This document shows, in pieces, positions 1 through 64,000 of a stretch of DNA of 64,000 nucleotides (position 1 is its first letter; every line of letters begins with the position of its first letter). The stretch is from assembly GCA_018240745.1 (NCBI GenBank), contig JAFEFF010000169.1:1-64000 (forward strand), in the 5' to 3' direction. Origin of the DNA: Pseudomonadota bacterium. Its GTDB lineage: Bacteria > Pseudomonadota > Alphaproteobacteria > Reyranellales > Reyranellaceae. Position numbers and translations under genes: made by a program. Under the pieces are notes generated by a model. It was not told where the DNA came from. It saw only the letters and a list, made by a program, of their open reading frames with translations, and made no database searches.

Positions 1-1
1 A

Positions 2-67
2 GTGAGGCATGAATGGGCTCTCATCTGCACCGCCCACAACCTCAACAAGCTCGTGAGGCTTGCTTGA
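2..67 (+). pseudogene. 3' end of an IS1182-like transposase (cut by window edge)
   Basis: Frame 2 from the first bases reads ...HEWALICTAHNLNKLVRLA followed by TGA at 65-67. The W-A-L-I-C-T-A-H-N-L string close to the stop is typical of the extreme C-terminus of IS1182/IS1380-like DDE transposases. Only about 21 codons are visible, so it is unknown whether the upstream copy is intact. The assignment rests on motif memory, not on a search. Confidence 0.6.
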
Positions 68-102
68 CCGGCAATCCTCACTCCAAACTCACCTCAAAAT
101 CA

Positions 103-123
103 GATTCTCGGACAGACTCCTAG
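103..123. mobile_element. Possible right terminal repeat of the IS element
   Basis: About 35 bases past the transposase stop lies gattctcggacagactccta. Its complement (TAGGAGTCTGTCCGAGAATC) resembles the terminal inverted repeats I associate with IS1182-type elements. The partner end is outside the window, so the boundary is inferred. Confidence 0.35.
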
Positions 124-800
124 CGCCCCCCAGGCCTCTCCGGGGCCCTGGCAGGGTGTGTAAAAGGGAATAAGAGCATTTGATGCGGTCACGACCACTT
201 CGGGTCACACGGCGACATTCCAGGGTTGTCGCTGCACGCCAGCCCTATCTCGAAGCCGGACAGCCTCGTACACGCCTTAGTGCAAGGGGCAAGGACACCA
301 GGAAGGCACTCGCGCGCATGTGGCTCTGCCTGGCGCAGGCAAGGTAACAGCAACCCATAGCTGCAGAAGAGGCGACGTGATCGCCCTATACGGATCAAGA
401 GAGTGCGACACCCCCGTCTGACAAGCATTGGAATTGTGGGGAACGATTGGGGTGTCGCACTTTGCCTAACCCATTGATTGTCCTACGGACACGAACTCCG
501 TCTCGGGGCACCATTTCCAATTTTCTCAGCTATTTCAAAGTACTGCGAGCGCATTTCGAATCCGTTCTTGGAATCGAAACGCTTCTTGGTTCGTCACAGA
601 GTAGTTTTCAAGAAATTTGCGGCGTTCTTGCTGATGGCCGGTACATGCTCGCGTCCGCCCAACGACGCAAAGTGTCGGTACCTTTGTCGGTATCGGAACC
701 GCGGATGTTGGTATCGCGATTCGGTCGAAGACAATCTGTACCGTACAGACCGTGAAGCGCTGCGATCAGTACTGCAGGATTGTAGTCACGAGCGGCTGGC
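124..800. other. Gene-free stretch next to the IS scar
   Basis: No convincing gene is seen on either strand. The stretch is visibly poorer in GC than the rest of the window, especially 440-760. The only clear structure is the 13-base inverted repeat listed separately. Short open frames here have no recognisable motif or ribosome binding site. Confidence 0.5.
402..461. repeat. 13-bp perfect inverted repeat, 34-nt spacer
   Basis: AGTGCGACACCCC at 402-414 is repeated in inverse orientation (GGGGTGTCGCACT) at 449-461. It could be the ends of a tiny non-autonomous element, a recombination site, or a long-loop hairpin. No gene is adjacent, so a terminator role is unlikely. Confidence 0.6.
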
Positions 801-896
801 GCTCCCTCGTGGAGGACTGCGATGACGCCGTCGATGCGTGTCGTATTGTCCACATCATCAGGCGGTTCGCTTCCTGCGGCGTCGTGCAGAGGGGCG
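801..896 (-). pseudogene. Degenerate HicB antitoxin C-terminal fragment
   Basis: On the minus strand one frame reads TTPQEANRLM and, after a frameshift, the neighbouring frame reads VDNTTRIDGVIAVLHEG. Together they match the C-terminal helix-turn-helix of the intact HicB at 2827-3243 (TTPQEVNRLTDV, HHTTRIDGIAAALHALG). No start, N-terminal domain or partner hicA is seen here. It is a broken paralogous copy left 2 kb from the working locus. Confidence 0.7.
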
Positions 897-1024
897 TACT
901 TGGTCCCAGAATCTTTCTGCTAGCTAGGCTTCGGTCGCTGAAGGCCCTGCTGGAGCTGCCTGCATGAACAGCCGATCAAGGCTGTCGGCGGTGGCCTGAC
1001 AGTGCTGCTCTGCCGAAGGACGCC

Positions 1025-2467
1025 ATGGCCTCGAAAACGACAGTGAATCGCGACAATCTCGAGTCTTTGGGCACGCAGCGCCTGGCCGAGCTGCTCGTGG
1101 AGCTCGCGGCAAGCGATGCGGCCGTACGTCGCCGTCTGCGTCTGGAACTCGCCGCCAAGGAGGCGCCGGCGAGCGTGGCCGTAGAGGTGCGCAAGCGCCT
1201 CACGCACATCGCTCGCGCGCGTTCGTTCGTCGACTGGCGCAAGACTCGCGACCTTGCCGTCGACCTCGAAACGCAGCGTCGGACGATTGTCGATCGAGTG
1301 GCGAAAATCGACGCGGCCGAAGCGCTGGAGCTGATGTGGCGATTCATGGACCTCACCGGCCCCGTGCAGGAACGCTGCGACGACAGTAACGGGGTGGTGG
1401 GCGATGTCTTTCGCACGGCCTGCCGGGATCTGGGCTGCCTCGCACAGATGGCGGAACCCGACCCCGTCGTCTTGTCGGATCGCGTTTTTGCCGCGCTCAA
1501 TGACAACGGCTATGGACAATTCGACGATTTGATCGAAACGCTTGCCCCAGTCCTCGGAACCAGGGGCCTCGAACATTTGAAGGCGCGGTTCATCGAGCTG
1601 TCGAAGACGCCGGTCGAGATTCCATCTCAGGAGAGGCGCAAGGTGATCGGCTGGGGCATGGGTGGGCCGATGTACGAAGACGAGATCGAGGCACGCAGCC
1701 GCACGAGCACCATTCGTCTTGCCTTGCAGGAGATCGCCGATGCCCAGGGCGACGTCGACGCCTACATCGCCCAGTACGGGGAGAAGACGCGAAAGGTCCC
1801 GGAGATTGCCGCCGAGATCGCCCGCCGCCTGCTCGCGGCGGATCGTCCGGAAGACGCTTTGCAAGTGATCGAGGCGGCGGCGCACAGGGGCAACGATTGG
1901 CCTGACTTCGCGTGGGAGGATGCAAGGATCGATTCGCTCGAGGCGCTCGGTCGCGGCGACGAAGCGCAGGCCGCGCGCTGGTCATGTTTCGAGCGGGCGC
2001 TCAGCGCCGATCATCTGCGCGCCTACTTGAAGGGCCTGCCCGACTTCGACGATGTCGAAGCCGAGAAGCGGGCACTCGACCACGCCGAGCGGCACAAGAG
2101 CGTCCTTCAGGCGCTGACGTTCCTGGTCTCCTGGCCTGACGTGGAGCGCGCCGCGCGCCTCGTAATCCGACGGGCCGGCGAACTCGATGGCGACCATTAC
2201 GAGATCCTGTCGCCGGCTGCGGACGCGCTCGCCGATAGGCATCCGCTCGCCGCGACGCTCATGCTTCGCGCGATGATCGACTTCACGCTCACCAGGGCCC
2301 GATCGAGCCGTTATCGCCATGCCGCGCGCCATCTGATGGAGTGTGCAGGCCTTGCGTCATCGATTCCCGACTTCGGCGCCTTCGAAAGGCATGATGCATA
2401 CGCTGCGCGGTTGAAGGCGGAGCACGGCCGCAAAAGCGGCTTCTGGAGCTTGATCTCCGGGGGGTGA
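1025..2467 (+). CDS. DUF6880-like protein of unknown function
   Basis: A 480-residue soluble, largely helical protein with no signal peptide or membrane segment. The N-terminus (ESLGTQRLAELLVELA, then charged helices) and the repeated helical hairpins to residue 440 resemble proteins annotated DUF6880, whose biochemical role is unknown. Several stretches such as ADRPEDALQVIEAAA look like TPR-type helical pairs. ATG at 1025 is preceded by a GAAGGA ribosome binding site. It stands alone between two toxin-antitoxin remnants. Family assignment is from memory of the N-terminal pattern. Confidence 0.6.
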   Translation: MASKTTVNRDNLESLGTQRLAELLVELAASDAAVRRRLRLELAAKEAPASVAVEVRKRLTHIARARSFVDWRKTRDLAVDLETQRRTIVDRVAKIDAAEALELMWRFMDLTGPVQERCDDSNGVVGDVFRTACRDLGCLAQMAEPDPVVLSDRVFAALNDNGYGQFDDLIETLAPVLGTRGLEHLKARFIELSKTPVEIPSQERRKVIGWGMGGPMYEDEIEARSRTSTIRLALQEIADAQGDVDAYIAQYGEKTRKVPEIAAEIARRLLAADRPEDALQVIEAAAHRGNDWPDFAWEDARIDSLEALGRGDEAQAARWSCFERALSADHLRAYLKGLPDFDDVEAEKRALDHAERHKSVLQALTFLVSWPDVERAARLVIRRAGELDGDHYEILSPAADALADRHPLAATLMLRAMIDFTLTRARSSRYRHAARHLMECAGLASSIPDFGAFERHDAYAARLKAEHGRKSGFWSLISGG

Positions 2468-2476
2468 CCTTTGACG

Positions 2477-2500
2477 GCAAGATGGCATGTGCCATCTTGC
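2477..2500. promoter_or_regulatory. Perfect 11-bp palindrome before the VapB-like gene
   Basis: GCAAGATGGCA at 2477-2487 and TGCCATCTTGC at 2490-2500 are perfect inverse copies separated by TG. The palindrome ends six bases before the ATG of the small antitoxin-like gene at 2507. This is the size and place of an operator for a dimeric DNA-binding antitoxin. It could instead act as an RNA hairpin that hides the start. Confidence 0.55.
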
Positions 2501-2506
2501 GGGCTC

Positions 2507-2659
2507 ATGGCTGAACCCCAACTCTCGGTACGGAGCGCCAAGGCGCGTGGGCTCGCCCATCGGTTGGCGCGTCAGAAGCGCCGGTCCGTGGCGGCCGTCG
2601 TCGAGCGTGCGCTCGGGGCCTACGAGGCCGGCCCACCTGGTCGGCCAGCCACCCGATGA
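2507..2659 (+). CDS. Orphan VapB-like antitoxin
   Basis: Fifty residues: MAEPQLSVRSAKARGLAHR followed by LARQKRRSVAAVVERALGAYEA. The pattern (beta strand with S-V-R-S, then A-x-x-L-A-x-x-x-x-R-R-S-V, then A-V-V-E-R-A-L) is that of the N-terminal DNA-binding part of Rv0623/VapB-type antitoxins. The usual C-terminal toxin-binding segment is short, and no PIN-domain VapC follows in the next 170 bases. It is likely an orphan or truncated antitoxin. The upstream palindrome supports autoregulation. Confidence 0.55.
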   Translation: MAEPQLSVRSAKARGLAHRLARQKRRSVAAVVERALGAYEAGPPGRPATR

Positions 2660-2826
2660 AGCCGGATTTTCCTAGCCCAGGCGGTCCAAGGTTGGGCGCA
2701 AGTTCAAACAACCGCCAGACTCCAACTCCAACTGGATAAAAGTTGGGGGCAACGTCACACGATCAGCGCTGCGGGCCCGCAGTCGCGAGCAACTGGTGCT
2801 TCCTCAGTGCTCTTGTCTCAGTGGAA

Positions 2827-3243
2827 TCAGATGGCGCGGAGGTCGAGTCGCTTGCCGAGCGCGTGCAGGGCTGCGGCGATGCCATCGATGCGCGTTGTGT
2901 GATGCACATCGGTCAGACGGTTCACTTCCTGCGGCGTCGTGCCGAGTCGGCGCGCGAGCTCAGCCGGACGCACGTTCTGCCGAACGAGCTCATTCAACAG
3001 AAGCACCTTGGCGGCGAGGCTGACGGGAAGCTCCACGACCTTCTGCCCCCGCTTCGGCCGCGAAGGTGATGGCACCGGCCGGCGGTCCTCGAAATAGAAA
3101 TCGAGCGCCGACACCAGCGCATCGCGCGCGTGCGCCAAAGCCTGGGTCTCGGTATCTCCTTCGCTAATGGCTTCGGGGATGTCGGGAAAGGTGACAGTGA
3201 AACCACCGCCCTTGTTGTGGAGAAGCGCTACGGGAAACTGCAT
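2827..3243 (-). CDS. hicB: HicB-family antitoxin
   Basis: A 138-residue protein. Residues 1-70 form the HicB partial RNase H fold (MQFPVALLHNKGGGFTVTFP, DIPEAISEGDTETQALAHA). Residues 85-138 form a DNA-binding helix-turn-helix (LARRLGTTPQEVNRLTDV). It neutralises the HicA mRNA interferase and normally represses its own operon. It lies two bases downstream of hicA in the usual toxin-first order. Both domains look intact. Confidence 0.9.
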   Translation of the reverse strand: MQFPVALLHNKGGGFTVTFPDIPEAISEGDTETQALAHARDALVSALDFYFEDRRPVPSPSRPKRGQKVVELPVSLAAKVLLLNELVRQNVRPAELARRLGTTPQEVNRLTDVHHTTRIDGIAAALHALGKRLDLRAI

Positions 3244-3245
3244 GG

Positions 3246-3425
3246 TCAATCCTTCAATCCAAGTTGCCTCTTGATAGCAGCAAGCGTGCCGGGCTTGAGG
3301 TCCTTGCCGTGCATCGGGATCACCGTCTGCCGGCCATTCAGATAGGCCTTGAGATGCGAGCCCTTGCCGGGCTTGAACGTCGCTCCCAAGCTGGTGAGCC
3401 ACCGCTTCAGCTCCTTCGAAGTCAT
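3246..3425 (-). CDS. hicA: HicA-family mRNA interferase toxin
   Basis: A 59-residue protein beginning MTSKELKRWLTSLGATF and containing G-S-H-L-K-A-Y with the catalytic His at residue 24, then TVIPMHGKDLKPGTLAAIKRQ. This is the dsRBD-like HicA fold that cleaves mRNA when free of HicB. Its TGA sits two bases before the hicB ATG. Length is normal for HicA. The start is supported by a promoter whose -10 ends five bases upstream. Confidence 0.9.
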   Translation of the reverse strand: MTSKELKRWLTSLGATFKPGKGSHLKAYLNGRQTVIPMHGKDLKPGTLAAIKRQLGLKD

Positions 3426-3430
3426 GCGGC

Positions 3431-3458
3431 AATATAATCAAAATTGTTTATAAATCAA
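3431..3458 (-). promoter_or_regulatory. hicAB promoter, probably leaderless
   Basis: Reading the minus strand, TTGATT (3458-3453), a 16-base spacer and TATATT (3436-3431) lie in an AT-rich island. The -10 ends five bases before the hicA ATG, so transcription would start at or very near the start codon. No Shine-Dalgarno sequence is present. Confidence 0.5.
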
Positions 3459-3638
3459 GAACGGCTAGAGGAAGATGCTCGTCCGTCGGGATCAGCGGTG
3501 TTTTGACACCAAGCAGCCATTCGACTCGCAACCCGAACGACCTGCTCGAGACAGTGGCCAATATGTCCGCTGTAGCCCCTCATGAGGGTGCGGCGGTGAT
3601 ATGATGGCTCGGCAAACCGATGATCGGGAGGCGAAGTC

Positions 3639-4706
3639 ATGGGTGAAATTCTGGGGCTCGGCGCAACGCATTACCCTTCGCTCACCGCGCCGCCCGAGCG
3701 CATGCTGGCGTTTTTTCACCACATCCTGTCGGCGCCCAACATCGATCCGAAATACAAGGATCGCGCCAACTGGCCGAGGGAAATGCTGGCCGAGCTCGGC
3801 AACGACGAAGGCCGCGCCTCGATCGACCGCTACCGCGAGCGGATGTGGGCGAACTTCCGCAAACAGCGACAGATGATCGACGACTTCGCGCCGGACTTCA
3901 TGGTGCTGATCGGGGACGACCAGTACGAGAACTTCCGGGAGGACATCATCCCGCCGTACTGCATCTACGGACTCGACGATGACTTCGATCTGCAGCCCTG
4001 GTCGAACGGCGGCCAGCCCAAGGCCAACGGCTGGGGCGAACCGGGCGACTGGACGATGCGCATCCACGGTCACCGCGACGGCGCCAAGGAGCTGACCACC
4101 GGCCTGATAAGGGCCGGAGTGCCGATGCCCTATGCGTACAAGCCGCTGCACCTGGCGGGCCTCGGTCACGCCTTCACCAACACGCTGCTGTTCCTCGATT
4201 GCGACCGCCGTGGCTTTCCGCATCCTGTCGTGCCGTTCCACGTGAATTGCTACGGCAGCATGGTCATGCGCTCGCATGGCGCGGTCGCGCATCTGTTCAA
4301 GACCGAGCCTGAACCGCGCCTGCCCGATCCGCCGGCGCCGACCCCCGCCTTGTGCATGTCGGTCGGCGCGGCACTGGCCCGCGTCATCCAGGCAAGTCCC
4401 TATCGCGTCGTGCTGATGGCCTCCTCCAGCTGGTCGCACTGCTTTCTGTCGCCGGTCGGCGGTTGGGTGATACCCGATCACGTCGCCGATCGCGAAATGC
4501 TGGCGGCACTCCGGCGTGCCGATTGGGATGCCTGGCGTAACCGGAGCCTCGAGCAGATCGAGCGCGCCGGTCACCACGAGCTGCTGAACTGGATGGTACT
4601 CGCCGGCGCCATGGCGGAGCTCGACCGCAAGCCGACCATCGACGACTGGGTGGAGACCTACATCTTCCAGTCCGACAAGTGCTTCGCCTCGTTTGCCGTG
4701 AACTAG
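3639..4706 (+). CDS. LigB-type class III extradiol ring-cleavage dioxygenase
   Basis: A 355-residue protein of the LigB superfamily (PF02900 type), which uses non-haem Fe(II) to open catechol-like rings. Characteristic stretches are GLGATHYPS near the start (metal-ligand His region), PDFMVLIGDDQYENF at about residue 85, a H-V-N-C-Y-G region at about 204, and ASSSWSHCFL at about 265, the usual position of a catalytic His. No small alpha subunit (LigA) is nearby. GGGAGG precedes the ATG. The nearby transporter suggests uptake of an aromatic or related acid, but the substrate cannot be read from sequence. Confidence 0.8.
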   Translation: MGEILGLGATHYPSLTAPPERMLAFFHHILSAPNIDPKYKDRANWPREMLAELGNDEGRASIDRYRERMWANFRKQRQMIDDFAPDFMVLIGDDQYENFREDIIPPYCIYGLDDDFDLQPWSNGGQPKANGWGEPGDWTMRIHGHRDGAKELTTGLIRAGVPMPYAYKPLHLAGLGHAFTNTLLFLDCDRRGFPHPVVPFHVNCYGSMVMRSHGAVAHLFKTEPEPRLPDPPAPTPALCMSVGAALARVIQASPYRVVLMASSSWSHCFLSPVGGWVIPDHVADREMLAALRRADWDAWRNRSLEQIERAGHHELLNWMVLAGAMAELDRKPTIDDWVETYIFQSDKCFASFAVN

Positions 4707-4728
4707 GTCGAAACGACTCGAGCTTCCT

Positions 4729-4853
4729 CCGTCGTCCCGACCGGAGCCGAGCGAAGCGAGGCGTAGTGGAGGGACCTTCTTTCAGCGATTTGCCTGATTG
4801 CTGAAACAAGGTCCCTCCACTACCCGCCTTTGGCGCTTCGGTCGGGACGACGG
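4729..4853. repeat. Long imperfect palindromic intergenic repeat
   Basis: Left arm (from 4729: CCGTCGTCCCGA ... TAGTGGAGGGACCTT) and right arm (AAGGTCCCTCCACTA ... TCGGGACGACGG to 4853) pair over roughly 45 bases around a short loop. It shares its ends with two copies at 41588-41681 and 41705-41789. It fills most of the 329-base gap 4707-5035 and may also end transcription of the upstream gene. The rest of the gap carries only the ribosome binding site of the next gene. Confidence 0.8.
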
Positions 4854-5035
4854 GGACGCCTGGCCGTCAGCCAGCCACATATGCCGGGCCGGGCGACGGA
4901 TGTCGCCGTCAATGTTGCAGGCGCTGCGGCAAATCGATTGCGCCGGTCGCGTTTTCTATCCTAGCATGTTCCTTCATCGAAAAGAGCAGCGCGGAAGCGA
5001 GACCCGCTCACCGGCGCGCGCATAGGGAGGAAGGA

Positions 5036-6271
5036 ATGTCAGCCAGGCTTGGTCGACGGACTTTCACGAAGCGTGCCGGCGCCATGGCAATGGCGGGGGC
5101 GTTGCCGATGCCGGCGATCGCCGAAGACAAGCCGGTCAAGATCGGCCTCCTCACGGTGAAGACCGGGCCGCTCGCACAGGGCGGCATCCAGATGGAGCAA
5201 GGCATCAACCTGTTCCTCAAGCATCGCGGCAAGAAGCTCGCCGGCCGCAAGGCCGAGCTGGTGGTCGGCGATACCGGCGGCAACCCGGCCGGCACCAAGA
5301 CCAAGGCGCAGGAGCTGATCGAACGCGACCATGTCGATTTCATCGTCGGCCCGCTCGCCGCCTTCGAGCTCCTGGCGATCTCCGACTACGTCGCCCAGCA
5401 CAAATGCCCGATCCTCAGCCTCGCCGCGGCCGAGGACATGACCCAACGCAAGCCCAACCCCTATTTCGTGCGCGCGTCGGGCACCTCGGCGCAGGCAATG
5501 CACCCTTTGGCCGACTACGCGGCCAAGGAGCTCAAGTACAAGTCGGTGATCACCGTCACCGAGGATTTCGCCTTCGGCTACGAGCAGATGGGCGGTTTCC
5601 AGCGGGTGTTCGAGGGCGATGGCGGCAAGGTGGCCAAGAAGCTGTGGCCGCCGATCGTGACGCCGGACTACACGCCCTACCTCGCCCAATTGAGCGGCGT
5701 CGATGCCGTGGTCTCCGGCTTCGCCGGTTCCAATCCGCTGAAATTCATGAAGCAGTACAAGGACCAGGGCCTCACCCTGCCGATCCTCGCGGGCAGCGTG
5801 GCGATGGACGACGCGCTCCTGAAGAGCTTCGGCGACGAGGCGGTAGGCGCGATCTCCTGCTCGGGCTATACCGCCGATCTCGACACGCCGAGCAACAAGA
5901 AATTCGTCGAGGGCATGGTCGCGGACTACGGCAACATCCCCGGCATCTACGCCGCCGGCCTCTATATGAGCGGCATGGTGGCGGAGGCCGCCCTCGAGAA
6001 GACCGGCGGCAAGACCGACGACAAGGAGGCATTCATCGCCGCAATGCGCGGCGTCAGCCTCACCGACACGCCGCGCGGGCCATTCCACTTCGATCATCTC
6101 GGCAACGTGATCGGTAACGCCTTCATCCGCCGCTGCGAGCGCAAGGACGGCAAGCTCGTCAACACGACGATCAAGACCTACAAGGACGTCGGCCAGTTCT
6201 GGACCTTCGACGAGAAATGGTTCCTGGCGCAGCCGGTCTATTCGCGGGACTATCCGCCGCTGAAGGGCTGA
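5036..6271 (+). CDS. Branched-chain-type ABC transporter substrate-binding protein
   Basis: A 411-residue periplasmic type I binding protein (LivK/AmiC-like). The N-terminus has a twin-arginine-like signal (GRRTFTKRAGAMAMAGALP, cleavage near AIA-ED). The mature protein begins with KIGLLTVKTGPLAQGG, the hallmark first strand of the family, and continues with IVGPLAAFELLAISDYVAQ. A strong GGGAGG-AAGG site precedes the ATG. It is first in a five-gene transporter operon. Family members bind amino acids, amides, urea or aromatic acids, and the exact ligand is not evident. Confidence 0.9.
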   Translation: MSARLGRRTFTKRAGAMAMAGALPMPAIAEDKPVKIGLLTVKTGPLAQGGIQMEQGINLFLKHRGKKLAGRKAELVVGDTGGNPAGTKTKAQELIERDHVDFIVGPLAAFELLAISDYVAQHKCPILSLAAAEDMTQRKPNPYFVRASGTSAQAMHPLADYAAKELKYKSVITVTEDFAFGYEQMGGFQRVFEGDGGKVAKKLWPPIVTPDYTPYLAQLSGVDAVVSGFAGSNPLKFMKQYKDQGLTLPILAGSVAMDDALLKSFGDEAVGAISCSGYTADLDTPSNKKFVEGMVADYGNIPGIYAAGLYMSGMVAEAALEKTGGKTDDKEAFIAAMRGVSLTDTPRGPFHFDHLGNVIGNAFIRRCERKDGKLVNTTIKTYKDVGQFWTFDEKWFLAQPVYSRDYPPLKG

Positions 6272-6305
6272 GCGTCCGGCGGCCGACGCGCAGGGATCGC
6301 CGCGC

Positions 6306-7163
6306 ATGAATCTCTGGCTCCTTGCGGCGAACAGCATCGCCTTCGGCGGCCTGCTGTTCCTGCTCTCCGCCGGCTTCGCGCTGATCTTCGGGCTGATGCG
6401 CATCCCGAACCTGACGCACGGCTCGCTGTTCATGCTCGGCGCCTATTTCGGTGTGAGCCTGATGGCCTGGGGCCTCGGCTTCTGGGCGGCCGCACTTGTC
6501 GGCGGCGTGGGCGTCGCCGTGCTGGGCGGGTTGATCGAGCGACTGCTGTTGCGCCGCCTGCCGGGCGCCGAGCTTGCCCAGGTGCTGGTGACCTTGGGCC
6601 TTTCCTTCATGATCGCCGACACCTGCCTGATGCAATGGGGCGGCGATCCGATCTCGATCGAGACGCCGGCCGCCCTCAGGGGCGCGAGTCACGTTGCGGG
6701 TGTGGCGTTCCCGACCTACCGGTTGGGCGTGATCGTGATCGCCGTGACGTTCGCTACGGCGCTGTGGGCGATGCTCGAGCGGACGCGGCTCGGCGCGATG
6801 ATCCGCGCCGGCGTCGACGACCCGATGATGGCACGCGCCGCCGGCATCCGGGTGCCCCTCCTGTTCACCGTCGTATTCTGCCTCGGCTCCGGATTGGCCG
6901 GCTTCGCCGGCGTGATCGGCGGGCCGATCCTCTCCGTCTATCCGGGGCTCGACCAGGACATGCTGCCGCTTGCCCTGGTGGTAGTGATCCTCGGCGGCTC
7001 CGGCAGCCTGGTCGGCTCCTTCGTCGGCAGTTTCGTGGTCGGTGTGCTGTACAATTTCGGCCAGGCGCTGTTGCCCGAGCTCGCCTACGTAGTGCTGTTC
7101 CTGCCGATGCTGCTCGTGCTGGTGGTGCGACCGGCCGGCCTGTTCGGCAGGCCGTCCCCATGA
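6306..7163 (+). CDS. livH: Branched-chain-type ABC permease, LivH family
   Basis: A 285-residue integral membrane protein with about eight hydrophobic segments. Family landmarks include LIFGLMRIPNLTHGSLFMLGAY near residue 30 and GGSGSLVGSFVGSFVVG near residue 235. It forms the transmembrane channel with the LivM-type partner that follows 37 bases downstream. Length is standard. Confidence 0.92.
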   Translation: MNLWLLAANSIAFGGLLFLLSAGFALIFGLMRIPNLTHGSLFMLGAYFGVSLMAWGLGFWAAALVGGVGVAVLGGLIERLLLRRLPGAELAQVLVTLGLSFMIADTCLMQWGGDPISIETPAALRGASHVAGVAFPTYRLGVIVIAVTFATALWAMLERTRLGAMIRAGVDDPMMARAAGIRVPLLFTVVFCLGSGLAGFAGVIGGPILSVYPGLDQDMLPLALVVVILGGSGSLVGSFVGSFVVGVLYNFGQALLPELAYVVLFLPMLLVLVVRPAGLFGRPSP

Positions 7164-7200
7164 GTGGCAGTCGTGAAGCGCCCGCCGTGAAACGGCAGTC

Positions 7201-8208
7201 GTGAAGCGGTTGGCACCCTTTGGCGCACTTGTCATGGCGCTTGCCCTGCTGGCGAGCCTGCCGGCCTGGATCGGCAATTCCTACTACGTCAACATCGCCT
7301 CGCAGGTGCTGCTCTACGCAGTATTCGCTCTGGGCCTCAACGTGATCGTCGGCTATGCCGGGCTGGTCTCGCTCGGCCATGCCGGGCTGTTCGGCATTGC
7401 CGCCTACAGCGGTGCGATCCTGATCAACGGCGGCTACGGACATTTCCTCGGCATCGTCGGAGCGCTGGCCGTGACGCTCGGTGCCTCGGCGCTGTTCGCG
7501 GTGCTGGCGCTGCGCGGCACCGGCCTGGGCTTCGTCATGATCACCGTCGCCCTCGGGCAGATCGTCTGGGGCGTGGCCTACCGCTGGATCAGCCTCACCA
7601 ACGGCGACAACGGCGTGTCGATTGCCTCACGGCCGGCGCCGTTCGGCTTGTCGCTGGTGGATGCCGACCCCTTCTACTGGGCGACGCTGGTGGTGTTCCT
7701 GGTGGCCCTGGCAGCGATCGCCGTGTTCGTCGCCTCGCCGTTTGGCGCCAGCTTGCGCGGTGCCCGCGATCAGCCACGGCGGATGAACGCGCTGGGCTAC
7801 AACGTCTGGCTCATCCGCTTTCTCGCCTTCCTGTTCTCCGGCTTGTGGAGCGGAGTCGCGGGCCTGCTGTTCCTCTACTACAACCAGTTCGTCAGCCCGC
7901 AGACGGTGGCGCTGACGGCCTCGGCCGAGGTGTTGCTGATGGTGATTTCCGGCGGCACTGCAACGCTGCTCGGGCCGATCGCCGGCGCGCTCCTCGTCGT
8001 CGTCATGAAGAACGTGGCGAGCGCCTATATCGAGCGCTGGAACTTCGTGCTCGGCGCGATCTTCGTCGCCATCGTCATCTTCATGCCCGAGGGGCTCGTG
8101 CCGGGCTCGCTCCGCCTGTGGCGTTGGGGCGTGCGGCGATGGCGGCAGCGCCTCGCCGGGCCCGTTGCGATGGCGGCCGTGCCGCCCGGCAGCGGGGGCG
8201 GCCAATGA
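7201..8208 (+). CDS. livM: Branched-chain-type ABC permease, LivM family
   Basis: A 335-residue membrane protein starting with GTG. It contains ALGLNVIVGYAGLVSLGHAG near residue 45, the family signature, and a G-G-T-A-T-L-L-G-P segment near residue 250. Its TGA overlaps the ATG of the next ATPase gene (ATGA), which indicates translational coupling. It pairs with the LivH-type permease upstream. Confidence 0.92.
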   Translation: MKRLAPFGALVMALALLASLPAWIGNSYYVNIASQVLLYAVFALGLNVIVGYAGLVSLGHAGLFGIAAYSGAILINGGYGHFLGIVGALAVTLGASALFAVLALRGTGLGFVMITVALGQIVWGVAYRWISLTNGDNGVSIASRPAPFGLSLVDADPFYWATLVVFLVALAAIAVFVASPFGASLRGARDQPRRMNALGYNVWLIRFLAFLFSGLWSGVAGLLFLYYNQFVSPQTVALTASAEVLLMVISGGTATLLGPIAGALLVVVMKNVASAYIERWNFVLGAIFVAIVIFMPEGLVPGSLRLWRWGVRRWRQRLAGPVAMAAVPPGSGGGQ

Positions 8209-8942
8209 GAGCGCTCGAGGTCAGCGGTCTGCAGAAGGCGTTCGGTGGGCTGCACGTTACCCGAGAGGTCAATCTGAGCGTCGATCCCGGCGAACGGCGG
8301 CTGATCATCGGCCCGAACGGCGCCGGCAAGACCACGCTGTTCAACCTGATCACCGGCGAATTGCGGCCCGATGCGGGCTCCATCTGTTTGTTCGGCCAGG
8401 AGATTGTCCGCGTCCCCAGCCGCCGGCGCGCGCATCTCGGTCTCGCCCGCACCTACCAAATCATCACGCTGTTCCAGAACGAAACGCTGTTGCACAATGT
8501 CATGTTGTCGCTGCTCGGGCTCTCCGGCCTGCGCTGGAATCCCTTTCGCCGCTTCGCCCGCCAGGCGGGACTGATCGAGGCGGGGCGGGCAGCGCTCTCG
8601 CGTGTCGGATTGCTGGACATGGCCGACCGGCCCCTCAGCGACACCTCCTACGGGGAACGCCGTCGTGTCGAGATCGCCATGGGGCTGGCGCAGAACCCGA
8701 AGGTGCTGCTGCTCGATGAGCCGTTTGCCGGCCTGTCGCTCGAGGAGCGGCGCGACGTGCAGGGGCTGCTCGCCTCGATCCCGCGTGACGTCACCATCGT
8801 GATGATCGAGCACGACATGGACGTGGCGCTGGAGTTTGCCGAGCGAATCACCGTGCTGCACTTCGGCGAGGTGATGGTGGAGGGCAGCCGGGCCGAGGTG
8901 GTGGCGCATCCCAAGACCCGGGAGATCTATCTTGGCGAATGA
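8205..8942 (+). CDS. livG: ABC transporter ATPase, LivG family
   Basis: A 245-residue ATP-binding subunit. Walker A is GPNGAGKTT at about residue 43 and Walker B is VLLLDEPFAGLS. The ABC signature is unusual (SDTSYGERRRVEIAM rather than LSGGQ), although S-Y-G-E is seen in other LivG-like proteins. ATG overlaps the livM stop. The 3' end overlaps livF by 11 bases. Confidence 0.92.
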   Translation: MRALEVSGLQKAFGGLHVTREVNLSVDPGERRLIIGPNGAGKTTLFNLITGELRPDAGSICLFGQEIVRVPSRRRAHLGLARTYQIITLFQNETLLHNVMLSLLGLSGLRWNPFRRFARQAGLIEAGRAALSRVGLLDMADRPLSDTSYGERRRVEIAMGLAQNPKVLLLDEPFAGLSLEERRDVQGLLASIPRDVTIVMIEHDMDVALEFAERITVLHFGEVMVEGSRAEVVAHPKTREIYLGE

Positions 8943-9651
8943 GGCTCTCCGGCTCGCCGATGTCGACGCATTCTACGGCGACAGCCACGTCCTGCATCGC
9001 GTTTCCTTCACCTGCGGCGAGGGCCGGCTCGTCGGCCTGCTCGGCCGCAACGGCGCCGGCAAGACCACCAGCATCAACGTGGTGATGGGCCTCCTGCGGC
9101 CACGGCGCGGCAGCGTCGCGGTCTACGGCACGCCGGTCGCCGGCCGTCCGCCCGAGGCAATCGCCGCCCAGGGCGTCGCCCTCGTGCCACAGGGCCGGCG
9201 CATCTTCCGCAGCCTGACGGTGCGCGAGAACCTCGCCGTAGCCGCACGCCGGCGCTCCGGCAATCGGCAGAACCCGTGGACTCTCGAGCGGGTGTTCGAC
9301 ACTTTCCCGCGGCTGGCCGAGCGGCGAAGGCAATATGCCGGCACTCTGTCCGGCGGCGAGCAGCAGATGTTGGCGATCGGCCGGGCGCTGATGTCGAATC
9401 CAAGAGTACTGCTCCTGGACGAGCCATCGGAGGGCTTGGCGCCGCAGATCGTCGCCGAGGTGATGGCGACGATCCGGCGCCTGAAGGAGCAGGGGCTGTC
9501 GATCCTGCTGGTCGAGCAGAATGCCAAGCTCGCCTTCGACGTCGCCGACGACATCGTCATCCTCAACAGCGGCCGGGTGGTGGTCGATGCGACGGTTGCG
9601 GTGCTCACGCGGGACAAGGTGGATTTGCACCAACATCTGGGCATCTACTGA
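8932..9651 (+). CDS. livF: ABC transporter ATPase, LivF family
   Basis: A 239-residue ATPase starting at TTG 8932, inside the end of livG, with GGGAG seven bases upstream. It has Walker A GRNGAGKTT, signature LSGGEQQMLAIGRAL and Walker B VLLLDEPSEGLAP. It completes a full LivKHMGF-type import system in one operon. A non-ATG start with overlap is a common coupling pattern in this family. Confidence 0.92.
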   Translation: MANEALRLADVDAFYGDSHVLHRVSFTCGEGRLVGLLGRNGAGKTTSINVVMGLLRPRRGSVAVYGTPVAGRPPEAIAAQGVALVPQGRRIFRSLTVRENLAVAARRRSGNRQNPWTLERVFDTFPRLAERRRQYAGTLSGGEQQMLAIGRALMSNPRVLLLDEPSEGLAPQIVAEVMATIRRLKEQGLSILLVEQNAKLAFDVADDIVILNSGRVVVDATVAVLTRDKVDLHQHLGIY

Positions 9652-9783
9652 TTCGGTCGGGCGAACAACTGAGGTAGACCCAGGGCGACGGCGCGCCGAA
9701 CCTGTCGGCCATCGTGCGGTTATTGCATTGCTCAGGGGTCATGCTGCCTCTACGATCGATCGCGGGGGTTCGGAGGACAAGAT

Positions 9784-11598
9784 TTGGCGCGCGAGCAGCG
9801 CAGGCTGGCAGCGATCCTCTTTGTAGACGCTGTGGGTTCGTCCCGGCTGATGGGTCAGGATGAGAGCGGCACCATTGCCCGACTTCTAAATCACATCAAC
9901 CAGCGTTTGGCTCCGGCTGTCGCACGGCACAGCGGACGTGTGATCAGGCTCAAGGGTGATGGCGGACTGGTCGAGTTCGCGAGCGCGGTCGATGCTCTTG
10001 CTGCTGCCATCGAGTTTCAGCAGGCGATTGCCGACGCCAATCGGAATGAGCCTGAGGAAAGGGCGATCGTATTCAGGGCTGGTCTTCATTTGGGCGACGT
10101 CATCGTCGATGGCACCGATATTTACGGCGACGACGTGAACGTGGCGGCGCGGCTCGAGACGGAGGCGCCGCCAGGCGGGATCGTCGTGTCGCGAGCCGTG
10201 CGCGATGCTGTGCACGGGCGCGTAAAGGCCAAGCTGCAACCACGAGGGGAGCTGTCGCTCAGGAATATCTTACGTCCGATACGGGCCTTCGATGTGGAAT
10301 GGACCGAACAGGATTGGCCTACCGTGCATGCGGCAACGTCGCAGGGCTCCGGCTCTTCGCAGCCGGTTCGCGCAACCTCGACGGGGTCGTCCACGCCACC
10401 ACGACTGTCCATCGTGGTTCTGCCGTTCGCCAATTTCGGTGGAAATCCGGAGCACGAATACTTCGTCGATGGCGTAACCGAGAGCCTGACCACCGACCTG
10501 TCGCGCATGAACGGGACACTGGTCATCGCCCGCAACACGGCGTTCACCTACAAGGGCAAGCCCGTCGACATCATGCAAGTCGGACGTGAATTGCAGGTGC
10601 GCTATGCTCTGGAGGGCTCCGTGCAGCGTACCAGCACGCGCTTGCGGGTCAATGTGCAGCTCATCGACACCGAAACCGGCGGACATCTGTGGGCCGAGCG
10701 CTTCGACAAACCGGTGGGCGATCTCCTCGACGTACAGGATGAAGTCGTGACCAGGCTTGCCCGGCAGCTCGGAACGCAACTGATCGGCGCCGAGGCCCGA
10801 CGGGCCGAGCGGGCGCCCGACCCGGACTCGGTGGATCTTTACTTCCAGGGCATGGCCTGGCTGAACAAGGGAAACACGCCCGACTATCTGTCGCATGCCC
10901 GCGATTATCTCGAGCGCGCCCTGGAGCTGGACCCGGGCAATATCGAGGCGTTGGTATGGGGCGCCTATGTCGATGTGTTCATGGCGTCGCTCTACGCTGG
11001 CGGCGATCGTGCAACTCGGCTGGCAGCCGGTGAGGCCGCGCTGGTCAAGGCGCTGACTCTGGCGCCCGAGCATGCCTGGGCGCACCTGTCGCTGGGGCTG
11101 GCCCAGATTCAGACCAAGCGCGCCTTGCAGGGGATCGCCGAGTGCGAAAGGGCTCTGGCGATCGACCGGAACCTTGCGCCAGCGCATGCGATGATCGGCT
11201 TGGCCAAGTTTCGCATTGGCCGTGGCGAGGAAACGCAGGCGCATGTCGAAGAGGCGTTGCGGCTCAGTCCGCGCGATTCGTTCGTCGCTGCGTGGCTGTC
11301 GATTGCGGGCGACGCCAAGCTCTTCCTCGGTAGCGACGAGGAGGCCGTTTCGTTGTTCAGCAGTGCGATCGCGCTCAACCGCAACAATCCGTACACCCAC
11401 TTCCTGCTGGCCGCGGCCCTGGCGAATCTCGGCCGGACCAGGGAGGCGAAGGACGCGGTCCAGGCGGGACTGGTGCTCAATCCCGACTTCACCATGCGCC
11501 GCTACTTAAGCGGCGCGGCCAGCGACCATCCGACCTTCCTCGCCCAACGCGAGCGCGTCGCCGCCGGGTTGCGCCAGGCGGGCGTGCCCGAAGGCTGA
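9784..11598 (+). CDS. Class III adenylate/guanylate cyclase with FlgO-like and TPR domains
   Basis: A 604-residue protein starting at TTG. Residues 5-170 are a cyclase homology domain: AILFVDAVGSSRLM has metal-ligand Asp15, LKGDGGLVEF has Asp59, and YGDDVNVAARLE carries the N119-x3-R123 pair of the catalytic pocket, so catalysis is plausible. Residues 200-320 (LSIVVLPFANFGG, FVDGVTESLTTDLSRM) match the FlgO/TolB-N-like module that often follows such domains. Residues 340-600 are TPR repeats. It is probably a cytoplasmic signalling protein. The same FlgO-TPR part recurs in the gene at 35670. Confidence 0.85.
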   Translation: MAREQRRLAAILFVDAVGSSRLMGQDESGTIARLLNHINQRLAPAVARHSGRVIRLKGDGGLVEFASAVDALAAAIEFQQAIADANRNEPEERAIVFRAGLHLGDVIVDGTDIYGDDVNVAARLETEAPPGGIVVSRAVRDAVHGRVKAKLQPRGELSLRNILRPIRAFDVEWTEQDWPTVHAATSQGSGSSQPVRATSTGSSTPPRLSIVVLPFANFGGNPEHEYFVDGVTESLTTDLSRMNGTLVIARNTAFTYKGKPVDIMQVGRELQVRYALEGSVQRTSTRLRVNVQLIDTETGGHLWAERFDKPVGDLLDVQDEVVTRLARQLGTQLIGAEARRAERAPDPDSVDLYFQGMAWLNKGNTPDYLSHARDYLERALELDPGNIEALVWGAYVDVFMASLYAGGDRATRLAAGEAALVKALTLAPEHAWAHLSLGLAQIQTKRALQGIAECERALAIDRNLAPAHAMIGLAKFRIGRGEETQAHVEEALRLSPRDSFVAAWLSIAGDAKLFLGSDEEAVSLFSSAIALNRNNPYTHFLLAAALANLGRTREAKDAVQAGLVLNPDFTMRRYLSGAASDHPTFLAQRERVAAGLRQAGVPEG

Positions 11599-11605
11599 AC
11601 GCAGG

Positions 11606-14578
11606 TTACAGCGTCTTGAGGTACTCGATCAGCGCGCGGCGCTCGTCGGGACTGAGCTTGCGCCCGATGCGGCCGGGCCGCGCCGGACCGTCATCGAATT
11701 CGTGGCCGGTGTTGAGGTTGCCGCGCCTGGAAGTATCGAATTCGAAGCCGCCATTCACTTTCGCGGACCAGCGGTAGCCCATGCGTGCCGGATCGTAGGC
11801 GCGACTGCCGAGCCAGAAGGTCTTCGGCCGCTCGGCGAACGGCGACAGCAGGGCCTCGATGTCGGGCACCGAGCCGTTGTGCAGGTAAGGCGGGGCGGCC
11901 CAAATGCCGTCGAGCGGGCGGGCCTTGTACTGGGGCTTGCCCTGGATCGCGTTCGTGCGGAACCCGTCCATCTCCCGGCGTTTTGCCTCGGGCACCGGCG
12001 GTGTCCGGGTGTCGTACCAGCGGTCCACCGTCTTTGCCACGACCTGCCTCAGCGCTTCGGCGAAGCTGTCGCTGGTGAGGCCGAGCTCCGGCGGGACGTC
12101 GACCTTGCGGTTCATCATGTCCTCGGCCTGCGCCGGGTCGGTGCCGATTTCGGAGATGGGGATCTCGTTCACCCGCAGATAGCGCTGCCCGGCATCGTTC
12201 GGCGGCAGCCACCTGTCCGATTTCCAGAAGGCTTCGCTGCGCGGCGGCGGCAGGTGGCAGTGCGCGCACTTGTCATCGTAGATCCTGGCGCCGCGCTCGG
12301 CGAGCTTGGCATCGATCGGCCCCAGGATCTCGGCTGGCCATTTCGGCGCCTGCAGCCCGTTGAAGCCCACTTTTTCGTCCGGCTGCCTGCCGGCGAGCAG
12401 CTCTTCCATTTTGAACAGGGTGTCGACCTGGACGGTCGAGCTGAACAGGGGCGCGGTCATCGGCGCGGTGCTGGATGGCGCGCCTTGCAGCAGGACCGGC
12501 GCGCCGGTGCCCAGCGCCTCGCCGGCATTGCGCACCATCGGCTGGCCGATCGAGGCGTTGTATTGCGCCCACTCGAACCAGGCCACGTCCCAGATGCGGG
12601 GATAGTGCACCGGCGCGGAGCTGCCGGCGTAGTTGCCGGGCCGGCCGAGATCGATCGCGAAGATCTGGTTGCCGATGCGGTTGAGGGCGTCGAGCCGGCC
12701 GAATCCTTCCTCGACACCATGGCTGGCGACCTTGTCGTTGAGCTCCTTGAGCTGGCCGACCCGCTTCAGCACGTCGTCGAGCTGCGCGCGCAGGGCGGCA
12801 CGCGAGGCCTCGTTGTCGTCCGATCCCAGCAGGCGGAGCGCGAAGCGGTTGAACCGGAAGTGCTCGTACCGGGTGAAGACGAGCGACAGGCCGATGGCCG
12901 TGTTCAGCTTGACGATGTCGGTCAGCGCCGGGCTGCCGTCGATCAGGATCTCGGTGTTGCCGTAGGTCAGGCGGCCGGTGTGACAGGCGGCGCAGGTGAG
13001 CCCGATCGCGCTCATCGTCCTGCCGGTCGCCGGATTGCGCCACGGCCGGCCGTCCGGCAGCAGCATCGGAGCGGTCACGCGGTCGGAGCAGGCGAAACCG
13101 ACCGGCAGACGATGCCGCCACGACGGCGATCCCGCGCCGCCGCTGTCGTAGCCGGTCGCTCCCTCCGGCTCCCGGCAGCGCCGCCAGTCGAAGGCGCCGC
13201 TTTCCGACGTCGAGGGGATGAAGCCGAAACGGTCGAGATAGCGCTGGTCGGCCAGCAAGCCGGCGGCGCCGAGCGACAGCGTCGGCTGCTCCAGCGCGAT
13301 GAACCATTCGAAGGGAACGTTGATCAGGGGCGGAAACTGCCCGCCCTGGCTCGAATGGTGGAACCACTCGCGCGCGCCCGCCGACCAGTTCTGCTGTAAC
13401 CAGACTTGCTTCTCGACCGGCGGATATTCCGGCAGCGCGACATGGACCTTCGGCCACACCACGAAAGCGCCGATCGCCAGGGCCGCGACCACTCCAGCGG
13501 CGAGGGCGCCCCCAACGATCTTCAGCGTGCGCTTCTGGACACTGAGCGCCGTGTTCGGCGGATAGGGGCTGGTCGGCTCCTGCTTGGGGACGCCCCTGAA
13601 CAGGTGGCGCACCCGCTGGCTCATGGCATAGACGGTTCGCCGGATCTCGTTGATCTGCCCCACCGGCCGGTGGTCGGGCAGGGCGTGCCACGGCGTGTAC
13701 GAAAGGTGCTCGCCATAGCGATCCTGCTCGGGCCGATTGAAGTCCTGCGCCGGAATGGTGATGACGGCCACGCGCTGGGTCGGCGTTTTCCATTCCTGCG
13801 TCGGGGTGTCGATGATCTCGGGTGTGGCGTCGTCGTAGAGCTGGACGCAGAAGTCGAACCCCGCCGGCCGACCCTCGACCACGAGATGGTTGACCATCGC
13901 CTGGCGCAGGTAGTTGCCGTGGCGCAGCTCCTCGGGGATGGGCGCCGTCATGTTGCCCGGATGGGGAACAGTGCTGTACCGGCAGATCGTGTTGCGATCC
14001 TGGCCGAAGGCGTACGGCACCTGGCTCCAGAACTGCTGCGCGAGCGGGCTGTCGGCCAGCCGGTCGTGGTAGCTGTCGACGACCTGAACGTCCTCCGGAT
14101 GGGTCTGCTTGATCCAGGCGAGCCATTTCTGCGGATGCTTGTCGGGCGGCAGGCGCGCCAGCTCGCCGACCAGGCGGGCATAGGACGACGTGTTGCGCAC
14201 GAAGAACACCGGGCCGTCGATCAGGATGAAATCGTGCGTGCCGGCCTCGGCTTCCTTCTCCAGGACCTTGCGGCCCGGCACGCCGAGCAGCTTGATCGCC
14301 ATGCCTTGCGCGCCGCGGTCCTGATCGGTGCGCTGGGGACCGTTCGAGAAGCGGATCAGCGCATCGTAGGTGGCGGGCTTGGCGAACAGCCCGACCTTGT
14401 ATTCCGGCGGGATGTCGCCCAGGACCTCGAACTTGGCCCGCACGGTGCCGTGCTGCTTGGGATGCTGGCCGCGCCGGTGAAGCCCGGTTCGCAGCGCCAT
14501 CGCCATGAGCGATACCAGCCTGATCCTGCGAACCTCGCTCGCGCGTGCCGCCGAATGCGTTTCCGTTTCCCCCGCCAT
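11606..14578 (-). CDS. Catalase-like / RoxA-like dihaem cytochrome c fusion
   Basis: A 990-residue two-part protein. Residues 1-340 resemble y4iL/SrpA-type catalase-like proteins (AKFEVLGDIPPEYKVGLF, RFSNGPQRTDQDRGAQGMAIK, SYTPWHALPDHRPVGQINEIRR). The canonical catalase proximal Tyr motif is not evident. A membrane segment follows at about 350-377. Residues 378-990 are a RoxA/dihaem-peroxidase-like cytochrome with two haem sites, CAACH at about 528 and CAHCH at about 770, ending APPYLHNGSVP and LSPDERRALIEYLKTL. The haem-c half should be periplasmic, held by the central helix. Start chosen at the ATG before AGETETHSAA. It is convergent with the cyclase gene. Confidence 0.8.
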   Translation of the reverse strand: MAGETETHSAARASEVRRIRLVSLMAMALRTGLHRRGQHPKQHGTVRAKFEVLGDIPPEYKVGLFAKPATYDALIRFSNGPQRTDQDRGAQGMAIKLLGVPGRKVLEKEAEAGTHDFILIDGPVFFVRNTSSYARLVGELARLPPDKHPQKWLAWIKQTHPEDVQVVDSYHDRLADSPLAQQFWSQVPYAFGQDRNTICRYSTVPHPGNMTAPIPEELRHGNYLRQAMVNHLVVEGRPAGFDFCVQLYDDATPEIIDTPTQEWKTPTQRVAVITIPAQDFNRPEQDRYGEHLSYTPWHALPDHRPVGQINEIRRTVYAMSQRVRHLFRGVPKQEPTSPYPPNTALSVQKRTLKIVGGALAAGVVAALAIGAFVVWPKVHVALPEYPPVEKQVWLQQNWSAGAREWFHHSSQGGQFPPLINVPFEWFIALEQPTLSLGAAGLLADQRYLDRFGFIPSTSESGAFDWRRCREPEGATGYDSGGAGSPSWRHRLPVGFACSDRVTAPMLLPDGRPWRNPATGRTMSAIGLTCAACHTGRLTYGNTEILIDGSPALTDIVKLNTAIGLSLVFTRYEHFRFNRFALRLLGSDDNEASRAALRAQLDDVLKRVGQLKELNDKVASHGVEEGFGRLDALNRIGNQIFAIDLGRPGNYAGSSAPVHYPRIWDVAWFEWAQYNASIGQPMVRNAGEALGTGAPVLLQGAPSSTAPMTAPLFSSTVQVDTLFKMEELLAGRQPDEKVGFNGLQAPKWPAEILGPIDAKLAERGARIYDDKCAHCHLPPPRSEAFWKSDRWLPPNDAGQRYLRVNEIPISEIGTDPAQAEDMMNRKVDVPPELGLTSDSFAEALRQVVAKTVDRWYDTRTPPVPEAKRREMDGFRTNAIQGKPQYKARPLDGIWAAPPYLHNGSVPDIEALLSPFAERPKTFWLGSRAYDPARMGYRWSAKVNGGFEFDTSRRGNLNTGHEFDDGPARPGRIGRKLSPDERRALIEYLKTL

Positions 14579-14874
14579 CCGCCTTGTCCCCCGTCCCGGT
14601 CGACCGTCTCGGAGAAGCCGAGGCCCGTGCAAACCACCTCCAGGGTGGAGGCATCGAAGATGGTTGGCCGGCTGCTCATTTGCCAAACCTAAGCACACGG
14701 ATTGCGTGCGAGTCTCGCGGAATGTCTCGCGGCGGCAACCGCCGAGGCGGCAAATGCGGATCGGCCGACAGATGCAGAGCGACCGCACTTTCTGCCACGG
14801 TCTCGGCTTGTGAGGGCAAGCCCTTCGCGACAATAATGACCCCAACAAGAACAAGAGACCGGGGGCGTGCGAAC

Positions 14875-15972
14875 ATGGGCAACTGGCCACACAACGCGGC
14901 GGCGGTGAAGGCCGAATGGCTCGACGGCGTGATGCGCCGCAGCGACGTGCTGTCGAACGCCAGGATCACCGGCGTCAGCTCCGCCAATCTCGGGCTGGGA
15001 GTCGGCATAATGGCCGAGGTCTCACGGCTCTCGATCACCTACGACAAGCCGGAAGAGGGCGCCCCCGCCTCCATCATCAGCAAGTTCCCGACCGCCGATC
15101 CGACCAACCTCGGCGTCGCCCGCATGCTGTTCTTCTATCCGCGCGAGGTGGCCTTCTACACCAAGCTCGCGCAGTACTCGCCGATCCGCACGCCGCGGCT
15201 GTTCCATGCCGAGCTCGACATGGCCGACCACAGCTTCGTGTTGCTGCTCGAGGACATGCGCAACACGCTGCCGGGCGATCAGGTCGCCGGCCTGACGCCG
15301 GCCCAGGCCGAGGCGGCGATCACCGCCATCGGGCGCCTGCACGGCGCGTGGTGGGGCAAGGTCGACTCGGGCGAGATGGACGCGCTGTTCGATTTCCGCA
15401 ATCCCGACTACTGCATGGCCGTGCAGGGCGGCTACCAGGGCTTCCTTGCTCCATCGCTCAGCAACTTCTCCGATTGCTACAGCGACTACACCAGGAAGAC
15501 GGCGGAAGCGCTGGCGCCGGTCGCGGCCCAGGTGGTCAAGGAGCTGTCCTCGGGCATGCGCAGCTTCCTCCATGGCGACTATCGTGCCGACAACCTGCTG
15601 TTCGGGCCGTCGCTGGGGGCCGACGGCATCGCCGCCGTCGACTGGCAGATCTCCGGCCGCGGCGGGCCGCTCTATGATGTGGCCTACCTGATCTGCAACA
15701 GCGTGCCCACGGCCTACCGGCACCAGGCGGAGAAGGCCCTGCTGCGGCGCTACCACGACACCCTCCTCCAGATGGGCGTGACCGGCTTCAGCTTCGACGA
15801 TTGCTGGGAAGCCTACCGTTTCGCGGTCCTGTGCGGCCTGTTCGTCGCCGTCTTCACCACCGGCGGCATGGACGTGGGCAATCAGCGCGGGCTCGAGATG
15901 GTGCGGGCCGTCGCCCGCCGGGTCGATGCCGCGGTGAGCGAGCTGAAGGTCGCCGACCTGCTGCCCAGGTGA
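14875..15972 (+). CDS. Aminoglycoside/ecdysteroid-kinase-like phosphotransferase
   Basis: A 365-residue kinase-fold protein. The catalytic loop is HGDYRADNLLF at about residue 233 (His233, Asp235, Asn240), followed by the metal-binding AVDWQ at about 256. The N-terminal half (LGLGVGIMAEVSRL, YPREVAFYTKL) is typical of EcKinase/APH-like families that phosphorylate small hydroxylated molecules. Its substrate is unknown. Its stop directly abuts the GTG of the downstream patatin gene, so the two are probably co-translated. Confidence 0.78.
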   Translation: MGNWPHNAAAVKAEWLDGVMRRSDVLSNARITGVSSANLGLGVGIMAEVSRLSITYDKPEEGAPASIISKFPTADPTNLGVARMLFFYPREVAFYTKLAQYSPIRTPRLFHAELDMADHSFVLLLEDMRNTLPGDQVAGLTPAQAEAAITAIGRLHGAWWGKVDSGEMDALFDFRNPDYCMAVQGGYQGFLAPSLSNFSDCYSDYTRKTAEALAPVAAQVVKELSSGMRSFLHGDYRADNLLFGPSLGADGIAAVDWQISGRGGPLYDVAYLICNSVPTAYRHQAEKALLRRYHDTLLQMGVTGFSFDDCWEAYRFAVLCGLFVAVFTTGGMDVGNQRGLEMVRAVARRVDAAVSELKVADLLPR

Positions 15973-18861
15973 GTGCGCGAGGTGAGTGAACAGCCCTCCG
16001 ACCAGGCGAGATACGGCGATTTCCCCTTCGCGCTGACGGACGGCCCGAGCGAGTCGCGTTTCCTCACCTGGCTGCGCAACCACTCGAACTACATGGCGGT
16101 GGGCGGGTTCCTCGACTATCTGCGCATCGCCGCCGTGCTGGCGCGCGGCATTTTCATCAACACGCTGATGCTGCTGCCGCCGCTGCTGGTGGCGGCGGTC
16201 GTGCTCAGCGCCGCCTACTACTGGATGCTTTCGCACTACCTGACGCCCTGGGCGCTGGTGCTGGCGGTCGGCTGGATACTGATATTCCCGATCGCCACGA
16301 TGTTCGGCAGGATCGCGGGCTATCAGAAGAGCCTGGCGAGCGGCAGCGACAGCTCGGTCGAATCGCGCGACTACTACGAGCGCACCTTCGCCCTGGCCCT
16401 GCTGCTGGTGCTGGGAGTGGCGGTCCTCGATCTGCTGCCGCGCCTCGTCGCCTCCTACCAGTGGGTTCGCGACCACTACAAGATCACCGAGCTGCCATGG
16501 AAGACCTATCTTGCCGCCGCGACGGCAGCGCTGGCGTCGCTCAGCGCCGCGCCGAAACTGCTGAAGGTGCTGAGCGGCACCTGGCAGAAGCTGGCGGTGG
16601 CTGTGATCGCCATCGGCGGCGTGTTGGCGCCGCTTCTGGTCATCGTGGTCGTCACGGACTACCTGCTCTTCGGCGCCAAACCCGATCCCAACGACACGAA
16701 CAGCGGCTATCTGGCGCTGCTGCTCGTATTCACGCCTCTCGTCTATGTCCTCGGCATCCTGAGCGTGATGGTCTTCGGGTTCTTCAAGAGGACGTTTTCC
16801 GGCCGGGATTACTTGCGGCTTTCGGTATTGGCGGTCTGCATAGTCGTCCTTCATGTCGCGGTGATTGCCTTTCTCTATTGGGCCTATTGGGAAGTCCACA
16901 AGCACTACGCGAACGAGAGCAAGTTCGTGGCGCAGATGAGCGCCAGCCTGTTCCTCCTGGCCTGCGCCTTCGAGGTCTGGTTCTTCGGCTGGCTCACCGT
17001 CGACATCAACCAGACCTCCATGCATGCGCTGTATCGCGACCGGCTGGCGTCGGCGTTCCTGCTGGGCGTGAATGCCCGCGGCGAGGTCGGCATCGAGGAG
17101 GACGTGCCGCTGAGCGAGCTCAGCCACCACGAGACCGGCTCGACAGCGCCCTATCATCTGATCAACGTCGCGCTGAACCTCCAGGGCAGCGACGACATCG
17201 GCTTGCGCGACCGGCACAGCGATTTCTTCATATTCAGCAAGAAATTCATCGGCGGCGAGCGCACCGGCTATTGCCGCACCGCTTCCATGGAGCAGGTCTG
17301 CCCGCAGGTGAACCTGGCGAGCGCCATGGCGATCTCGGCGGCGGCCGCCTCGCCCAACATGGGCCGCAGCACGTCGCCGGCGCTTGTCGCGTTCATGACC
17401 ATGATCAACGTCCGGCTCGGCGTCTGGGTGCCCAACCCGGGCCTGCTCGAGGACGACCTTGCCCGGCACGTGGAAACCAGGACGGCCACAGGAGGCCGGC
17501 TCCGGCAGCGGCCCGGTTTCGACTTCGCCGAGGTGTTTGCCGACGAGTTGCAGTCAGTGGAGAAGCGTTGGCGACAGCTCGACGATAGGGGGGCGGGGCG
17601 TGGTCTCGCCAACATCGCGGCGCCGACGACCGCCCACGGCCTGGCCGGCATCGCCTTCTCTGGCGGCGGTATCCGCTCGGCGACCATCAATCTCGGCATC
17701 GCCCAGGCGCTGCATCGCGCCGGGCTGTTTCGCCACTTCGACTATATGTCGACGGTTTCGGGCGGCGGCTACCTCGGCTCGAGCATCAGCGCCGTGATGC
17801 GCTTCAAGACCCTGCCGGTGAGCGAGATCGACGGGAGGGCGACCGTAGAAAGTGGCGACGGCGGGCACAAGGTGGTGACGATTGCCGGGGCGGTGGGCGA
17901 GACGCGCACCTACCGCTACTCGCCGGACGCCGAGCGTCTGGTGAGGAACGGCGACGTCGTCCAGCCGGGGACGCGGCTGATTCGGCGGCCGGGGCGGCGG
18001 GTGAGGAGCGAGATCGGCGGCGCTGTCCGCGTAGTGACTTCGGACGACGGCAGCGGGCGGCAGACCGTCACCGTCTCGGGCGGCGGTGACCAGCGCGTCT
18101 ACCACTATACGAGGTACGACGACCTGGCCGTCGAGAATGGCCAGGAGATCAAGCCGCACCAGCAGCTGGTGAAGTTGAAGAACGCCTTCGGCGACCGTTT
18201 CCGCTGGCAGGTGCCGCCGCAGGTGCTGCTGCGCGAGATGACGATGCGCCTCGACGAGAAGCGGAACTTCGTCAACCTGTCCGACGGCGGTCACATCGAG
18301 AACCTGGCGACGATCGAGCTCCTGCGCCGGCGCTGCAAGCTGATCGTCATCGGCGACGGCGAGTGCGACCCGGAGATGCACTTTGTCGGCCTGGCGACGC
18401 TGCTCAGAACCGCCCGCATCGATCTCGGCATCCATATCGACATCAATCTCGACGAGCTCCGCCTCAATGCCGATCAGTGCAGTGCCGCTCATCTGGTCGT
18501 GGGACAGATCACCTATCCCGGGCAGAAGGAGGAGGGCTATCTCCTCTACCTGAAATCGACCTGTACGGGCGACGAGGACGAGGTGATCGGCGAGTACCGG
18601 CATCGCAGCCCGACCTTCCCGCACGAAACGACCGCGGACCAGTTCTTCACCGAGGGCCAGTTCGAGGCGTATCGAGCGCTTGGGCAACACATCGGCCAAT
18701 GCGCAGTCGAAGCGATCGCGCCGTCGCGTCGCTCGTCCGGCGCAATAGGCTATGCCGAGTTCGCCGAGGGCCTGGCCGCGCTCTGCGCGCGCAAACATGC
18801 GGAGCGAGCGCCGCAACAGGCAAGAAGTTCTGGTGCGGATCGAAATCGCGTTGGCGAGTAG
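15973..18861 (+). CDS. Membrane patatin-like phospholipase
   Basis: A 962-residue protein with GTG start (a second GTG at 15982 is possible). Residues 50-330 contain about eight hydrophobic segments. The C-terminal half is a patatin-type hydrolase: oxyanion-hole SGGGIRSA at about 562, nucleophile Ser in STVSGGGYLG at about 596, and catalytic Asp in LSDGGHIEN at about 771. Between Ser and Asp is an insertion of about 130 residues containing two barrel-sandwich-type hairpins (VRNGDVVQPGTRLI at 657 and VENGQEIKPHQQL at 720). It likely acts on membrane lipids from the cytoplasmic face, and the substrate is unknown. Confidence 0.8.
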   Translation: MREVSEQPSDQARYGDFPFALTDGPSESRFLTWLRNHSNYMAVGGFLDYLRIAAVLARGIFINTLMLLPPLLVAAVVLSAAYYWMLSHYLTPWALVLAVGWILIFPIATMFGRIAGYQKSLASGSDSSVESRDYYERTFALALLLVLGVAVLDLLPRLVASYQWVRDHYKITELPWKTYLAAATAALASLSAAPKLLKVLSGTWQKLAVAVIAIGGVLAPLLVIVVVTDYLLFGAKPDPNDTNSGYLALLLVFTPLVYVLGILSVMVFGFFKRTFSGRDYLRLSVLAVCIVVLHVAVIAFLYWAYWEVHKHYANESKFVAQMSASLFLLACAFEVWFFGWLTVDINQTSMHALYRDRLASAFLLGVNARGEVGIEEDVPLSELSHHETGSTAPYHLINVALNLQGSDDIGLRDRHSDFFIFSKKFIGGERTGYCRTASMEQVCPQVNLASAMAISAAAASPNMGRSTSPALVAFMTMINVRLGVWVPNPGLLEDDLARHVETRTATGGRLRQRPGFDFAEVFADELQSVEKRWRQLDDRGAGRGLANIAAPTTAHGLAGIAFSGGGIRSATINLGIAQALHRAGLFRHFDYMSTVSGGGYLGSSISAVMRFKTLPVSEIDGRATVESGDGGHKVVTIAGAVGETRTYRYSPDAERLVRNGDVVQPGTRLIRRPGRRVRSEIGGAVRVVTSDDGSGRQTVTVSGGGDQRVYHYTRYDDLAVENGQEIKPHQQLVKLKNAFGDRFRWQVPPQVLLREMTMRLDEKRNFVNLSDGGHIENLATIELLRRRCKLIVIGDGECDPEMHFVGLATLLRTARIDLGIHIDINLDELRLNADQCSAAHLVVGQITYPGQKEEGYLLYLKSTCTGDEDEVIGEYRHRSPTFPHETTADQFFTEGQFEAYRALGQHIGQCAVEAIAPSRRSSGAIGYAEFAEGLAALCARKHAERAPQQARSSGADRNRVGE

Positions 18862-18869
18862 AACCGACG

Positions 18870-19223
18870 CTATCGCTTCGGTCTCAGCGAGAGGATGTAG
18901 GCGACGAGGTCGTCCTGCTGCTGCTTGCTCAATTGCAGATCGGGCATGCGGCTGTGCCGGGGATTCATTGCAGCGCGCAGCTTCTCGGAGGTCTGGCCAG
19001 GCTTCGCGGCGAGTGCCGGAAACGTCGGGACCCCGGTTGCTCCCGCTTCAGCCGGATTGCGGTCCACGACATGGCAATTGGCGCACCAGGTTCTCGCCAG
19101 CCGCTCGCCGCGACCGATGTCCTGTGCGGACGCAAGTGGAGACAGGAGCAGCAATGCGCCATTCAACGCGGCAACGATTCGCCCGGGCGGCATTCGATGG
19201 GGAAGCATCTTGGTCCTCTGCAA
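18870..19223 (-). CDS. Small periplasmic c-type cytochrome
   Basis: A 117-residue protein with a signal peptide (hydrophobic AALNGALLLLSPLASA, cleavage before QDIG), a single haem site CANCH and a downstream Met in SRMPDLQ as likely sixth ligand. It ends QQQDDLVAYILSLR, the usual terminal helix of class I cytochromes c. The start may be a later ATG (19208). It lies back to back with nnrS, so it may serve as an electron carrier in nitrogen-oxide respiration (inference). Confidence 0.85.
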   Translation of the reverse strand: MQRTKMLPHRMPPGRIVAALNGALLLLSPLASAQDIGRGERLARTWCANCHVVDRNPAEAGATGVPTFPALAAKPGQTSEKLRAAMNPRHSRMPDLQLSKQQQDDLVAYILSLRPKR

Positions 19224-19367
19224 TCATGGAGAAACGTCTCTTTGGGCACGGCGTTGCCGCCCATGGTACGCACACGGGCCGTCGGCGATAGGCAATAGGG
19301 CCGCGTATCCAAGCCCTTGCGCCTCGAGGGGTTGCATACGGCGGCGATGACGCCAACATGAAAGGCC

Positions 19368-20555
19368 ATGCCTGGCATACCCAGGCTGAAGCCCTATTCC
19401 GGCCCAGCGTTGCTGTCCTACGGGTTTCGGCCATTCTTTCTGTTCGGGCCACTGTGGGCTGCTGTGCAGATCCTGCTGTGGTTGCCGATGTTCCTCGGCG
19501 AGTTGTCCCTGCCGACTGCGTTCAACTCGCGCGACTGGCACATCCACGAGATGCTGTACGGCTATATCGGCGCGGTCATCGCGGGCTTTGTGCTGACGGC
19601 CATCCCCAACTGGACGAGCCGGCTGCCGCTCCAGGGCCGGCCGCTTCTCGTCCTGGTGCTGGCGTGGCTGGTTGGCCGCATCGCCGTCGCCTTCTCGGCC
19701 GAGCTGGGATGGGTCGCGACCCTCGCGATCGACGCGGCTTTCCTGGTGCTCATGGCGGCGGCGGTCGCCCGCGAGATCATCGTCGGCAAGAACTGGCGTA
19801 ACGCCAAGGTGGTTGGCCTGCTGTCGCTGCTGGCGGCTACCAACATCGGCTTCCATCTCGAAGCCCATGCCGAGGGAATGGTCTCCTATTCCGCGCGTGC
19901 CGGCATCGCCGTCGTGCTGATGCTGATCATGGTGATCGGCGGCCGCATCGTGCCGAGCTTCACCCGCAACTGGCTGATGCGCCAGGAGCCTGGTCGCATG
20001 CCCGCGCCGCTCGACCGCTTCGACATGGCCTGCATGGGAGCCAGCGGCGCGGCGCTCCTGCTGTGGATCGTGCAACCGCTGGGAATCGCTTCGTGCGTAC
20101 TCCTCTCGGTCGCCGGCGCCGGCAATGCCGTGCGACTCGGCCGCTGGGCGGGAGAGCGCACGGCGCGAGACAGGCTGGTCCTGATCCTGCACCTCGCATT
20201 CGCTTTCGTGCCGCTGGGCTTCGGGTTGCTCGCGCTGTCGGCGCTGGACGTGCTGCCGCAAAGCGCGGGCACCCACGCCTGGACGGTCGGGGCCATGGCG
20301 ACGATGACGCTCGCGGTCATGAGCCGGGCCAGCCTCGGCCACACGGGACGTCCGCTGGAAGCGTCGTGGAAGTTGCAGGTGGTTTACGCGTTGGTCCTGG
20401 TCGCGGCCATCGCGCGTATTCTTGCGGCGATGATCCCGGCCGGGGTCACGACGCTGCTCCACATCGCGGCGGCCGCCTGGTTTCTCGCGTTCGGCGGCTT
20501 CGTCCTGCTCTATGCGCCGATGCTCTGCCTGTCGCGCAAGACGGGGCGCGGTTGA
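19368..20555 (+). CDS. nnrS: NnrS family membrane protein
   Basis: A 395-residue protein with about twelve hydrophobic segments. Family marks include LLSYGFRPFFLFGPLWA at residue 15, RDWHIHEMLYGYIGAVIAGF near 55, and GGRIVPSFTRNW near 190. NnrS proteins are haem/copper membrane proteins linked to denitrification and protection from nitric oxide. The nos operon 2.4 kb away supports that role. Confidence 0.92.
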   Translation: MPGIPRLKPYSGPALLSYGFRPFFLFGPLWAAVQILLWLPMFLGELSLPTAFNSRDWHIHEMLYGYIGAVIAGFVLTAIPNWTSRLPLQGRPLLVLVLAWLVGRIAVAFSAELGWVATLAIDAAFLVLMAAAVAREIIVGKNWRNAKVVGLLSLLAATNIGFHLEAHAEGMVSYSARAGIAVVLMLIMVIGGRIVPSFTRNWLMRQEPGRMPAPLDRFDMACMGASGAALLLWIVQPLGIASCVLLSVAGAGNAVRLGRWAGERTARDRLVLILHLAFAFVPLGFGLLALSALDVLPQSAGTHAWTVGAMATMTLAVMSRASLGHTGRPLEASWKLQVVYALVLVAAIARILAAMIPAGVTTLLHIAAAAWFLAFGGFVLLYAPMLCLSRKTGRG

Positions 20556-20570
20556 CCCCGTATCAGCGCC

Positions 20571-20951
20571 TCACTCCAGGCTCTTGAGATAGGCGATGAC
20601 CTCCTTGCGCTCGTCTTCCTTCTTGATGCCTGCATAGGCCATCTTGTTGCCGGGGATGAACTTCTTGGGGTCGCTCAGATACTTGTCCAGCGTCTGGTCA
20701 TCCCAGGTCACGTTGGCGTCCTTCATGGCGCTGGAGTAGGCGAAGCCCTGAACCGATCCGGCCTTGCGCCCGATCACGCCGTGCAACGACGGCCCGATCT
20801 TGTTCTTGCCGGCATCACTGGTATGGCAGGTGAAACACACGCGCTTGAAGATCTTCTGGCCTTCCTCGGCTTCGTGATCCTCTTTGGCGAGGGCAGATCC
20901 CGCCGCTACCAGCGCCGTCATCGCGAGCACCGAGATCAATCCGATACGCAT
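20571..20951 (-). CDS. Cytochrome c2/c550-like electron carrier
   Basis: A 126-residue protein with a signal peptide (MRIGLISVLAMTALVAAGSALA). The haem motif is CFTCH at about residue 39, IGPSLHGVIGRKAG follows, and NKMAYAG at about 104 supplies the axial Met. This is the mitochondrial-like class I fold. The gene begins one base after the ferritin-like gene ends, with GGAGGAA as its ribosome binding site, so they form an operon. Proximity to nosR/nosZ makes it a candidate electron donor to nitrous oxide reductase (inference). Confidence 0.88.
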   Translation of the reverse strand: MRIGLISVLAMTALVAAGSALAKEDHEAEEGQKIFKRVCFTCHTSDAGKNKIGPSLHGVIGRKAGSVQGFAYSSAMKDANVTWDDQTLDKYLSDPKKFIPGNKMAYAGIKKEDERKEVIAYLKSLE

Positions 20952-20952
20952 T

Positions 20953-21882
20953 TCATTCCTCCGATGCCCGGTGGCCCAAAAGCGGATTTCCCAGTGCACC
21001 CTGCACGAAGGAAAGCCGCCTGAGCGCTCGAGCCTCATAGTCCTGCGCCGTCCTCATCACGGCTTCATCGCCTGCCTGTTCGGCGATCTCCGCGTACTGG
21101 TTGAACGCGCTTTCCAGCAAACGTAGCCCGTCGCGCACGGTTTCAGCAGGCGGCAGTTTGCCGCCCGGTGACGCGGTGTCGCCGGCTTTCGCTTCCCGCG
21201 CGCATTTTTCTTCCTCCTCGGCGACCTCGGCGAACAGGCGTGCCTCGAAAGCATGCCCCTCAGCGGACAACCTGTCCGACAACGATCGGTGTCCCCGTGC
21301 GCTCGTCTGCTCGACGGTCGCGACTCGCGCCAGGAAGGAGACGAGGTCCGCCGGTATCGCCTGCGGCGCTTCGATCGGTTGGGTGCGCCACGCCTTGCGG
21401 CGCTCGCGGCGCAGAAGGCTGGCGTGATCCAGCTCGTCACGCGCCAACTCCTCGGCTGCCACGCGAATGTCGGGGCTCGGGGCATGCGCGGCGAGATACG
21501 AGTAGAATGCAAAGGCGCGATCTTCGTTGCGAACGGCGATGGCCAGGGCGGAGTAGGGCGTGAGCACATACGACCGGCCCTCCTGTTCCTCGAATTTCTC
21601 CGGCAGTTCCCAGTGCACGCCGTCGATCTTGTCGACGCGCGTGACGTGAGCAGCACTGCGGCTGCGGACCTGGCCGGCATGCTTCTCCTCGATGTCGGCG
21701 AGGAACCGAAACAGCGATTCGAGATCTCGCACGCCCTGCAAGCGCATGCGCTCAGCGAGGTCGCGATAGCGCGCCGCCGCCTCTTCTTCCATGGCGATCG
21801 CGACAGCGAATATCTGCCCGATCGACGCAACTTCGATTGAGGGGTCGGCGTTCAGTCCGGCTCGACGTCGGGCATCAACCAC
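20953..21882 (-). CDS. Ferritin-like/rubrerythrin-type protein
   Basis: About 309 residues from a GTG start at 21882 (a later in-frame start is possible). The central part carries carboxylate-bridged iron motifs on paired helices: AMEEEAAARYRDLAERM, FLADIEEKHAGQV (E-x-x-H), NEDRAFAFYSYLAAH and ELARDELDHASLL (E-L-D-H). A C-terminal helical part has FAEVAEEEEKCARE. This fits a di-iron ferritin-like protein, possibly for peroxide or NO stress. It is divergent from nosR (95 bases apart) and runs with the cytochrome c2-like gene. Confidence 0.75.
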   Translation of the reverse strand: MVDARRRAGLNADPSIEVASIGQIFAVAIAMEEEAAARYRDLAERMRLQGVRDLESLFRFLADIEEKHAGQVRSRSAAHVTRVDKIDGVHWELPEKFEEQEGRSYVLTPYSALAIAVRNEDRAFAFYSYLAAHAPSPDIRVAAEELARDELDHASLLRRERRKAWRTQPIEAPQAIPADLVSFLARVATVEQTSARGHRSLSDRLSAEGHAFEARLFAEVAEEEEKCAREAKAGDTASPGGKLPPAETVRDGLRLLESAFNQYAEIAEQAGDEAVMRTAQDYEARALRRLSFVQGALGNPLLGHRASEE

Positions 21883-21977
21883 GGGGGCATCCTCCGAATT
21901 CCGCCAAGGGTGGCACGGACTTCGACGCTTCGCTATTGTCGTCCGTCCCAACACGTCGGTAGAGACGGCCGATCCTG

Positions 21978-24182
21978 ATGCGCCCTTCGGTGAAAATTCG
22001 TCCCCTTCTTGTCGTTGTCGCCGCTGTCTTTGCCTTGCTCGCGAGCCGGTTGCCGGCGTCGGCGCAATCATCGCATCTTGCGCAGTATCTCGACTCGATT
22101 GCCGTCTCCGAGGTCTTCCCGGGCGCCGATCGCCTCGGGCCCATTGAGGGCGCACCGCCCGCAGCGGCAGCCTATGCAGGCTCGACCCTGCTGGGCTACA
22201 TTTTCCTCAATTCCGATGTGGTCAATTCGATCGGTTATTCGGGAAAGCCGATCAACATCGCGATCGGTCTCGATCTCTCCGGCAAGATCGTCGGTGCCAA
22301 GCTGATCGAACATCACGAGCCGATCGTGCTGATCGGAATCCCCCCGCAGAAGATCGCGAACTTCATCAAAGCTTTCGTCGGGCGGAATGTACTGCAGGGT
22401 GCCCCCGATGCCACGGGCAGTGCCAGCGTGGACATCGTAAGCGGTGCCACTGTCACGGTCATGGTGATCGCCGACAGCATCACCAAGTCGGCGTCGCAGT
22501 TCGCCCGCTCGCGGCGTCTCGGCAACCCGAGCACCGCGGCGGTTCCTGCGGCGGCCCGCAAGGTGGACGCGACAAAAGGCTCGATCGAGGACTGGACCAC
22601 GCTCCTGGGCGATGGCTCGGTGCGCCGCCTGTCTATCTCGGTAGGTGAGGTCAACGACGCCTTCGCGAGGTCGGGGAATGCGGAGGCCGCACGGCATCCG
22701 CAGGAGGGCGAGCCTTCCGACGAATTCATCGATCTCTACGTCGCCGAAGCCAGCGTGCCTGCCATAGGGCGCAGTCTGCTCGGCGCCGAGTACGACGCGT
22801 TGCAGCAACGCCTGAAACCGGGCCAGCAGGCGATCGTCGTCGCCGGCAACGGCATCTATTCCTTCAAGGGGTCCGGCTATGTACGCGGCGGCATCTTCGA
22901 CCGGATCGAGCTCGTGCAGGGTGAGAACATCATCCGCTTTCGCGATCGCAACCATCGCCGCCTCGGCGACCTTGCCGCTGACGGCGCCCCCCAGTTCCGC
23001 GAGATTGGTCTGTTCGTGGTTCCCGAGGGGGAAACCTTCGACCCTGCCCAGCCGTGGCGGCTGAAGCTTCTCGTCCAGCGGGCGATGGGGGGCCGGGACA
23101 AGGCCTTCCTGACCTTCGACCTGGCCTACGCTCTGCCCGACAAGTACCTGACCGCGCCGGCCTCCGCCGCTGTCACCACGGCGCCGACGGCGTCGGTCGC
23201 GCCGCAGGGGAAGCCGGCGGAGAGCTCGACCGCGAACGAGGAGCCGTTGTGGGTGCGGCTGTGGTTGGCGCGCATTCCGGAAATCGCAACCTTGTGCGTC
23301 GCCCTCGCGGCTCTCACCGGCATATTCTTCTTCCAGGACGCGCTGGTGCGGCGCCCGATCCTGTACGACCGGGTGCGTGTCGGCTTCCTCCTGTTCACGC
23401 TGTTCTGGATCGGATGGTACGCGCAGGCTCAGCTCTCCGTCGTCAACGTCCTGACCTTCCTGAACTCGCTCAGGACGGACTTCCGCTGGGACTATTTCCT
23501 GGTGGATCCGCTGATCTTCATCCTGTGGGCGGCGGTGGCGGCCTCGCTGCTGTTCTGGGGCCGCGGCGCGTTCTGCGGCTGGCTCTGTCCGTTCGGCGCC
23601 TTGCAGGAGCTGCTGAACCGCCTTGGCCGGCTGCTGCACGTGCCGCAGTACAAGGTGCCGTTCGGGCTGCACCAGCGGCTGTGGCCGATCAAGTACATCG
23701 TCTTCCTGGGGCTGTTCGCCCTGTCTCTCTATTCCCTGTCGATGAGCGAGCAGGCGGCGGAGATCGAGCCGTTCAAGACGGCGATCGTGCTGCGCTTCGC
23801 GCGCGACTGGCCATTCGTCCTCTTCGCCGTGGCGCTGCTGGCGGCGGGGCTGTTCGTCGAGCGCTTCTTCTGCCGCTATCTCTGTCCCCTCGGGGCCGCT
23901 CTCGCGATTCCGGCCCGGCTGCGCATGTTCGATTGGCTGAAGCGCTACCGCGAATGCGGCAATCCGTGCCAGCGCTGCGCCAACGAGTGTCCCGTCCAGT
24001 CGATTCACCCAGAGGGGCACATCAATCCGAACGAATGCATCCAGTGCCTGCACTGCCAGATGCTCTATCACCATGCCTACAAGTGCCCGGTCGTCATCCA
24101 GAGGCGCCTGCGCCGCGAGAAGCGGGAGGCAATGGCTTCGCCGCAGATGCGGCCGGGCAAACCCGCTTCGGGAGCAGCTTAG
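21978..24182 (+). CDS. nosR: NosR, regulator/electron-transfer protein for N2O reductase
   Basis: A 734-residue membrane flavo-iron-sulfur protein. A signal peptide is followed by a periplasmic FMN-binding domain with the flavinylation-type motif VSGATVT at about residue 155, then six membrane segments. Two cytoplasmic CxxxCP motifs follow (CGWLCP about 533, CRYLCP about 632). A bacterial 2[4Fe-4S] cluster domain starts at about 660 (CGNPCQRCANECP, ECIQCLHCQ). NosR is needed for nosZ expression and electron supply to NosZ. Length and motifs are complete. Confidence 0.95.
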   Translation: MRPSVKIRPLLVVVAAVFALLASRLPASAQSSHLAQYLDSIAVSEVFPGADRLGPIEGAPPAAAAYAGSTLLGYIFLNSDVVNSIGYSGKPINIAIGLDLSGKIVGAKLIEHHEPIVLIGIPPQKIANFIKAFVGRNVLQGAPDATGSASVDIVSGATVTVMVIADSITKSASQFARSRRLGNPSTAAVPAAARKVDATKGSIEDWTTLLGDGSVRRLSISVGEVNDAFARSGNAEAARHPQEGEPSDEFIDLYVAEASVPAIGRSLLGAEYDALQQRLKPGQQAIVVAGNGIYSFKGSGYVRGGIFDRIELVQGENIIRFRDRNHRRLGDLAADGAPQFREIGLFVVPEGETFDPAQPWRLKLLVQRAMGGRDKAFLTFDLAYALPDKYLTAPASAAVTTAPTASVAPQGKPAESSTANEEPLWVRLWLARIPEIATLCVALAALTGIFFFQDALVRRPILYDRVRVGFLLFTLFWIGWYAQAQLSVVNVLTFLNSLRTDFRWDYFLVDPLIFILWAAVAASLLFWGRGAFCGWLCPFGALQELLNRLGRLLHVPQYKVPFGLHQRLWPIKYIVFLGLFALSLYSLSMSEQAAEIEPFKTAIVLRFARDWPFVLFAVALLAAGLFVERFFCRYLCPLGAALAIPARLRMFDWLKRYRECGNPCQRCANECPVQSIHPEGHINPNECIQCLHCQMLYHHAYKCPVVIQRRLRREKREAMASPQMRPGKPASGAA

Positions 24183-24215
24183 GTCAGTCGCATAGCATCG
24201 TTGCAGGAGGAAGCC

Positions 24216-26198
24216 ATGGACCGGAAGAAAGACGCCGAGCGGCCAGTTGACGGATCAGAGACGCCCTCGACGGTGAGCCGTCGCACGGTGATCGGCCACA
24301 CCGGCAAGGTCGCCGGTATCGCCGGGGCTGCCGGAGCGCTGGGCGGAGGCGGATTGATGGCGCTGACCCGCCAGGCCCTCGGCCAGCAGCGGCCGCCTCC
24401 AGGCCGGCCGCAGCAGGGACGGCCGACCCAGGGCCCCGATGTGCGGCCGGGCGATCTCGACGACTATGTCGGCTTCTCCTCGAGCGGCCAGACCGGCGAG
24501 GTGCGCATCATCGGCATTCCCTCGATGCGCGAGCTGATGCGCATTCCGGTGTTCAACCGCTGCAGCGCCACCGGCTGGGGCCTGACCAACGAAAGCCGGA
24601 AGATCCTCACCGAAGGACTGCTGCCGCGGACGCGCGAGTTCCTCAAGACGCGCGGCGACATCTTCGTGAACGGCGACGCCCATCATCCGCACATGTCGTT
24701 CACCGACGGCACCTACGACGGCCGCTACGTCTTCATCAACGACAAGGCCAACTGCCGTGTGGCGCGCATCCGCTGCGACATCATGAAGTGCGACAAGATC
24801 GTCGAGGTGCCGAATGCCTCGGACATCCACGGCATGCGGCCGCAGAAGTTTCCCCGCACCGGCTACATTTTCGCCAACAGCGAGCACATCATCCCGATTC
24901 CCAACGACGGCAAGGGCAACCTCGAGGATTCCAAGAACTACTGGTCTGTGTTCACCGCCATCGACGGCGATACGATGAAGGTGGCGTGGCAGGTGATGGT
25001 GGACGGCAACCTGGACAACTGCGATGCCGACTACCAGGGCAAGTACGCCTTCTCGACCTGCTACAATTCGGAAAAGGCGTTCACCACCGCCGAGATGACC
25101 TCGGCGGAACAGGATTGGGCGGTCATCTTCAACATCGCCCGCATCGAGGAGGCAGTGAAGAACAAGGACTACAAGGAGATGCAGGGCGTGCCGGTGATCG
25201 ACGGGCGGCACGGCTCGAAGTACACGCGCTACGTTCCGATCTCCAACAATCCGCACGGCTGCAACACCGCGCCCGACGGCATCCACGTGATGATCAACGG
25301 AAAGCTGTCGCCGACCGTCAGCGTGCTCGACGTGCGCAAGTTCGACGACCTGTTCAACGACAAGATCAAGCCGCGCGACGTCGTGGTGGCCGAGCCCGAG
25401 GTCGGGCTGGGACCGTTGCACACGGCCTTCGACGGCAAGGGGAACGCCTTCACCACCACCTTCATCGACAGCCAGATGGTGAAATGGGACATCGAGAAGG
25501 CCAAGCGCGCCTTCCGCGGCGAGAAGGTGGATCCCATCCTCCAGAAGATCGACGTGCACTATCAGCCGGGCCACAACCACACCAGCATGGGCGAAACCAA
25601 GGAAGCCGACGGCCGCTGGCTGATCTCGCTCAACAAGTTCTCGAAGGACCGCTTCCTCAATGTCGGCCCGCTGAAGCCCGAGAACGACCAGTTGATCGAC
25701 ATCTCGGGCAAGGAGATGAAGCTGGTCCATGACGGGCCGAGCTTCGCCGAGCCGCACGACATCTGCATCATGCACCGCTCGAAGATCAATCCGATCAGCA
25801 TCTACAAGCGCAACGATCCGACGTGGGCCGACGCCACGGCGCAGGCGGCCAAGGACGGCGTGAAGCTCGAGGAAGCAGCCAACGTCATCCGCGACGGCAA
25901 CAAGGTGCGGGTCTACATGCACTCGATCGCGCCCAACTACAGCCTCGAGAAGTTCGAGGTGAACGAGGGCGACGAGGTCACCGTCTACGTCACCAACATG
26001 GACGACGTCGAAGACCTGACTCACGGCTTCACGATCGTGCGCTACGGAATCGCCATGGAAATCGGGCCGCAGGCCACCGCTTCGGTGACCTTCATAGCCG
26101 ACCGGCCCGGCGTGCACTGGTGGTACTGCCAGTGGTTCTGCCATGCGCTGCACATGGAGATGTCGGGACGCATGCTGGTGAAGCCGAAGAGCGCCTGA
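24216..26198 (+). CDS. nosZ: Nitrous-oxide reductase, clade I
   Basis: A 660-residue periplasmic copper enzyme that reduces N2O to N2. The twin-arginine signal is [11 protein letters not shown]. CuZ-site histidines include the pair in DAHHPHMSF. The CuA site at the C-terminus is complete: His603 (THGF), Cys638, Trp640, Cys642, His646 and Met649, an exact +20 offset from the Pseudomonas stutzeri numbering. AGGAGG lies five bases before the ATG. The Tat signal and the nosR-Z-DFYLX order mark clade I. Confidence 0.97.
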
Positions 26199-26201
26199 CC
26201 G

Positions 26202-27518
26202 ATGAGGCGCTTCGGCCTCTCCGCCGGGGCGGCGTTGTCCGTTGCTCTGTTGGCCGTCTGCCCTGCACTGGCCGGTACGATCGATGTACCGGCAGGGGGC
26301 GAGGCGCTGCGCGAGGCGCTGGCGGCCGCGCACGACGGCGATACGCTGGTCCTGCTGCCGGGCGTGCACAGCGGCCCCGTCCGCATCGACAAGACGCTCA
26401 CCGTCGAGGGCCGGCCCGGCGCGATCGTGGACGGCCACGGAAGCGGGCGCGTGATCGAAGTAGCCGCACCGGATGTCACGATCCGCGGACTCACCATCCG
26501 GGGCTCCGGGACCAGCCTGGAGAAGATGGAGGGGGCGGTGTTCCTGTCACGCACCGCGACCGCGAGCGTGGTCGAGGACAACCGCATGGTGGACAACCTC
26601 ACCGGCGTATACGTGCATGGCGCCCACGATGCGATCGTGCGCGGCAACCGGATCACGGGGCGCACCGACCTGCGGCTCAACGAGGCGGGCAACGGTGTCT
26701 ATGTCTGGAATGCGCCTGGCGCCAAGGTCATCGGCAATGACATCACGGGCGGCCGGGACGGCATCTTCACGGTCACCAGCCGCCAGAACCAGTTCAAGGA
26801 CAATCGCCTGCACGGCGTGCGCTTTGCGGTGCACTACATGTACACCAACGACAGCGAGGTGAGCGGCAACGTCTCGATCGCCAACCACGCAGGCTATGTC
26901 CTGATGTATTCCGATCGCATCCGCGTGCTGGGCAACGTCTCGGTCCGCGACCGCGATCACGGCATCCTGCTGAACTACGAGAACCGTTCGGACATCGAGG
27001 GCAATGCCGTCCTCGAGAGCGGCGACAAGTGTGTCTTCATCTACAACGCCAACAACAACGTATTCCGCGGCAACCGCTTCGACGGCTGCCGGATCGGCAT
27101 CCACTTCACGGCGGGCTCGGAAGGCAATCTGATGTCGGGCAACGCCTTCGTCGCCAACAGGACGCAGGTGCTCTATGTCGGTACGCGCTTCCTCGACTGG
27201 TCGGAGAAGGGCCGCGGCAACTACTGGAGCGACAATCCCGCCTTCGACCTCAACGGCGACGGCATAGCCGACACCCCCTATCGGCCGAACGATCTGGTCG
27301 ACCAGGTAATCTGGCGGTTTCCCGCCGCCAAGCTGCTGGCCAATGCGCCCGCGACGCAGATCGTGCGGTGGGCACAGGCCGAGTTCCCGGCCATCCATCC
27401 GGGAGGCGTGGTCGACAGTGCGCCCCTGATGACCGCACCCGACATCCCGGCTGCGCGCGCTGCCCAAGCCGACGTCAGGCAAGCCGAGGCCGCCTTGGCG
27501 CGCGGAGGCTATCGATGA
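26202..27518 (+). CDS. nosD: NosD, copper-site assembly protein
   Basis: A 438-residue periplasmic protein with signal peptide (ALSVALLAVCPALAG). The body is a right-handed parallel beta-helix of repeated G-N-x-I/V-x-x-N rungs (ARLNEAGNGVYVW, GKCVFIYNANNN-like turns, VFRGNRFDGCRIGIHF), as in carbohydrate-binding/CASH proteins. With NosF and NosY it helps deliver the CuZ cluster of NosZ. It starts three bases after nosZ and overlaps nosF by ATGA. Confidence 0.95.
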   Translation: MRRFGLSAGAALSVALLAVCPALAGTIDVPAGGEALREALAAAHDGDTLVLLPGVHSGPVRIDKTLTVEGRPGAIVDGHGSGRVIEVAAPDVTIRGLTIRGSGTSLEKMEGAVFLSRTATASVVEDNRMVDNLTGVYVHGAHDAIVRGNRITGRTDLRLNEAGNGVYVWNAPGAKVIGNDITGGRDGIFTVTSRQNQFKDNRLHGVRFAVHYMYTNDSEVSGNVSIANHAGYVLMYSDRIRVLGNVSVRDRDHGILLNYENRSDIEGNAVLESGDKCVFIYNANNNVFRGNRFDGCRIGIHFTAGSEGNLMSGNAFVANRTQVLYVGTRFLDWSEKGRGNYWSDNPAFDLNGDGIADTPYRPNDLVDQVIWRFPAAKLLANAPATQIVRWAQAEFPAIHPGGVVDSAPLMTAPDIPAARAAQADVRQAEAALARGGYR

Positions 27519-28375
27519 CGGACGTGACCGCGAGCCTGAAGTCGGTCAGCAAGCGGTACGCAAGCGAATACGCCGTGAACCAGGTCGATCTGGCGCTGCA
27601 TGCCGGCGAGCGGATCGCGCTGGTCGGCCACAACGGCGCCGGCAAGAGCACGCTGGTCAAGCTGATGCTCGGGCTCGTGCAGCCCACCGCGGGGACGATC
27701 GAGGTGCTGGGCGTATCCGTGGGCAGGGGCCGCGGCATCGCCGCCCATGCGGGCATCGGCTACCTGCCGGAGAGCGTCGTGTTTCCGCCGGCGCTGACGG
27801 CGGAAGAGGTGATGGCGTTCTACGCGCGGCTGAAGCGCTGCCCGGTCTCCGGCAACGCCGAGCTGCTCGAACGGGTTGGGCTCGCTCATGCCGCCAGCCG
27901 TCGCATTTCCAGCTACTCGAAGGGCATGCGCCAGAGGCTGGGGCTGGCCCAGGCCCTGATCGGCGCGCCGCAACTGATGCTGCTCGACGAGCCGACGACC
28001 GGGCTCGACCCGGCGCTGCGCCGCACCTTCTACGAGATCCTCGAGGAGCTGGCCCGAGGCGGCGTCACGGTACTTCTGTCGTCCCATGCGCTGGCCGAAC
28101 TGGAGGCGCGCACCGATCGCATCGTGGTCATGAATCGCGGGCACAAGGTGGCCGACGGCAGCCTCGCCGAGCTGCGCGCACAGGCCGATTGCCCAACCCG
28201 CATTCGCGTGGATTTCGGGCACGGGGTGAGGGAGTTCACCTGCGACGAGAAGGACAAGGCGGCCGTCCTCAAGCGCGCGCTCGCCCTGCCCGGCGAGCTG
28301 CGCGATGTCGAGGTCGCTTCGCCGAGTCTGGACGATCTCTACGCGCATTTCCTTCGGCGCGAGGCCGCCGAATGA
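27515..28375 (+). CDS. nosF: NosF, ABC ATPase for NosZ maturation
   Basis: A 286-residue ATPase. Walker A is GHNGAGKST, the signature is the NosF-typical SSYSKGMRQRLGLAQAL, and Walker B is LMLLDEPTTGLD. It energises the NosDFY complex that supplies sulfide and copper to CuZ. The ATG overlaps the nosD stop and its own stop overlaps the nosY start, so translation is coupled through the operon. Confidence 0.95.
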   Translation: MTDVTASLKSVSKRYASEYAVNQVDLALHAGERIALVGHNGAGKSTLVKLMLGLVQPTAGTIEVLGVSVGRGRGIAAHAGIGYLPESVVFPPALTAEEVMAFYARLKRCPVSGNAELLERVGLAHAASRRISSYSKGMRQRLGLAQALIGAPQLMLLDEPTTGLDPALRRTFYEILEELARGGVTVLLSSHALAELEARTDRIVVMNRGHKVADGSLAELRAQADCPTRIRVDFGHGVREFTCDEKDKAAVLKRALALPGELRDVEVASPSLDDLYAHFLRREAAE

Positions 28376-29202
28376 GGGCGATCGCGATCCTTGCCGGCCG
28401 CGAGCTGCGCGACAGCCTGCGCAACCGCCGCGTCGCCGGCGCAACCCTGCTGATGGCCGCGCTGTCGCTGACGCTGACCCTGCTGGGCAGCGCCCCGACC
28501 GGCTCGGTCGGCATCAGCATGCTGTCGGTCACGATCGTGAGCCTCGCGAGCCTCACCGTCTTCCTGGTTCCGCTGATTGCGCTCCTGATCGCGCATGATG
28601 CGATCGCGGGCGAGCTGGAGCGAGGAACGCTCGGCCTCCTGCTCGCTTATCCTGTCCGGCGGATCGAGGTGGTGGTGGGCAAGTTCGTCGGCCACACGCT
28701 GGTGCTCGCGGTCGCGGCGATCGTGGGCTACGGCGCGGCGGCGCTGACCCTCGCTCTCCGGAGCGATGCCGTCGAGGCCGGCGCCTGGGGGGCTTTCGTC
28801 CTGCTGGTCGGTTCGAGCATACTGCTGGGCATGGCCTTTGTGGCGCTGGGCTACCTGGCGAGCACGGCCGTCCGCGATCCCCGCACGGCGGCGGCGATGG
28901 CGATCGGACTGTGGCTGTTCTTCGTGCTGGTCTACGACATGGCAGTGCTGGGCGCGCTGGTCGCCGACCAGGGCCGCACCTTCACGCCTTCGCTGGTGAC
29001 CGCACTGTTGTTCGGGAATCCGGCCGACCTGTTCCGCCTCGCCAACCTGACTGCCGACAGCAACGTCAGCCTCCATGCCGGCCTGGCCGGCATGGCGCAT
29101 CAGGTACCGGCCGGGACGGCTCTGGTGCTTGCGGCATTGGCGGCCTGGATCGTCGTTCCGCTGGCGCTCGCCGCTCTGCTCTTCCAGCGGAGGGAACTGT
29201 GA
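28372..29202 (+). CDS. nosY: NosY, ABC permease for NosZ maturation
   Basis: A 276-residue membrane protein with six hydrophobic segments and the ABC-2 permease landmark LIAHDAIAGELERGTLGLLLAYPV near residue 75. It forms the membrane part of NosDFY. Both ends overlap neighbours by four bases (ATGA and GTGA). Confidence 0.95.
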   Translation: MRAIAILAGRELRDSLRNRRVAGATLLMAALSLTLTLLGSAPTGSVGISMLSVTIVSLASLTVFLVPLIALLIAHDAIAGELERGTLGLLLAYPVRRIEVVVGKFVGHTLVLAVAAIVGYGAAALTLALRSDAVEAGAWGAFVLLVGSSILLGMAFVALGYLASTAVRDPRTAAAMAIGLWLFFVLVYDMAVLGALVADQGRTFTPSLVTALLFGNPADLFRLANLTADSNVSLHAGLAGMAHQVPAGTALVLAALAAWIVVPLALAALLFQRREL

Positions 29203-29705
29203 TTCGCGCCGTGGTCCTGGTGGCACTGTCGTTCGCGAGCCTCATCCCCGGCTGTGACGACAAGGAGGCGGCCCGCCCGCCTGAACCGCAAGAAGTCACC
29301 GGCGAGTCGATCGCACAATTCTGCAACATGAGTCTCGACGAGCATCCGGGCCCGAAGGGCCAGATTTTCATAAGGTCGGATTCCCATCCCTTCTGGTTCG
29401 CGTCGGTGCACGACACGTTCGCCTTCGTGATGCTGAAGGACATGCCGAAGGACGTGATCGCCATCTATGTGAACGACATGGGCAAGGTGACCAATTGGGA
29501 CAGGCCCGAGCCGGGAACATGGGTGGATGCCCGGAAGGCGGTCTACGTGATCGGCAGCCGCAAGAAGGGGGGCATGGGCGAAGACGAAGCCGTACCCTTC
29601 TCCGACCGGGCGCTCGCCGAACGCTTCGTCCAGGAAAATGGCGGACGCATCGTCGGCTTCGCGGAAATGCCTCGCGGCTATATCCTCCCGGAGAAAGCGC
29701 AATGA
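29199..29705 (+). CDS. nosL: NosL, copper chaperone lipoprotein
   Basis: A 168-residue outer-membrane-type lipoprotein starting at GTG that overlaps the nosY stop. The lipobox is LIPGC with Cys19. The copper-binding Cys-x-Met motif appears in FCNMSLDEHPGPKGQIF (Cys42, Met44), followed by HDTFAFVML. NosL delivers Cu(I) to apo-NosZ via NosD. Length is normal. Confidence 0.95.
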   Translation: MIRAVVLVALSFASLIPGCDDKEAARPPEPQEVTGESIAQFCNMSLDEHPGPKGQIFIRSDSHPFWFASVHDTFAFVMLKDMPKDVIAIYVNDMGKVTNWDRPEPGTWVDARKAVYVIGSRKKGGMGEDEAVPFSDRALAERFVQENGGRIVGFAEMPRGYILPEKAQ

Positions 29706-30664
29706 AGCGGCGCCGGTTCCTGCAGATCATCGCGGTGGCAACCGCCTTGCCCGAGCCGGGTCGGGCCGAGACGCCCCCCGTCCGCTGGCAGGGAACGGCG
29801 CTGGGCGCCGATGCAATGCTCGAGCTGCATTGCCCGGATCGGAGCGAAGCGGAGCGTCTCGTGGGCGTCTGCCTTGCCGAAGTGGCGCGCCTCGAGAAGA
29901 TCTTCAGCCTCTATCGGCCCGACTCCGCGATCTGCCGGCTCAATCGCGCGGGAATGCTGGAGCAGCCTCCGGTCGAGCTGGTCGAGCTCCTGTCGACCAG
30001 CCTCGCGATCCATCGCGCGACCGCAGGCGCCTTCGATCCAACAGTGCAGCCGTTATGGGAGCTTTACGCGGCGCACTTCTCGAAGGCCAACGCCGATCTG
30101 GCCGGTCCGCCAGCCGCCCTGCGCCGCAGCGCGTTGGCGCGCGTCGATGCGGACGCGCTGTCGATCGACGCCGACCGCATACGCTTCGGCAAGCCGGGGA
30201 TGGGCGTGACGCTGAACGGCATCGCCCAGGGCTACGTTACCGACCGGGTCGTCGAGCTGCTGCGCGCCGCCGGCCTGCGGCATTGCCTCGTGGACATGGG
30301 CGAAACGCGCGCGCTCGGTTCCCGTGCCGATGGTACGCCCTGGCGCGTCGGGCTGGAGGATCCCGTGTTCCCGGGGCAGGTGAGCCAGCACATCGGCCTC
30401 TCGGGCCGAGCCATTGCGACGTCCGGCGGCTACGGGCTGCAGTTCGACCCCGACGGCAGGTTCAACCACCTGTTCGACCCTCGAACCGGCGAGTGCAGCA
30501 GCACCTTTCTCTCCGTTTCGGTGATCGCCCCGACCGCCACCCTGGCCGACGGCCTTTCCACCGCCCTCTGCCTCGCCTCCGCGGAACAAGCGCGAGCGGT
30601 CGCTGGCCGCTTCGGGGTGCATGCCTTCCTCACACTCCGGGATGCCTCTCGCCTCGAACTGTAG
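29702..30664 (+). CDS. nosX: NosX, ApbE-type FAD:protein FMN transferase
   Basis: A 320-residue periplasmic protein with an Arg-rich signal (MKRRRFLQIIAVATALPEPG). ApbE-family marks are FSLYRPDSAICRLNR, FDPTVQPLWELY, GVTLNGIAQGYVTDRV, and ATSGGYGLQFDPDGRFNHLFDPRTG. It attaches FMN covalently to NosR at the SGAT threonine. It starts at an ATGA overlap with nosL and is the last gene of the operon. Confidence 0.95.
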   Translation: MKRRRFLQIIAVATALPEPGRAETPPVRWQGTALGADAMLELHCPDRSEAERLVGVCLAEVARLEKIFSLYRPDSAICRLNRAGMLEQPPVELVELLSTSLAIHRATAGAFDPTVQPLWELYAAHFSKANADLAGPPAALRRSALARVDADALSIDADRIRFGKPGMGVTLNGIAQGYVTDRVVELLRAAGLRHCLVDMGETRALGSRADGTPWRVGLEDPVFPGQVSQHIGLSGRAIATSGGYGLQFDPDGRFNHLFDPRTGECSSTFLSVSVIAPTATLADGLSTALCLASAEQARAVAGRFGVHAFLTLRDASRLEL

Positions 30665-30679
30665 TCCGGAGATCGCGGA

Positions 30680-31519
30680 TCAACCTGCGCGTTCGGCGAT
30701 CATCTTCTTGATCGAGGCGATCGCCCTGCCCGGGTTCAGGCCCTTCGGGCACGTCCGGGTGCAGTTCAGGATGGTATGGCAGCGGTAGAGTCGGAACGCG
30801 TCTTCGAGATTGTCGAGTCTCTCGCCCGTCGCTTCGTCGCGACTGTCGGCCAGCCAGCGCCAGGCTTGAAGGAGAACGGCAGGGCCGAGAAACCTGTCGC
30901 CCGTCCACCAGTGGCTCGGGCAGCCGGACGTGCAGCAGAAGCACAGGATGCACTCGTAGTAACCGTCGAGGCGGCGTCGCTCTTCGGGGGACTGCAGGCG
31001 CTCTTTCCCGGGCGCCGGGGTCGTGGTCTGAAGCCACGGTTCGATCGTCTCGTACTGCGCGAACACATGCGTGAGGTCCGGGACCAGATCCTTGACGATC
31101 CGCATGTTCGCGAGAGGATAGATCGAAGCGGGCGTGCCGGTCTCGGCGATGAACCGCGTGCATGCCAGCCAGTTGGTGCCGTCGATGTTCATGGCGCACG
31201 AGCCGCAGACGCCCTCGCGGCATGAGCGGCGGAAGGTCAGCGTCGAATCGACCGTATTCTTGATCCAGATGAGCGCGTCGAGCACCATCGGCCCGCAGTC
31301 GTCGAGGTCGACCGCAAAGGTATCGATACGGGGATTGCGCCCGGAATCGGGATCGTAGCGATAGATTTCGAAGACCTTGGTGCGCTTGGCGCCACTCGGA
31401 GCGGGCCACGTCTGCCCACGTTCGATGCGCGACTCCGGCCCGACGCCAAAATTTCTCGGCACGGGAAACCGCTTCATCACCGTCGCGCGGGGAACCTGAC
31501 TTGAAGCGCGGATAATCAT
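30680..31519 (-). CDS. sdhB: Succinate dehydrogenase iron-sulfur subunit (stand-alone copy)
   Basis: Up to 279 residues (an internal ATG at 31477 would give 265). All three cluster motifs are present: 2Fe-2[13 protein letters not shown] with LACT; 4Fe-4[14 protein letters not shown]; 3Fe-4[20 protein letters not shown]. The protein is highly canonical otherwise, so it should be functional. No sdhA, sdhC or sdhD adjoins it, which is unusual because sdhB normally ends an sdhCDAB operon. It may be a dispersed subunit gene or a paralogue serving another membrane reductase. Confidence 0.9.
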
Positions 31520-31726
31520 TGGAGTTACCGAGCAGCTATCGCGGACATGAATTGAATGCGATGGCCCACGAGGCTTGCAACGTCATTCTTAACGGCGCGA
31601 CACAGTGGCACTCTCCGCACGGCCATGTCTGCTGCTCTTGTTTTCCCTCCAGGAGAAGACAAATGAACAAATGAAAAGCGTCGTGCAGGCCGGGTTGGGC
31701 ACTGTCGCGTGACGAGGCGTTGTTGA

Positions 31727-32062
31727 ATGCCCAAGATGACGTTCATCCTGCAGGACGACTCGCGCAAGGAAGTCGATGCACCGCTGGGCCTCTCCGTGCT
31801 CGAGATCGCCCAGCGCAACGGGATAGAGCTCGAAGGTGCCTGCGGAGGCTCGTGCGCCTGCTCGACATGCCACGTGATCGTGGACCCGGAGTGGTTCGCC
31901 AGGCTGGGCCCGGGGAGCGAGGATGAGGAGGATATGCTCGACCTTGCGTTCGGCATCACGCTCACGTCGCGGCTTGCCTGCCAGATCCGCATGAGCGAGG
32001 CGCTCGACGGGTTGGTGGTGAAGCTGCCGGCGGCCACGCGCAACATGATGGTCGACCGGTAG
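31727..32062 (+). CDS. Adrenodoxin-type 2Fe-2S ferredoxin
   Basis: A 111-residue soluble ferredoxin. The cluster ligands lie in ACGGSCACSTCHV (C-x5-C-x2-C) and LACQI. E-D-E-E-D-M-L-D, the acidic helix typical of vertebrate-type/ISC ferredoxins, lies between them. It is transcribed away from sdhB, with a 207-base gap in which I see no clear promoter. Likely partners are a ferredoxin reductase and a P450, Rieske oxygenase or Fe-S assembly enzymes elsewhere. Confidence 0.9.
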   Translation: MPKMTFILQDDSRKEVDAPLGLSVLEIAQRNGIELEGACGGSCACSTCHVIVDPEWFARLGPGSEDEEDMLDLAFGITLTSRLACQIRMSEALDGLVVKLPAATRNMMVDR

Positions 32063-32086
32063 GGACGCGGGTCGGCGATCATCCGG

Positions 32087-32947
32087 TCATGCGAGCGTCG
32101 ATTCGAGCGGCTGACCCTGCTGCCCGGCCTCACGTCGCATCGTCGCGCCGCTGCCTCCGCGGCGAAGCAGGACGATCTCGCTCATCACCGACAGCGCGAT
32201 CTCCTCCGGGGACCGGGCCCCCAGATCCAGCCCCGCCGGCGCATGGACACGCGCAAGCTCGGCGTCGCCGAATCCCTCTTTCCTCAGGTACTCGAGGACC
32301 AGTCTGGAGCGCTTCCTGCTGGCGACCAGCCCGATATAGGGCAAGTGTCGCCGAAGGACGGCCTGCAGGGATTCATGGTCGCCCTTGTGCTGGGTCGCAA
32401 TCACGACGAAGTCTGCCGCTCCCGGCGTCAACTGGCTGTAGTCGAGATCGTCGGCGATCAACTGCGCCGCCGCCGGATAATGCTCGCGATCCGCGTCCGG
32501 ATCGTCGACCACGACGTGGAAGCCGAGTTCCGATCCCATGAGGCAGAGACACTCGGCAATTCGCCCATGGCCGAGGATCCAGAGCGAGGGTTGCGGCAGA
32601 ACCGGTTCGACGTAAACGCGCATCGTTCCTCCGCAGGGCATGCCCGTGCCCAGCACCTCGTCGTCGAGATCGAGATCGAGCACGGCCGTTCGTCCAGTCG
32701 CGAGACAATCGAGAGCGGCCTTGCGGACGGCGCCCTCGGCGCAGCCTCCGCCGACCCAACCGCCCAACATGTTCCCCTCCACATCGATGACCGCTTTGGA
32801 AGCGGTCTTGGCCGAGACGGATCCGTCGGTCTCGATGACGGTGGCGACCGCAAAGGGCTGCCGCTTCGAGCGCAATTCGGCGATCAGATCGAAAGCATCG
32901 ATCCGCCTGGAGTGATCGCCGTCGGAGCCTGGTTTCGAGTTCGTCAT
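32087..32947 (-). CDS. XdhC/CoxI family molybdenum-cofactor maturation protein
   Basis: A 286-residue protein. The N-terminal XdhC/CoxI domain has KRQPFAVATVIETDGSVSAKT and GWVGGGCAEGAVRKAA. The C-terminal Rossmann-like XdhC_C domain has LWILGHGRIAECLCLMG and VVIATQHKGDHESL. Members load or sulfurate Mo cofactor for xanthine-dehydrogenase/CO-dehydrogenase-type enzymes. No molybdoenzyme gene is adjacent in this window, so its client is elsewhere. It is convergent with the ferredoxin gene (24-base gap). Confidence 0.88.
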   Translation of the reverse strand: MTNSKPGSDGDHSRRIDAFDLIAELRSKRQPFAVATVIETDGSVSAKTASKAVIDVEGNMLGGWVGGGCAEGAVRKAALDCLATGRTAVLDLDLDDEVLGTGMPCGGTMRVYVEPVLPQPSLWILGHGRIAECLCLMGSELGFHVVVDDPDADREHYPAAAQLIADDLDYSQLTPGAADFVVIATQHKGDHESLQAVLRRHLPYIGLVASRKRSRLVLEYLRKEGFGDAELARVHAPAGLDLGARSPEEIALSVMSEIVLLRRGGSGATMRREAGQQGQPLESTLA

Positions 32948-33128
32948 GTCGGGCCTCACTCTGCTAACGCCCGGATCGATTGGTCCGCAATTATTTGGAC
33001 ACCGGAAACCGCCCGGGATGTGCGACACAGTGGCACCCGCCGAACCAGGAGGGCCTGGCTTGGGGCCGGCTCCAAGCCGCACCATATCCGGAGCTGGATC
33101 GGCAATTGCCAACAGCGGCTTTGGGGTC

Positions 33129-33482
33129 ATGCGCACGAAGAGGCATCCGCGCAAGCCTTCTGCTCCGACACTTGCGCATCTCGATCAACTGCTCGACGAG
33201 GCGCTGCGGGAGACGTTCCCGGCGAGCGATCCGATCGCCGTTGACATTGAGAGAGGAACCCGGGCGATGGTGAGGCCATTCGAGGTCGGTGACCATGTGA
33301 GCTGGAATTCCGAAGCCGGGCGCGTCAGGGGCCGAATCATCCGCGTCCATACGAGCGACGTGACCTACAAGGGATATGTCCACCACGCGAGCGAGGACGA
33401 TCCGCAGTACGAGATCCAGAGCGACAAGACGGATCACGTTGCAATGCACAAGGGCCGGGCGTTGCGGCGTCTTCGCCGCTGA
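33129..33482 (+). CDS. DUF2945 (hypervirulence-associated TUDOR-like) protein
   Basis: A 117-residue protein in two parts. Residues 1-42 contain LDQLLDEALRETFPASDPIA, an E-T-F-P-A-S-D-P-I motif found in several small alphaproteobacterial proteins. Residues 48-117 are a DUF2945/HVA1-like SH3 barrel (VGDHVSWNSEAGRVRGRII, KGYVHHASEDDPQYEIQSDK). The function is unknown. The start is taken at ATG 33129, just before the basic MRTKRHPRK segment. Confidence 0.75.
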   Translation: MRTKRHPRKPSAPTLAHLDQLLDEALRETFPASDPIAVDIERGTRAMVRPFEVGDHVSWNSEAGRVRGRIIRVHTSDVTYKGYVHHASEDDPQYEIQSDKTDHVAMHKGRALRRLRR

Positions 33483-33605
33483 TTGACGCCCATCTGATCG
33501 GCGGGTCGACCGAGAGATGTCTCCGGCATCGGCGTAGTCGTCCCGATGCTGAGAGCGATGCTTCCGGCGTCTCATTTGCGCCGGCGTTCCACGTTGCAGC
33601 GACGC

Positions 33606-34586
33606 TCAGCGCGGCTTCACGCCGATCACGATCCGGATGGGGGCTTCCGTCGGGGCCGGCGTTTGCGGACCATCGAGCGTGCCGCGGTAGCGACGCCAAT
33701 CCGCCGGCCAGTCTCCCTTCGCCGCGCTGAAGGCGTTCGCGCGGAGCTGCTCCACCAGGGTCGATGCCGCTTCGTTGGTTACGACATCGCTGCCTTCCTT
33801 GACGAGGACGACCACGCCGAGGATTCCCGCCACGCCCGTCCACTTCCAGGTCTGCGGCTCCCAGCCCGCCTCGCTGAGATCGGTCGCGATGGCGGCGCCT
33901 GCCGCCGGAGCGTCGGCGACCTGGTCGACGACGAAGAGGGCCGCCTTGGTGCCGGCATATTTGCGCAGGCTCTCGACGACCAGCGATGCCGGCTTGTCGC
34001 CGCCTGGCGCGGCGCTGTCGGGCGGACTCCCGGCCTTCGTCGCTTGCTCCGCCGGCTTCGTCGCCTGCTCGGCGGCCTTCCTCACCTGCTGCCCGAGGTC
34101 CGCCAGTCGCTGGCGGATCTCGGCGGCATCGAGCTCCAGCGCGCGCTCCTTTGCGGTGGCGGCTGCAGTCTCGCGGTTTGCACGGGCGGCCCGTTCGTTG
34201 GCTTCGCGGGCGGCCTGGCCATACGCCTCGGCGCGTTGGCGCGCCGCCGAAGCTTCCTGCTCGATCGTTGCCGCCTGCTGGCGGGCGGCCGTCACTTGCC
34301 GCTCGAGCGCCGCCGCGCGCTGCCGGGCCGTCGCGACCTCCTGCTCGAGCGTCGACATCCGCTGGCGCGCGGTGGCGACATCGCGTTCGAGCTGCTCGGA
34401 ATGGCCTTCCACGCCTTTGTACTGATCGAGCACGGCCTGCTCGTGCGCCCGCACCGCACTGCTGAACCTGAACGACAACCATGTCGTGATGCCCAGCGCC
34501 GAAACGGCGACGATGGTGGCGATGAGGCTCGCGATCACGGCTCTGTCCATGAACGTCGCCCAGCCTCGAAGCTCAGTAATATCCAT
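33606..34586 (-). CDS. Membrane-anchored coiled-coil protein of unknown function
   Basis: A 326-residue protein not assigned to a family. An N-terminal membrane helix (DRAVIASLIATIVAVSALGI, residues about 14-33) is followed by about 130 residues of heptad-rich coiled coil built from near-repeats (ATARQRMSTLEQEVATARQR). A Pro/Ala linker comes next, then a C-terminal globular domain from about residue 190 (ESLRKYAGTKAALFVVDQ, WTGVAGILGVVVLVKEGSD). The topology suggests an inner-membrane protein with a large rod. ATG 34586 is used, and a second ATG lies twelve codons on. Confidence 0.7.
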   Translation of the reverse strand: MDITELRGWATFMDRAVIASLIATIVAVSALGITTWLSFRFSSAVRAHEQAVLDQYKGVEGHSEQLERDVATARQRMSTLEQEVATARQRAAALERQVTAARQQAATIEQEASAARQRAEAYGQAAREANERAARANRETAAATAKERALELDAAEIRQRLADLGQQVRKAAEQATKPAEQATKAGSPPDSAAPGGDKPASLVVESLRKYAGTKAALFVVDQVADAPAAGAAIATDLSEAGWEPQTWKWTGVAGILGVVVLVKEGSDVVTNEAASTLVEQLRANAFSAAKGDWPADWRRYRGTLDGPQTPAPTEAPIRIVIGVKPR

Positions 34587-34834
34587 GCTCACCAGGGAGT
34601 GGGAGCGCAAACGGCGATCCTCGTCGTGCTCTGTCCATCTGCGTCGTGATCGGGAGAGGCAATCTACCGACTTGGTGCCGCGCGTCGCCCACTCTCGATC
34701 AACAGGCCGTGGAAAAACCACGCCGCGAATGGCCACGAGGCAGGGTGCCCGATGTGACAAATGCGTGGTGGGCCGTGTGTGGTGGATTGGCGACGTCCGT
34801 CTAACTGAAGGGCCGGTGTGGACCGTCCTGGCCG

Positions 34835-35554
34835 TCAGCCCGGCCAGCGGGTCCCCCAGCGATCGGCGAAGGTCACGTCGGCGACCGGCTTGCGGGTGAG
34901 GGGGCCGTACTTGCGCGTCGGGTAGCCGATCGGCATCAGCGCGAAGGTCGAGACGTTGTCTGGGATGCCGAGCACCGCCTTGACCTCGTCCTCGTAGAGG
35001 ATGTGGTTGGTGGTGATGACCGTCCCCAGCCCGAGCGCGCGGCAGGCGAGGATGATGTTCTGGATCGCCGGATAGATGCTCGATCCGCTGATCCGCAGCG
35101 TGTTGGCGAGATGGGCGTCGTAGCGCGCCTGCACCACCGCGGGCAGGCTGGAACGCTCGGGCGGCTCGCGCCTGGCGAGGCAGGCGATCAGGATGACCGG
35201 CGCCTCGGCCAGGTGGTCCCACAGCCAGCCGCTGTTGGCGAGGAACTGGCGGTACTGCTCGTCACTGAGGTGCTCGGGCTTGGGCCGCGAGGCATAGACG
35301 GCCATCGCATGGTCGGAGGCCTTGCGATAGAGCGCGGCGAGCTGGCGCTTCACCCCGGCATCGCGCGCGACGATGAACGACCAGTGCTGCGTGTTGCCGC
35401 CGCTCGAGGCCCGGATCGCCGCGTCCAGCACGCGGGTAATGAGCTCCTGCGGCACCGGATCCGGCTTGAAATGGCGCAGCGAGCGGGCGGTGTACATCGC
35501 CTCGAACAGGTCGATATCGGCCGACGGCGTGGTCGACGACGTGGTCACGGGCAT
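34835..35554 (-). CDS. Nitroreductase family flavoprotein
   Basis: A 239-residue FMN-dependent oxidoreductase. The N-terminal FMN-binding signature is ARSLRHFKPDPVPQELI with AAIRASSGGNTQHWSFIV, and the later part has AIQNIILACRALGLGTVIT followed by LMPIGYPTRKYGPLTRKPV. It likely reduces a quinone, nitro or enone substrate with NAD(P)H. It is divergent from the winged-helix/TPR regulator at 35670. The 248-base gap on its other side (34587-34834) holds no gene. Confidence 0.88.
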   Translation of the reverse strand: MPVTTSSTTPSADIDLFEAMYTARSLRHFKPDPVPQELITRVLDAAIRASSGGNTQHWSFIVARDAGVKRQLAALYRKASDHAMAVYASRPKPEHLSDEQYRQFLANSGWLWDHLAEAPVILIACLARREPPERSSLPAVVQARYDAHLANTLRISGSSIYPAIQNIILACRALGLGTVITTNHILYEDEVKAVLGIPDNVSTFALMPIGYPTRKYGPLTRKPVADVTFADRWGTRWPG

Positions 35555-35669
35555 CTCCTTCTCATCCGCCAAGATGTACCATTGACGGACTCGTTGACAG
35601 GGCACCAACTTCTCCTCGGGCGTTCATATCCACTAGACTTTCCCGATCCGCTACCCTGGGAGACAGCCC

Positions 35670-37349
35670 ATGCAGGCTACGCGGCTGCAGTTCGGTCGGC
35701 ACATCCTCGACGTGGACCGCGGTTGCTTGTTGCGGGACGAAGAGGAGGTTCAGCTCCGGCCAAAGACGTTCGCTGTCCTGCGGCATCTGGTTGAGAATCA
35801 CGGGCGGCTCGTCTCCAAGGACGAGCTCTTTTCCGCGGTTTGGCCAAACGTTACGGTCACCGACGATGCCCTCGTGCAAAGCGTTGGCGAGTTGCGTCGG
35901 GCCCTCAAGGACGATGGATCCCAACTGATCAAGACGATACCGCGCCGCGGCTACCGGTTTGATGCAGACGTATCGGTGGCGAACCCGCCCGATGAGGTCA
36001 TCGCCGGTACCCCTGCCTCCGGTAGGCTGCTCCGTGTCCGCCCGCATCTCGTCGCGGTGGCAATGCTTGCCCTTCTGCTTGGAGCGGCGGCCTCGTGGTT
36101 CGGCATCGATATGCTGAGGAGGACCTCGCTTGCGGTTGCCAAGCCCGCCATCGCAATTCTTCCGATCGTCGACCAAAGCAGCGATCCGGCGCGAGAGTAT
36201 TTTGCGGATGGATTGACCCAGGACATCATCAGCGCCCTGGGACGCTTTCCAGAGCTGACAGTGATGTCGTGGAATGCGGTCTCCCCGTTCAAGAGCAAAC
36301 CGACCGATCCGCGCGAGATCGCAAGCAGTCTGGCGGTCCGCTATCAAGTCGAAGGCGCGATGGTGAGGAAAGCTGACCGGGTGCGCGTGACGGTCCGGCT
36401 CGTCGGTGCTGAAGGACGCGTGCTCTGGTCTGAACGCTACGATGAACCGCTTACCGGCCTGTTCGCCCTGGAAGACAGGATCACGAGCGAGATTGCCGGT
36501 GCGCTTGCCATCCGCGTGGCAGAGAGCGAACGGCGGCGAGTGCTTGCCAAGCCGACAGAAAGCCTCGAGGCCTACGACTATGTCCTGCGCGCGAGGCCTG
36601 CGCTGCAGCGGCCGACCCGCGCCGCCGTAGTCGAAGCGCGAGAAGCCCTCGAACACGCCATCAAGCTCGATCCGAACTATGCTTCCGCCTATGCCGCGCT
36701 GGCAGAAACCTACTACGTCGCCACGTCAATGGGCTGGGCCGAGGCGCCCGCCACATCTCTCGGCCAGGCGGAGGAAATGGCCAACAAGGCCTTGAGCCTC
36801 GACGAATCCGAGGTCCGTGCTCATGTCATCCTCGGGCGAATCCACGTCGTTTACCGGCGCTACGATCAGGCAAAGGCCGAGATGGATCGCGCGGTCGCGA
36901 TCAATCCGAATGACGCGCATGGGATCGCCGGTCGCGGCAACGTCGAAATGTGGCTGGGGAAGACCGATGCGGCAATAGCCTCGCTGGAGATGGCACGGCG
37001 CCTCGATCCCGAGCTCAGTACGATGGACCGGTTTGCGCTGAGTCTCGCCTACTACCTGAAGGGACGCTACGAGGAGGCGATCGCCGAGGCGGAAACCAAT
37101 CTTCGCCGGAGTCCCGGCGCCAGCTTCAGTCGCGTTTTGCTGGCCGCAGCATACGCCCAAAACGGCCAGACAGAGGATGCCGCCCGAGTCGCCGGCATGA
37201 TTCATCGTCTCGACGTCACGTTCGATCCGCAGGAGTTCGGCACCAAATTCCTGAAGCCCGCGGACCTCGACCATTTGCGTGACGGATTGCGCAAGGCGGC
37301 GCTCTACGAAGTTCCGCCTCGCCAACCAGCTTCGGCGACCAGTCGCTAA
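35670..37349 (+). CDS. Membrane winged-helix (CadC-like) regulator with TPR repeats
   Basis: A 559-residue protein. Residues 5-105 are an OmpR/CadC-type winged helix (LRPKTFAVLRHLVENHGRLV, ELFSAVWPNVTVTDDALVQS, IKTIPRRGYRF). One membrane segment lies at about 122-142. Residues 155-280 form a FlgO/TolB-N-like module (AIAILPIVDQSSDPAREYF, DGLTQDIISALGRFPEL), and residues 300-540 are TPR repeats. It should bind DNA from the membrane and sense through its outer part. The divergent nitroreductase gene is a possible target. Confidence 0.85.
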   Translation: MQATRLQFGRHILDVDRGCLLRDEEEVQLRPKTFAVLRHLVENHGRLVSKDELFSAVWPNVTVTDDALVQSVGELRRALKDDGSQLIKTIPRRGYRFDADVSVANPPDEVIAGTPASGRLLRVRPHLVAVAMLALLLGAAASWFGIDMLRRTSLAVAKPAIAILPIVDQSSDPAREYFADGLTQDIISALGRFPELTVMSWNAVSPFKSKPTDPREIASSLAVRYQVEGAMVRKADRVRVTVRLVGAEGRVLWSERYDEPLTGLFALEDRITSEIAGALAIRVAESERRRVLAKPTESLEAYDYVLRARPALQRPTRAAVVEAREALEHAIKLDPNYASAYAALAETYYVATSMGWAEAPATSLGQAEEMANKALSLDESEVRAHVILGRIHVVYRRYDQAKAEMDRAVAINPNDAHGIAGRGNVEMWLGKTDAAIASLEMARRLDPELSTMDRFALSLAYYLKGRYEEAIAEAETNLRRSPGASFSRVLLAAAYAQNGQTEDAARVAGMIHRLDVTFDPQEFGTKFLKPADLDHLRDGLRKAALYEVPPRQPASATSR

Positions 37350-37419
37350 TCCCGGGGAAGCAGAGGGGGACTGGAGCAACGAACGAGGCCTGAGGAACGG
37401 CCGAGCGAATGCCGAAATT

Positions 37420-37863
37420 TCAGGGTTTTCTGTGCAGGAGGGCCTCATTTCCGCGAGCGCGCTCGATGTTCCCGGTGAGGTTCTGCCGGAACAGCGCCGG
37501 ACCTTCGGACTTACCGAACAGGTAGAGCTTTCCATCGCTGACCAGCCAGTTTTCCGGGTCGGCCATGACCAACTTGCCCTTGGACAGAGACATGGCACAG
37601 AAGTCGGCGAACTGAGGGGCGTAGTGGACGGGATCGGCCTTGAAGAGATCACGGTGCGCGGCCGTCGTGAAACGATAGCGCTGCCCGTCCCAGACATATT
37701 CGATTTCCGGCGAGCCCTTCATCGGTCTGCCGTCCGCGAAGTAGGCGACCGGGTCATAGCCTTGGATCGCCAGCGGCGGCTTTGGCCCGGCCGCGACTGG
37801 GCCGGGGCCGATGATCATCAATGCCAAACACCAAAGGCTGGTTCGTCGGGAGAGACTGCGCAT
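37420..37863 (-). CDS. Secreted YHS-domain protein
   Basis: A 147-residue protein with signal peptide (SLWCLALMIIGPGPVAAG) and a YHS-type domain. That domain is recognised by AIQGYDPVAYFADGRPMKGS, EYVWDGQRYRFTTAAHRDLF and YAPQFADFCAMSLSKGK. Such small periplasmic proteins are thought to bind metals (the YHS fold is shared with TRASH-like domains), but their role is not established. It is convergent with the regulator gene (70 bases apart). Confidence 0.85.
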   Translation of the reverse strand: MRSLSRRTSLWCLALMIIGPGPVAAGPKPPLAIQGYDPVAYFADGRPMKGSPEIEYVWDGQRYRFTTAAHRDLFKADPVHYAPQFADFCAMSLSKGKLVMADPENWLVSDGKLYLFGKSEGPALFRQNLTGNIERARGNEALLHRKP

Positions 37864-38025
37864 GGGACCTGCATCCTGCGTGGTCCGGTCGACCGGGACC
37901 GATCGTAGTCTTTGCGCCTCACGGGTACAAATCTCGGCATATTTCGTGATTCCCTTCGGATTCTTTCGTTACTCGTGGCTCAGCTTCGTCGCTCCATTGG
38001 GTCGATCAAACCCGAGAGGACAATC

Positions 38026-38637
38026 ATGGTTCTGGCTGGCCGGAGAGCCGTCATCGTCGCACTGCCCCTGTCCGGGATGGGCTTCCTGAGTCCGTCGAGG
38101 ACAGCGGTAGCCAATCAGGATTTCGTCGTCACAAAGGTCGCGGAGAAGAGAGTCCGACACCTGCCTCCCGGCCCCCTCTATTGGCGAATCGAGACCTACC
38201 CCTCGCTCGCCGAAGCCAAAGCCGCAGCCGGTGAAATGTCGTTACCGGTCGAAGTGTGGGGCAAGATTTGGCTCTTCACCCTCGGCGCCGCCGGCGGGAC
38301 CACGCAAGGCGGGCATTGGGTCACCGAAATCGGTCCAACCCCGGTCGTCAGCGCGCCGGAGTACCTGCTGCGCATCAATTGCGGCAGCGGGCCGCCCGGC
38401 GCAAAGACAGCGGTACATACCCACCCGGGGGCTGAAACATTCTATGTGATCAGCGGGCGGCTGGGGCAGAAGACGCCGCATGGCCTCCAATATGTCGAGA
38501 CGGGCGGGTCGATGCCTGGACACGGACCGGGCCTGCCAATGGAAGTCTTCAGTAGCGGCGCGACGGATCTCAAGGTTCTGGTGATGTTCGTCGTGGACGC
38601 CACAAAGCCATTTTCCTCGCCGGCGCAGTTCGATTGA
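38026..38637 (+). CDS. Secreted cupin-domain protein
   Basis: A 203-residue protein. An N-terminal hydrophobic segment (AVIVALPLSGMGFLSPSRTA) suggests export. The single cupin barrel has the metal motif AVHTHPGAETFYVISGRLGQ at about residue 128 and a second motif with G-H-G-P-G near 168. Substrate and reaction are unknown. The ATG at 38026 has only a GAGAGGACA stretch upstream. Confidence 0.78.
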   Translation: MVLAGRRAVIVALPLSGMGFLSPSRTAVANQDFVVTKVAEKRVRHLPPGPLYWRIETYPSLAEAKAAAGEMSLPVEVWGKIWLFTLGAAGGTTQGGHWVTEIGPTPVVSAPEYLLRINCGSGPPGAKTAVHTHPGAETFYVISGRLGQKTPHGLQYVETGGSMPGHGPGLPMEVFSSGATDLKVLVMFVVDATKPFSSPAQFD

Positions 38638-38773
38638 GGAGGGGTGAAGACGGGACGACCATCAACCGACGAACCGTGTCCGGTGGCGGCAGGCGGCCTC
38701 GGGGCCGGCTAGGTTGTGGGCTGGATTCGGGCTACACTTTCCGGGTCCGATGGCGTCCGGAAGGAGCATGTCC

Positions 38774-39313
38774 ATGACAGCGCAGACCAAGGGCCGCATC
38801 CGTCACATCGCCCTCAGCGTCGAGGATCCCTGGGAGACCGCCGAGTTCTACAAGCAGGCGCTTGGCCTGGAAGAGGTCATCGAGCTCGACGGGCCGCTGG
38901 CCGAGGGCGTGTTCCTGACCGACGGCGTGGTCAACCTCGCCATCCTCCACTTCAAGAGCGACGAGGCCTCGCAAGGCACCGGCGCCGACTTCGTCGGCAT
39001 CCACCATGTCGGCTTCTGGGTCGACGACGTGGTCGAGCAGGGCAAGATCGCGCGCAACACCGGCGCGACCTGGATCATGGGCGACACCAACAACCCGCAC
39101 GGCTACGAGATCAAGCACACCGATCTCAACGGCATCATCTTCGACATCGCCGCCCACGGCTGGGCCGGGTCGCAGAAGAATCCGGGCGAGGCCGACAATG
39201 TCGTGCACCGCCATCCGCCGAAGCGGCTCGCGAAGTTCGACGAGCGCCGCGCCAAGGCGCAGGCCAAGGTCGCCGCGATCCGCGCCAAGCAGGTCCCGCA
39301 GGCCGCGGAGTAA
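38774..39313 (+). CDS. VOC (glyoxalase/bleomycin-resistance) family protein
   Basis: A 179-residue protein. It contains RIRHIALSVEDPWETAEFY at the start and FVGIHHVGFWVDDVVEQGK in the middle, the paired beta-alpha-beta-beta-beta modules of VOC metalloenzymes. Metal ligands are likely His and Glu residues in IRHIAL, IHHVGFW and HGYEIKHTD. AAGGAG at 38761-38766 is well placed for ATG 38774 (ATG 38768 also in frame). The C-terminal 40 residues are Lys/Ala-rich. The exact substrate is unknown. Confidence 0.85.
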   Translation: MTAQTKGRIRHIALSVEDPWETAEFYKQALGLEEVIELDGPLAEGVFLTDGVVNLAILHFKSDEASQGTGADFVGIHHVGFWVDDVVEQGKIARNTGATWIMGDTNNPHGYEIKHTDLNGIIFDIAAHGWAGSQKNPGEADNVVHRHPPKRLAKFDERRAKAQAKVAAIRAKQVPQAAE

Positions 39314-39324
39314 TCTTCCGCTGG

Positions 39325-39440
39325 GGGCGCGCCACTCCGTGGCGCGTCTTCCCATGCTCATTCGGACCGCGGGCCTCCAGGCCCGCATCATGACGATGAG
39401 CGGACCTGGAGGTCCGCGGTCCGGAAGACCATGACGCGCC
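39325..39440. repeat. Nested palindromic intergenic repeat
   Basis: The inner arms GGACCGCGGGCCTCCAGG (from 39365) and CCTGGAGGTCCGCGGTCC (to 39422) pair around atcatgacgatg. Outer arms (GGGGCGCG...CGCGTCTTCC and GGAAGA...GCGCCCC) extend the structure. It is a different family from the GTCGTCCCGA repeats. It separates the convergent VOC and SDR genes, so it may also be a two-way terminator. Confidence 0.7.
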
Positions 39441-39452
39441 CCGGCAAAAGAT

Positions 39453-40307
39453 CTAATAGCTCGGTTTCGTCGCAAACGGCGTGAGCTGCAGCTCGTGCGT
39501 CCAGCACGAACGATCCTGCGTGTGCAGGTAGTAGAAGGCCTCGGCGATCTTCACCGGATTGATCACCACGTCAGGATTTTCCCTGGCGCGCGCGAGCGCG
39601 TGCGTGCCGGGCGAATCGATCAGGCCATCGATCACGATGTTGGCGACGTGGATGCCGTGCTCGGAATATTCCTCGGTCAGCACCTGCGCCAGCGTGCGCA
39701 TCATGACCCGGGGATAGTAGAGCGACTGCCCGGTCATGCGCTTGCGGCCGCGCAGCGAGCTGGCGTTGTTGGAGAAGAAGAACGAGCCCTCGCCGCGCTT
39801 GCGCATCGCCGGCAGGACTTCCTTGGCGACCAGGAAAGGGCCCCGGCAGGCGATGTGCTGGGTGGTGTCGAACAGCTCGACCGGGATGTGCTCGAGCAGC
39901 TCCTTCTCCGGCGGCAGGTCGCGGCCTTCGAGGTAACCGGCGTTGTAGACCAGCACGTGCGGGTCGCCGGCCTCGCTGCGGACCGTGGCGAAGGCCTTCG
40001 CGATCGAGTCCTGCCGCGTGAGATCGAGCTCGACGATCATGCAGTCGCCGCCCTGGCTGCCGATCGCCGCGGCCAGGCCCGAGGCGTTGGCCTCCTTGCG
40101 GGTGGTGAGGACGGTGAAGAAGCCTTCCCTGGCGAACTTCTGGGCGATCGCGCCGCCGACACCCCAGCGGATGCCGACGGGGAGGGCGCTGTCGTCGACC
40201 GCCTTGCCATGGGCCAGCATGGTGTTGCGGCCATCGGCCTGCCATTTCGAGGTGGCGCCGATCACCACGGCCACCGGCTTGCCCTTGCTGTTTCGCTTCC
40301 CGGCCAT
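39453..40307 (-). CDS. SDR-fold protein with altered catalytic motif
   Basis: A 284-residue Rossmann protein. Visible SDR features are VAVVIGATSKW, a spread-out glycine region RWGVGGAIAQKFAREGFF, and VLVYNAGYLEG (the N-A-G motif). The usual Y-x-x-x-K catalytic pair is not present: the expected site reads SLYYPRVMMRTLAQ, with a Tyr but no Lys four residues on. The cofactor loop also holds an insert of about 20 residues. It may be a non-catalytic or unusual SDR. It is divergent from the CoA-transferase gene. Confidence 0.75.
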   Translation of the reverse strand: MAGKRNSKGKPVAVVIGATSKWQADGRNTMLAHGKAVDDSALPVGIRWGVGGAIAQKFAREGFFTVLTTRKEANASGLAAAIGSQGGDCMIVELDLTRQDSIAKAFATVRSEAGDPHVLVYNAGYLEGRDLPPEKELLEHIPVELFDTTQHIACRGPFLVAKEVLPAMRKRGEGSFFFSNNASSLRGRKRMTGQSLYYPRVMMRTLAQVLTEEYSEHGIHVANIVIDGLIDSPGTHALARARENPDVVINPVKIAEAFYYLHTQDRSCWTHELQLTPFATKPSY

Positions 40308-40373
40308 CTCGAAATCCTCCCCTGCTGGCGCGCGACCTTCGCTAGGATAGCCCGCAAATTGAGGGAACGTCCG

Positions 40374-41582
40374 ATGGCTGATGGAATATTTGCCGGTCTG
40401 CGGGTGATCGATTGCGCGAGCTGGATCGCCGGGCCGGCGGCGGCCACGATCCTCTCCGACTTCGGCGCCGAGGTGATCAAGATCGAGCCGCCCGGCGCCG
40501 GCGATCCGTGGCGCGGGCGGGTGTTCGCGGCCGCGCCCGACAAGGGCATCGACTACTGGTGGGAGCTGACGTCGCGCAACAAGAAGAGCCTGGCGATCGA
40601 CCTCAAGCACCGCGAGGGCTTGCGCGTCCTGCACCGCCTGATCGGTACCGCCGACGTGTTCATCACCAACTTTCCGCCGCCCGTGCGCGAGCGCCTGCAG
40701 ATCGCCGCCGCCGACCTGCTGGCGATCAATCCGCGCCTGGTCTACGGCTCGATCACGGCCTACGGCGAGGCGGGGGCCGAGGCCCACCGGACCGGCTTCG
40801 ACGCCACCGCCTACTGGGCGCGTACCGGCCTCATGGACATGGTGCGCGACGGCACGAAGACCGAGCCGGTGCGCTCGATGCCGGGCATGGGTGACCATCC
40901 GACCGCGACCGGCCTCTATGCCGCGATCGTGACGGCGTTGTACCGCCGCGAGAAGACCGGCAAGGGCGGCGTGGCGCAGACCTCGCTGCTGCAGAACGGC
41001 CTGTGGGCGAACGGCTGCTACGTTCAGAACCGGCTGTTCGGCGAGCACGTGCCGTACCGGCCGCCGCGGATCGACACGCCGAGCGCGCTCGCCAACCACT
41101 ATCGCTGCAAGGACGGCCGCTGGTTCCTGATGGCACTGCACAACGAGGCGCGTCAGTTGGCGGCGTTCCTGAAGGCGATCGACAGGGAGGATCTGGCGCA
41201 GGATCCGCGCTTCCACACCCAGCCGCAGCGCCGCGCCCATCACAAGGAGCTGACCGCGATCCTCGACGAGGTGTTCGCCAAGCGCGATCTTCACGAGTGG
41301 CGGCCGATCCTCGAGAAGGCCGGCGTGACCTTCGGCCCGGTATGCACGGTCGACGAGGCCGGCGATGACGAGCAGTCGCGCACGATCGGCGCCCTCGTCC
41401 CGTTCGCCGACGGCAGCGGCCTCACCGTGTCGAGTCCGTTCCACGTCGACGGCGCGGCCAAGGTTGCACCCATGCGCGCACCGCAGGTCGTCGGCCAGCA
41501 TTCGGAGATGGTGCTGCGCGACGCCGGCTATTCCGCCGACGACATCGCCAAGCTCAAGAAGCTCGGCGTCTTGCAAAACTAG
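40374..41582 (+). CDS. Family III CoA-transferase (CaiB/BaiF type)
   Basis: A 402-residue enzyme that moves CoA between carboxylic acids. Family marks are GLRVIDCASWIAGPAAATILSD, KIEPPGAGDPWR, NKKSLAIDLK, and RTGFDATAYWARTG with the likely catalytic Asp at about residue 143. The C-terminus has HYRCKDGRWFLMALHNE. GAGGGA precedes the ATG. The last codons and stop (TTGCAAAACTAG) are repeated 116 bases downstream as part of the tandem repeat there. Confidence 0.9.
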   Translation: MADGIFAGLRVIDCASWIAGPAAATILSDFGAEVIKIEPPGAGDPWRGRVFAAAPDKGIDYWWELTSRNKKSLAIDLKHREGLRVLHRLIGTADVFITNFPPPVRERLQIAAADLLAINPRLVYGSITAYGEAGAEAHRTGFDATAYWARTGLMDMVRDGTKTEPVRSMPGMGDHPTATGLYAAIVTALYRREKTGKGGVAQTSLLQNGLWANGCYVQNRLFGEHVPYRPPRIDTPSALANHYRCKDGRWFLMALHNEARQLAAFLKAIDREDLAQDPRFHTQPQRRAHHKELTAILDEVFAKRDLHEWRPILEKAGVTFGPVCTVDEAGDDEQSRTIGALVPFADGSGLTVSSPFHVDGAAKVAPMRAPQVVGQHSEMVLRDAGYSADDIAKLKKLGVLQN

Positions 41583-41800
41583 CCACTCCGTCGTCCCGAG
41601 CGAAGCCGAGGGACCTCTTTTCGCGGCGGCCGGACGTCAAAGAGGTCCCTCGGCTTCGCTTCGCTCCGCTCGGGACGACGGTGGAGCTGCAAAACTAGCC
41701 ATTTCCGTCGTCCCGAGCGAAGCCGAGGGACCCCTTTTCTCGGCGGCCGGACGTCAAAAGAGGTCCCTCGGCTTCGCTCGGGACGACGGTGGAGCTAAAG
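41575..41800. repeat. Tandem pair of GTCGTCCCGA palindromic repeats
   Basis: Two palindromes (41588-41681 and 41705-41789) have arms CCGTCGTCCCGAGCGAAGCC...GGGACC and their complements around a loop with CGGCGGCCGGACGTCAAA. Flanking bases are also repeated: CAAAACTAGCCA occurs at 41574 and 41690, so the unit is about 116 bases. Ends match the repeat at 4729-4853. The remainder of the gap to 42133 shows no gene, only the hairpin at 42067. Confidence 0.85.
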
Positions 41801-42066
41801 CATGTGGATAACCGTCTCCGCCGGAGGCTCATTCTGGGCATTGGCCCCGCGATTCGGGGCCTGATTTCCCGGCGAAAGACCGCGGCCATTGCCCATAATA
41901 GGTGTTGGTCGCGCCGATGAGGCAGTCTGGCGCGCATGATGATGCCCGCCGTATGCCCCCGACCGTGTGTGCCCTTCGCCGCGACGAGCAGAGGTGTTTT
42001 TTCCGCGGCCTGGAGTCGGTGGATTCGTGGACTCCCGGGCGAAAGTGCTGATGCGTCAATGGCTTG

Positions 42067-42090
42067 GGAGTCCACTGGCGAGTGGACTCC
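42067..42090 (-). terminator. Hairpin downstream of tartrate dehydrogenase gene
   Basis: GGAGTCCAC (42067-42075) pairs perfectly with GTGGACTCC (42082-42090) around a six-base loop, about 45 bases past the stop of the minus-strand dehydrogenase gene. There is no following T run, so classic intrinsic termination is doubtful. GTGGACTCC also occurs unpaired just to the left near 42028. Confidence 0.35.
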
Positions 42091-42133
42091 GGTGGACCGG
42101 GGTGAACCGCCGCCCGCGGGCGGACTGCGGACC

Positions 42134-43210
42134 TTACGCGTTCGCGCCCTCGATCGCCTCGATCACCGCCTTGGTGACGTCGGCAGTGCGCGCGGTGCCG
42201 CCGAGGTCGGGCGTGTGGAAGCGCCTGTCGGCCGTCACGCGCTCGATCGCCTTCATCAGCCGGTCCGCGGCGGGCTTCTCGCCGAGATGCTCGAGCATCA
42301 TCACGGCCGACCAGAAGGTGCCGACCGGATTGGCGATGCCCTTGCCCATGATGTCGAACGCCGAGCCGTGGATCGGCTCGAACATCGACGGGAAGGTGCG
42401 CTCGGGGTTGAGGTTGGCCGTCGGGGCGATGCCGAGCGAGCCGGCCAGCGCCGCGGCGAGATCGGACAGGATGTCGGCATGCAGGTTGGTCGCGACGACC
42501 GTGTCGATCGACTGCGGCCGCATCACCATGCGCATGGTCATGGCGTCGACCAGCATCTTGTCCCATTCGACGTCCTTGAACTCGGCCGCCACCTGGCTGG
42601 CGATCTCGTCCCACATCACCATGGCGTGGCGCTGGGCGTTCGACTTGGTGACGACGGTCAGGAGCTTGCGCGGCCGCGACTGCGCCAGCCGGAAGGCGAA
42701 GCGCATGATTCGCTCGACGCCGGCGCGGGTGAACATCGACACGTCGGTCGCCGCCTCGAGCGGCGAGCCCTGGTGGACGCGGCCGCCGACGCCGGCGTAC
42801 TCGCCCTCGGAATTCTCGCGCACGATCACCCAATCGAGCTCGCCGGCATTGACGTTGCGCAAGGGCGAGGTGATGCCGGGCAGCACGCGTGTCGGCCGCA
42901 CGTTGGCGTACTGGTCGAACGGCTGGCAGATCGCGAGGCGCAGGCCCCACAGCGTGATGTGGTCGGGAATGTCGGGATGCCCGGCCGAGCCGAACAGGAT
43001 CGCGTCGTGCCGGGCGATCAGGTCGCGGCCGTTCTCGGGCATCATGCGGCCGTGCTTCTTGTAGTACTCGCCACCCCAGTCGAAGTGGTCGACCTTGAAG
43101 GCGAAGCTGCCCTCGCGCCTGGCGATGGCGGCCAGCACCTCGACGCCGGCGGACACGACTTCGGTGCCGATGCCGTCCCCGGGAATCGCGGCGATTGCGT
43201 AGGATTTCAT
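42134..43210 (-). CDS. Tartrate dehydrogenase / isopropylmalate-type decarboxylating dehydrogenase
   Basis: A 358-residue NAD-dependent beta-decarboxylating dehydrogenase. Recognisable parts are AAIPGDGIGTEVV at the N-terminus, CQPFDQYANVRPTRVLPGI, DWVIVRENSEGEYAG (the N-S-E-G-E-Y-A-G form favours tartrate dehydrogenase TtuC-like members), TKSNAQRHAM and NLHADILSDLAAALAG (metal-binding Asp pair), then EPIHGSAFDI. Substrate could be tartrate or D-malate. It is divergent from the lasso-peptide operon with only 69 bases between. Confidence 0.9.
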   Translation of the reverse strand: MKSYAIAAIPGDGIGTEVVSAGVEVLAAIARREGSFAFKVDHFDWGGEYYKKHGRMMPENGRDLIARHDAILFGSAGHPDIPDHITLWGLRLAICQPFDQYANVRPTRVLPGITSPLRNVNAGELDWVIVRENSEGEYAGVGGRVHQGSPLEAATDVSMFTRAGVERIMRFAFRLAQSRPRKLLTVVTKSNAQRHAMVMWDEIASQVAAEFKDVEWDKMLVDAMTMRMVMRPQSIDTVVATNLHADILSDLAAALAGSLGIAPTANLNPERTFPSMFEPIHGSAFDIMGKGIANPVGTFWSAVMMLEHLGEKPAADRLMKAIERVTADRRFHTPDLGGTARTADVTKAVIEAIEGANA

Positions 43211-43266
43211 GGTCCCTCCAAGGCGAGGCGCGACCTTAGGAACGGGTTCCGGAGGCGGCAATGGCC

Positions 43267-43272
43267 TATACT
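43267..43272 (+). promoter_or_regulatory. Candidate -10 box of the lasso operon
   Basis: TATACT ends seven bases before the GTG at 43280, so transcription would begin at the start codon. No convincing -35 hexamer is found 16-18 bases upstream, and no Shine-Dalgarno sequence precedes the GTG. A similar spacing is seen at 51014-51019 and at hicA. Confidence 0.35.
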
Positions 43273-43279
43273 TGCCGCA

Positions 43280-44746
43280 GTGCCCAATCGCGCCTCCTTG
43301 CTCGCCCTCATTGCACTCGCCGTCCTCGCCGGGACGGCCGAGGTCGTCGTGGCGCGCGGTTTCCTGCTCGACGACGCGCTGATCCATGTGCGATCGGCCG
43401 ATCTGCTGCTGCGGGCGGGATTCCCGACCGCCGACGGAGTCACTCGCTCGTTCGCCGATTCCAGCCCGTTGTTCCTGCTGCTGACCGCCGCCGGCCTCGC
43501 GCTCGGCGGCTCGTTCTACGTGACCAAGCTGCTGTCGCTCGCCGCCTTTGGCGGGCTGGTCGCGGCGCTGGTCGCGACGGCCTGGCGCGAGCGCCATACG
43601 CAGGCGCAGGCGATCGTCGTGGCACTGCTGGTGCTCGTGCTGTCGCCGTTCGGCGTCAAATGGCTGACCGACGGGATGGAGACCGGCCTCGCCGTCCTGC
43701 TGGCGCTCCTGCTCGCCTCTACTCTCGACGGCGAGCGCCATCGACCGGTCGGCGCCGGCATGATCGCGCTGCTCTGCGTGCTGGTCAGGCCCGAACTCGC
43801 CGCCCTGGTCGCCGTGACCGCCGTCGGCCAGGTCTTGCGGTCGAACCGCCGCCTTGGGATGGCCACGACCCTGGGCGGACTGGCGGCGGTGGCCGCGCTC
43901 TACGGCATATTCGGCGGTTTCTGGCCGGACGCCGCGGTGGCGAAGGTGCGCTACGGCTATTCGCCCGCGGAGTTCCTGGAACTGCTCGCGAGCGTGGTCG
44001 CCGGCGCAGGGTTGGTGGGCATCGGGCTGGTCCTCGCGTGGCTCGGCTCGAGCGCGATCACGATCCGGGCGGCCTGGCGTACCGACCGCGCTCTCCTGCT
44101 GGGCCAGCTCTCGTTGCTGCTGGTGCTGGTCGCGATCGCCGTGCGCGGCCAGGCGGTCGAAGGCATCCGGCCGATGCTGCCGTTCCTTGCCTTCTCGCTG
44201 GCGTGCAGCGTGGCCCTCGTTCGGCGTTGCCTGCCGGCCCGCCCGATCGGCGCGAGAATGCTGCTGCCGCTCGCGGCTGCGGCCGTCGGGATCTGGACCG
44301 TCGATGCATTTGCGTTCGACCGCATCGTGCGCGTGCAGGCGCAATCGATGGAGGCGATGCGCACGCACGACTGGTCGGCGTTGCGCGGCCACACCGGCGT
44401 CGCCTGGGATGTCGGCTATCTCGCGTATTTTTCCGGGGCGCCGGTGTGCGATGCGCAGGGCCTGATCAACGGGCCCGACTTCGCGCGGCTGTCGCTGCCG
44501 GAGCGCTTGCGTCATTGCGCGCGAGTGGCCGACTTCGCCTTCGTCGATCCGCCGCGCTTCCATATTCTGACGACCGCGCTCGACATGCGCGGCTGGCGCG
44601 TCTGCGGGCGCTTCGACTTCGCGCATCGTACGGGGCCGGTGAACGTCTATCTCATCGTCGCGCCCCCGCTTGCGCGCGAGCCGTCCTGTCCGGGCTCGGC
44701 GCCGCGGATCGACGGCGCGAACCGGCTTCGCCAGGCCGCCCGCTAG
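43280..44746 (+). CDS. GT-C-like polytopic membrane protein in lasso operon
   Basis: A 488-residue protein from GTG with about ten hydrophobic segments. After the first helix comes RGFLLDDALIHVRSADLLL with Asp31-Asp32, the acidic first-loop motif of GT-C glycosyltransferases that use lipid-linked sugars. Later parts include WLTDGMETGLAVLLAL and a C-terminal soluble domain (GHTGVAWDVGYLAYFSGAP). Its TAG overlaps or abuts the kinase start (TAGTGGCCATG), so it is co-expressed with the lasso genes. A role in glycosylation or handling of the peptide is inference; it may instead be an unrelated neighbour. Confidence 0.65.
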   Translation: MPNRASLLALIALAVLAGTAEVVVARGFLLDDALIHVRSADLLLRAGFPTADGVTRSFADSSPLFLLLTAAGLALGGSFYVTKLLSLAAFGGLVAALVATAWRERHTQAQAIVVALLVLVLSPFGVKWLTDGMETGLAVLLALLLASTLDGERHRPVGAGMIALLCVLVRPELAALVAVTAVGQVLRSNRRLGMATTLGGLAAVAALYGIFGGFWPDAAVAKVRYGYSPAEFLELLASVVAGAGLVGIGLVLAWLGSSAITIRAAWRTDRALLLGQLSLLLVLVAIAVRGQAVEGIRPMLPFLAFSLACSVALVRRCLPARPIGARMLLPLAAAAVGIWTVDAFAFDRIVRVQAQSMEAMRTHDWSALRGHTGVAWDVGYLAYFSGAPVCDAQGLINGPDFARLSLPERLRHCARVADFAFVDPPRFHILTTALDMRGWRVCGRFDFAHRTGPVNVYLIVAPPLAREPSCPGSAPRIDGANRLRQAAR

Positions 44747-44751
44747 TGGCC

Positions 44752-45681
44752 ATGCAGGCCGTCGCGGCAGATCTTTCCCGCTACGCCGTCTACGGGCTGA
44801 CGGTCGAGAGCGCCTTCCCGCTCGGCACGCTGCCGGCGCCGCACGATGACAGGCCGGCCGCCGTACGCATCCTCGGCGCACCGGCAGGCACATTCGCGGG
44901 CCTCGATGCCGGTGCGTCGCCGGCGACGTGGTACCGGCACGCGCCGCTGGCCGATGGCGGCATCTACTTCGCAGTACCCGATGTGCTGCAGGCGATCGTC
45001 GGCCCCGACGGCCGCACTGCCCGTTGCGCGCCGGCGCCGGAGGGCGACCCGCGCTCGTTCGAAGCCAACCTGCTCAACTTCGTGCTGACGGCCGCCCTCA
45101 CCCTGCAGGGCGAAGAGCCGCTTCATGCCACCGTGGTGGGCGTGGACGGCCGAGCGGTCGGCTTCCTGGGCGACAGCGGCACCGGCAAGTCGACCCTCGC
45201 GGCGTTCCTGCTGGCGCGGGGCGCCGAGCTCGTGACCGACGACATGCTGCGCCTCGTCTACGACGCGGGCGAGCCGATCGCCTGTCGCGGCCCGCCGCGG
45301 CTGAAGCTGTTCGACGAGCAGGCGCGCCTGTTGCTGCCGACGGCCGTCCGCGATGCCGCGTTCAACCCGATGAGCGGCAAGCTGCTGGTCGAAGCGGCTT
45401 CGTCGGGCGAGGCCGGCGTCCGGTTGTCGGCGCTGTTCTGGCTCGGCGAAGCGCCGGCGGGTTCAGCGACGGTCACCGTGCGGCGCGTGCAGGGCGTGGA
45501 AGCCGTCAGGATATTGCTCGCCTCGACCTTGCATCGCGACCACCGTCCGCCGGAGCGGATCGAGCGCCAGCTCCGCTCGGTCGAGCGGCTGGCGAAGGCG
45601 GTGCCGCTGTTCGCGGTCGCGTACCCGCGCCGCCACGATCTCCTGCCCGCGGTCGCCGACGCGGTGCGTCGAAGCGCCTGA
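44752..45681 (+). CDS. HPr-kinase-like lasso-peptide kinase
   Basis: A 309-residue protein (GTG 44746 also possible). Its C-terminal half has the HPr kinase/phosphorylase core: Walker A GDSGTGKSTLAAF at about 140, then ELVTDDMLRL with the Asp pair at about 164, and a substrate-side region RLKLFDEQARLLLPTAV. Such kinases in paeninodin-type lasso clusters phosphorylate a Ser near the precursor C-terminus. No phosphotransferase-system genes are nearby, and the cyclase gene starts two bases after the stop, so the lasso role is favoured over carbon regulation. Confidence 0.85.
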   Translation: MQAVAADLSRYAVYGLTVESAFPLGTLPAPHDDRPAAVRILGAPAGTFAGLDAGASPATWYRHAPLADGGIYFAVPDVLQAIVGPDGRTARCAPAPEGDPRSFEANLLNFVLTAALTLQGEEPLHATVVGVDGRAVGFLGDSGTGKSTLAAFLLARGAELVTDDMLRLVYDAGEPIACRGPPRLKLFDEQARLLLPTAVRDAAFNPMSGKLLVEAASSGEAGVRLSALFWLGEAPAGSATVTVRRVQGVEAVRILLASTLHRDHRPPERIERQLRSVERLAKAVPLFAVAYPRRHDLLPAVADAVRRSA

Positions 45682-45683
45682 TC

Positions 45684-47306
45684 ATGCTCGCCGTCGTCTT
45701 CGATGCCGATGGTCGGCCGACCGGGCTCGACAAGTCGTTGGACGCCTGCCGCATCGCGGGCTCGATCCGCCTCGATGCGCGCGAAGACCTCCTTGCCGCC
45801 CTCGGCCTCGCGGACAAGTCGATCGGCGACGCCATGCTCTGCCTCCATGCGTGGCGCCGCTGGGGCGACGGCTTCGTCGAGCGGCTGGCCGGCGATTTCG
45901 CCTTCGCGCTGTGGGACGAATCGCGGCAACGGTTGCTGCTGGTGCGCGACCAGCTCGGGATCCGTTCGTTGTTCTACGCGCGCATCGGTACCGCCTGGGT
46001 CGTGTCGGATTCGCTCGAGTGGCTGGCGGCGCAGCCGGGACTCGACAAGCGACTCGACGAAACCTGGATCGGAGATTTCCTCGCGAGCGGACACAGCTTC
46101 GACGCCTGGCGCACGGTCTACGCCGCGGTGAAGCGTCTGCCGCCGGGCCATTGCGCGACCCTGAGGCGCGACGGCGAGGCGGTGCGCCGGTACTGGCAAC
46201 TGACCGTGGGCGAGCCGCTCTTCATGCGCGACGGCGAGGCCTATGGCGAGCGCCTGCGCGAGCTGACCAGGGCGGCGATCCGCGATCGCGCGCCGGCGGG
46301 CCGGGTCGGCATCTCGATGAGCGGCGGGCTCGATTCGACGACGCTGGCCGCGCTCTCGGTCGAGGCGCTGGGCGATGCTGCGCGGGTGACGGCGCGCTGC
46401 GCGCACTTCGAGACGCTGATGGCCGACGACGAGCCGCGCTTCGCACGCCTCGCGGCGCAGGCGCTCGGCATTGCGCTGGTCTTCGACAAGGCGGACGCCG
46501 CGTACGATCCCCAGTGGCGCGAGCGCGGCATTCGCACAGCCGAACCAAAGCTCGCCATCGTCAACGCCCACCGCGAGCGAACGCTCGCGCGCAGCATGGC
46601 GGCGGCGGCCGGCGTCTGGTTGTTCGGCGAAGGGCCGGACAATGCGCTTGCCTTCGAGCGCGAGGCCTATCTCGGCTGGCTGCTCCGCACCGGCCGATGG
46701 TCACGGCTGGCCTCGGCCCTCTGGCGCTATGCCGGCCTCAAGCTCGGCGAGCGGGAGCAGCGGCAACCACCGTCTCCCGCACGGCCTGCATCGTCCGGGC
46801 TGCCAGCCGAGCTGCCAGCCTGGCTCCGGCCGGACTTCGTCGAACGGACGGGTTTGCGCGAGCGGCTTCACAGCTTCTACTTCCCGCCGCCGCACGACCA
46901 TCCCTGGCATCCCCGCGCGATCGGCTCGTTCGGCACCCCGGTCTGGCAGTCGTTGCTCGGCAACCTCGAAGCCGACCTGGTGCAGGGGCTGGACTGGCGT
47001 CATCCCTATCTCGATCTGCGTGTGCTGCAGTTCCTGCTGAGCGTGCCCCCGGTGCCGTGGGCGCGCCGCAAGCTCGTGCTGCGCGAGGCCATGCGCGGCC
47101 GGCTGCCGGCGGAGGTGCTCGAGCGACGCAAGACGCCGCTGTCGGGCAATGCGCTTCACCGGGCTTTGTCGGGGGATGATCTGCCACCCCTCGAGTCGTC
47201 GTCACTGGCCCTGTGGATCGATCCGGCCCGGCTGCCCCGGCGGCCACAGGCCGCAGACCTCGATCCGTTGATCGCCGTCCATGCGCTGGACCATTGGCTC
47301 TCGTGA
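45684..47306 (+). CDS. Asparagine-synthetase-like lasso cyclase
   Basis: A 540-residue asparagine synthetase B homologue. Residues 1-190 are the class II amidotransferase-like domain, but the protein begins MLAVVFDADG and lacks the Cys2 needed for glutaminase activity, as expected for lasso cyclases. The ATP-pyrophosphatase loop is SMSGGLDSTTLA at about residue 211. Further landmarks are WLFGEGPDNALAFER and WRHPYLDLRVLQFLLSVPP. It would adenylate the Asp9 side chain of the core and close the ring on residue 1. It is flanked by kinase, leader-binding protein and precursors. Confidence 0.9.
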   Translation: MLAVVFDADGRPTGLDKSLDACRIAGSIRLDAREDLLAALGLADKSIGDAMLCLHAWRRWGDGFVERLAGDFAFALWDESRQRLLLVRDQLGIRSLFYARIGTAWVVSDSLEWLAAQPGLDKRLDETWIGDFLASGHSFDAWRTVYAAVKRLPPGHCATLRRDGEAVRRYWQLTVGEPLFMRDGEAYGERLRELTRAAIRDRAPAGRVGISMSGGLDSTTLAALSVEALGDAARVTARCAHFETLMADDEPRFARLAAQALGIALVFDKADAAYDPQWRERGIRTAEPKLAIVNAHRERTLARSMAAAAGVWLFGEGPDNALAFEREAYLGWLLRTGRWSRLASALWRYAGLKLGEREQRQPPSPARPASSGLPAELPAWLRPDFVERTGLRERLHSFYFPPPHDHPWHPRAIGSFGTPVWQSLLGNLEADLVQGLDWRHPYLDLRVLQFLLSVPPVPWARRKLVLREAMRGRLPAEVLERRKTPLSGNALHRALSGDDLPPLESSSLALWIDPARLPRRPQAADLDPLIAVHALDHWLS

Positions 47307-47317
47307 CTGCATAGTGT

Positions 47318-47614
47318 GTGCGGGTGTCTGAAGTGCTTGAACCGTCGACTGTCTTCCGGAGATCGGCCCGGCAGGTTTCGTGTGACCTGAACGGCGAGGC
47401 TGCGATTCTGCATCTCGACCAGTCGGTCTATTTCGGCCTCAAGGGCGTCGGTGCCCATGTGTGGATGGCGTTGGAGAAACCGCAGTCGTTCGCCGAGCTC
47501 AATCGAGCAGTGTGCAAGGAGTTCGACGTCGATGCGGCGCAGGCCAAGGCGGACCTGATGAAATTTCTTTCTGAGCTGCAAACAGCAGGGCTGGTGGAGA
47601 GGGTCGAGGGATGA
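47318..47614 (+). CDS. PqqD-like RiPP recognition element (lasso B1)
   Basis: A 98-residue protein starting at GTG (another GTG two codons on). It has the PqqD/RRE winged-helix fold: SARQVSCDLNGEAAILHLD, SVYFGLKGVGAHVWMAL, FAELNRAVCKEFDVD, and MKFLSELQTAGLVER. It should bind the Y-x-x-P leader motif of the precursors and present them to the enzymes. Its TGA overlaps the ATG of the first precursor gene (ATGA). No peptidase domain is fused to it. Confidence 0.9.
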   Translation: MRVSEVLEPSTVFRRSARQVSCDLNGEAAILHLDQSVYFGLKGVGAHVWMALEKPQSFAELNRAVCKEFDVDAAQAKADLMKFLSELQTAGLVERVEG

Positions 47615-47763
47615 ATCAGTCGGACTGCGCCGAGGAGGCGAGGAAAACGTACGAGGCGCCCGCTCTCGTCCGCTGGGGCACGCTGCGGGAGATCACACAG
47701 GCTGTCGGCAACAGGGGTGCGTCGGACGGCGGTCACAAAAGAAACAAGCGAACGAGCTACTGA
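47611..47763 (+). CDS. Lasso-peptide precursor 1
   Basis: Fifty residues: a 30-residue leader with the recognition motif Y14-E-A-P17-A-L19-x3-G23 and Thr29 at position -2, then a predicted 20-residue core AVGNRGASDGGHKRNKRTSY (bases 47701-47760). The expected macrolactam is Ala1 to Asp9, giving a 9-residue ring and an 11-residue basic tail. The tail ends Thr-Ser-Tyr, where Ser19 is a candidate phosphorylation site for the operon kinase. ATG overlaps the RRE stop. The cleavage site is inferred from the conserved -2 Thr; a Gly start two residues later would give a 7-residue ring. Confidence 0.88.
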   Translation: MNQSDCAEEARKTYEAPALVRWGTLREITQAVGNRGASDGGHKRNKRTSY

Positions 47764-47811
47764 GCCGGTCCGCCGGTTCTCTTTCTCGCCCTTTCTCTGT
47801 ATCTTCGTCGT

Positions 47812-47997
47812 GTGAAAAACGACGCGAATCCTACACCACCGCGGCCCGCCGAAGACGCGAAGGGTGCAGAAGCCCGGAAGCCCTATGAAGCGCCTGAGCT
47901 CATCCGCTGGGGCACCCTGCATGCGCTCACGCAGTCCGTCGGCTTCAAAGGTGCATCGGACGGCGCCCGGCGGGGACATACCAGAACGTCCTTCTGA
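47812..47997 (+). CDS. Lasso-peptide precursor 2
   Basis: Sixty-one residues from GTG 47812 (no ATG is available). The 41-residue leader ends Y25-E-A-P28-E-L30-x3-G34 with Thr40 at -2. The predicted core is SVGFKGASDGARRGHTRTSF (bases 47935-47994), with Ser1 and Asp9 as ring residues. It shares VG, GASDG and the RTS-aromatic end with precursor 1 but differs in the tail. The leader has a Pro-rich extension of 11 residues. No good ribosome binding site is seen, so it may be translated less than precursor 1. Confidence 0.88.
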   Translation: MKNDANPTPPRPAEDAKGAEARKPYEAPELIRWGTLHALTQSVGFKGASDGARRGHTRTSF

Positions 47998-49105
47998 GCT
48001 GCTGTGCCGCGCGGCGCGGCCTTCAGCGACGACCGGGGGCGTGCGCGACGTCGCAGCATGGAGCAGCGTCACATCCCTGGCGACCGATCATGGATTGCGG
48101 CCGGCGCTGATCGAGTTCCTGTCGGCGGTCGATTGGAAGTCGGTGCCCGACCCGGTGCGGGCCGAGCTGGAGGACTTCCAGCGCTCGCATCTGCTGCGCA
48201 CACTCGAGATCGCGGAGGAGCTCGCCCGCGTCGCACGGACATTTCAATCGCACGGCATTCCGTTCGCCCTGTTCAAGGGCGCGGCGGTGTCGATCCAGCT
48301 CTACGGCCGGCTGGCGGCGCGCGAATACAACGACCTCGACCTGATCGTGCCGGCGGCCGACGTCGCGCGCGCGGAGGCGCTGCTGTCGGCGCGCGGCTAT
48401 CGGCCGGCGTTTGCCGAGCCGCGTTTCCGCCGCTTCTTCCAGGGCCACCAGGGACAGACCGCGTTCCGCCGCGACGGCGGCTCGGTCGATCTCGATCTGC
48501 ATTGGACGTTCAGCGGCGCGTTCCTGCCGTTCCCGCTGCAAGACAGCGAGATCTGGGACCGCCTGACCAGCGTGCCGGTGGCCGGCGTCGACGTGCCGAC
48601 CCTGGCGCCGGCCGACACGGTCCTGCTGCTCGCGGGGCACGGCACCAAGGAAGGCTGGCGCTCGCTGATGTGGCTGCGCGACTTCGCCTTCGCGGTCGAT
48701 CGCTGGCGCGAGCTCGACTGGGCCGACATCCATCGCCGCGCGCATCGTAACGGCTGCGGCGACAGTGTCCTGCTGGCCTGCGCGCTCGCCGAGCAGGTGC
48801 TGGGCACCGCCGTCCCGCCCGCGCTGGCGCGGGCGGTCGCCGGCAGCGAACGCGTTGCCGCGCTCGCCGACGCTCTGGCGGCGCGCTTGCGCGAGGGCAA
48901 TCTCGACAAGCGCCATCTCGACGATCTCGCATTGTGCGACCGCCGCATCGATCGCTGGCGGGCGGGCCTCGCTCTTGCGCTGACGCCGACGCCCGGCGAC
49001 TTCGACGCCCGGCCGTTGCCGCGTGCGCTGTGGCCGGCTTACTACCTGCTGCGCCCGGTGCGGCTCCTTTCGAAGGCCGTGCGAGGGACCTTGCCGCTGC
49101 CTTGA
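47951..49105 (+). CDS. PF14907-type nucleotidyltransferase of lasso cluster
   Basis: About 384 residues from GTG 47951, or 354 from GTG 48041. The upstream start is preferred because ERPSELLCRAAR matches the usual family N-terminus, and it would overlap precursor 2 by 47 bases. The core motif is GIPFALFKGAAVSIQLYG followed by AAREYNDLDLIVP, with the D-L-D metal site of the nucleotidyltransferase fold. SVDLDLHWTFSG gives the third acidic residue. Homologues occur in paeninodin/pseudomycoidin-type lasso clusters next to the kinase and are thought to act on the phosphorylated peptide. Confidence 0.85.
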   Translation: MHRTAPGGDIPERPSELLCRAARPSATTGGVRDVAAWSSVTSLATDHGLRPALIEFLSAVDWKSVPDPVRAELEDFQRSHLLRTLEIAEELARVARTFQSHGIPFALFKGAAVSIQLYGRLAAREYNDLDLIVPAADVARAEALLSARGYRPAFAEPRFRRFFQGHQGQTAFRRDGGSVDLDLHWTFSGAFLPFPLQDSEIWDRLTSVPVAGVDVPTLAPADTVLLLAGHGTKEGWRSLMWLRDFAFAVDRWRELDWADIHRRAHRNGCGDSVLLACALAEQVLGTAVPPALARAVAGSERVAALADALAARLREGNLDKRHLDDLALCDRRIDRWRAGLALALTPTPGDFDARPLPRALWPAYYLLRPVRLLSKAVRGTLPLP

Positions 49106-49109
49106 GCCG

Positions 49110-50237
49110 CTACTCGGCCGCGACGGCGTAGCGGTGATCGGGCAGCGGGAAGGCGCGATCGATGGCCGAGCCGGCGTCGAAGCGCTGCAGCTCCGGCATC
49201 ACGGTCGCGGCGAACAGGCGTACGTTGCGCGCCGCCTCCTCGTGCGGCATGCCGGCATAGGAGAACACGCCGACGAAACCCGAGTTGTTGGTCTGCTCGT
49301 GGATTTTCATGATCTTGGCGTGGACCTGCTCGGGCGTGCCGTAGACCTGCAGGTCGGCAAAGAACTCGATCGCCTTCTGGTCGCCGTAGACCGCGAGCTT
49401 CTCGTTCATCTTGGCGTAGTACTCGTAGCCGCGCTGGTTCTTCATGTGCTCGGCCCCGAACTGGTAGTGGTCGAGCACCGTGCGATAGTAGCCGCCGATG
49501 TAGCGCATCGCCATCTCGCGGGCGCGCTCTTCGCTTTGGTCGATGAACACCCAGCCGGCCGAGATCGGCTGCGGCGCAGCGGTGCCGTTGATCTCGCGAT
49601 AGAGCTGACTGTACTCGCGCAACTCCTTCTCGACCTCGCGCCAGGGCTTCTGCGGGATGATCAGCAGGCCGACGCCGAGCCTGGCCATGATGCGCGCGCT
49701 CTCGGGGCTCACCGCCGCGGCGTAGGTGCGGCCGCGGAAGCTCTTGAAGGGGGCGGGGCGGATCGCGGTCGGCGGCTGCCTGTAGTGCTTGCCGGCATAC
49801 TCCATGACGCCGGTCTCGAGGCCCTTCAGCAGCGCCTCGCCGTATTCGACGAACAGCTCGCGGCTGTCGCCCATGTCGAGGCGGAAGCCGTCGAACTCGA
49901 CCTTGCCCGCACCGCGGCCCAGCCCGAGGATCATGCGGCCGCCCGAGAGCTGGTCGAGCATCGAAATCTGCTCGGCCACCCGCATCGGATCGTGCCACGG
50001 CAGAACGACGACCATCGACCCCAGCTTCAGGTTCCGCGTCCGGCCGGCCATGTAGGACAGGAACTGAACGACGTCGGGACACATCGTGTAGTCGGTGAAA
50101 TGATGCTCGACCGACCAGATCGATTCGAAGCCCAGCGGCTCGGCCATGTCGGCCAATGCGAGCTCGTTGAGGTAGATCTGGCGGTCCGAGACGGCGCGGC
50201 CGGTATTCTGGAAGACGGTCGCCATTCCGACATGCAT
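49110..50237 (-). CDS. LLM-class flavin-dependent oxidoreductase
   Basis: A 375-residue luciferase-like monooxygenase fold. Marks are LALADMAEPLGFESIWSVEHHF, NLKLGSMVVVLPWHDPMRVAEQ, MLDQLSGGRMILGLGRG and ARIMARLGVGLLIIPQ. It uses reduced flavin (FMNH2 or F420-like) on an unknown substrate. It is convergent with the lasso nucleotidyltransferase gene, leaving four bases between stops, so it marks the right edge of the lasso cluster. Confidence 0.9.
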   Translation of the reverse strand: MHVGMATVFQNTGRAVSDRQIYLNELALADMAEPLGFESIWSVEHHFTDYTMCPDVVQFLSYMAGRTRNLKLGSMVVVLPWHDPMRVAEQISMLDQLSGGRMILGLGRGAGKVEFDGFRLDMGDSRELFVEYGEALLKGLETGVMEYAGKHYRQPPTAIRPAPFKSFRGRTYAAAVSPESARIMARLGVGLLIIPQKPWREVEKELREYSQLYREINGTAAPQPISAGWVFIDQSEERAREMAMRYIGGYYRTVLDHYQFGAEHMKNQRGYEYYAKMNEKLAVYGDQKAIEFFADLQVYGTPEQVHAKIMKIHEQTNNSGFVGVFSYAGMPHEEAARNVRLFAATVMPELQRFDAGSAIDRAFPLPDHRYAVAAE

Positions 50238-50344
50238 GGGCTGGTTCCTCGCGCGGTTTGCTGCTTTGTCGTATATGGTAAACGTCCGTTCACACGGTTG
50301 GGAAGAGCGGCCTCTTACTTGAAACGGCCGTAATCGCTGGTCAT

Positions 50345-50977
50345 ATGCGGCCCATGCGCATCCTGCTCGCGGCCTTCGCCACCCTCGTCGCCTTCGTCCT
50401 GACCACCGGCGCCCAGGCCCAGCAGAAGGGGGGCATTGCCGAGGTCGAGACCTACATCAACTCGATCCGCACCCTTCAGGCGCGCTTCGTGCAGAGCAAT
50501 CCCAACGGGAGCAACGTGCAGGGCACCCTGTATGTCAGCCGGCCCGGCAAGATGCGCTTCCAGTACGACCCGCCGTCGCAACTCAAGATCGTCGCCGACG
50601 GCCGACAGGTCACCATGTGGGACCCGGTCAACAAGGACTTCGGACAGTGGCCGATCGGATGGACGGCCGCCTCCTTCCTCGTCAAGGAGCCGTTCAAGCT
50701 GTCGGGTGACATCACGGTCGAGGCGAACCAGCGCACGCCCGATGGCCTGCTGGCGCTCACCCTGGTGCAGACCCGCAAGCCGCAGGAGGGCAAGGTGATC
50801 GTCCGCTTGTCGGAAAACCCAATGCAACTGCGCGGCTGGACGGTGATCGACAACCGCGGCAACAAGGTCGATGTCAGCCTGACCAATGTGCAGACCGGCA
50901 TTCAGCTCGCCGATTCGCTGTTCAAGTACGACGGCCCGGACGCCGGACAGATTTTGCGCGGCGGCAACCGCAACTAG
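50345..50977 (+). CDS. lolA: LolA-like outer-membrane lipoprotein carrier
   Basis: A 210-residue periplasmic protein with signal peptide (RILLAAFATLVAFVLTTGAQAQ). LolA-family features are TYINSIRTLQARFVQSNPNG, GTLYVSRPGKMRFQYDPPS, IVADGRQVTMWDPVNKDFGQ and MQLRGWTVIDNRGNKVDVSL. It would shuttle lipoproteins from LolCDE to the outer membrane. The start at ATG 50345 gives a normal length. Confidence 0.88.
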   Translation: MRPMRILLAAFATLVAFVLTTGAQAQQKGGIAEVETYINSIRTLQARFVQSNPNGSNVQGTLYVSRPGKMRFQYDPPSQLKIVADGRQVTMWDPVNKDFGQWPIGWTAASFLVKEPFKLSGDITVEANQRTPDGLLALTLVQTRKPQEGKVIVRLSENPMQLRGWTVIDNRGNKVDVSLTNVQTGIQLADSLFKYDGPDAGQILRGGNRN

Positions 50978-51013
50978 GGCTTATTCCGGGGACGGAACGA
51001 GCTCCGATTGGCC

Positions 51014-51019
51014 TATAGT
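51014..51019 (+). promoter_or_regulatory. Candidate -10 box of the acetyltransferase gene
   Basis: TATAGT lies six bases before the ATG at 51026 with no Shine-Dalgarno sequence between, the same layout as at 43267 and at hicA. It would give a leaderless mRNA. No clear -35 is visible. Confidence 0.3.
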
Positions 51020-51025
51020 CCGCGC

Positions 51026-51550
51026 ATGAGCGGACTTGTCGTGAGGGCCTCGACCGAGGCCGATGTGGCGCGCTGCGCGGAAATCTACGGTCATCACGTG
51101 CTGCACGGCACGGCGTCGTTCGAAATCGATCCGCCCGACACAGCCGAGATGAAGCGGCGCCGCGCCGCGGTGCTCGATCTCGGCCTGCCGCACCTCGTGG
51201 CCGAGCGCGACGGCCGGGTCATGGGCTACGCCTACGCCGGCAACTGGCGGCCGCGGCCGGCCTACAGATTCTCGGTCGAGGACTCGATCTATATCGACAA
51301 GGATGCGATCGGGCAGGGCGTCGGGAAGGCCCTGTTGCCGGTGCTGATCGCGCAGTGCACGGCGCTCGGCAAGAAGCAGATGGTAGCGGTGATCGGCGAT
51401 TCTGCTTCGACGCCGTCGATCCGACTCCATGCCTCGTGCGGATTCCGCACGGTCGGCACGCTCGAGAATATCGGCTTCAAGTTCGGGCGCTGGCTCGACA
51501 GCGTGCTGATGCAGCGGCCACTGGGCGAGAACGAAGGGGGAGAAGCCTGA
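51026..51550 (+). CDS. GNAT N-acetyltransferase, phosphinothricin-acetyltransferase-like
   Basis: A 174-residue protein. The pattern VRASTEADVARCAEIYGHHV, then GTASFEIDPPDTAEMKRR, then VMGYAYAGNWRPRPAYRF, then ESIYID-like DSIYIDKDAIGQGVGKALL (acetyl-CoA loop) is that of the Pat/Bar/MddA branch of GNATs. These acetylate amino groups of methionine sulfoximine/phosphinothricin-like amino acids. It runs into the acyl-CoA ligase gene one base after its stop. Confidence 0.85.
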   Translation: MSGLVVRASTEADVARCAEIYGHHVLHGTASFEIDPPDTAEMKRRRAAVLDLGLPHLVAERDGRVMGYAYAGNWRPRPAYRFSVEDSIYIDKDAIGQGVGKALLPVLIAQCTALGKKQMVAVIGDSASTPSIRLHASCGFRTVGTLENIGFKFGRWLDSVLMQRPLGENEGGEA

Positions 51551-51551
51551 G

Positions 51552-53087
51552 ATGCGCCTGATCGACTATTTCGACCGCGGCGCCGATCTCTTCCCGCAGC
51601 GCGACTGCCTGCATGACGGCACGCGCGGTTGGACCTACGCCGACGTGCGCGCCACGACGCACAAGGTGGCCAACGGCTTGCTGGCGGAGGGCCTCGGGAA
51701 GGGCGACAAGGTCGCGGTCTACAGCCCCAACCATGCGATGGCCTATGCGGCGCTGCTCGGCATCCAGCGTGCCGGGCTGATCTGGGCGCCGGTCAATGCC
51801 CGCAACGCGATCGAGGAGAACCTCTACATCCTCGACAACACCGATGTGTCGTTCCTGTTCTTCCATTCGAGCTTCGCCCACTACCTGCCGCGCATCCAGG
51901 CGGGCTGCCCCAGGATCAAGACCTTCATCTGCATCGACGCGCCCGAGTTCGACGCCTGGCTGGCGAAGCAGGGCGACACCGCGCCCGATCTGCCCGACGC
52001 TCCGGAGGCGGTCGCAATCCTGATCAGCTCCGGCGGCACGACGGGCCGGCCCAAGGGCGTGCAGATCACCAACCGGGTGATCGAGACCATGAACTCGATC
52101 TTCTGGGCGACGATGCCGGTCGAGGCGCCGCCGGTGCATCTGATGGTGGCGCCGATGACCCATGCCGCCGGCGTCAGCTCCTTCCCGCTGCTGCCCTACG
52201 GCGGCACCAACATCTTCATGGGCACGTCCGATCCCGGAGCCATCCTCGCCGCCATCGAGAAGCACAAGGTCACCCACATCTACATGCCGCCGACCTTGAT
52301 CTACATCCTGCTGGCGCATCCGGACATCGGCAAATACGACTACGGCTCGCTCGAGCGGCTGATCTATGCCTCGGCGCCGATGTCGGTCGACAAGCTGGTC
52401 GAGGCGATCAGGGTGTTCGGCCCCGTGCTGACCCAGACCTACGGCCAGGCCGAGGCCTGCATGATCGCCACCGTCTTCTCGCGCGAGGATCATGTCGCGG
52501 CGTTGGAGAGCAGCAAGCGCCACAGGCTCGCGAGCTGCGGCAGAATCTCGCCGCTGATGCGGCTCGAGATCATGAGCGACGACGGCAGGATCCTGCCGCG
52601 CGGCGAACGTGGCGAGATCGTGCTGCGCGGCGGCCTGATCATGGCCGGCTACTACAAGAACCCGCAGGCGACCGCCGAGGCCTCGGCCCATGGCTGGCAT
52701 CACACCGGCGACATCGGCGTGATCGACGAGGACGGCTTCGTCTATATCGTCGATCGCAAGAAGGACATGATCATCTCCGGCGGCTTCAACGTCTTCCCGA
52801 GCGAGGTCGAGCAGGTGCTGTGGAGCCATCCCGCGGTGCAGGACTGCGCCGTGATCGGCGTGCCCGACGAGAAGTGGGGCGAGGCGGTGAAGGCGGTGGT
52901 CGAGCTGAAGCCCGGCGCGAAGGCCACGGCCGACGAACTGATCGCGCTCGCCAAGGACAGGCTGGGGGGCGTCAAGGCGCCGAAGTCGGTCGACTTCACG
53001 GCTGCATTGCCGCGCAGCCCGGTCGGCAAGGTGTTGAAGAAGGACCTGCGCGCCACCTACTGGGCCGGCCGCGAGCGGAAGATCTGA
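51552..53087 (+). CDS. AMP-forming acyl-CoA synthetase
   Basis: A 511-residue ANL-superfamily ligase. The P-loop is ISSGGTTGRPKGVQI at about residue 157. The A5-type motif is TYGQAEACM, and WHHTGDIGVIDEDGFVYIVDRKKDMIISGG is split here into its two halves: the Asp of TGD and the hinge region DRKKDM. The catalytic Lys is in SPVGKVLKKDLR. It would activate a fatty or aryl acid, but the substrate is not evident. The stop is followed one base later by the DMT transporter GTG. Confidence 0.9.
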   Translation: MRLIDYFDRGADLFPQRDCLHDGTRGWTYADVRATTHKVANGLLAEGLGKGDKVAVYSPNHAMAYAALLGIQRAGLIWAPVNARNAIEENLYILDNTDVSFLFFHSSFAHYLPRIQAGCPRIKTFICIDAPEFDAWLAKQGDTAPDLPDAPEAVAILISSGGTTGRPKGVQITNRVIETMNSIFWATMPVEAPPVHLMVAPMTHAAGVSSFPLLPYGGTNIFMGTSDPGAILAAIEKHKVTHIYMPPTLIYILLAHPDIGKYDYGSLERLIYASAPMSVDKLVEAIRVFGPVLTQTYGQAEACMIATVFSREDHVAALESSKRHRLASCGRISPLMRLEIMSDDGRILPRGERGEIVLRGGLIMAGYYKNPQATAEASAHGWHHTGDIGVIDEDGFVYIVDRKKDMIISGGFNVFPSEVEQVLWSHPAVQDCAVIGVPDEKWGEAVKAVVELKPGAKATADELIALAKDRLGGVKAPKSVDFTAALPRSPVGKVLKKDLRATYWAGRERKI

Positions 53088-53088
53088 C

Positions 53089-54018
53089 GTGCGGCTGGCC
53101 GTCGCCCAGCTGCGGCGCCTGCCGCCCAACATGCAGGGCGCGCTGTGGCTGGTGAGCGGCGGGTTCATCTTCACCTCCAACGGCGCGATGATCCGCCTGC
53201 TCTCGACCGAGATCGAGAGCGTGCAGACGGCGTTCTTCCGCGCCTTCTTCTCGGTGCTGCTCCTCCTGCCGATGATCCTGACCGGCCGTGTGCAGCCGTG
53301 GAAGAGCGAACGCATCCAGGGCCATTTCTGGCGCACCGCCATGGGCACCACCTCGATGGTGCTGGGCTTCTACGCCGTGTCGATGCTGCCGCTCGCCGAT
53401 GCCACCGCGCTCGCCTTCTCCCAGCCGCTGTTCTCGGTCGTGCTGGCGGCCTTGGTGCTGCGCGAGAAGGTGCGCTGGCGGCGATGGTCGGCGACCATCG
53501 TCGGCTTCATCGGCGTGCTGGTGATGGTGCGGCCGGGCAGCGGCAGCCTGCAACCCGGCGCGGCGGTGGCGCTGCTCAATGCGCTCGCCTCGGCGACCTC
53601 CATCCTGCTGGTGCGGCGGCTGTCGGATTCCGAGAAGCCGCTGATGATCCTGACCCAGTTCGCCATCTTCTCGACCCTGCTGCTGGCCGGCCCGGCCATC
53701 TGGTTCTGGAAGTGGCCGTCGGCCTGGGGATGGGCGCTGGCGATCGGCGTGTCGATCTCGGCGACCATCGGCCAGTACTTCTGGGTGCAGGCCTTCGCCG
53801 TCGGCGAGATGTCGGCGGTGGCGCCGTTCGACTACCTGCGCCTGCCGTTCGCGGTGTTCGTCGGCTGGATGATCTGGAGCGAGATGCCGGTCATCTGGAC
53901 CTACGTCGGCGCCGCGATCGTCATCGCCTCGGCGCTCTACATCGCCTATCGCGAATCCCAGATCGTGCGCGAGCGCCGCGCCGCCGAGCGGCTCAGCTCG
54001 CGGTCGGCTGCGCCTTGA
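53089..54018 (+). CDS. EamA/DMT superfamily transporter
   Basis: A 309-residue membrane protein with ten hydrophobic segments in two EamA repeats (LWLVSGGFIFTSNGAMIRLL ... and ... ALLNALASATSILLVRRL). The GTG start follows the acyl-CoA ligase stop by one base, so the two are co-transcribed. Substrate is unknown. Its 3' end overlaps the convergent YkvA-type gene by 26 bases. Confidence 0.85.
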   Translation: MRLAVAQLRRLPPNMQGALWLVSGGFIFTSNGAMIRLLSTEIESVQTAFFRAFFSVLLLLPMILTGRVQPWKSERIQGHFWRTAMGTTSMVLGFYAVSMLPLADATALAFSQPLFSVVLAALVLREKVRWRRWSATIVGFIGVLVMVRPGSGSLQPGAAVALLNALASATSILLVRRLSDSEKPLMILTQFAIFSTLLLAGPAIWFWKWPSAWGWALAIGVSISATIGQYFWVQAFAVGEMSAVAPFDYLRLPFAVFVGWMIWSEMPVIWTYVGAAIVIASALYIAYRESQIVRERRAAERLSSRSAAP

Positions 54019-54322
54019 GCAGCCAGTCGCGCGCCTTCGCGCGATGGTCGTCGGTGATGTAGGTCCGGCAAGCCGTGTAGGCCGCGAGCAGCACCGCAGC
54101 GTCGTCGGTGTAGCCGAGGCCAACCAGGAAATCGGGGATGATGTCGAACGGCAGGACGAAGTAGGCGAGGGCGCCGAACAGCGTCAGCCGCACCGTCATC
54201 GGCGTTGCCGCATCGGTCGCGCAGTAAAACGCCGCCACCGCGTCCTCGGTGAAGGGAACCTTGCCGAGGGTCTGGCGCGCCTTGGTCCAGAAGTTCTGCC
54301 GGACGATCTGCTCGTCGCTCAT
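53993..54322 (-). CDS. YkvA/DUF1232 family membrane protein
   Basis: A 109-residue protein. The DUF1232 signature is [21 protein letters not shown] followed by [14 protein letters not shown], with the conserved P-x-D-x-I-P-D. One or two membrane segments are likely. The role is unknown. The start ATG 54322 is used because [16 protein letters not shown] leads directly into the family. Confidence 0.85.
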
Positions 54323-54401
54323 GGCCAAGAAGTGTGGCCCGGGCGCCGGCTTGGCAAGAGGGGACGGCATGCTAAAAGCGGCGCAACCAAGGAGGACAGT
54401 C

Positions 54402-55163
54402 ATGAACGTCAAGGGGCAGGCCGCCATCGTCACCGGCGGCGCATCGGGGCTGGGCGGTGCGACCGCGTCGGCGCTGGCCGCGGCGGGCGCCAAGGTCGCG
54501 GTGTTCGACGTGCAGGACGAGCTCGGGAGCGCGAAGGCCAGGGAGCTGGGCGGCCTTTACGTGAAGACCAACGTCGCCGACGGGCCCAACGTCGAGGCCT
54601 CGGTCAAGACGGTGGTCGAGAAGCTCGGCGCGCCGCGCGTGGTGGTGAACTGCGCCGGCATCGGCCGCGCCGCGCGCACCATCTCGAAGAACGGACCGCA
54701 CGATCTCGGCATGTTCACCCAGGTGATCCAGGTCAACCTGATCGGCACCTTCAACGTGATCCGCGTGGCCTCGTGGGCGATGAGCCAGGCCGAGCCGATG
54801 GACGACGGCGAGCGCGGCGTGATCGTCAACACCGCCTCGGTCGCGGCCTTCGACGGCCAGATCGGCCAGGCCGCCTACTCGGCGTCGAAGGGCGGTGTGG
54901 TCGGCATGACCCTGCCGATCGCGCGCGACCTGTCGAGCCTCGGCATCCGCGTCTGCACCATCGCGCCGGGCCTGTTCCTGACGCCGATGATGATGGGCCT
55001 GTCGGCCGAGGCGCAGAAGAGCCTGGGCGCGCAGGTGCCGTTCCCGCCGCGGCTGGGCGATCCCAAGGAGTACGCGCAGCTCGCGATGCAGATCGTCGAG
55101 AACCACATGCTGAACGGCGAGACCATCCGCCTCGACGGCGCGATCCGCATGGCGCCGCGCTGA
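54402..55163 (+). CDS. SDR-family 3-hydroxyacyl-CoA dehydrogenase (HSD17B10-like)
   Basis: A 253-residue short-chain dehydrogenase with all key motifs: [15 protein letters not shown] (NAD loop), [10 protein letters not shown], catalytic Ser in [15 protein letters not shown], and Tyr/Lys in AAYSASKGG. The [12 protein letters not shown] and PGLFLTPMM context is typical of type-2 3-hydroxyacyl-CoA dehydrogenases in fatty-acid or branched-chain breakdown. GGAGG lies eight bases before the ATG. Confidence 0.9.
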
Positions 55164-55191
55164 CAATCGGCGGCGCCGTCCCGCGCGGTGC

Positions 55192-56247
55192 TCAGTGACG
55201 GTGCTGATGGTGGGCGTCGGGCACATGCCGATGGATGTGCTCCAGCGGAGCATGTTCATGCCAGTGTGAGTGCGGCTCGCCCGCGGGGTCATCCGGTCGG
55301 TGCGCGTGCCGATGGTGTTCGTCGTGGCTGTGCGCATGCTCGTGTGCCTGGGCCGGATGGAAATGGCGGTGATCGTGCCGCTCGGTGACGTGGAGCCACA
55401 CGCCGATGGCCATCAGGCCCGCGGCCCACAGCAGTTGGACGGTGAGGGGCTCGCCGAGCGACACGACGGCGGTGGCGGCGCCGAAGAATGGTGCCGTCGA
55501 GAAGTAAGCGCCGGTGCGGGCCGTCCCCAGGTGCCGCAGCGCCAGCACGAAGAGCGCCAGGCTGAGCCCATACCCCAGCACCCCAACCAGGCCCGCGGCA
55601 GCGATGGCTCCCGCAGAAGGCAACGCGTCGCCCATCCACAGCGCGAAGGCGATGTTGAACGGCCCTGCGATCAGGCCCTTGAGCTCGACGATCTGCAGGG
55701 GATCGGCAAGCGAGACTTTGCGCGTGAGATTGTTGTCGAGGCCCCAGGCGATGCAGGCTCCGACAATGGCAAGCGGACCCAGCAGATCCGTCAAGGTCGG
55801 ATGCCCCGACCACGACAGGATCGCCGCTCCTGCGACGAGGCAAGCCATGCCGATCGCAATGCGACGGTCGAAATTCTCGTGGAAGACGAACCACGCCATC
55901 AACGCCGTGGCCACACCCTCGAGCGTCAGCATCAGCGACGCGGTCGCCGCCTCGGTTCGCGCGAGCCCGAGCATCAGCAGCAGCGGTCCGACGATGCCGC
56001 CCGCTGCGATGGCACCTGCAAGCCAGGGCAAATCCACCCGGCTGAGAGCCGCTTCCGACGCCACGTGTTCGGGCGCCATTGAACGCATCAGCCGGCGCAG
56101 CAGCGCCGCGCCGAGCCCGGCACCGCAATAGAGCAGACCTGCCAGCATTGCTGGACGGGTCGAGCCCAGGAGGGCCTTCGCCGCCGGCGTCGAAATGCCG
56201 AACAGGATGGCGGAGGCCAGGGCATAGAAGATTGCTCTGGCGTTCAT
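55192..56247 (-). CDS. EamA/DMT transporter with His-rich C-terminal tail
   Basis: A 351-residue protein. Residues 1-285 hold ten membrane segments in two EamA repeats. The last about 66 residues are soluble and contain 24 histidines (HDHRHFH, HEHAHSHDEHHRHAH, HRHVPDAHHQHRH). Such a tail binds Ni, Co or Zn and suggests a metal-related transport or sensing role, although DMT proteins usually move organic metabolites. The gene is convergent with the SDR gene. Confidence 0.85.
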   Translation of the reverse strand: MNARAIFYALASAILFGISTPAAKALLGSTRPAMLAGLLYCGAGLGAALLRRLMRSMAPEHVASEAALSRVDLPWLAGAIAAGGIVGPLLLMLGLARTEAATASLMLTLEGVATALMAWFVFHENFDRRIAIGMACLVAGAAILSWSGHPTLTDLLGPLAIVGACIAWGLDNNLTRKVSLADPLQIVELKGLIAGPFNIAFALWMGDALPSAGAIAAAGLVGVLGYGLSLALFVLALRHLGTARTGAYFSTAPFFGAATAVVSLGEPLTVQLLWAAGLMAIGVWLHVTERHDHRHFHPAQAHEHAHSHDEHHRHAHRPDDPAGEPHSHWHEHAPLEHIHRHVPDAHHQHRH

Positions 56248-56319
56248 GATTCTCGCCAGTCTATCCCACACCACCCTCCCTGCGGAGGATGGTGCCGGCT
56301 GCGGCCTTCGACCTATGAC

Positions 56320-59025
56320 CTACGTCTTGATGCGGATGTGCCGCCATGCCACGACGTTGCCCGAATACGCCTGCACGCCGATGAAACCCGGCGAGCGGCC
56401 CCGGTCTACGTCGGTATTGTGGAACGACGTCGTTTGCCGGCGCTCGCCGGTTTGCGTGTTGGTGAGGAACACCGCGTAGTCGTCGCCCTGAACCACGATC
56501 TCGTACTCGAACCAGACGCCGGGCAGGAGGGGCGGGCCGGGCGTGTAGTTCTGCACCGCCGGCTCGTTGCGGCCCTGATGCCAGATCCGGTCGCCCGCCT
56601 GGATCTTGTAGATCGCTCCGGTGCGGTTCTTGAACAGCCCGTTGGGCTCCGGCTGGATGCCGTAGAAGTCCTTGGTCGAATCGCCGATGGCATTGTCGTC
56701 GACCTGCACCTCGAAGCCGGAAATCACCGGGCGCCAGGCCGGATTGTTGGGGTCGAAGGCCTTCTCGTTGGCGACCCGGGGCGCCAGCGCGGGCGGAAGG
56801 TCGAAGGTCGGCCGGGGGAAGCGCAGGAACACGCCACTATTGTGCTTCGCCTGGTCGAAGATCTTGAACTGAAGGCGCAGCGTGAAGTCCGCAAAGGTCT
56901 CTGTGGCGTAGTAGAAGAGCCGCAGCCCGCCATCGCCGTAGCTCACCATCTCGCCGTTCACGTGCAGCATGCCGCCACCGCCCGGGCCCGCGAGGCGCCA
57001 CTTCGAGAAGCTTGCCGCCGTGCCGTCGAACAGCGGACGGAAGCCGGCATCCGATTGTGGGGCCACGATCGCGTCGGGGCCGGGCAGCACGCTTGCGTTC
57101 AGGAGGTCCCCGGTGCGCCGCCCGAGCGCCACCCCGGTCAGCATCGGATTGGGCGAGCCGGTGGTCGGGAACAGCGCCGGCCCCGCGACGTAGCAGTTCG
57201 TCGTGTCGTGGATGCGTCCGAAATCGTTGGTCACGGCATCGGCGATATTGTCGCCCATGCGCATGGTGCCTGCGTCGTGATGGGTCGTGCCAAGATCATC
57301 GCGTCGGTTCTTGAAGGCTGCGAGCGTGGCCAGCCGCTGGGCGGGCATGCCAGCCGGCACCGGGATGACCGTGGTGCCGCTGGCCAGGATTTCGAAGGGC
57401 TCGTTGCCGGCAAAGATCAGCGCGATCTTGTCGGACACCGCATCCATCTCGTCCCAGGTCGCCCGGTCGGCGTTGGTCTGGGCGCTTCCCGGGAAGTCCT
57501 GGGGCCGTGCCTTGGAGTTGCCCAGGGATACGACGGCTTTCGGGCGATCGAAGTCGGTGTCCGTGGTGGACAAGGTGATGAAGCTGTCGGGATTGCGCGG
57601 CGTCATCTCGCCGATGCCGCGGATGGTGATCACAACAGTGTCGTCGGTTGCCTGCAGCATCGCCTCGATATGCTCCAGTGTCGGCAGCTTCTTGAAGAGC
57701 TCGGCTTCCGAATCGGCGGCGAGCTTGTTCAAGCCCGACGCGGTGATCTGGAAGTGATAGGTCCGGCCGGTGGCGGCCTTGCCCTTCACCAGCAGCGCGG
57801 AGACCTGCAGGCTGGGGATCATCGTCGGCGGCAGATTGGCGGCAATCGCCGCGCGCGGGACGCGGATCGTCAGGTTCGAGCGCAGATGGGCGACGAGGTT
57901 CTCGCCCATGCGGTCCGCGGCGCGGCCGGCCAGCGATTGCTGGAAGGTCGTGCGGGCCACGCGCGTGGTCTCCACCGTGCCCAGCGCGACGACGACGGCG
58001 CTCTGGCCACCGTTGCGCGGCGGCGCCAGCATGACGTCGACCGAGCTGCCATTCTGCCACACCCGCACGCCCGTCACGCGCACCCAATTGTCGGGCTGGG
58101 TCTCGGTGATGAGCTCCTGCACATGGCAATCCGGCACCACCATGATGCGTTTCCGGGCGTCGGCCGCCGGGCCGATGCCGTCGGCCTCCGAGCTCGCCAG
58201 CCGGGTGGCCCGGATCAGGCCGGGCAAGGCGCTGAACTTGTTGGTCGGGAAGAAGCCCGGCAGCGTCGTCGACTGGACCGCGAGCGGCGCCTCGAGCTTG
58301 AACAGCTCTTTCAGCTTGGCAAGCGGTGTGGTGTCGGTTGCGGGCAGCCCGAGCCAGTCGCGCAGGATCTTGGCATCGAGCGGGGGCTCGCCTGGATCCG
58401 GATAGCGGACCGCCGGATGATCGGGCAGCTCTGCAAAGGTGAATCCGGTCTCGTTGCCGGCGACGTTCAGCCCGTCATCGAGCTGCTTGCGCAGCGCCGT
58501 ATGCAGCGGCCCGTAGATGAAGTCGTTGGTTTCCTTGACGCCGATCTGCCGGCTCGACTCCGCGAAGTAGCGCGCGCGCAGCTCGGCGCGCACTGCTGCG
58601 GGCCAGCCGTTCAGCTCGACGTCGAGCAGCTCGGGGGACCAGCCGCCCCAGGTGAGCGAGCGCCCGCCGACGGCAAACAGCAGGCCGGCATAGTTGAGCG
58701 AGGGATGGTTGAGCCAGGGCACCCGCATGTCCGGCGCGCCGCTGGCGGGTGCGACGAACGGAAGGTTCTGCACGTGCTCCGGCAGCACGTAGGGACCAGC
58801 CTCGAGCACCAGTATGCGGCGACTTCGTGTCGTATCCGAAATGAAGAGATGTTCCGCGACGACGGACCCGAAGGTGCCGCCGCCCACCACGATCACATCG
58901 AAGTCGCGGGTCCGCCCTCCAAGCACCTGTCCCGCGCTGTCTTTCGCCTCCTGCAAGGTGTTGCAGACGAAGCGACCCATGTTGTCGAGAGAGAAAGTCG
59001 TAGATTCAGCGCTGAGCGTCGGCAT
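56320..59025 (-). CDS. GMC oxidoreductase fused to a DUF1080 (3-keto-disaccharide hydrolase-like) domain
   Basis: A 901-residue fusion. Residues 41-650 form a GMC flavoenzyme: FAD loop DFDVIVVGGGTFGS, LTWGGWSPELL, TTHHDAGTMRMG and the closing GSPNPMLTGVALGRRTGDLL. Residues about 658-901 match DUF1080 (FRPLFDGTAASFSKWRLAG, NSGVFLRFP, GFEVQVDD, GDRIWHQGRNE), a jelly-roll fold acting on or binding sugars. No signal peptide is clear. Start is at ATG before PTLSAESTTF, although an upstream ATG at 59106 repeats DNTGRFV/DNMGRFV-like residues. The substrate is likely a sugar or polyol (inference). Confidence 0.85.
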   Translation of the reverse strand: MPTLSAESTTFSLDNMGRFVCNTLQEAKDSAGQVLGGRTRDFDVIVVGGGTFGSVVAEHLFISDTTRSRRILVLEAGPYVLPEHVQNLPFVAPASGAPDMRVPWLNHPSLNYAGLLFAVGGRSLTWGGWSPELLDVELNGWPAAVRAELRARYFAESSRQIGVKETNDFIYGPLHTALRKQLDDGLNVAGNETGFTFAELPDHPAVRYPDPGEPPLDAKILRDWLGLPATDTTPLAKLKELFKLEAPLAVQSTTLPGFFPTNKFSALPGLIRATRLASSEADGIGPAADARKRIMVVPDCHVQELITETQPDNWVRVTGVRVWQNGSSVDVMLAPPRNGGQSAVVVALGTVETTRVARTTFQQSLAGRAADRMGENLVAHLRSNLTIRVPRAAIAANLPPTMIPSLQVSALLVKGKAATGRTYHFQITASGLNKLAADSEAELFKKLPTLEHIEAMLQATDDTVVITIRGIGEMTPRNPDSFITLSTTDTDFDRPKAVVSLGNSKARPQDFPGSAQTNADRATWDEMDAVSDKIALIFAGNEPFEILASGTTVIPVPAGMPAQRLATLAAFKNRRDDLGTTHHDAGTMRMGDNIADAVTNDFGRIHDTTNCYVAGPALFPTTGSPNPMLTGVALGRRTGDLLNASVLPGPDAIVAPQSDAGFRPLFDGTAASFSKWRLAGPGGGGMLHVNGEMVSYGDGGLRLFYYATETFADFTLRLQFKIFDQAKHNSGVFLRFPRPTFDLPPALAPRVANEKAFDPNNPAWRPVISGFEVQVDDNAIGDSTKDFYGIQPEPNGLFKNRTGAIYKIQAGDRIWHQGRNEPAVQNYTPGPPLLPGVWFEYEIVVQGDDYAVFLTNTQTGERRQTTSFHNTDVDRGRSPGFIGVQAYSGNVVAWRHIRIKT

Positions 59026-59269
59026 GACGAATCTCCCTGTATTGTCGATGTGTGTGGGTGTTGTGCTCTCCGTGCGTGGGCGCACGCGAGACGCTTCGAA
59101 GAACACGTCTCGCCGCGCAATGGAACGAGCTTAGACGAGAAGGGACGGCCTGGCTGTGGTATTCAGCACATCGTGCCGGACAGTGCCGGCGAGCCGCCGG
59201 GGCGCGTTTGCGCCCTCGAGTCGCCGACCCGCGCAGGCGCGGGCCGGCGCCGAAGGATACTCAGTTGCG

Positions 59270-59581
59270 CTATGCGACCATCAACGATTGCTGAATGGCC
59301 CGGTCGTAGACCTGCAGGACCTGCTGCTTGGTTCGGGCGGGCGAGTCGTTGAAGTCCACGATCGAGGTTTGCGCGTGGCCGAGATCGAGGATCGCCTCGA
59401 GCAAGAGGCGTTCGGCCGCGACGAACATGTCGTAGTCGCGGATCGGAAGGGATCCGATCATGCAAACCGAACCGCGTTGCCTCGAGCGGTGCTGACACCA
59501 ACCCCGATCGAGCTGCTGGCGGCCATCGGCCAACATGTGGGTGAGGGGAGAGGCCGTACGGTTTTTGCCATCGAATGGCAT
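59270..59581 (-). CDS. Small hypothetical protein
   Basis: A 103-residue reading frame without recognised family. AAAGGA lies eight bases before its ATG, the best argument that it is real. The N-terminal part (HMLADGRQQLDRGWCQHRSR) is basic. The C-terminal half (MFVAAERLLLEAILDLGHAQTSIVDFND, ARTKQQVLQVYDRA) is helical. It could be chance: the flanks 59026-59269 and 59582-59754 show no gene. Confidence 0.4.
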   Translation of the reverse strand: MPFDGKNRTASPLTHMLADGRQQLDRGWCQHRSRQRGSVCMIGSLPIRDYDMFVAAERLLLEAILDLGHAQTSIVDFNDSPARTKQQVLQVYDRAIQQSLMVA

Positions 59582-59754
59582 GACTGTTTTCCTTTCAGAT
59601 TGGGTACGCTAGAGGGCCAACGTTCCCAACTTGCCCACGTTGCCCATGCCCGGCAACGGGTAACCAAGTGGACAGTTTGCGCGCCCGCATCCCGTGCGCC
59701 CGTCGCCGCCGAGGCTCGCGACTTGGAGCTCATGCAACAGTGGGTGAAGTGGCG

Positions 59755-60690
59755 TCAGGCGTCGATCCGGTAGAGCGCCGCGCGATGACTGGCCGGCAGG
59801 AAGGCGATGAGAGCGTCGCCGGACGGCGGCAGTGCCGTGGTGTGGGCGCCTTTCTCGGTGACGACGGAACCGAGACTCTTCATCGAGGTGGTGTCGAACA
59901 CGTCGACCACGCCGGGATCGCCGATCGCGACATAGAGCTGCCGGCGCTTCGGGTTGAACCAGACGACGTCGGGCATGCCGCTGAGCCTGGTCTCGCCCAG
60001 CACCTTGCCCGTCGCCGCATCGAGCGTGACCAGCACGCCGGCATCGCAGGCGCAGAACAGCCGGCGAGTCGCCGGATCGAAGTCGAGGCCGTGGGCGCCG
60101 TCGACGGGAACCGCCATCGTTCGTGCGATGCGATCGGGCTGGCGGGCGTCGACCACGACGATCTGCGAGGGCCGCATGATGTTGACGTAGAAGACCTCGG
60201 CGTCGGCATCGAACACCGCCCAGCGGGTGCGGCCCGGCACCACGATCGAGGCGCGCATTTCGCGGGCATCGAGGTCGACCATCGAGAGCGTGCAGAAGCC
60301 CGGCACGGCCGGGTCGCCGACATTGGCGGCGAGCACGAGGCGGCGCCGGGAGTCGTAGGCGAGGCCGTTGGGCCGCATGCCGACCGCGATCCTGGTGACC
60401 TTGGGATCGGGACCGGGCGCAAACACGCCGATCGTGTTCTCGCCACGGTTCGACGTGAAGACGAGCTGGCTCTCGTCGCTCACCAGCGCGCCGGCAACGG
60501 CGGCGAGATCCGGCACCGAGTAGAGATACTGCGCCGATGCCGGATCGAAGACATCGACGGAGCTGTTGGCCGTATGCGCAACGTAGACGTGGCCGGTCGC
60601 AGCATGGACCGCCGCATGGTCGAAGCCGCCGCTGCCGGCATGCTTCGGCAGCGCGATGTGGCCGCAAAGCGAGAGCGGGGCTGCAGCCAT
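59755..60690 (-). CDS. YncE-like beta-propeller protein
   Basis: A 311-residue protein of repeated propeller blades (HVYVAHTANSSVDVFDPAS, LVFTSNRGENTIGVFAPG, RRLVLAANVGDPAVPG, RQLYVAIGDPGVVDVFD). It starts two bases after the ChrB-C gene ends, so it is the third gene of the operon beginning with the SOD-rhodanese fusion. No signal peptide is visible from ATG 60690. Its function in metal stress is unknown. Confidence 0.85.
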   Translation of the reverse strand: MAAAPLSLCGHIALPKHAGSGGFDHAAVHAATGHVYVAHTANSSVDVFDPASAQYLYSVPDLAAVAGALVSDESQLVFTSNRGENTIGVFAPGPDPKVTRIAVGMRPNGLAYDSRRRLVLAANVGDPAVPGFCTLSMVDLDAREMRASIVVPGRTRWAVFDADAEVFYVNIMRPSQIVVVDARQPDRIARTMAVPVDGAHGLDFDPATRRLFCACDAGVLVTLDAATGKVLGETRLSGMPDVVWFNPKRRQLYVAIGDPGVVDVFDTTSMKSLGSVVTEKGAHTTALPPSGDALIAFLPASHRAALYRIDA

Positions 60691-60692
60691 GG

Positions 60693-61148
60693 TCAGTCCA
60701 TCTTCGGCGGCCAGGCGTGCGTCTCGCCGACCAGGTGGCGGCACCACGCATAGAGCGCGTCGTACATCACCATGCCGTGTCGGAGCATCTCGTGGTCGTC
60801 GGCGTAGACGTGGCCCAGGCCCAGCGAGATCGCGAACAGGCCGTGACTCTGCGGCGTCAGGTCGAGCCGCGAGGTGTCGGCGCCGCGCACGATGTCGGCC
60901 AGCTTGTCGAGGCCCGGCGCGTCGAGCTTGTACTCGGCGAGGAAGGCGTCGAACGAGCAGTTGTCGCCGACGTGGCTGAACTTCACGCCGGGGATGTCGT
61001 AGGGGATCGCGCCGGTCTTCTCGGCGGTCTTCAGCACCTCCGGTGCCGGCACGTAGAGGAACTCTGGATCCTTCTCGATGAACCGCTTGATCAGCCAGGG
61101 GCAGGCGATGCGGTCGATCTTCGGACGTTCACGGGTAACCCATTTCAT
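60693..61148 (-). CDS. Short ChrB C-terminal-domain protein
   Basis: A 151-residue protein equal to the C-terminal domain of ChrB only: WVTRERPKIDRIACPWLIKRFIEKD, FSHVGDNCSFDAFLAEY and LADIVRGADTSRLDL. The full-length ChrB at 62202 carries the same domain (REHVQVDRIASAWLIKRFID). The ATG overlaps the stop of the SOD-rhodanese gene. It may be a chromate- or redox-responsive partner. It lacks the N-terminal domain thought to bind DNA. Confidence 0.85.
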   Translation of the reverse strand: MKWVTRERPKIDRIACPWLIKRFIEKDPEFLYVPAPEVLKTAEKTGAIPYDIPGVKFSHVGDNCSFDAFLAEYKLDAPGLDKLADIVRGADTSRLDLTPQSHGLFAISLGLGHVYADDHEMLRHGMVMYDALYAWCRHLVGETHAWPPKMD

Positions 61149-62086
61149 GGCTTGTCTCCTTCGTTGAGCGGTTCGGTGGGAAAGCCGTTGGCGCGCCAGG
61201 TGCCGATGCCGCCGGCAAGGCCGATGGCATCGATGCCGTGCTCGCGGAAGCGTGCGGCGCAGTCGCCGCCGATCTCGAAGCCCCAGGCGCAGTAGACGAG
61301 GACCTTCCGGTTTCTGGGCAGGGTCGCCGCGACGGCGTCGACCTGCTCCGGCGGCGCGCGGCGGGCGCCGCGCAGGCGTACCGGCACGGCCTCGGCGTCC
61401 GGTACCAGCCGGGCGTCGACCACGACGAGCTCGGGATCGGCGTCCAGCATCGCCCTGGCGGTCGGCGCATCGACGCTGTGCGGCTTGGGCGCGGCAGTCT
61501 CGCCGGCGAAGCGCGCGGCGATGCGCGGCCAAGCGATGTTCGCCATGAAGGCGTCGATGTAAGCCGCGGCGTTGCTGCCGAAGTCGATGTGATAGCTGTG
61601 CTCGTACATGTCGAGCGCCAGCAGCGGCGTGCCGCCGGCGAGGCTGTGCGTGTGGTCGGCGCTCCAGACGTTGGCGAGCCGGCCGTCGCGCGGCGAGCGG
61701 GTCAGCACGACCCAGCCCGAACCGCCGCCCAGCGCCTTGCCCATGGCGACGAACTCGGCACGCCACCGGCCGAGCGAGCCGAAGTCTTTCGCAATCGCCT
61801 CGGCCAACGCGCCGTCGGGATCGCCGCCACCACCTTCGCCCAGGCCGTCGAAATAGACCTCGTGCAGCAGCATCGAGTTGGTGGCGATCAGCTCCTCGCG
61901 CTTCAGCCCGTTCAGGCGGAAGCCGGGCAGCGTGGCGGGATCGCTGGCGGCAAGTTCGTCCGTGATGGCGTTCAGGCGGCGGACCGCGCCGCCGTAGTTG
62001 TTCTCGTAGTGGCTGGCCAACAGCCGCTCTGACAGGCCGTTGAGCCGCATCGGCTTGAACGGGATCGGACGGGGTTGGAATCGCAT
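61145..62086 (-). CDS. Fe/Mn superoxide dismutase-rhodanese fusion (ChrC-ChrE-like)
   Basis: A 313-residue fusion. Residues 1-195 are an Fe/Mn superoxide dismutase with metal ligands visible as His26 (ASHYENNYGG), the His in MLLHEVYFDG, and Asp/His in LDMYEHSYHIDFG. Residues about 205-313 are a rhodanese domain with active Cys in VLVYCAWGFEIGG. In Cupriavidus chromate operons these are separate genes (chrC and chrE); here they are joined. AAGGAAAG precedes the ATG. The stop overlaps the ChrB-C start. Confidence 0.88.
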   Translation of the reverse strand: MRFQPRPIPFKPMRLNGLSERLLASHYENNYGGAVRRLNAITDELAASDPATLPGFRLNGLKREELIATNSMLLHEVYFDGLGEGGGGDPDGALAEAIAKDFGSLGRWRAEFVAMGKALGGGSGWVVLTRSPRDGRLANVWSADHTHSLAGGTPLLALDMYEHSYHIDFGSNAAAYIDAFMANIAWPRIAARFAGETAAPKPHSVDAPTARAMLDADPELVVVDARLVPDAEAVPVRLRGARRAPPEQVDAVAATLPRNRKVLVYCAWGFEIGGDCAARFREHGIDAIGLAGGIGTWRANGFPTEPLNEGDKP

Positions 62087-62099
62087 GTTACTTTCCTTT

Positions 62100-62193
62100 G
62101 ATACGGGTGTTTCATTATAAGATACGCCGATTCTATTGAACTGCAAGAGTAAAATGATACGCCTGTTGCTTTTTCAATAAGTAATGTGATACG
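62100..62193. promoter_or_regulatory. Divergent chr promoter region with four GATACG repeats
   Basis: GATACG occurs four times in the same orientation (62100, 62121, 62156, 62188; first bases), within an AT-rich island in GC-rich DNA. On the minus strand TATAAT (62119-62114) is a good -10 for the SOD-rhodanese gene, with repeats 1 and 2 on either side of it. Repeats 3 and 4 sit before chrB. No Shine-Dalgarno precedes chrB. The layout suggests binding sites for a regulator, most simply ChrB (inference). Confidence 0.6.
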
Positions 62194-62201
62194 AGTGAAC
62201 A

Positions 62202-63173
62202 ATGCCTAGGGATACCAATCCGAAATGGCTGCTGCTGATCCACCAGCTCCCGGCCAAGCCCGCTTATGTGCGGGTCAAGATCTGGCGGCGCCTGCAGGTT
62301 TTGGGCGCCGTGACGGTCAAGAACGCTGTCTATGCGCTGCCTGCCAGCGACGACAGCCGCGAGGACTTCGCGTGGCTCGCCAAGGAGATCGAGGAATCGG
62401 GTGGCGAGGCGATCGTATGCGCGGCGGCCCTGATCGAAGGCCTCGACGACGACGAGCTCAAAGGCCTGTTCGATGCCGCGCGGGACGAGGACTACGCGAA
62501 GATTGCCGAAGAAGCACGCGCCGTTGCGGCGCGCCTGTCAGGTGAGGCGTCCGATGGCGAGCTCGCCGAGGCAGCCACCCAGACGGCCCGCCTGCGCAAG
62601 CAGCTCGACGCTGTGATCGCCATCGACTTCTTCGGGTCCAACGGCCGGCTGGCGGCGCAGGGATTGGTGTCGGGCCTGGAGGAGTCCTTCAAGAAGGAGG
62701 GTGACGTGAAGGCAAGTGGCGCAACCCCACCCGTCGGCGCCGTCAACCAGCGCACTTGGGTGACACGCGAGCACGTCCAGGTCGATCGCATCGCCTCGGC
62801 CTGGCTGATCAAGCGGTTCATCGATCGCGAGGCGCGCTTCAAGTTCGTGCCGTCGAGCGGCTACCAACCGGAGCCGGGCGAGCTGCGCTTCGACATGTTC
62901 GAGGGCGAGTTCACGCACCAGGGCGACCGCTGCACGTTCGAGGTGCTGCTGGCGCATGCGGGCCTGGCCGATGCGGCTCTCGCGGCGATCGGCGAGATCG
63001 TGCACGACATCGACCTCAAGGACGACAAGTACGGTCGCGCCGAGACCGCCGGCGTGAGGAGCCTGATCTCCGGCATCGCGACGCCGGGCACCGCCGACGA
63101 ACAGCGGCTGGCGCGCGGCGCGGTGCTGCTCGACGGCCTTTACGACTCATTTGCGATCGAACAGGGAGCATGA
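62202..63173 (+). CDS. chrB: ChrB, chromate-resistance regulator
   Basis: A 323-residue protein. The N-terminal domain (KWLLLIHQLPAKPAYVRVKIWRRLQVLGAVTVKNAVYALP) is the DNA-binding-like ChrB-N fold. Residues about 185-323 are the ChrB-C domain (TWVTREHVQVDRIASAWLIKRF, GEFTHQGDRCTFEVLLAHAG). ChrB senses chromate and controls chr operons. It overlaps chrA by ATGA. Length is typical. Confidence 0.9.
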   Translation: MPRDTNPKWLLLIHQLPAKPAYVRVKIWRRLQVLGAVTVKNAVYALPASDDSREDFAWLAKEIEESGGEAIVCAAALIEGLDDDELKGLFDAARDEDYAKIAEEARAVAARLSGEASDGELAEAATQTARLRKQLDAVIAIDFFGSNGRLAAQGLVSGLEESFKKEGDVKASGATPPVGAVNQRTWVTREHVQVDRIASAWLIKRFIDREARFKFVPSSGYQPEPGELRFDMFEGEFTHQGDRCTFEVLLAHAGLADAALAAIGEIVHDIDLKDDKYGRAETAGVRSLISGIATPGTADEQRLARGAVLLDGLYDSFAIEQGA

Positions 63174-64000
63174 TGATGGACAGCGATCCTGCGCCGGCGG
63201 GCGGCCGCATCGGCGAGCTGGTGCGCTATTTTTTGCGCCTTGGCCTGCTCGGCTTCGGCGGTCCCGTCGCGCTGGTCGGCCAGATGGAACGCGAGCTCGT
63301 CACCGACCAGCGCTGGCTGACCAAGGAGCAGATGCGCGAGGCCATTGCGGTCTGCCAGTCGATGCCGGGGCCGCTGGCGATCCAGGTCGGCGTCTATGTC
63401 GCCTACCTGCGTGGTGGCTTCTGGGGGGCCTGGGCGGGCGGCTGGTCCTTCATCCTCCCCAACTTCGTGATCGTGGCGGCACTCGGCGCGCTCTACGTTT
63501 ACCTCGGCGACCTCCAGCCAGTGACGGCAATCTTCTACGGCGTCAGCCCGGCGGTGATCGCGCTGATCCTGCATTCCTGCTACCGGCTCGCGAAGCTCGG
63601 CATGGAGGACTGGTTGCAGTGGGCGATCGCCGCCGCCTGCTTCGTCGTGACGATCATCCTGAAGTCCGAGGTGGCGCTGCTGTTCATCGGCGCGGGCATC
63701 ATCGGGATCCTGTACTACGGCACGCTGTTCCGCCGTCCGCCGCGCGCTACCCCGCTGGGCATCGTACCGCTGGTCGTGCCGGCGGTGGTGCCGCTGGCGC
63801 CGGTGGCAAGCCCGTCGATTCTGGGCAAGCTGCTGCTGTTCTTTCTGAAAGCCGGCTCGCTCACCTTCGGCAGCGGCCTGGTGATCGTGCCCTTCCTCGA
63901 GCAGGGCCTGGTCCATGAATTCGGCTGGCTTGACCAGCGCCAGTTCCTGGTCGCGGTGGCGATCGGCATGATCAGCCCGGGTCCGGTTGTCATCACGGCG
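63170..64000 (+). CDS. chrA: ChrA chromate efflux transporter (3' end outside window)
   Basis: 277 codons are visible and the frame is still open at the window end. The first CHR domain shows LVRYFLRLGLLGFGGPVALVG and QSMPGPLAIQVGVYVAYLRGG. The second begins LLFFLKAGSLTFGSGLVIVPF and continues to VAIGMISPGPVVITA. The repeated CHR domains identify a long-chain ChrA that exports chromate. The start is one of three tandem ATGs (63170, 63173, 63176), with the first overlapping the chrB stop. Confidence 0.93.
   Translation, partial: MMMDSDPAPAGGRIGELVRYFLRLGLLGFGGPVALVGQMERELVTDQRWLTKEQMREAIAVCQSMPGPLAIQVGVYVAYLRGGFWGAWAGGWSFILPNFVIVAALGALYVYLGDLQPVTAIFYGVSPAVIALILHSCYRLAKLGMEDWLQWAIAAACFVVTIILKSEVALLFIGAGIIGILYYGTLFRRPPRATPLGIVPLVVPAVVPLAPVASPSILGKLLLFFLKAGSLTFGSGLVIVPFLEQGLVHEFGWLDQRQFLVAVAIGMISPGPVVITA

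Follow-up and report, generated by a model that had tools for sequence, protein, structure and literature searches.

A kinase-containing lasso-type operon of Reyranella with probable leader peptidase and third precursor encoded elsewhere in the genome

A Reyranella genome was found to carry, at positions 43280-49105 of the analysed window (a stretch of 64,000 nucleotides), a lasso-type operon encoding in one direction a membrane protein, an HprK-like kinase, a lasso cyclase, a B1 protein with the RRE, two precursors and a PF14907 nucleotidyltransferase. The operon is incomplete; the only B2 leader peptidase of the genome and a third precursor are encoded at other loci. These genes probably specify phosphorylated lasso peptides specific to Reyranella, with the core of the pathway in this operon and the rest dispersed over the genome.

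Gene content of the operon

The compact arrangement reported in an earlier note on this DNA was recovered with all of the named genes in place, and its reading as a lasso-type operon is supported by the cyclase, the RRE and the precursors. The host, suspected to be alphaproteobacterial, indeed belongs to the Alphaproteobacteria, being a soil-type bacterium of the genus Reyranella. The gene order kinase-B2-cyclase-B1-A-N is repeated across the genus, and since dozens of Reyranella genomes share the order seen here, the arrangement in the window goes beyond chance. Across the genus the kinase, cyclase, RRE, precursors and nucleotidyltransferase are kept; the cyclase occurs in 42 of 65 genomes. 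No gene of the operon was recognised as a transporter, and scans for promoters and terminators gave results no better than chance.

The cyclase (45684..47306, + strand) belongs to the asparagine-synthetase family (PF00733, 1.4e-19), contains an SGGLDS motif and is conserved in the genus with 94 near-invariant positions. Among NCBIfam models it matches the lasso cyclase NF033535 best (8.7e-57), at 193 bits, under the 525-bit cut-off of that model. The PF00733 and partial GATase domains would also suit an ordinary glutamine-dependent asparagine synthetase or amidotransferase, but Cys2 is absent, as the earlier note had seen, with Leu as residue 2, and the best model is that of a lasso cyclase. 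On the cyclase tree the protein falls among lasso cyclases, apart from non-lasso relatives, and the asparagine-synthetase paralogue of the same genome is placed in a different clade; the grouping with non-lasso asparagine synthetases, named beforehand as evidence against a lasso operon, was thus not observed. A plain asparagine synthetase was rejected on model match, tree and the neighbouring precursor and RRE genes, and the rival identity as a whole is highly improbable.

The B1 gene (47318..47614, + strand) encodes a PqqD-like RRE (PF05402, 3e-15; NF033536, 1.4e-14), for which TbiB1 is the closest solved structure (5v1u, 1.2e-11); both an RRE and a cyclase of the lasso branch of the asparagine-synthetase family are present. 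The start of B1 may lie at 47318, 47324 or 47333.

Precursors A1 (47611..47763, + strand; 28.7 bits) and A2 (47812..47997, + strand; 21.5 bits) both exceed the cut-off of 19 bits of the lasso-leader model NF033521, and both have a YxxPxL leader and Thr at position -2. With the family alignment, the predicted cores are AVGNRGASDGGHKRNKRTSY, with a ring from A1 to D9, and SVGFKGASDGARRGHTRTSF, with a ring from S1 to D9; the cores are basic, as had been noticed. A core start at Gly3, giving a 7-residue ring, was rejected, as it violates the spacing of Thr(-2) and Tyr(-17) and fails for cores without Gly3. Relatives conserve the precursors, whose absence there would have spoken against the earlier reading. 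Thr(-2), the recognition residue of B2, is kept in 90 of 91 precursors. Core position 1 is occupied by T, A, S, K, N, F or H and in no case by Gly, which is atypical of lasso peptides, and the ring residue is Asp at position 9 or 10. Asp10 occurs in 9 of 47 operon-region cores. The larger core class has Asp9 throughout; this position, within the 7-9 range expected of a lasso ring Asp or Glu, is also that of the ring Asp of A1, A2 and the unlinked A3. The unusual position 1 and Asp10, together with the occurrence of a kinase, an RRE and an NTP transferase in linear LPP clusters as well (PMC13381572), would fit a linear phosphorylated peptide or a non-lasso lactam. Such a product is unlikely, given the conservation of the lasso-type cyclase and of Asp9, and a threaded lasso peptide is preferred.

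The kinase (44752..45681, + strand; PF07475, 5.9e-7) has H125, the Walker motif GDSGTGKS and DD163-164 all intact, the H/K/DD motif of HprK-like paeninodin-type kinases. Across the Reyranella homologues H125, G140, G143, G145, K146, S147, D163 and D164 are invariant, and this is also the motif of BsfK. The PF14907 nucleotidyltransferase-fold protein (N; 48041..49105, + strand; 1.2e-51) probably starts near 48041, because the longer reading frame overlaps A2 out of frame. Its residues D98, D100 and D152 are invariant in aligned homologues, and its AlphaFold model (pLDDT 84.8) has ANT(2'')-Ia, LnuA and FKRP as nearest folds.

The membrane protein (43280..44746, + strand; 488 aa, GTG start, 10 candidate transmembrane segments) is encoded 5 bases upstream of the kinase gene. 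The gene is present as the earlier note described it, but its weak likeness to GT-C glycosyltransferases derives from hydropathy and a sub-threshold match to NF047440 only, and an AlphaFold single-sequence model was uninformative (pLDDT 43). Neither the other 64 Reyranella genomes nor 289 sampled genomes of the class contained a homologue. Its membership of the conserved pathway is unsupported, and it is a collinear neighbour outside the conserved gene set.

Leader peptidase and precursors encoded away from the operon

The cyclase gene begins 2 bases past the kinase stop codon, where relatives have B2, which leaves no space for a B2 concealed in the junction. The earlier note did not mention this absence. 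B2 within the cluster is usual for lasso biosynthesis, not defining. The window genome has a single PF13471 B2, on contig C30 and flanked by unrelated genes; it is a lasso B2 according to NCBIfam (87 bits, cut-off 33) and retains Cys and His. B2 is present in 40 of the 65 Reyranella genomes, every one of them cyclase-bearing, and unlinked B2 genes occur in three (G000, G027 and G036), which are exactly those with a main operon lacking B2.

A single clade of unlinked and operonic B2 was rejected by the AU test (p-AU 0.0005), indicating that the unlinked B2 of the window genome belongs to another B2 lineage than the operonic B2 of its relatives. On the cyclase tree G000 groups with G066, which has kept its operonic B2, apart from G027 and G036. 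B2 was also replaced in this second lineage, and since G027 and G036 are close relatives, the replacements amount to two events. The unlinked B2 genes have no common neighbourhood besides the gene itself, convergent B1 residues in the three genomes were limited to one weak, uninformative column, and no solved structure matched B2.

The third precursor, A3, with the predicted core AVGNKGASDGGSKNEKRTSF, is unlinked and located on contig C10 of the window genome. The assembly consists of 225 contigs with an estimated contamination of 2.78%, which makes it conceivable that C30 and C10 stem from another strain. Related species scatter their precursor genes more widely still than the window genome. 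Over the genus, 93 precursor matches were found in 44 genomes, 40 of them, in 22 genomes, away from any operon; on large single contigs (G021 and G061) the distance to the operon is 2.0-2.8 Mb. No machinery genes are found near the unlinked precursors. Two genomes (G035 and G071) have unlinked precursors only, and some operons are without any precursor. Precursors occur together with the cyclase (p=1e-12 when all precursors are counted, 0.001 when unlinked ones alone are; kinship uncorrected).

The absence of B2 at the kinase-cyclase junction, the damage in some Reyranella operons (G017) and the loss of YxxP in two unlinked precursors (G016 and G030), which suggests that some dispersed copies are decaying, could together mean that the lasso cluster in the window has been decaying since the loss of B2, with unlinked B2 and precursors as unrelated relics. 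This is as unlikely as a linear product, since the remaining operon genes are all open with their catalytic residues kept, A1, A2 and the unlinked A3 retain their leader and core patterns, and the unlinked B2, with Cys and His intact, is confined to genomes whose main operon has no B2. Slightly less probable again is that no dedicated B2 is needed and the leader is cut off by some other protease. The title of Zyubko 2019, as cited in PMC9266682 and PMC10885120, reports in vivo production of pseudomycoidin in the absence of both leader and leader peptidase, and linear phosphopeptides rely on a signal-peptidase-like enzyme (PMC13381572); against this stand the conservation of Thr(-2) and the presence of B2 somewhere in every cyclase-bearing genome whose main operon is fully visible. 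A dispersed pathway served by an unlinked B2 remains the preferred reading.

Comparison with known systems and the likely phosphorylation site

The pairing of kinase and nucleotidyltransferase was linked by the earlier note to systems of Gram-positives, but it is not confined to them: kinase-bearing lasso clusters with SyanK (Sphingobium) and BsfK (Bradymonadales) have been published (PMC10368454, PMC9266682). Kinase, B1, B2 and nucleotidyltransferase occur together at 25 of 68 non-Reyranella cyclase loci, and the gene set is found in many phyla.

The paeninodin/pseudomycoidin-like systems of Bacillota and SyanK of Sphingobium yanoikuyae share the kinase with Reyranella, and pseudomycoidin also the nucleotidyltransferase-like PsmN. 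Their kinases act near the C-terminus, and PsmN is required for the addition of hexose to the phosphate in pseudomycoidin (PMC9266682). In these systems a C-terminal Ser is phosphorylated, whereas the cores in the window end in Tyr or Phe and the conserved hydroxyl residue is Thr. A Ser near the C-terminus, the phosphosite suggested earlier, did not hold up: the penultimate Ser is unconserved, being absent even from the closest relative G066 (tail NTGL), and the precursor alignment rules it out as a conserved site, whereas all 91 precursors (47/47 and 44/44) carry a Thr in the tail. Both window precursors also have YxxP leaders, in contrast to the WxxP leaders of Bacillota paeninodins (PMC13381572).

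The Bsf clusters of Bradymonas sediminis (BsfA, B1, B2, C, K and N) resemble those of Reyranella in the split B1 and B2, the HprK-like kinase with the same catalytic motif, the N gene and the YxxPxL leader with Tyr at -17, and the Reyranella profiles recognise BsfK as well as the Bsf B1 and B2. BsfK is accelerated by BsfB1 (PMC10368454). In Bsf, Ile(-2) precedes a core with Gly1, a ring to Asp8 and phosphorylation of Ser3; the window genome has instead Thr(-2), Ala, Ser or Thr at position 1, Asp9, the invariant tail Thr, B2 outside the operon and dispersed precursors. The Bsf pattern of Ile or Val at -2 with Ser or Thr at core position 3 is absent, the window precursors having Thr(-2) and Gly3.

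In the prochlorosins, many precursors are encoded away from the synthetase. These and the lanthipeptide systems with unclustered proteases belong to another RiPP class and resemble Reyranella in having dispersed genes; in the latter systems an essential protease is located away from the synthetase (PMC8960859). No comparable dispersed lasso case was found in the literature searched.

Proposed pathway and its implications

We lean slightly towards a distributed pathway with one kinase-containing operon, scattered precursors, operonic B2 replaced by a foreign unlinked B2 in two lineages, and Thr-phosphorylated, possibly sugar-modified tails. Its activities, substrate pairing, modification sites and lasso fold are predicted as follows. 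B1 would bind the YxxPxL leader of the precursor, the kinase would phosphorylate the invariant tail Thr, and the N protein, by analogy with PsmN, which is needed for hexosylation, may attach a group to the Thr phosphate. The unlinked B2 would cut two residues past the start of the pair beginning with Thr(-2), between -1 and +1, and the cyclase would close the ring between residue 1 and Asp9 to yield a threaded basic 20-residue peptide; A3 would be served by the same machinery. The monoisotopic masses predicted after loss of water are 2112.07 for the A1 core (2192.03 with +80, 2354.09 with a further hexose) and 2075.04 for the A2 core (2155.01 and 2317.06). The proposal that the product family is undescribed agrees with the literature searched, in which no description was found, and Thr-phosphorylated, possibly sugar-modified lasso tails would, if real, likewise be new to it.

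Lasso genome mining searches for precursors and B genes beside the cyclase. Owing to gene dispersal, such a search in Reyranella would overlook 40 of the 93 precursor genes, and also the leader peptidase of three genomes. The invariant tail Thr provides a specific prediction for the kinase, and the exchange for a foreign B2 amounts to a natural experiment on how much mismatch between B1 and B2 is tolerated. Should a single machinery act on dispersed precursors, lasso libraries may exceed the present catalogue, and the leader motif of B1 alone can locate them.

The operon and its relatives

The gene set proposed at 43280-49105 was confirmed as present and collinear, and Pfam and NCBIfam support the HprK-like kinase, asparagine-synthetase-type lasso cyclase, PqqD-like RRE (B1), lasso leaders and PF14907 nucleotidyltransferase. 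Kinase, cyclase, B1 and precursor A1 follow in succession, each overlapping or lying apart from the next by 2 to 11 bases, 48 bases separate A1 from precursor A2, and third-position GC of the large ORFs is high (0.86-0.89). A terminator-like hairpin lies directly 3' of A1 and 5' of A2 (47762-47779), where the regional count of such matches does not exceed chance. The host genome (5.88 Mb, 225 contigs, the window being on contig C76) belongs to Reyranella, and assemblies of this genus were the closest named cyclase matches. Since its family match is marginal and no homologue turned up among the 64 further genomes of the genus or a 289-genome sample of the class, the membrane protein is treated as a neighbour of the operon.

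The cyclase was found in 42 of 65 Reyranella genomes, the commonest order being kinase-B2-cyclase-B1-precursor(s)-nucleotidyltransferase, with B2 the leader peptidase (PF13471). Checked against non-lasso relatives in a quick tree, Reyranella cyclases form a single clade (100) among lasso-associated cyclases, apart from the host's own asparagine-synthetase paralogue (L156), which clusters with loci without lasso genes; the short length of a second paralogue fragment prevented its placement. One Reyranella genome (G017, L113:1475-2244) has a shortened cyclase abutting the nucleotidyltransferase gene end, and the middle of this operon looks deleted. Genes resembling 2OG-Fe(II) oxygenases (PF13640) lie beside or inside Reyranella operons at L168:3947-6779, L169:3171-4991, L118:205-762 and L161:5260-5835, L168 also having a PhyH-like gene (PF05721); the L168 proteins were Pfam-tested, the others assigned by sequence likeness, and extra tailoring is possible.

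Outside the genus, kinase, B1, B2 and nucleotidyltransferase occur together in 25 of 68 loci, which were picked by cyclase similarity and give no survey proportion. The earlier note had attributed the kinase and nucleotidyltransferase pair to Gram-positives; it is indeed present in Bacillota, but also in several Pseudomonadota, Cyanobacteriota, Chloroflexota, Gemmatimonadota and Binatota. Two contigs labelled as Euryarchaeota MAG (L059, L060) carry these four genes with the cyclase; this is either misbinning or a rare lasso-like set in archaea.

Precursor cores and the predicted modification site

Leader spacing rules place Tyr at -17 and Thr at -2 (PMC10368454). A1 and A2 fit both, giving the predicted cores AVGNRGASDGGHKRNKRTSY and SVGFKGASDGARRGHTRTSF, respectively, each with a predicted 9-residue ring closing on Asp9. 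The expected conservation in relatives was borne out, the leader/core pattern recurring across 47 operon-region precursors: Thr(-2) is present in 46, the acidic residue is Asp9 in 38 and Asp10 in nine, none has Gly at core position 1, and a tail Thr directly followed by R/S/G/N/D occurs in all. Precursors from loci picked as unlinked, a few of which turned out to bear operon genes, have Thr(-2), Asp9 and the tail Thr in 44 of 44 cases. The acidic residue at position 10 goes with a TGRGG-type extended tail (9/47 precursors; operons L112, L114, L119, L170 and L173), and the ring would then have 10 residues, provided that the core start is correct.

A conserved Ser near the C-terminus, which the earlier note gave as the phosphosite of paeninodin/pseudomycoidin-type systems, did not hold here: only a minority of precursors have Ser in the last three residues, and the closest relative, G066, with the tail NTGL, has lost Ser and retained the invariant Thr. 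If the kinase works near the C-terminus, as do PadeK and SyanK of known phosphorylated lasso clusters, this Thr would be the expected site; the kinase BsfK tolerates Thr instead of Ser (PMC10368454).

Leader peptidase and precursors away from the operon

Only 2 bases separate the kinase stop from the cyclase start, where relatives encode B2. The sole PF13471 gene of the host is on the minus strand of C30 (7505-7930), flanked by two oxidoreductase-like genes; NCBIfam assigns it as lasso B2, and its Cys and His are kept. Sister genomes G027 and G036 likewise have an unlinked B2, 60% identical to that of the host, and no operonic one; beyond B2 itself, their unlinked locus has no surroundings in common with C30. 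Every other main Reyranella operon with a visible kinase-cyclase junction has its own B2. The unlinked B2s form one clade (100/96) separate from the operonic clade, and forcing the two together was rejected (p-AU 0.0005). On the cyclase tree the host pairs with G066, which retains operonic B2, and is distant from G027/G036; the simplest reading would be that related foreign B2 genes replaced the operonic one on two independent occasions. In G061 and G068, secondary operons have kinase (fragmented in G061) and cyclase but no B2, and each genome has one B2 elsewhere, an arrangement that fits B2 action in trans. Second operons of G061, G014, G034, G028 and G068 (L174, L175, L179, L180 and L188) lack B2 and mostly an intact kinase; their precursors, where present, share a GSF/GTF leader and an STR tail.

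A profile built from 20 precursors matched 93 times, in 44 of the 65 Reyranella genomes. Of these matches, 53 were counted as linked, being no more than 10 kb from a cyclase or on the same contig as further genes of the operon; the remaining 40, spread over 22 genomes, were counted as unlinked. G021, assembled as a single contig, has two precursors at distances of 2.68 and 2.84 Mb from its operon, and G061 has one that is separated by 2.05 Mb from the closest operon on that contig. No lasso machinery was found in the ~4-16 kb fetched around each unlinked precursor, linked contigs excepted. Operons of G035 and G071 have no precursor match, and these genomes hold four and two unlinked precursors, respectively. 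The unlinked precursor of the host (C10:19923-20033, core AVGNKGASDGGSKNEKRTSF) lies between phosphatase-like and hydrolase-like genes, so labelled from reading their sequences. Precursors are largely restricted to cyclase-bearing genomes, with matches in 41 of 42 genomes with the cyclase versus 3 of 23 without (counts that ignore kinship); remnants of the operon are present in two of these three. YxxP is missing from two unlinked copies, which may be in decay. Three tandem unlinked precursor genes occur in similar layout, away from lasso machinery, in the related genomes G028, G034 and G026 (L226:5203-6001, L227:5095-5891 and L228:2268-3228).

Proposed maturation

Phosphorylated lasso clusters, proteobacterial ones included, are already known. 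In the literature searched, which covered few subscription papers, so that absence is weak evidence, no description was found of lasso peptides from Reyranella, of lasso precursors that are dispersed or of a lasso B2 that is unlinked and replaced. The Reyranella products are predicted from genes. The predicted structure of the nucleotidyltransferase (pLDDT 84.8) is similar to ANT(2'')-Ia and LnuA, with a weaker likeness to the ribitol-phosphate transferase FKRP. With its three Asp residues invariant, the protein could plausibly transfer a nucleotide-derived group. In the proposed pathway B1 would present the precursor and the kinase would act ahead of leader removal, as homologous kinases do (PMC9266682, PMC10368454). 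The nucleotidyltransferase-fold protein would then work on the phosphate, by analogy with the pseudomycoidin protein PsmN (PMC9266682), B2 would cut off the leader in trans, and the cyclase would close the ring.
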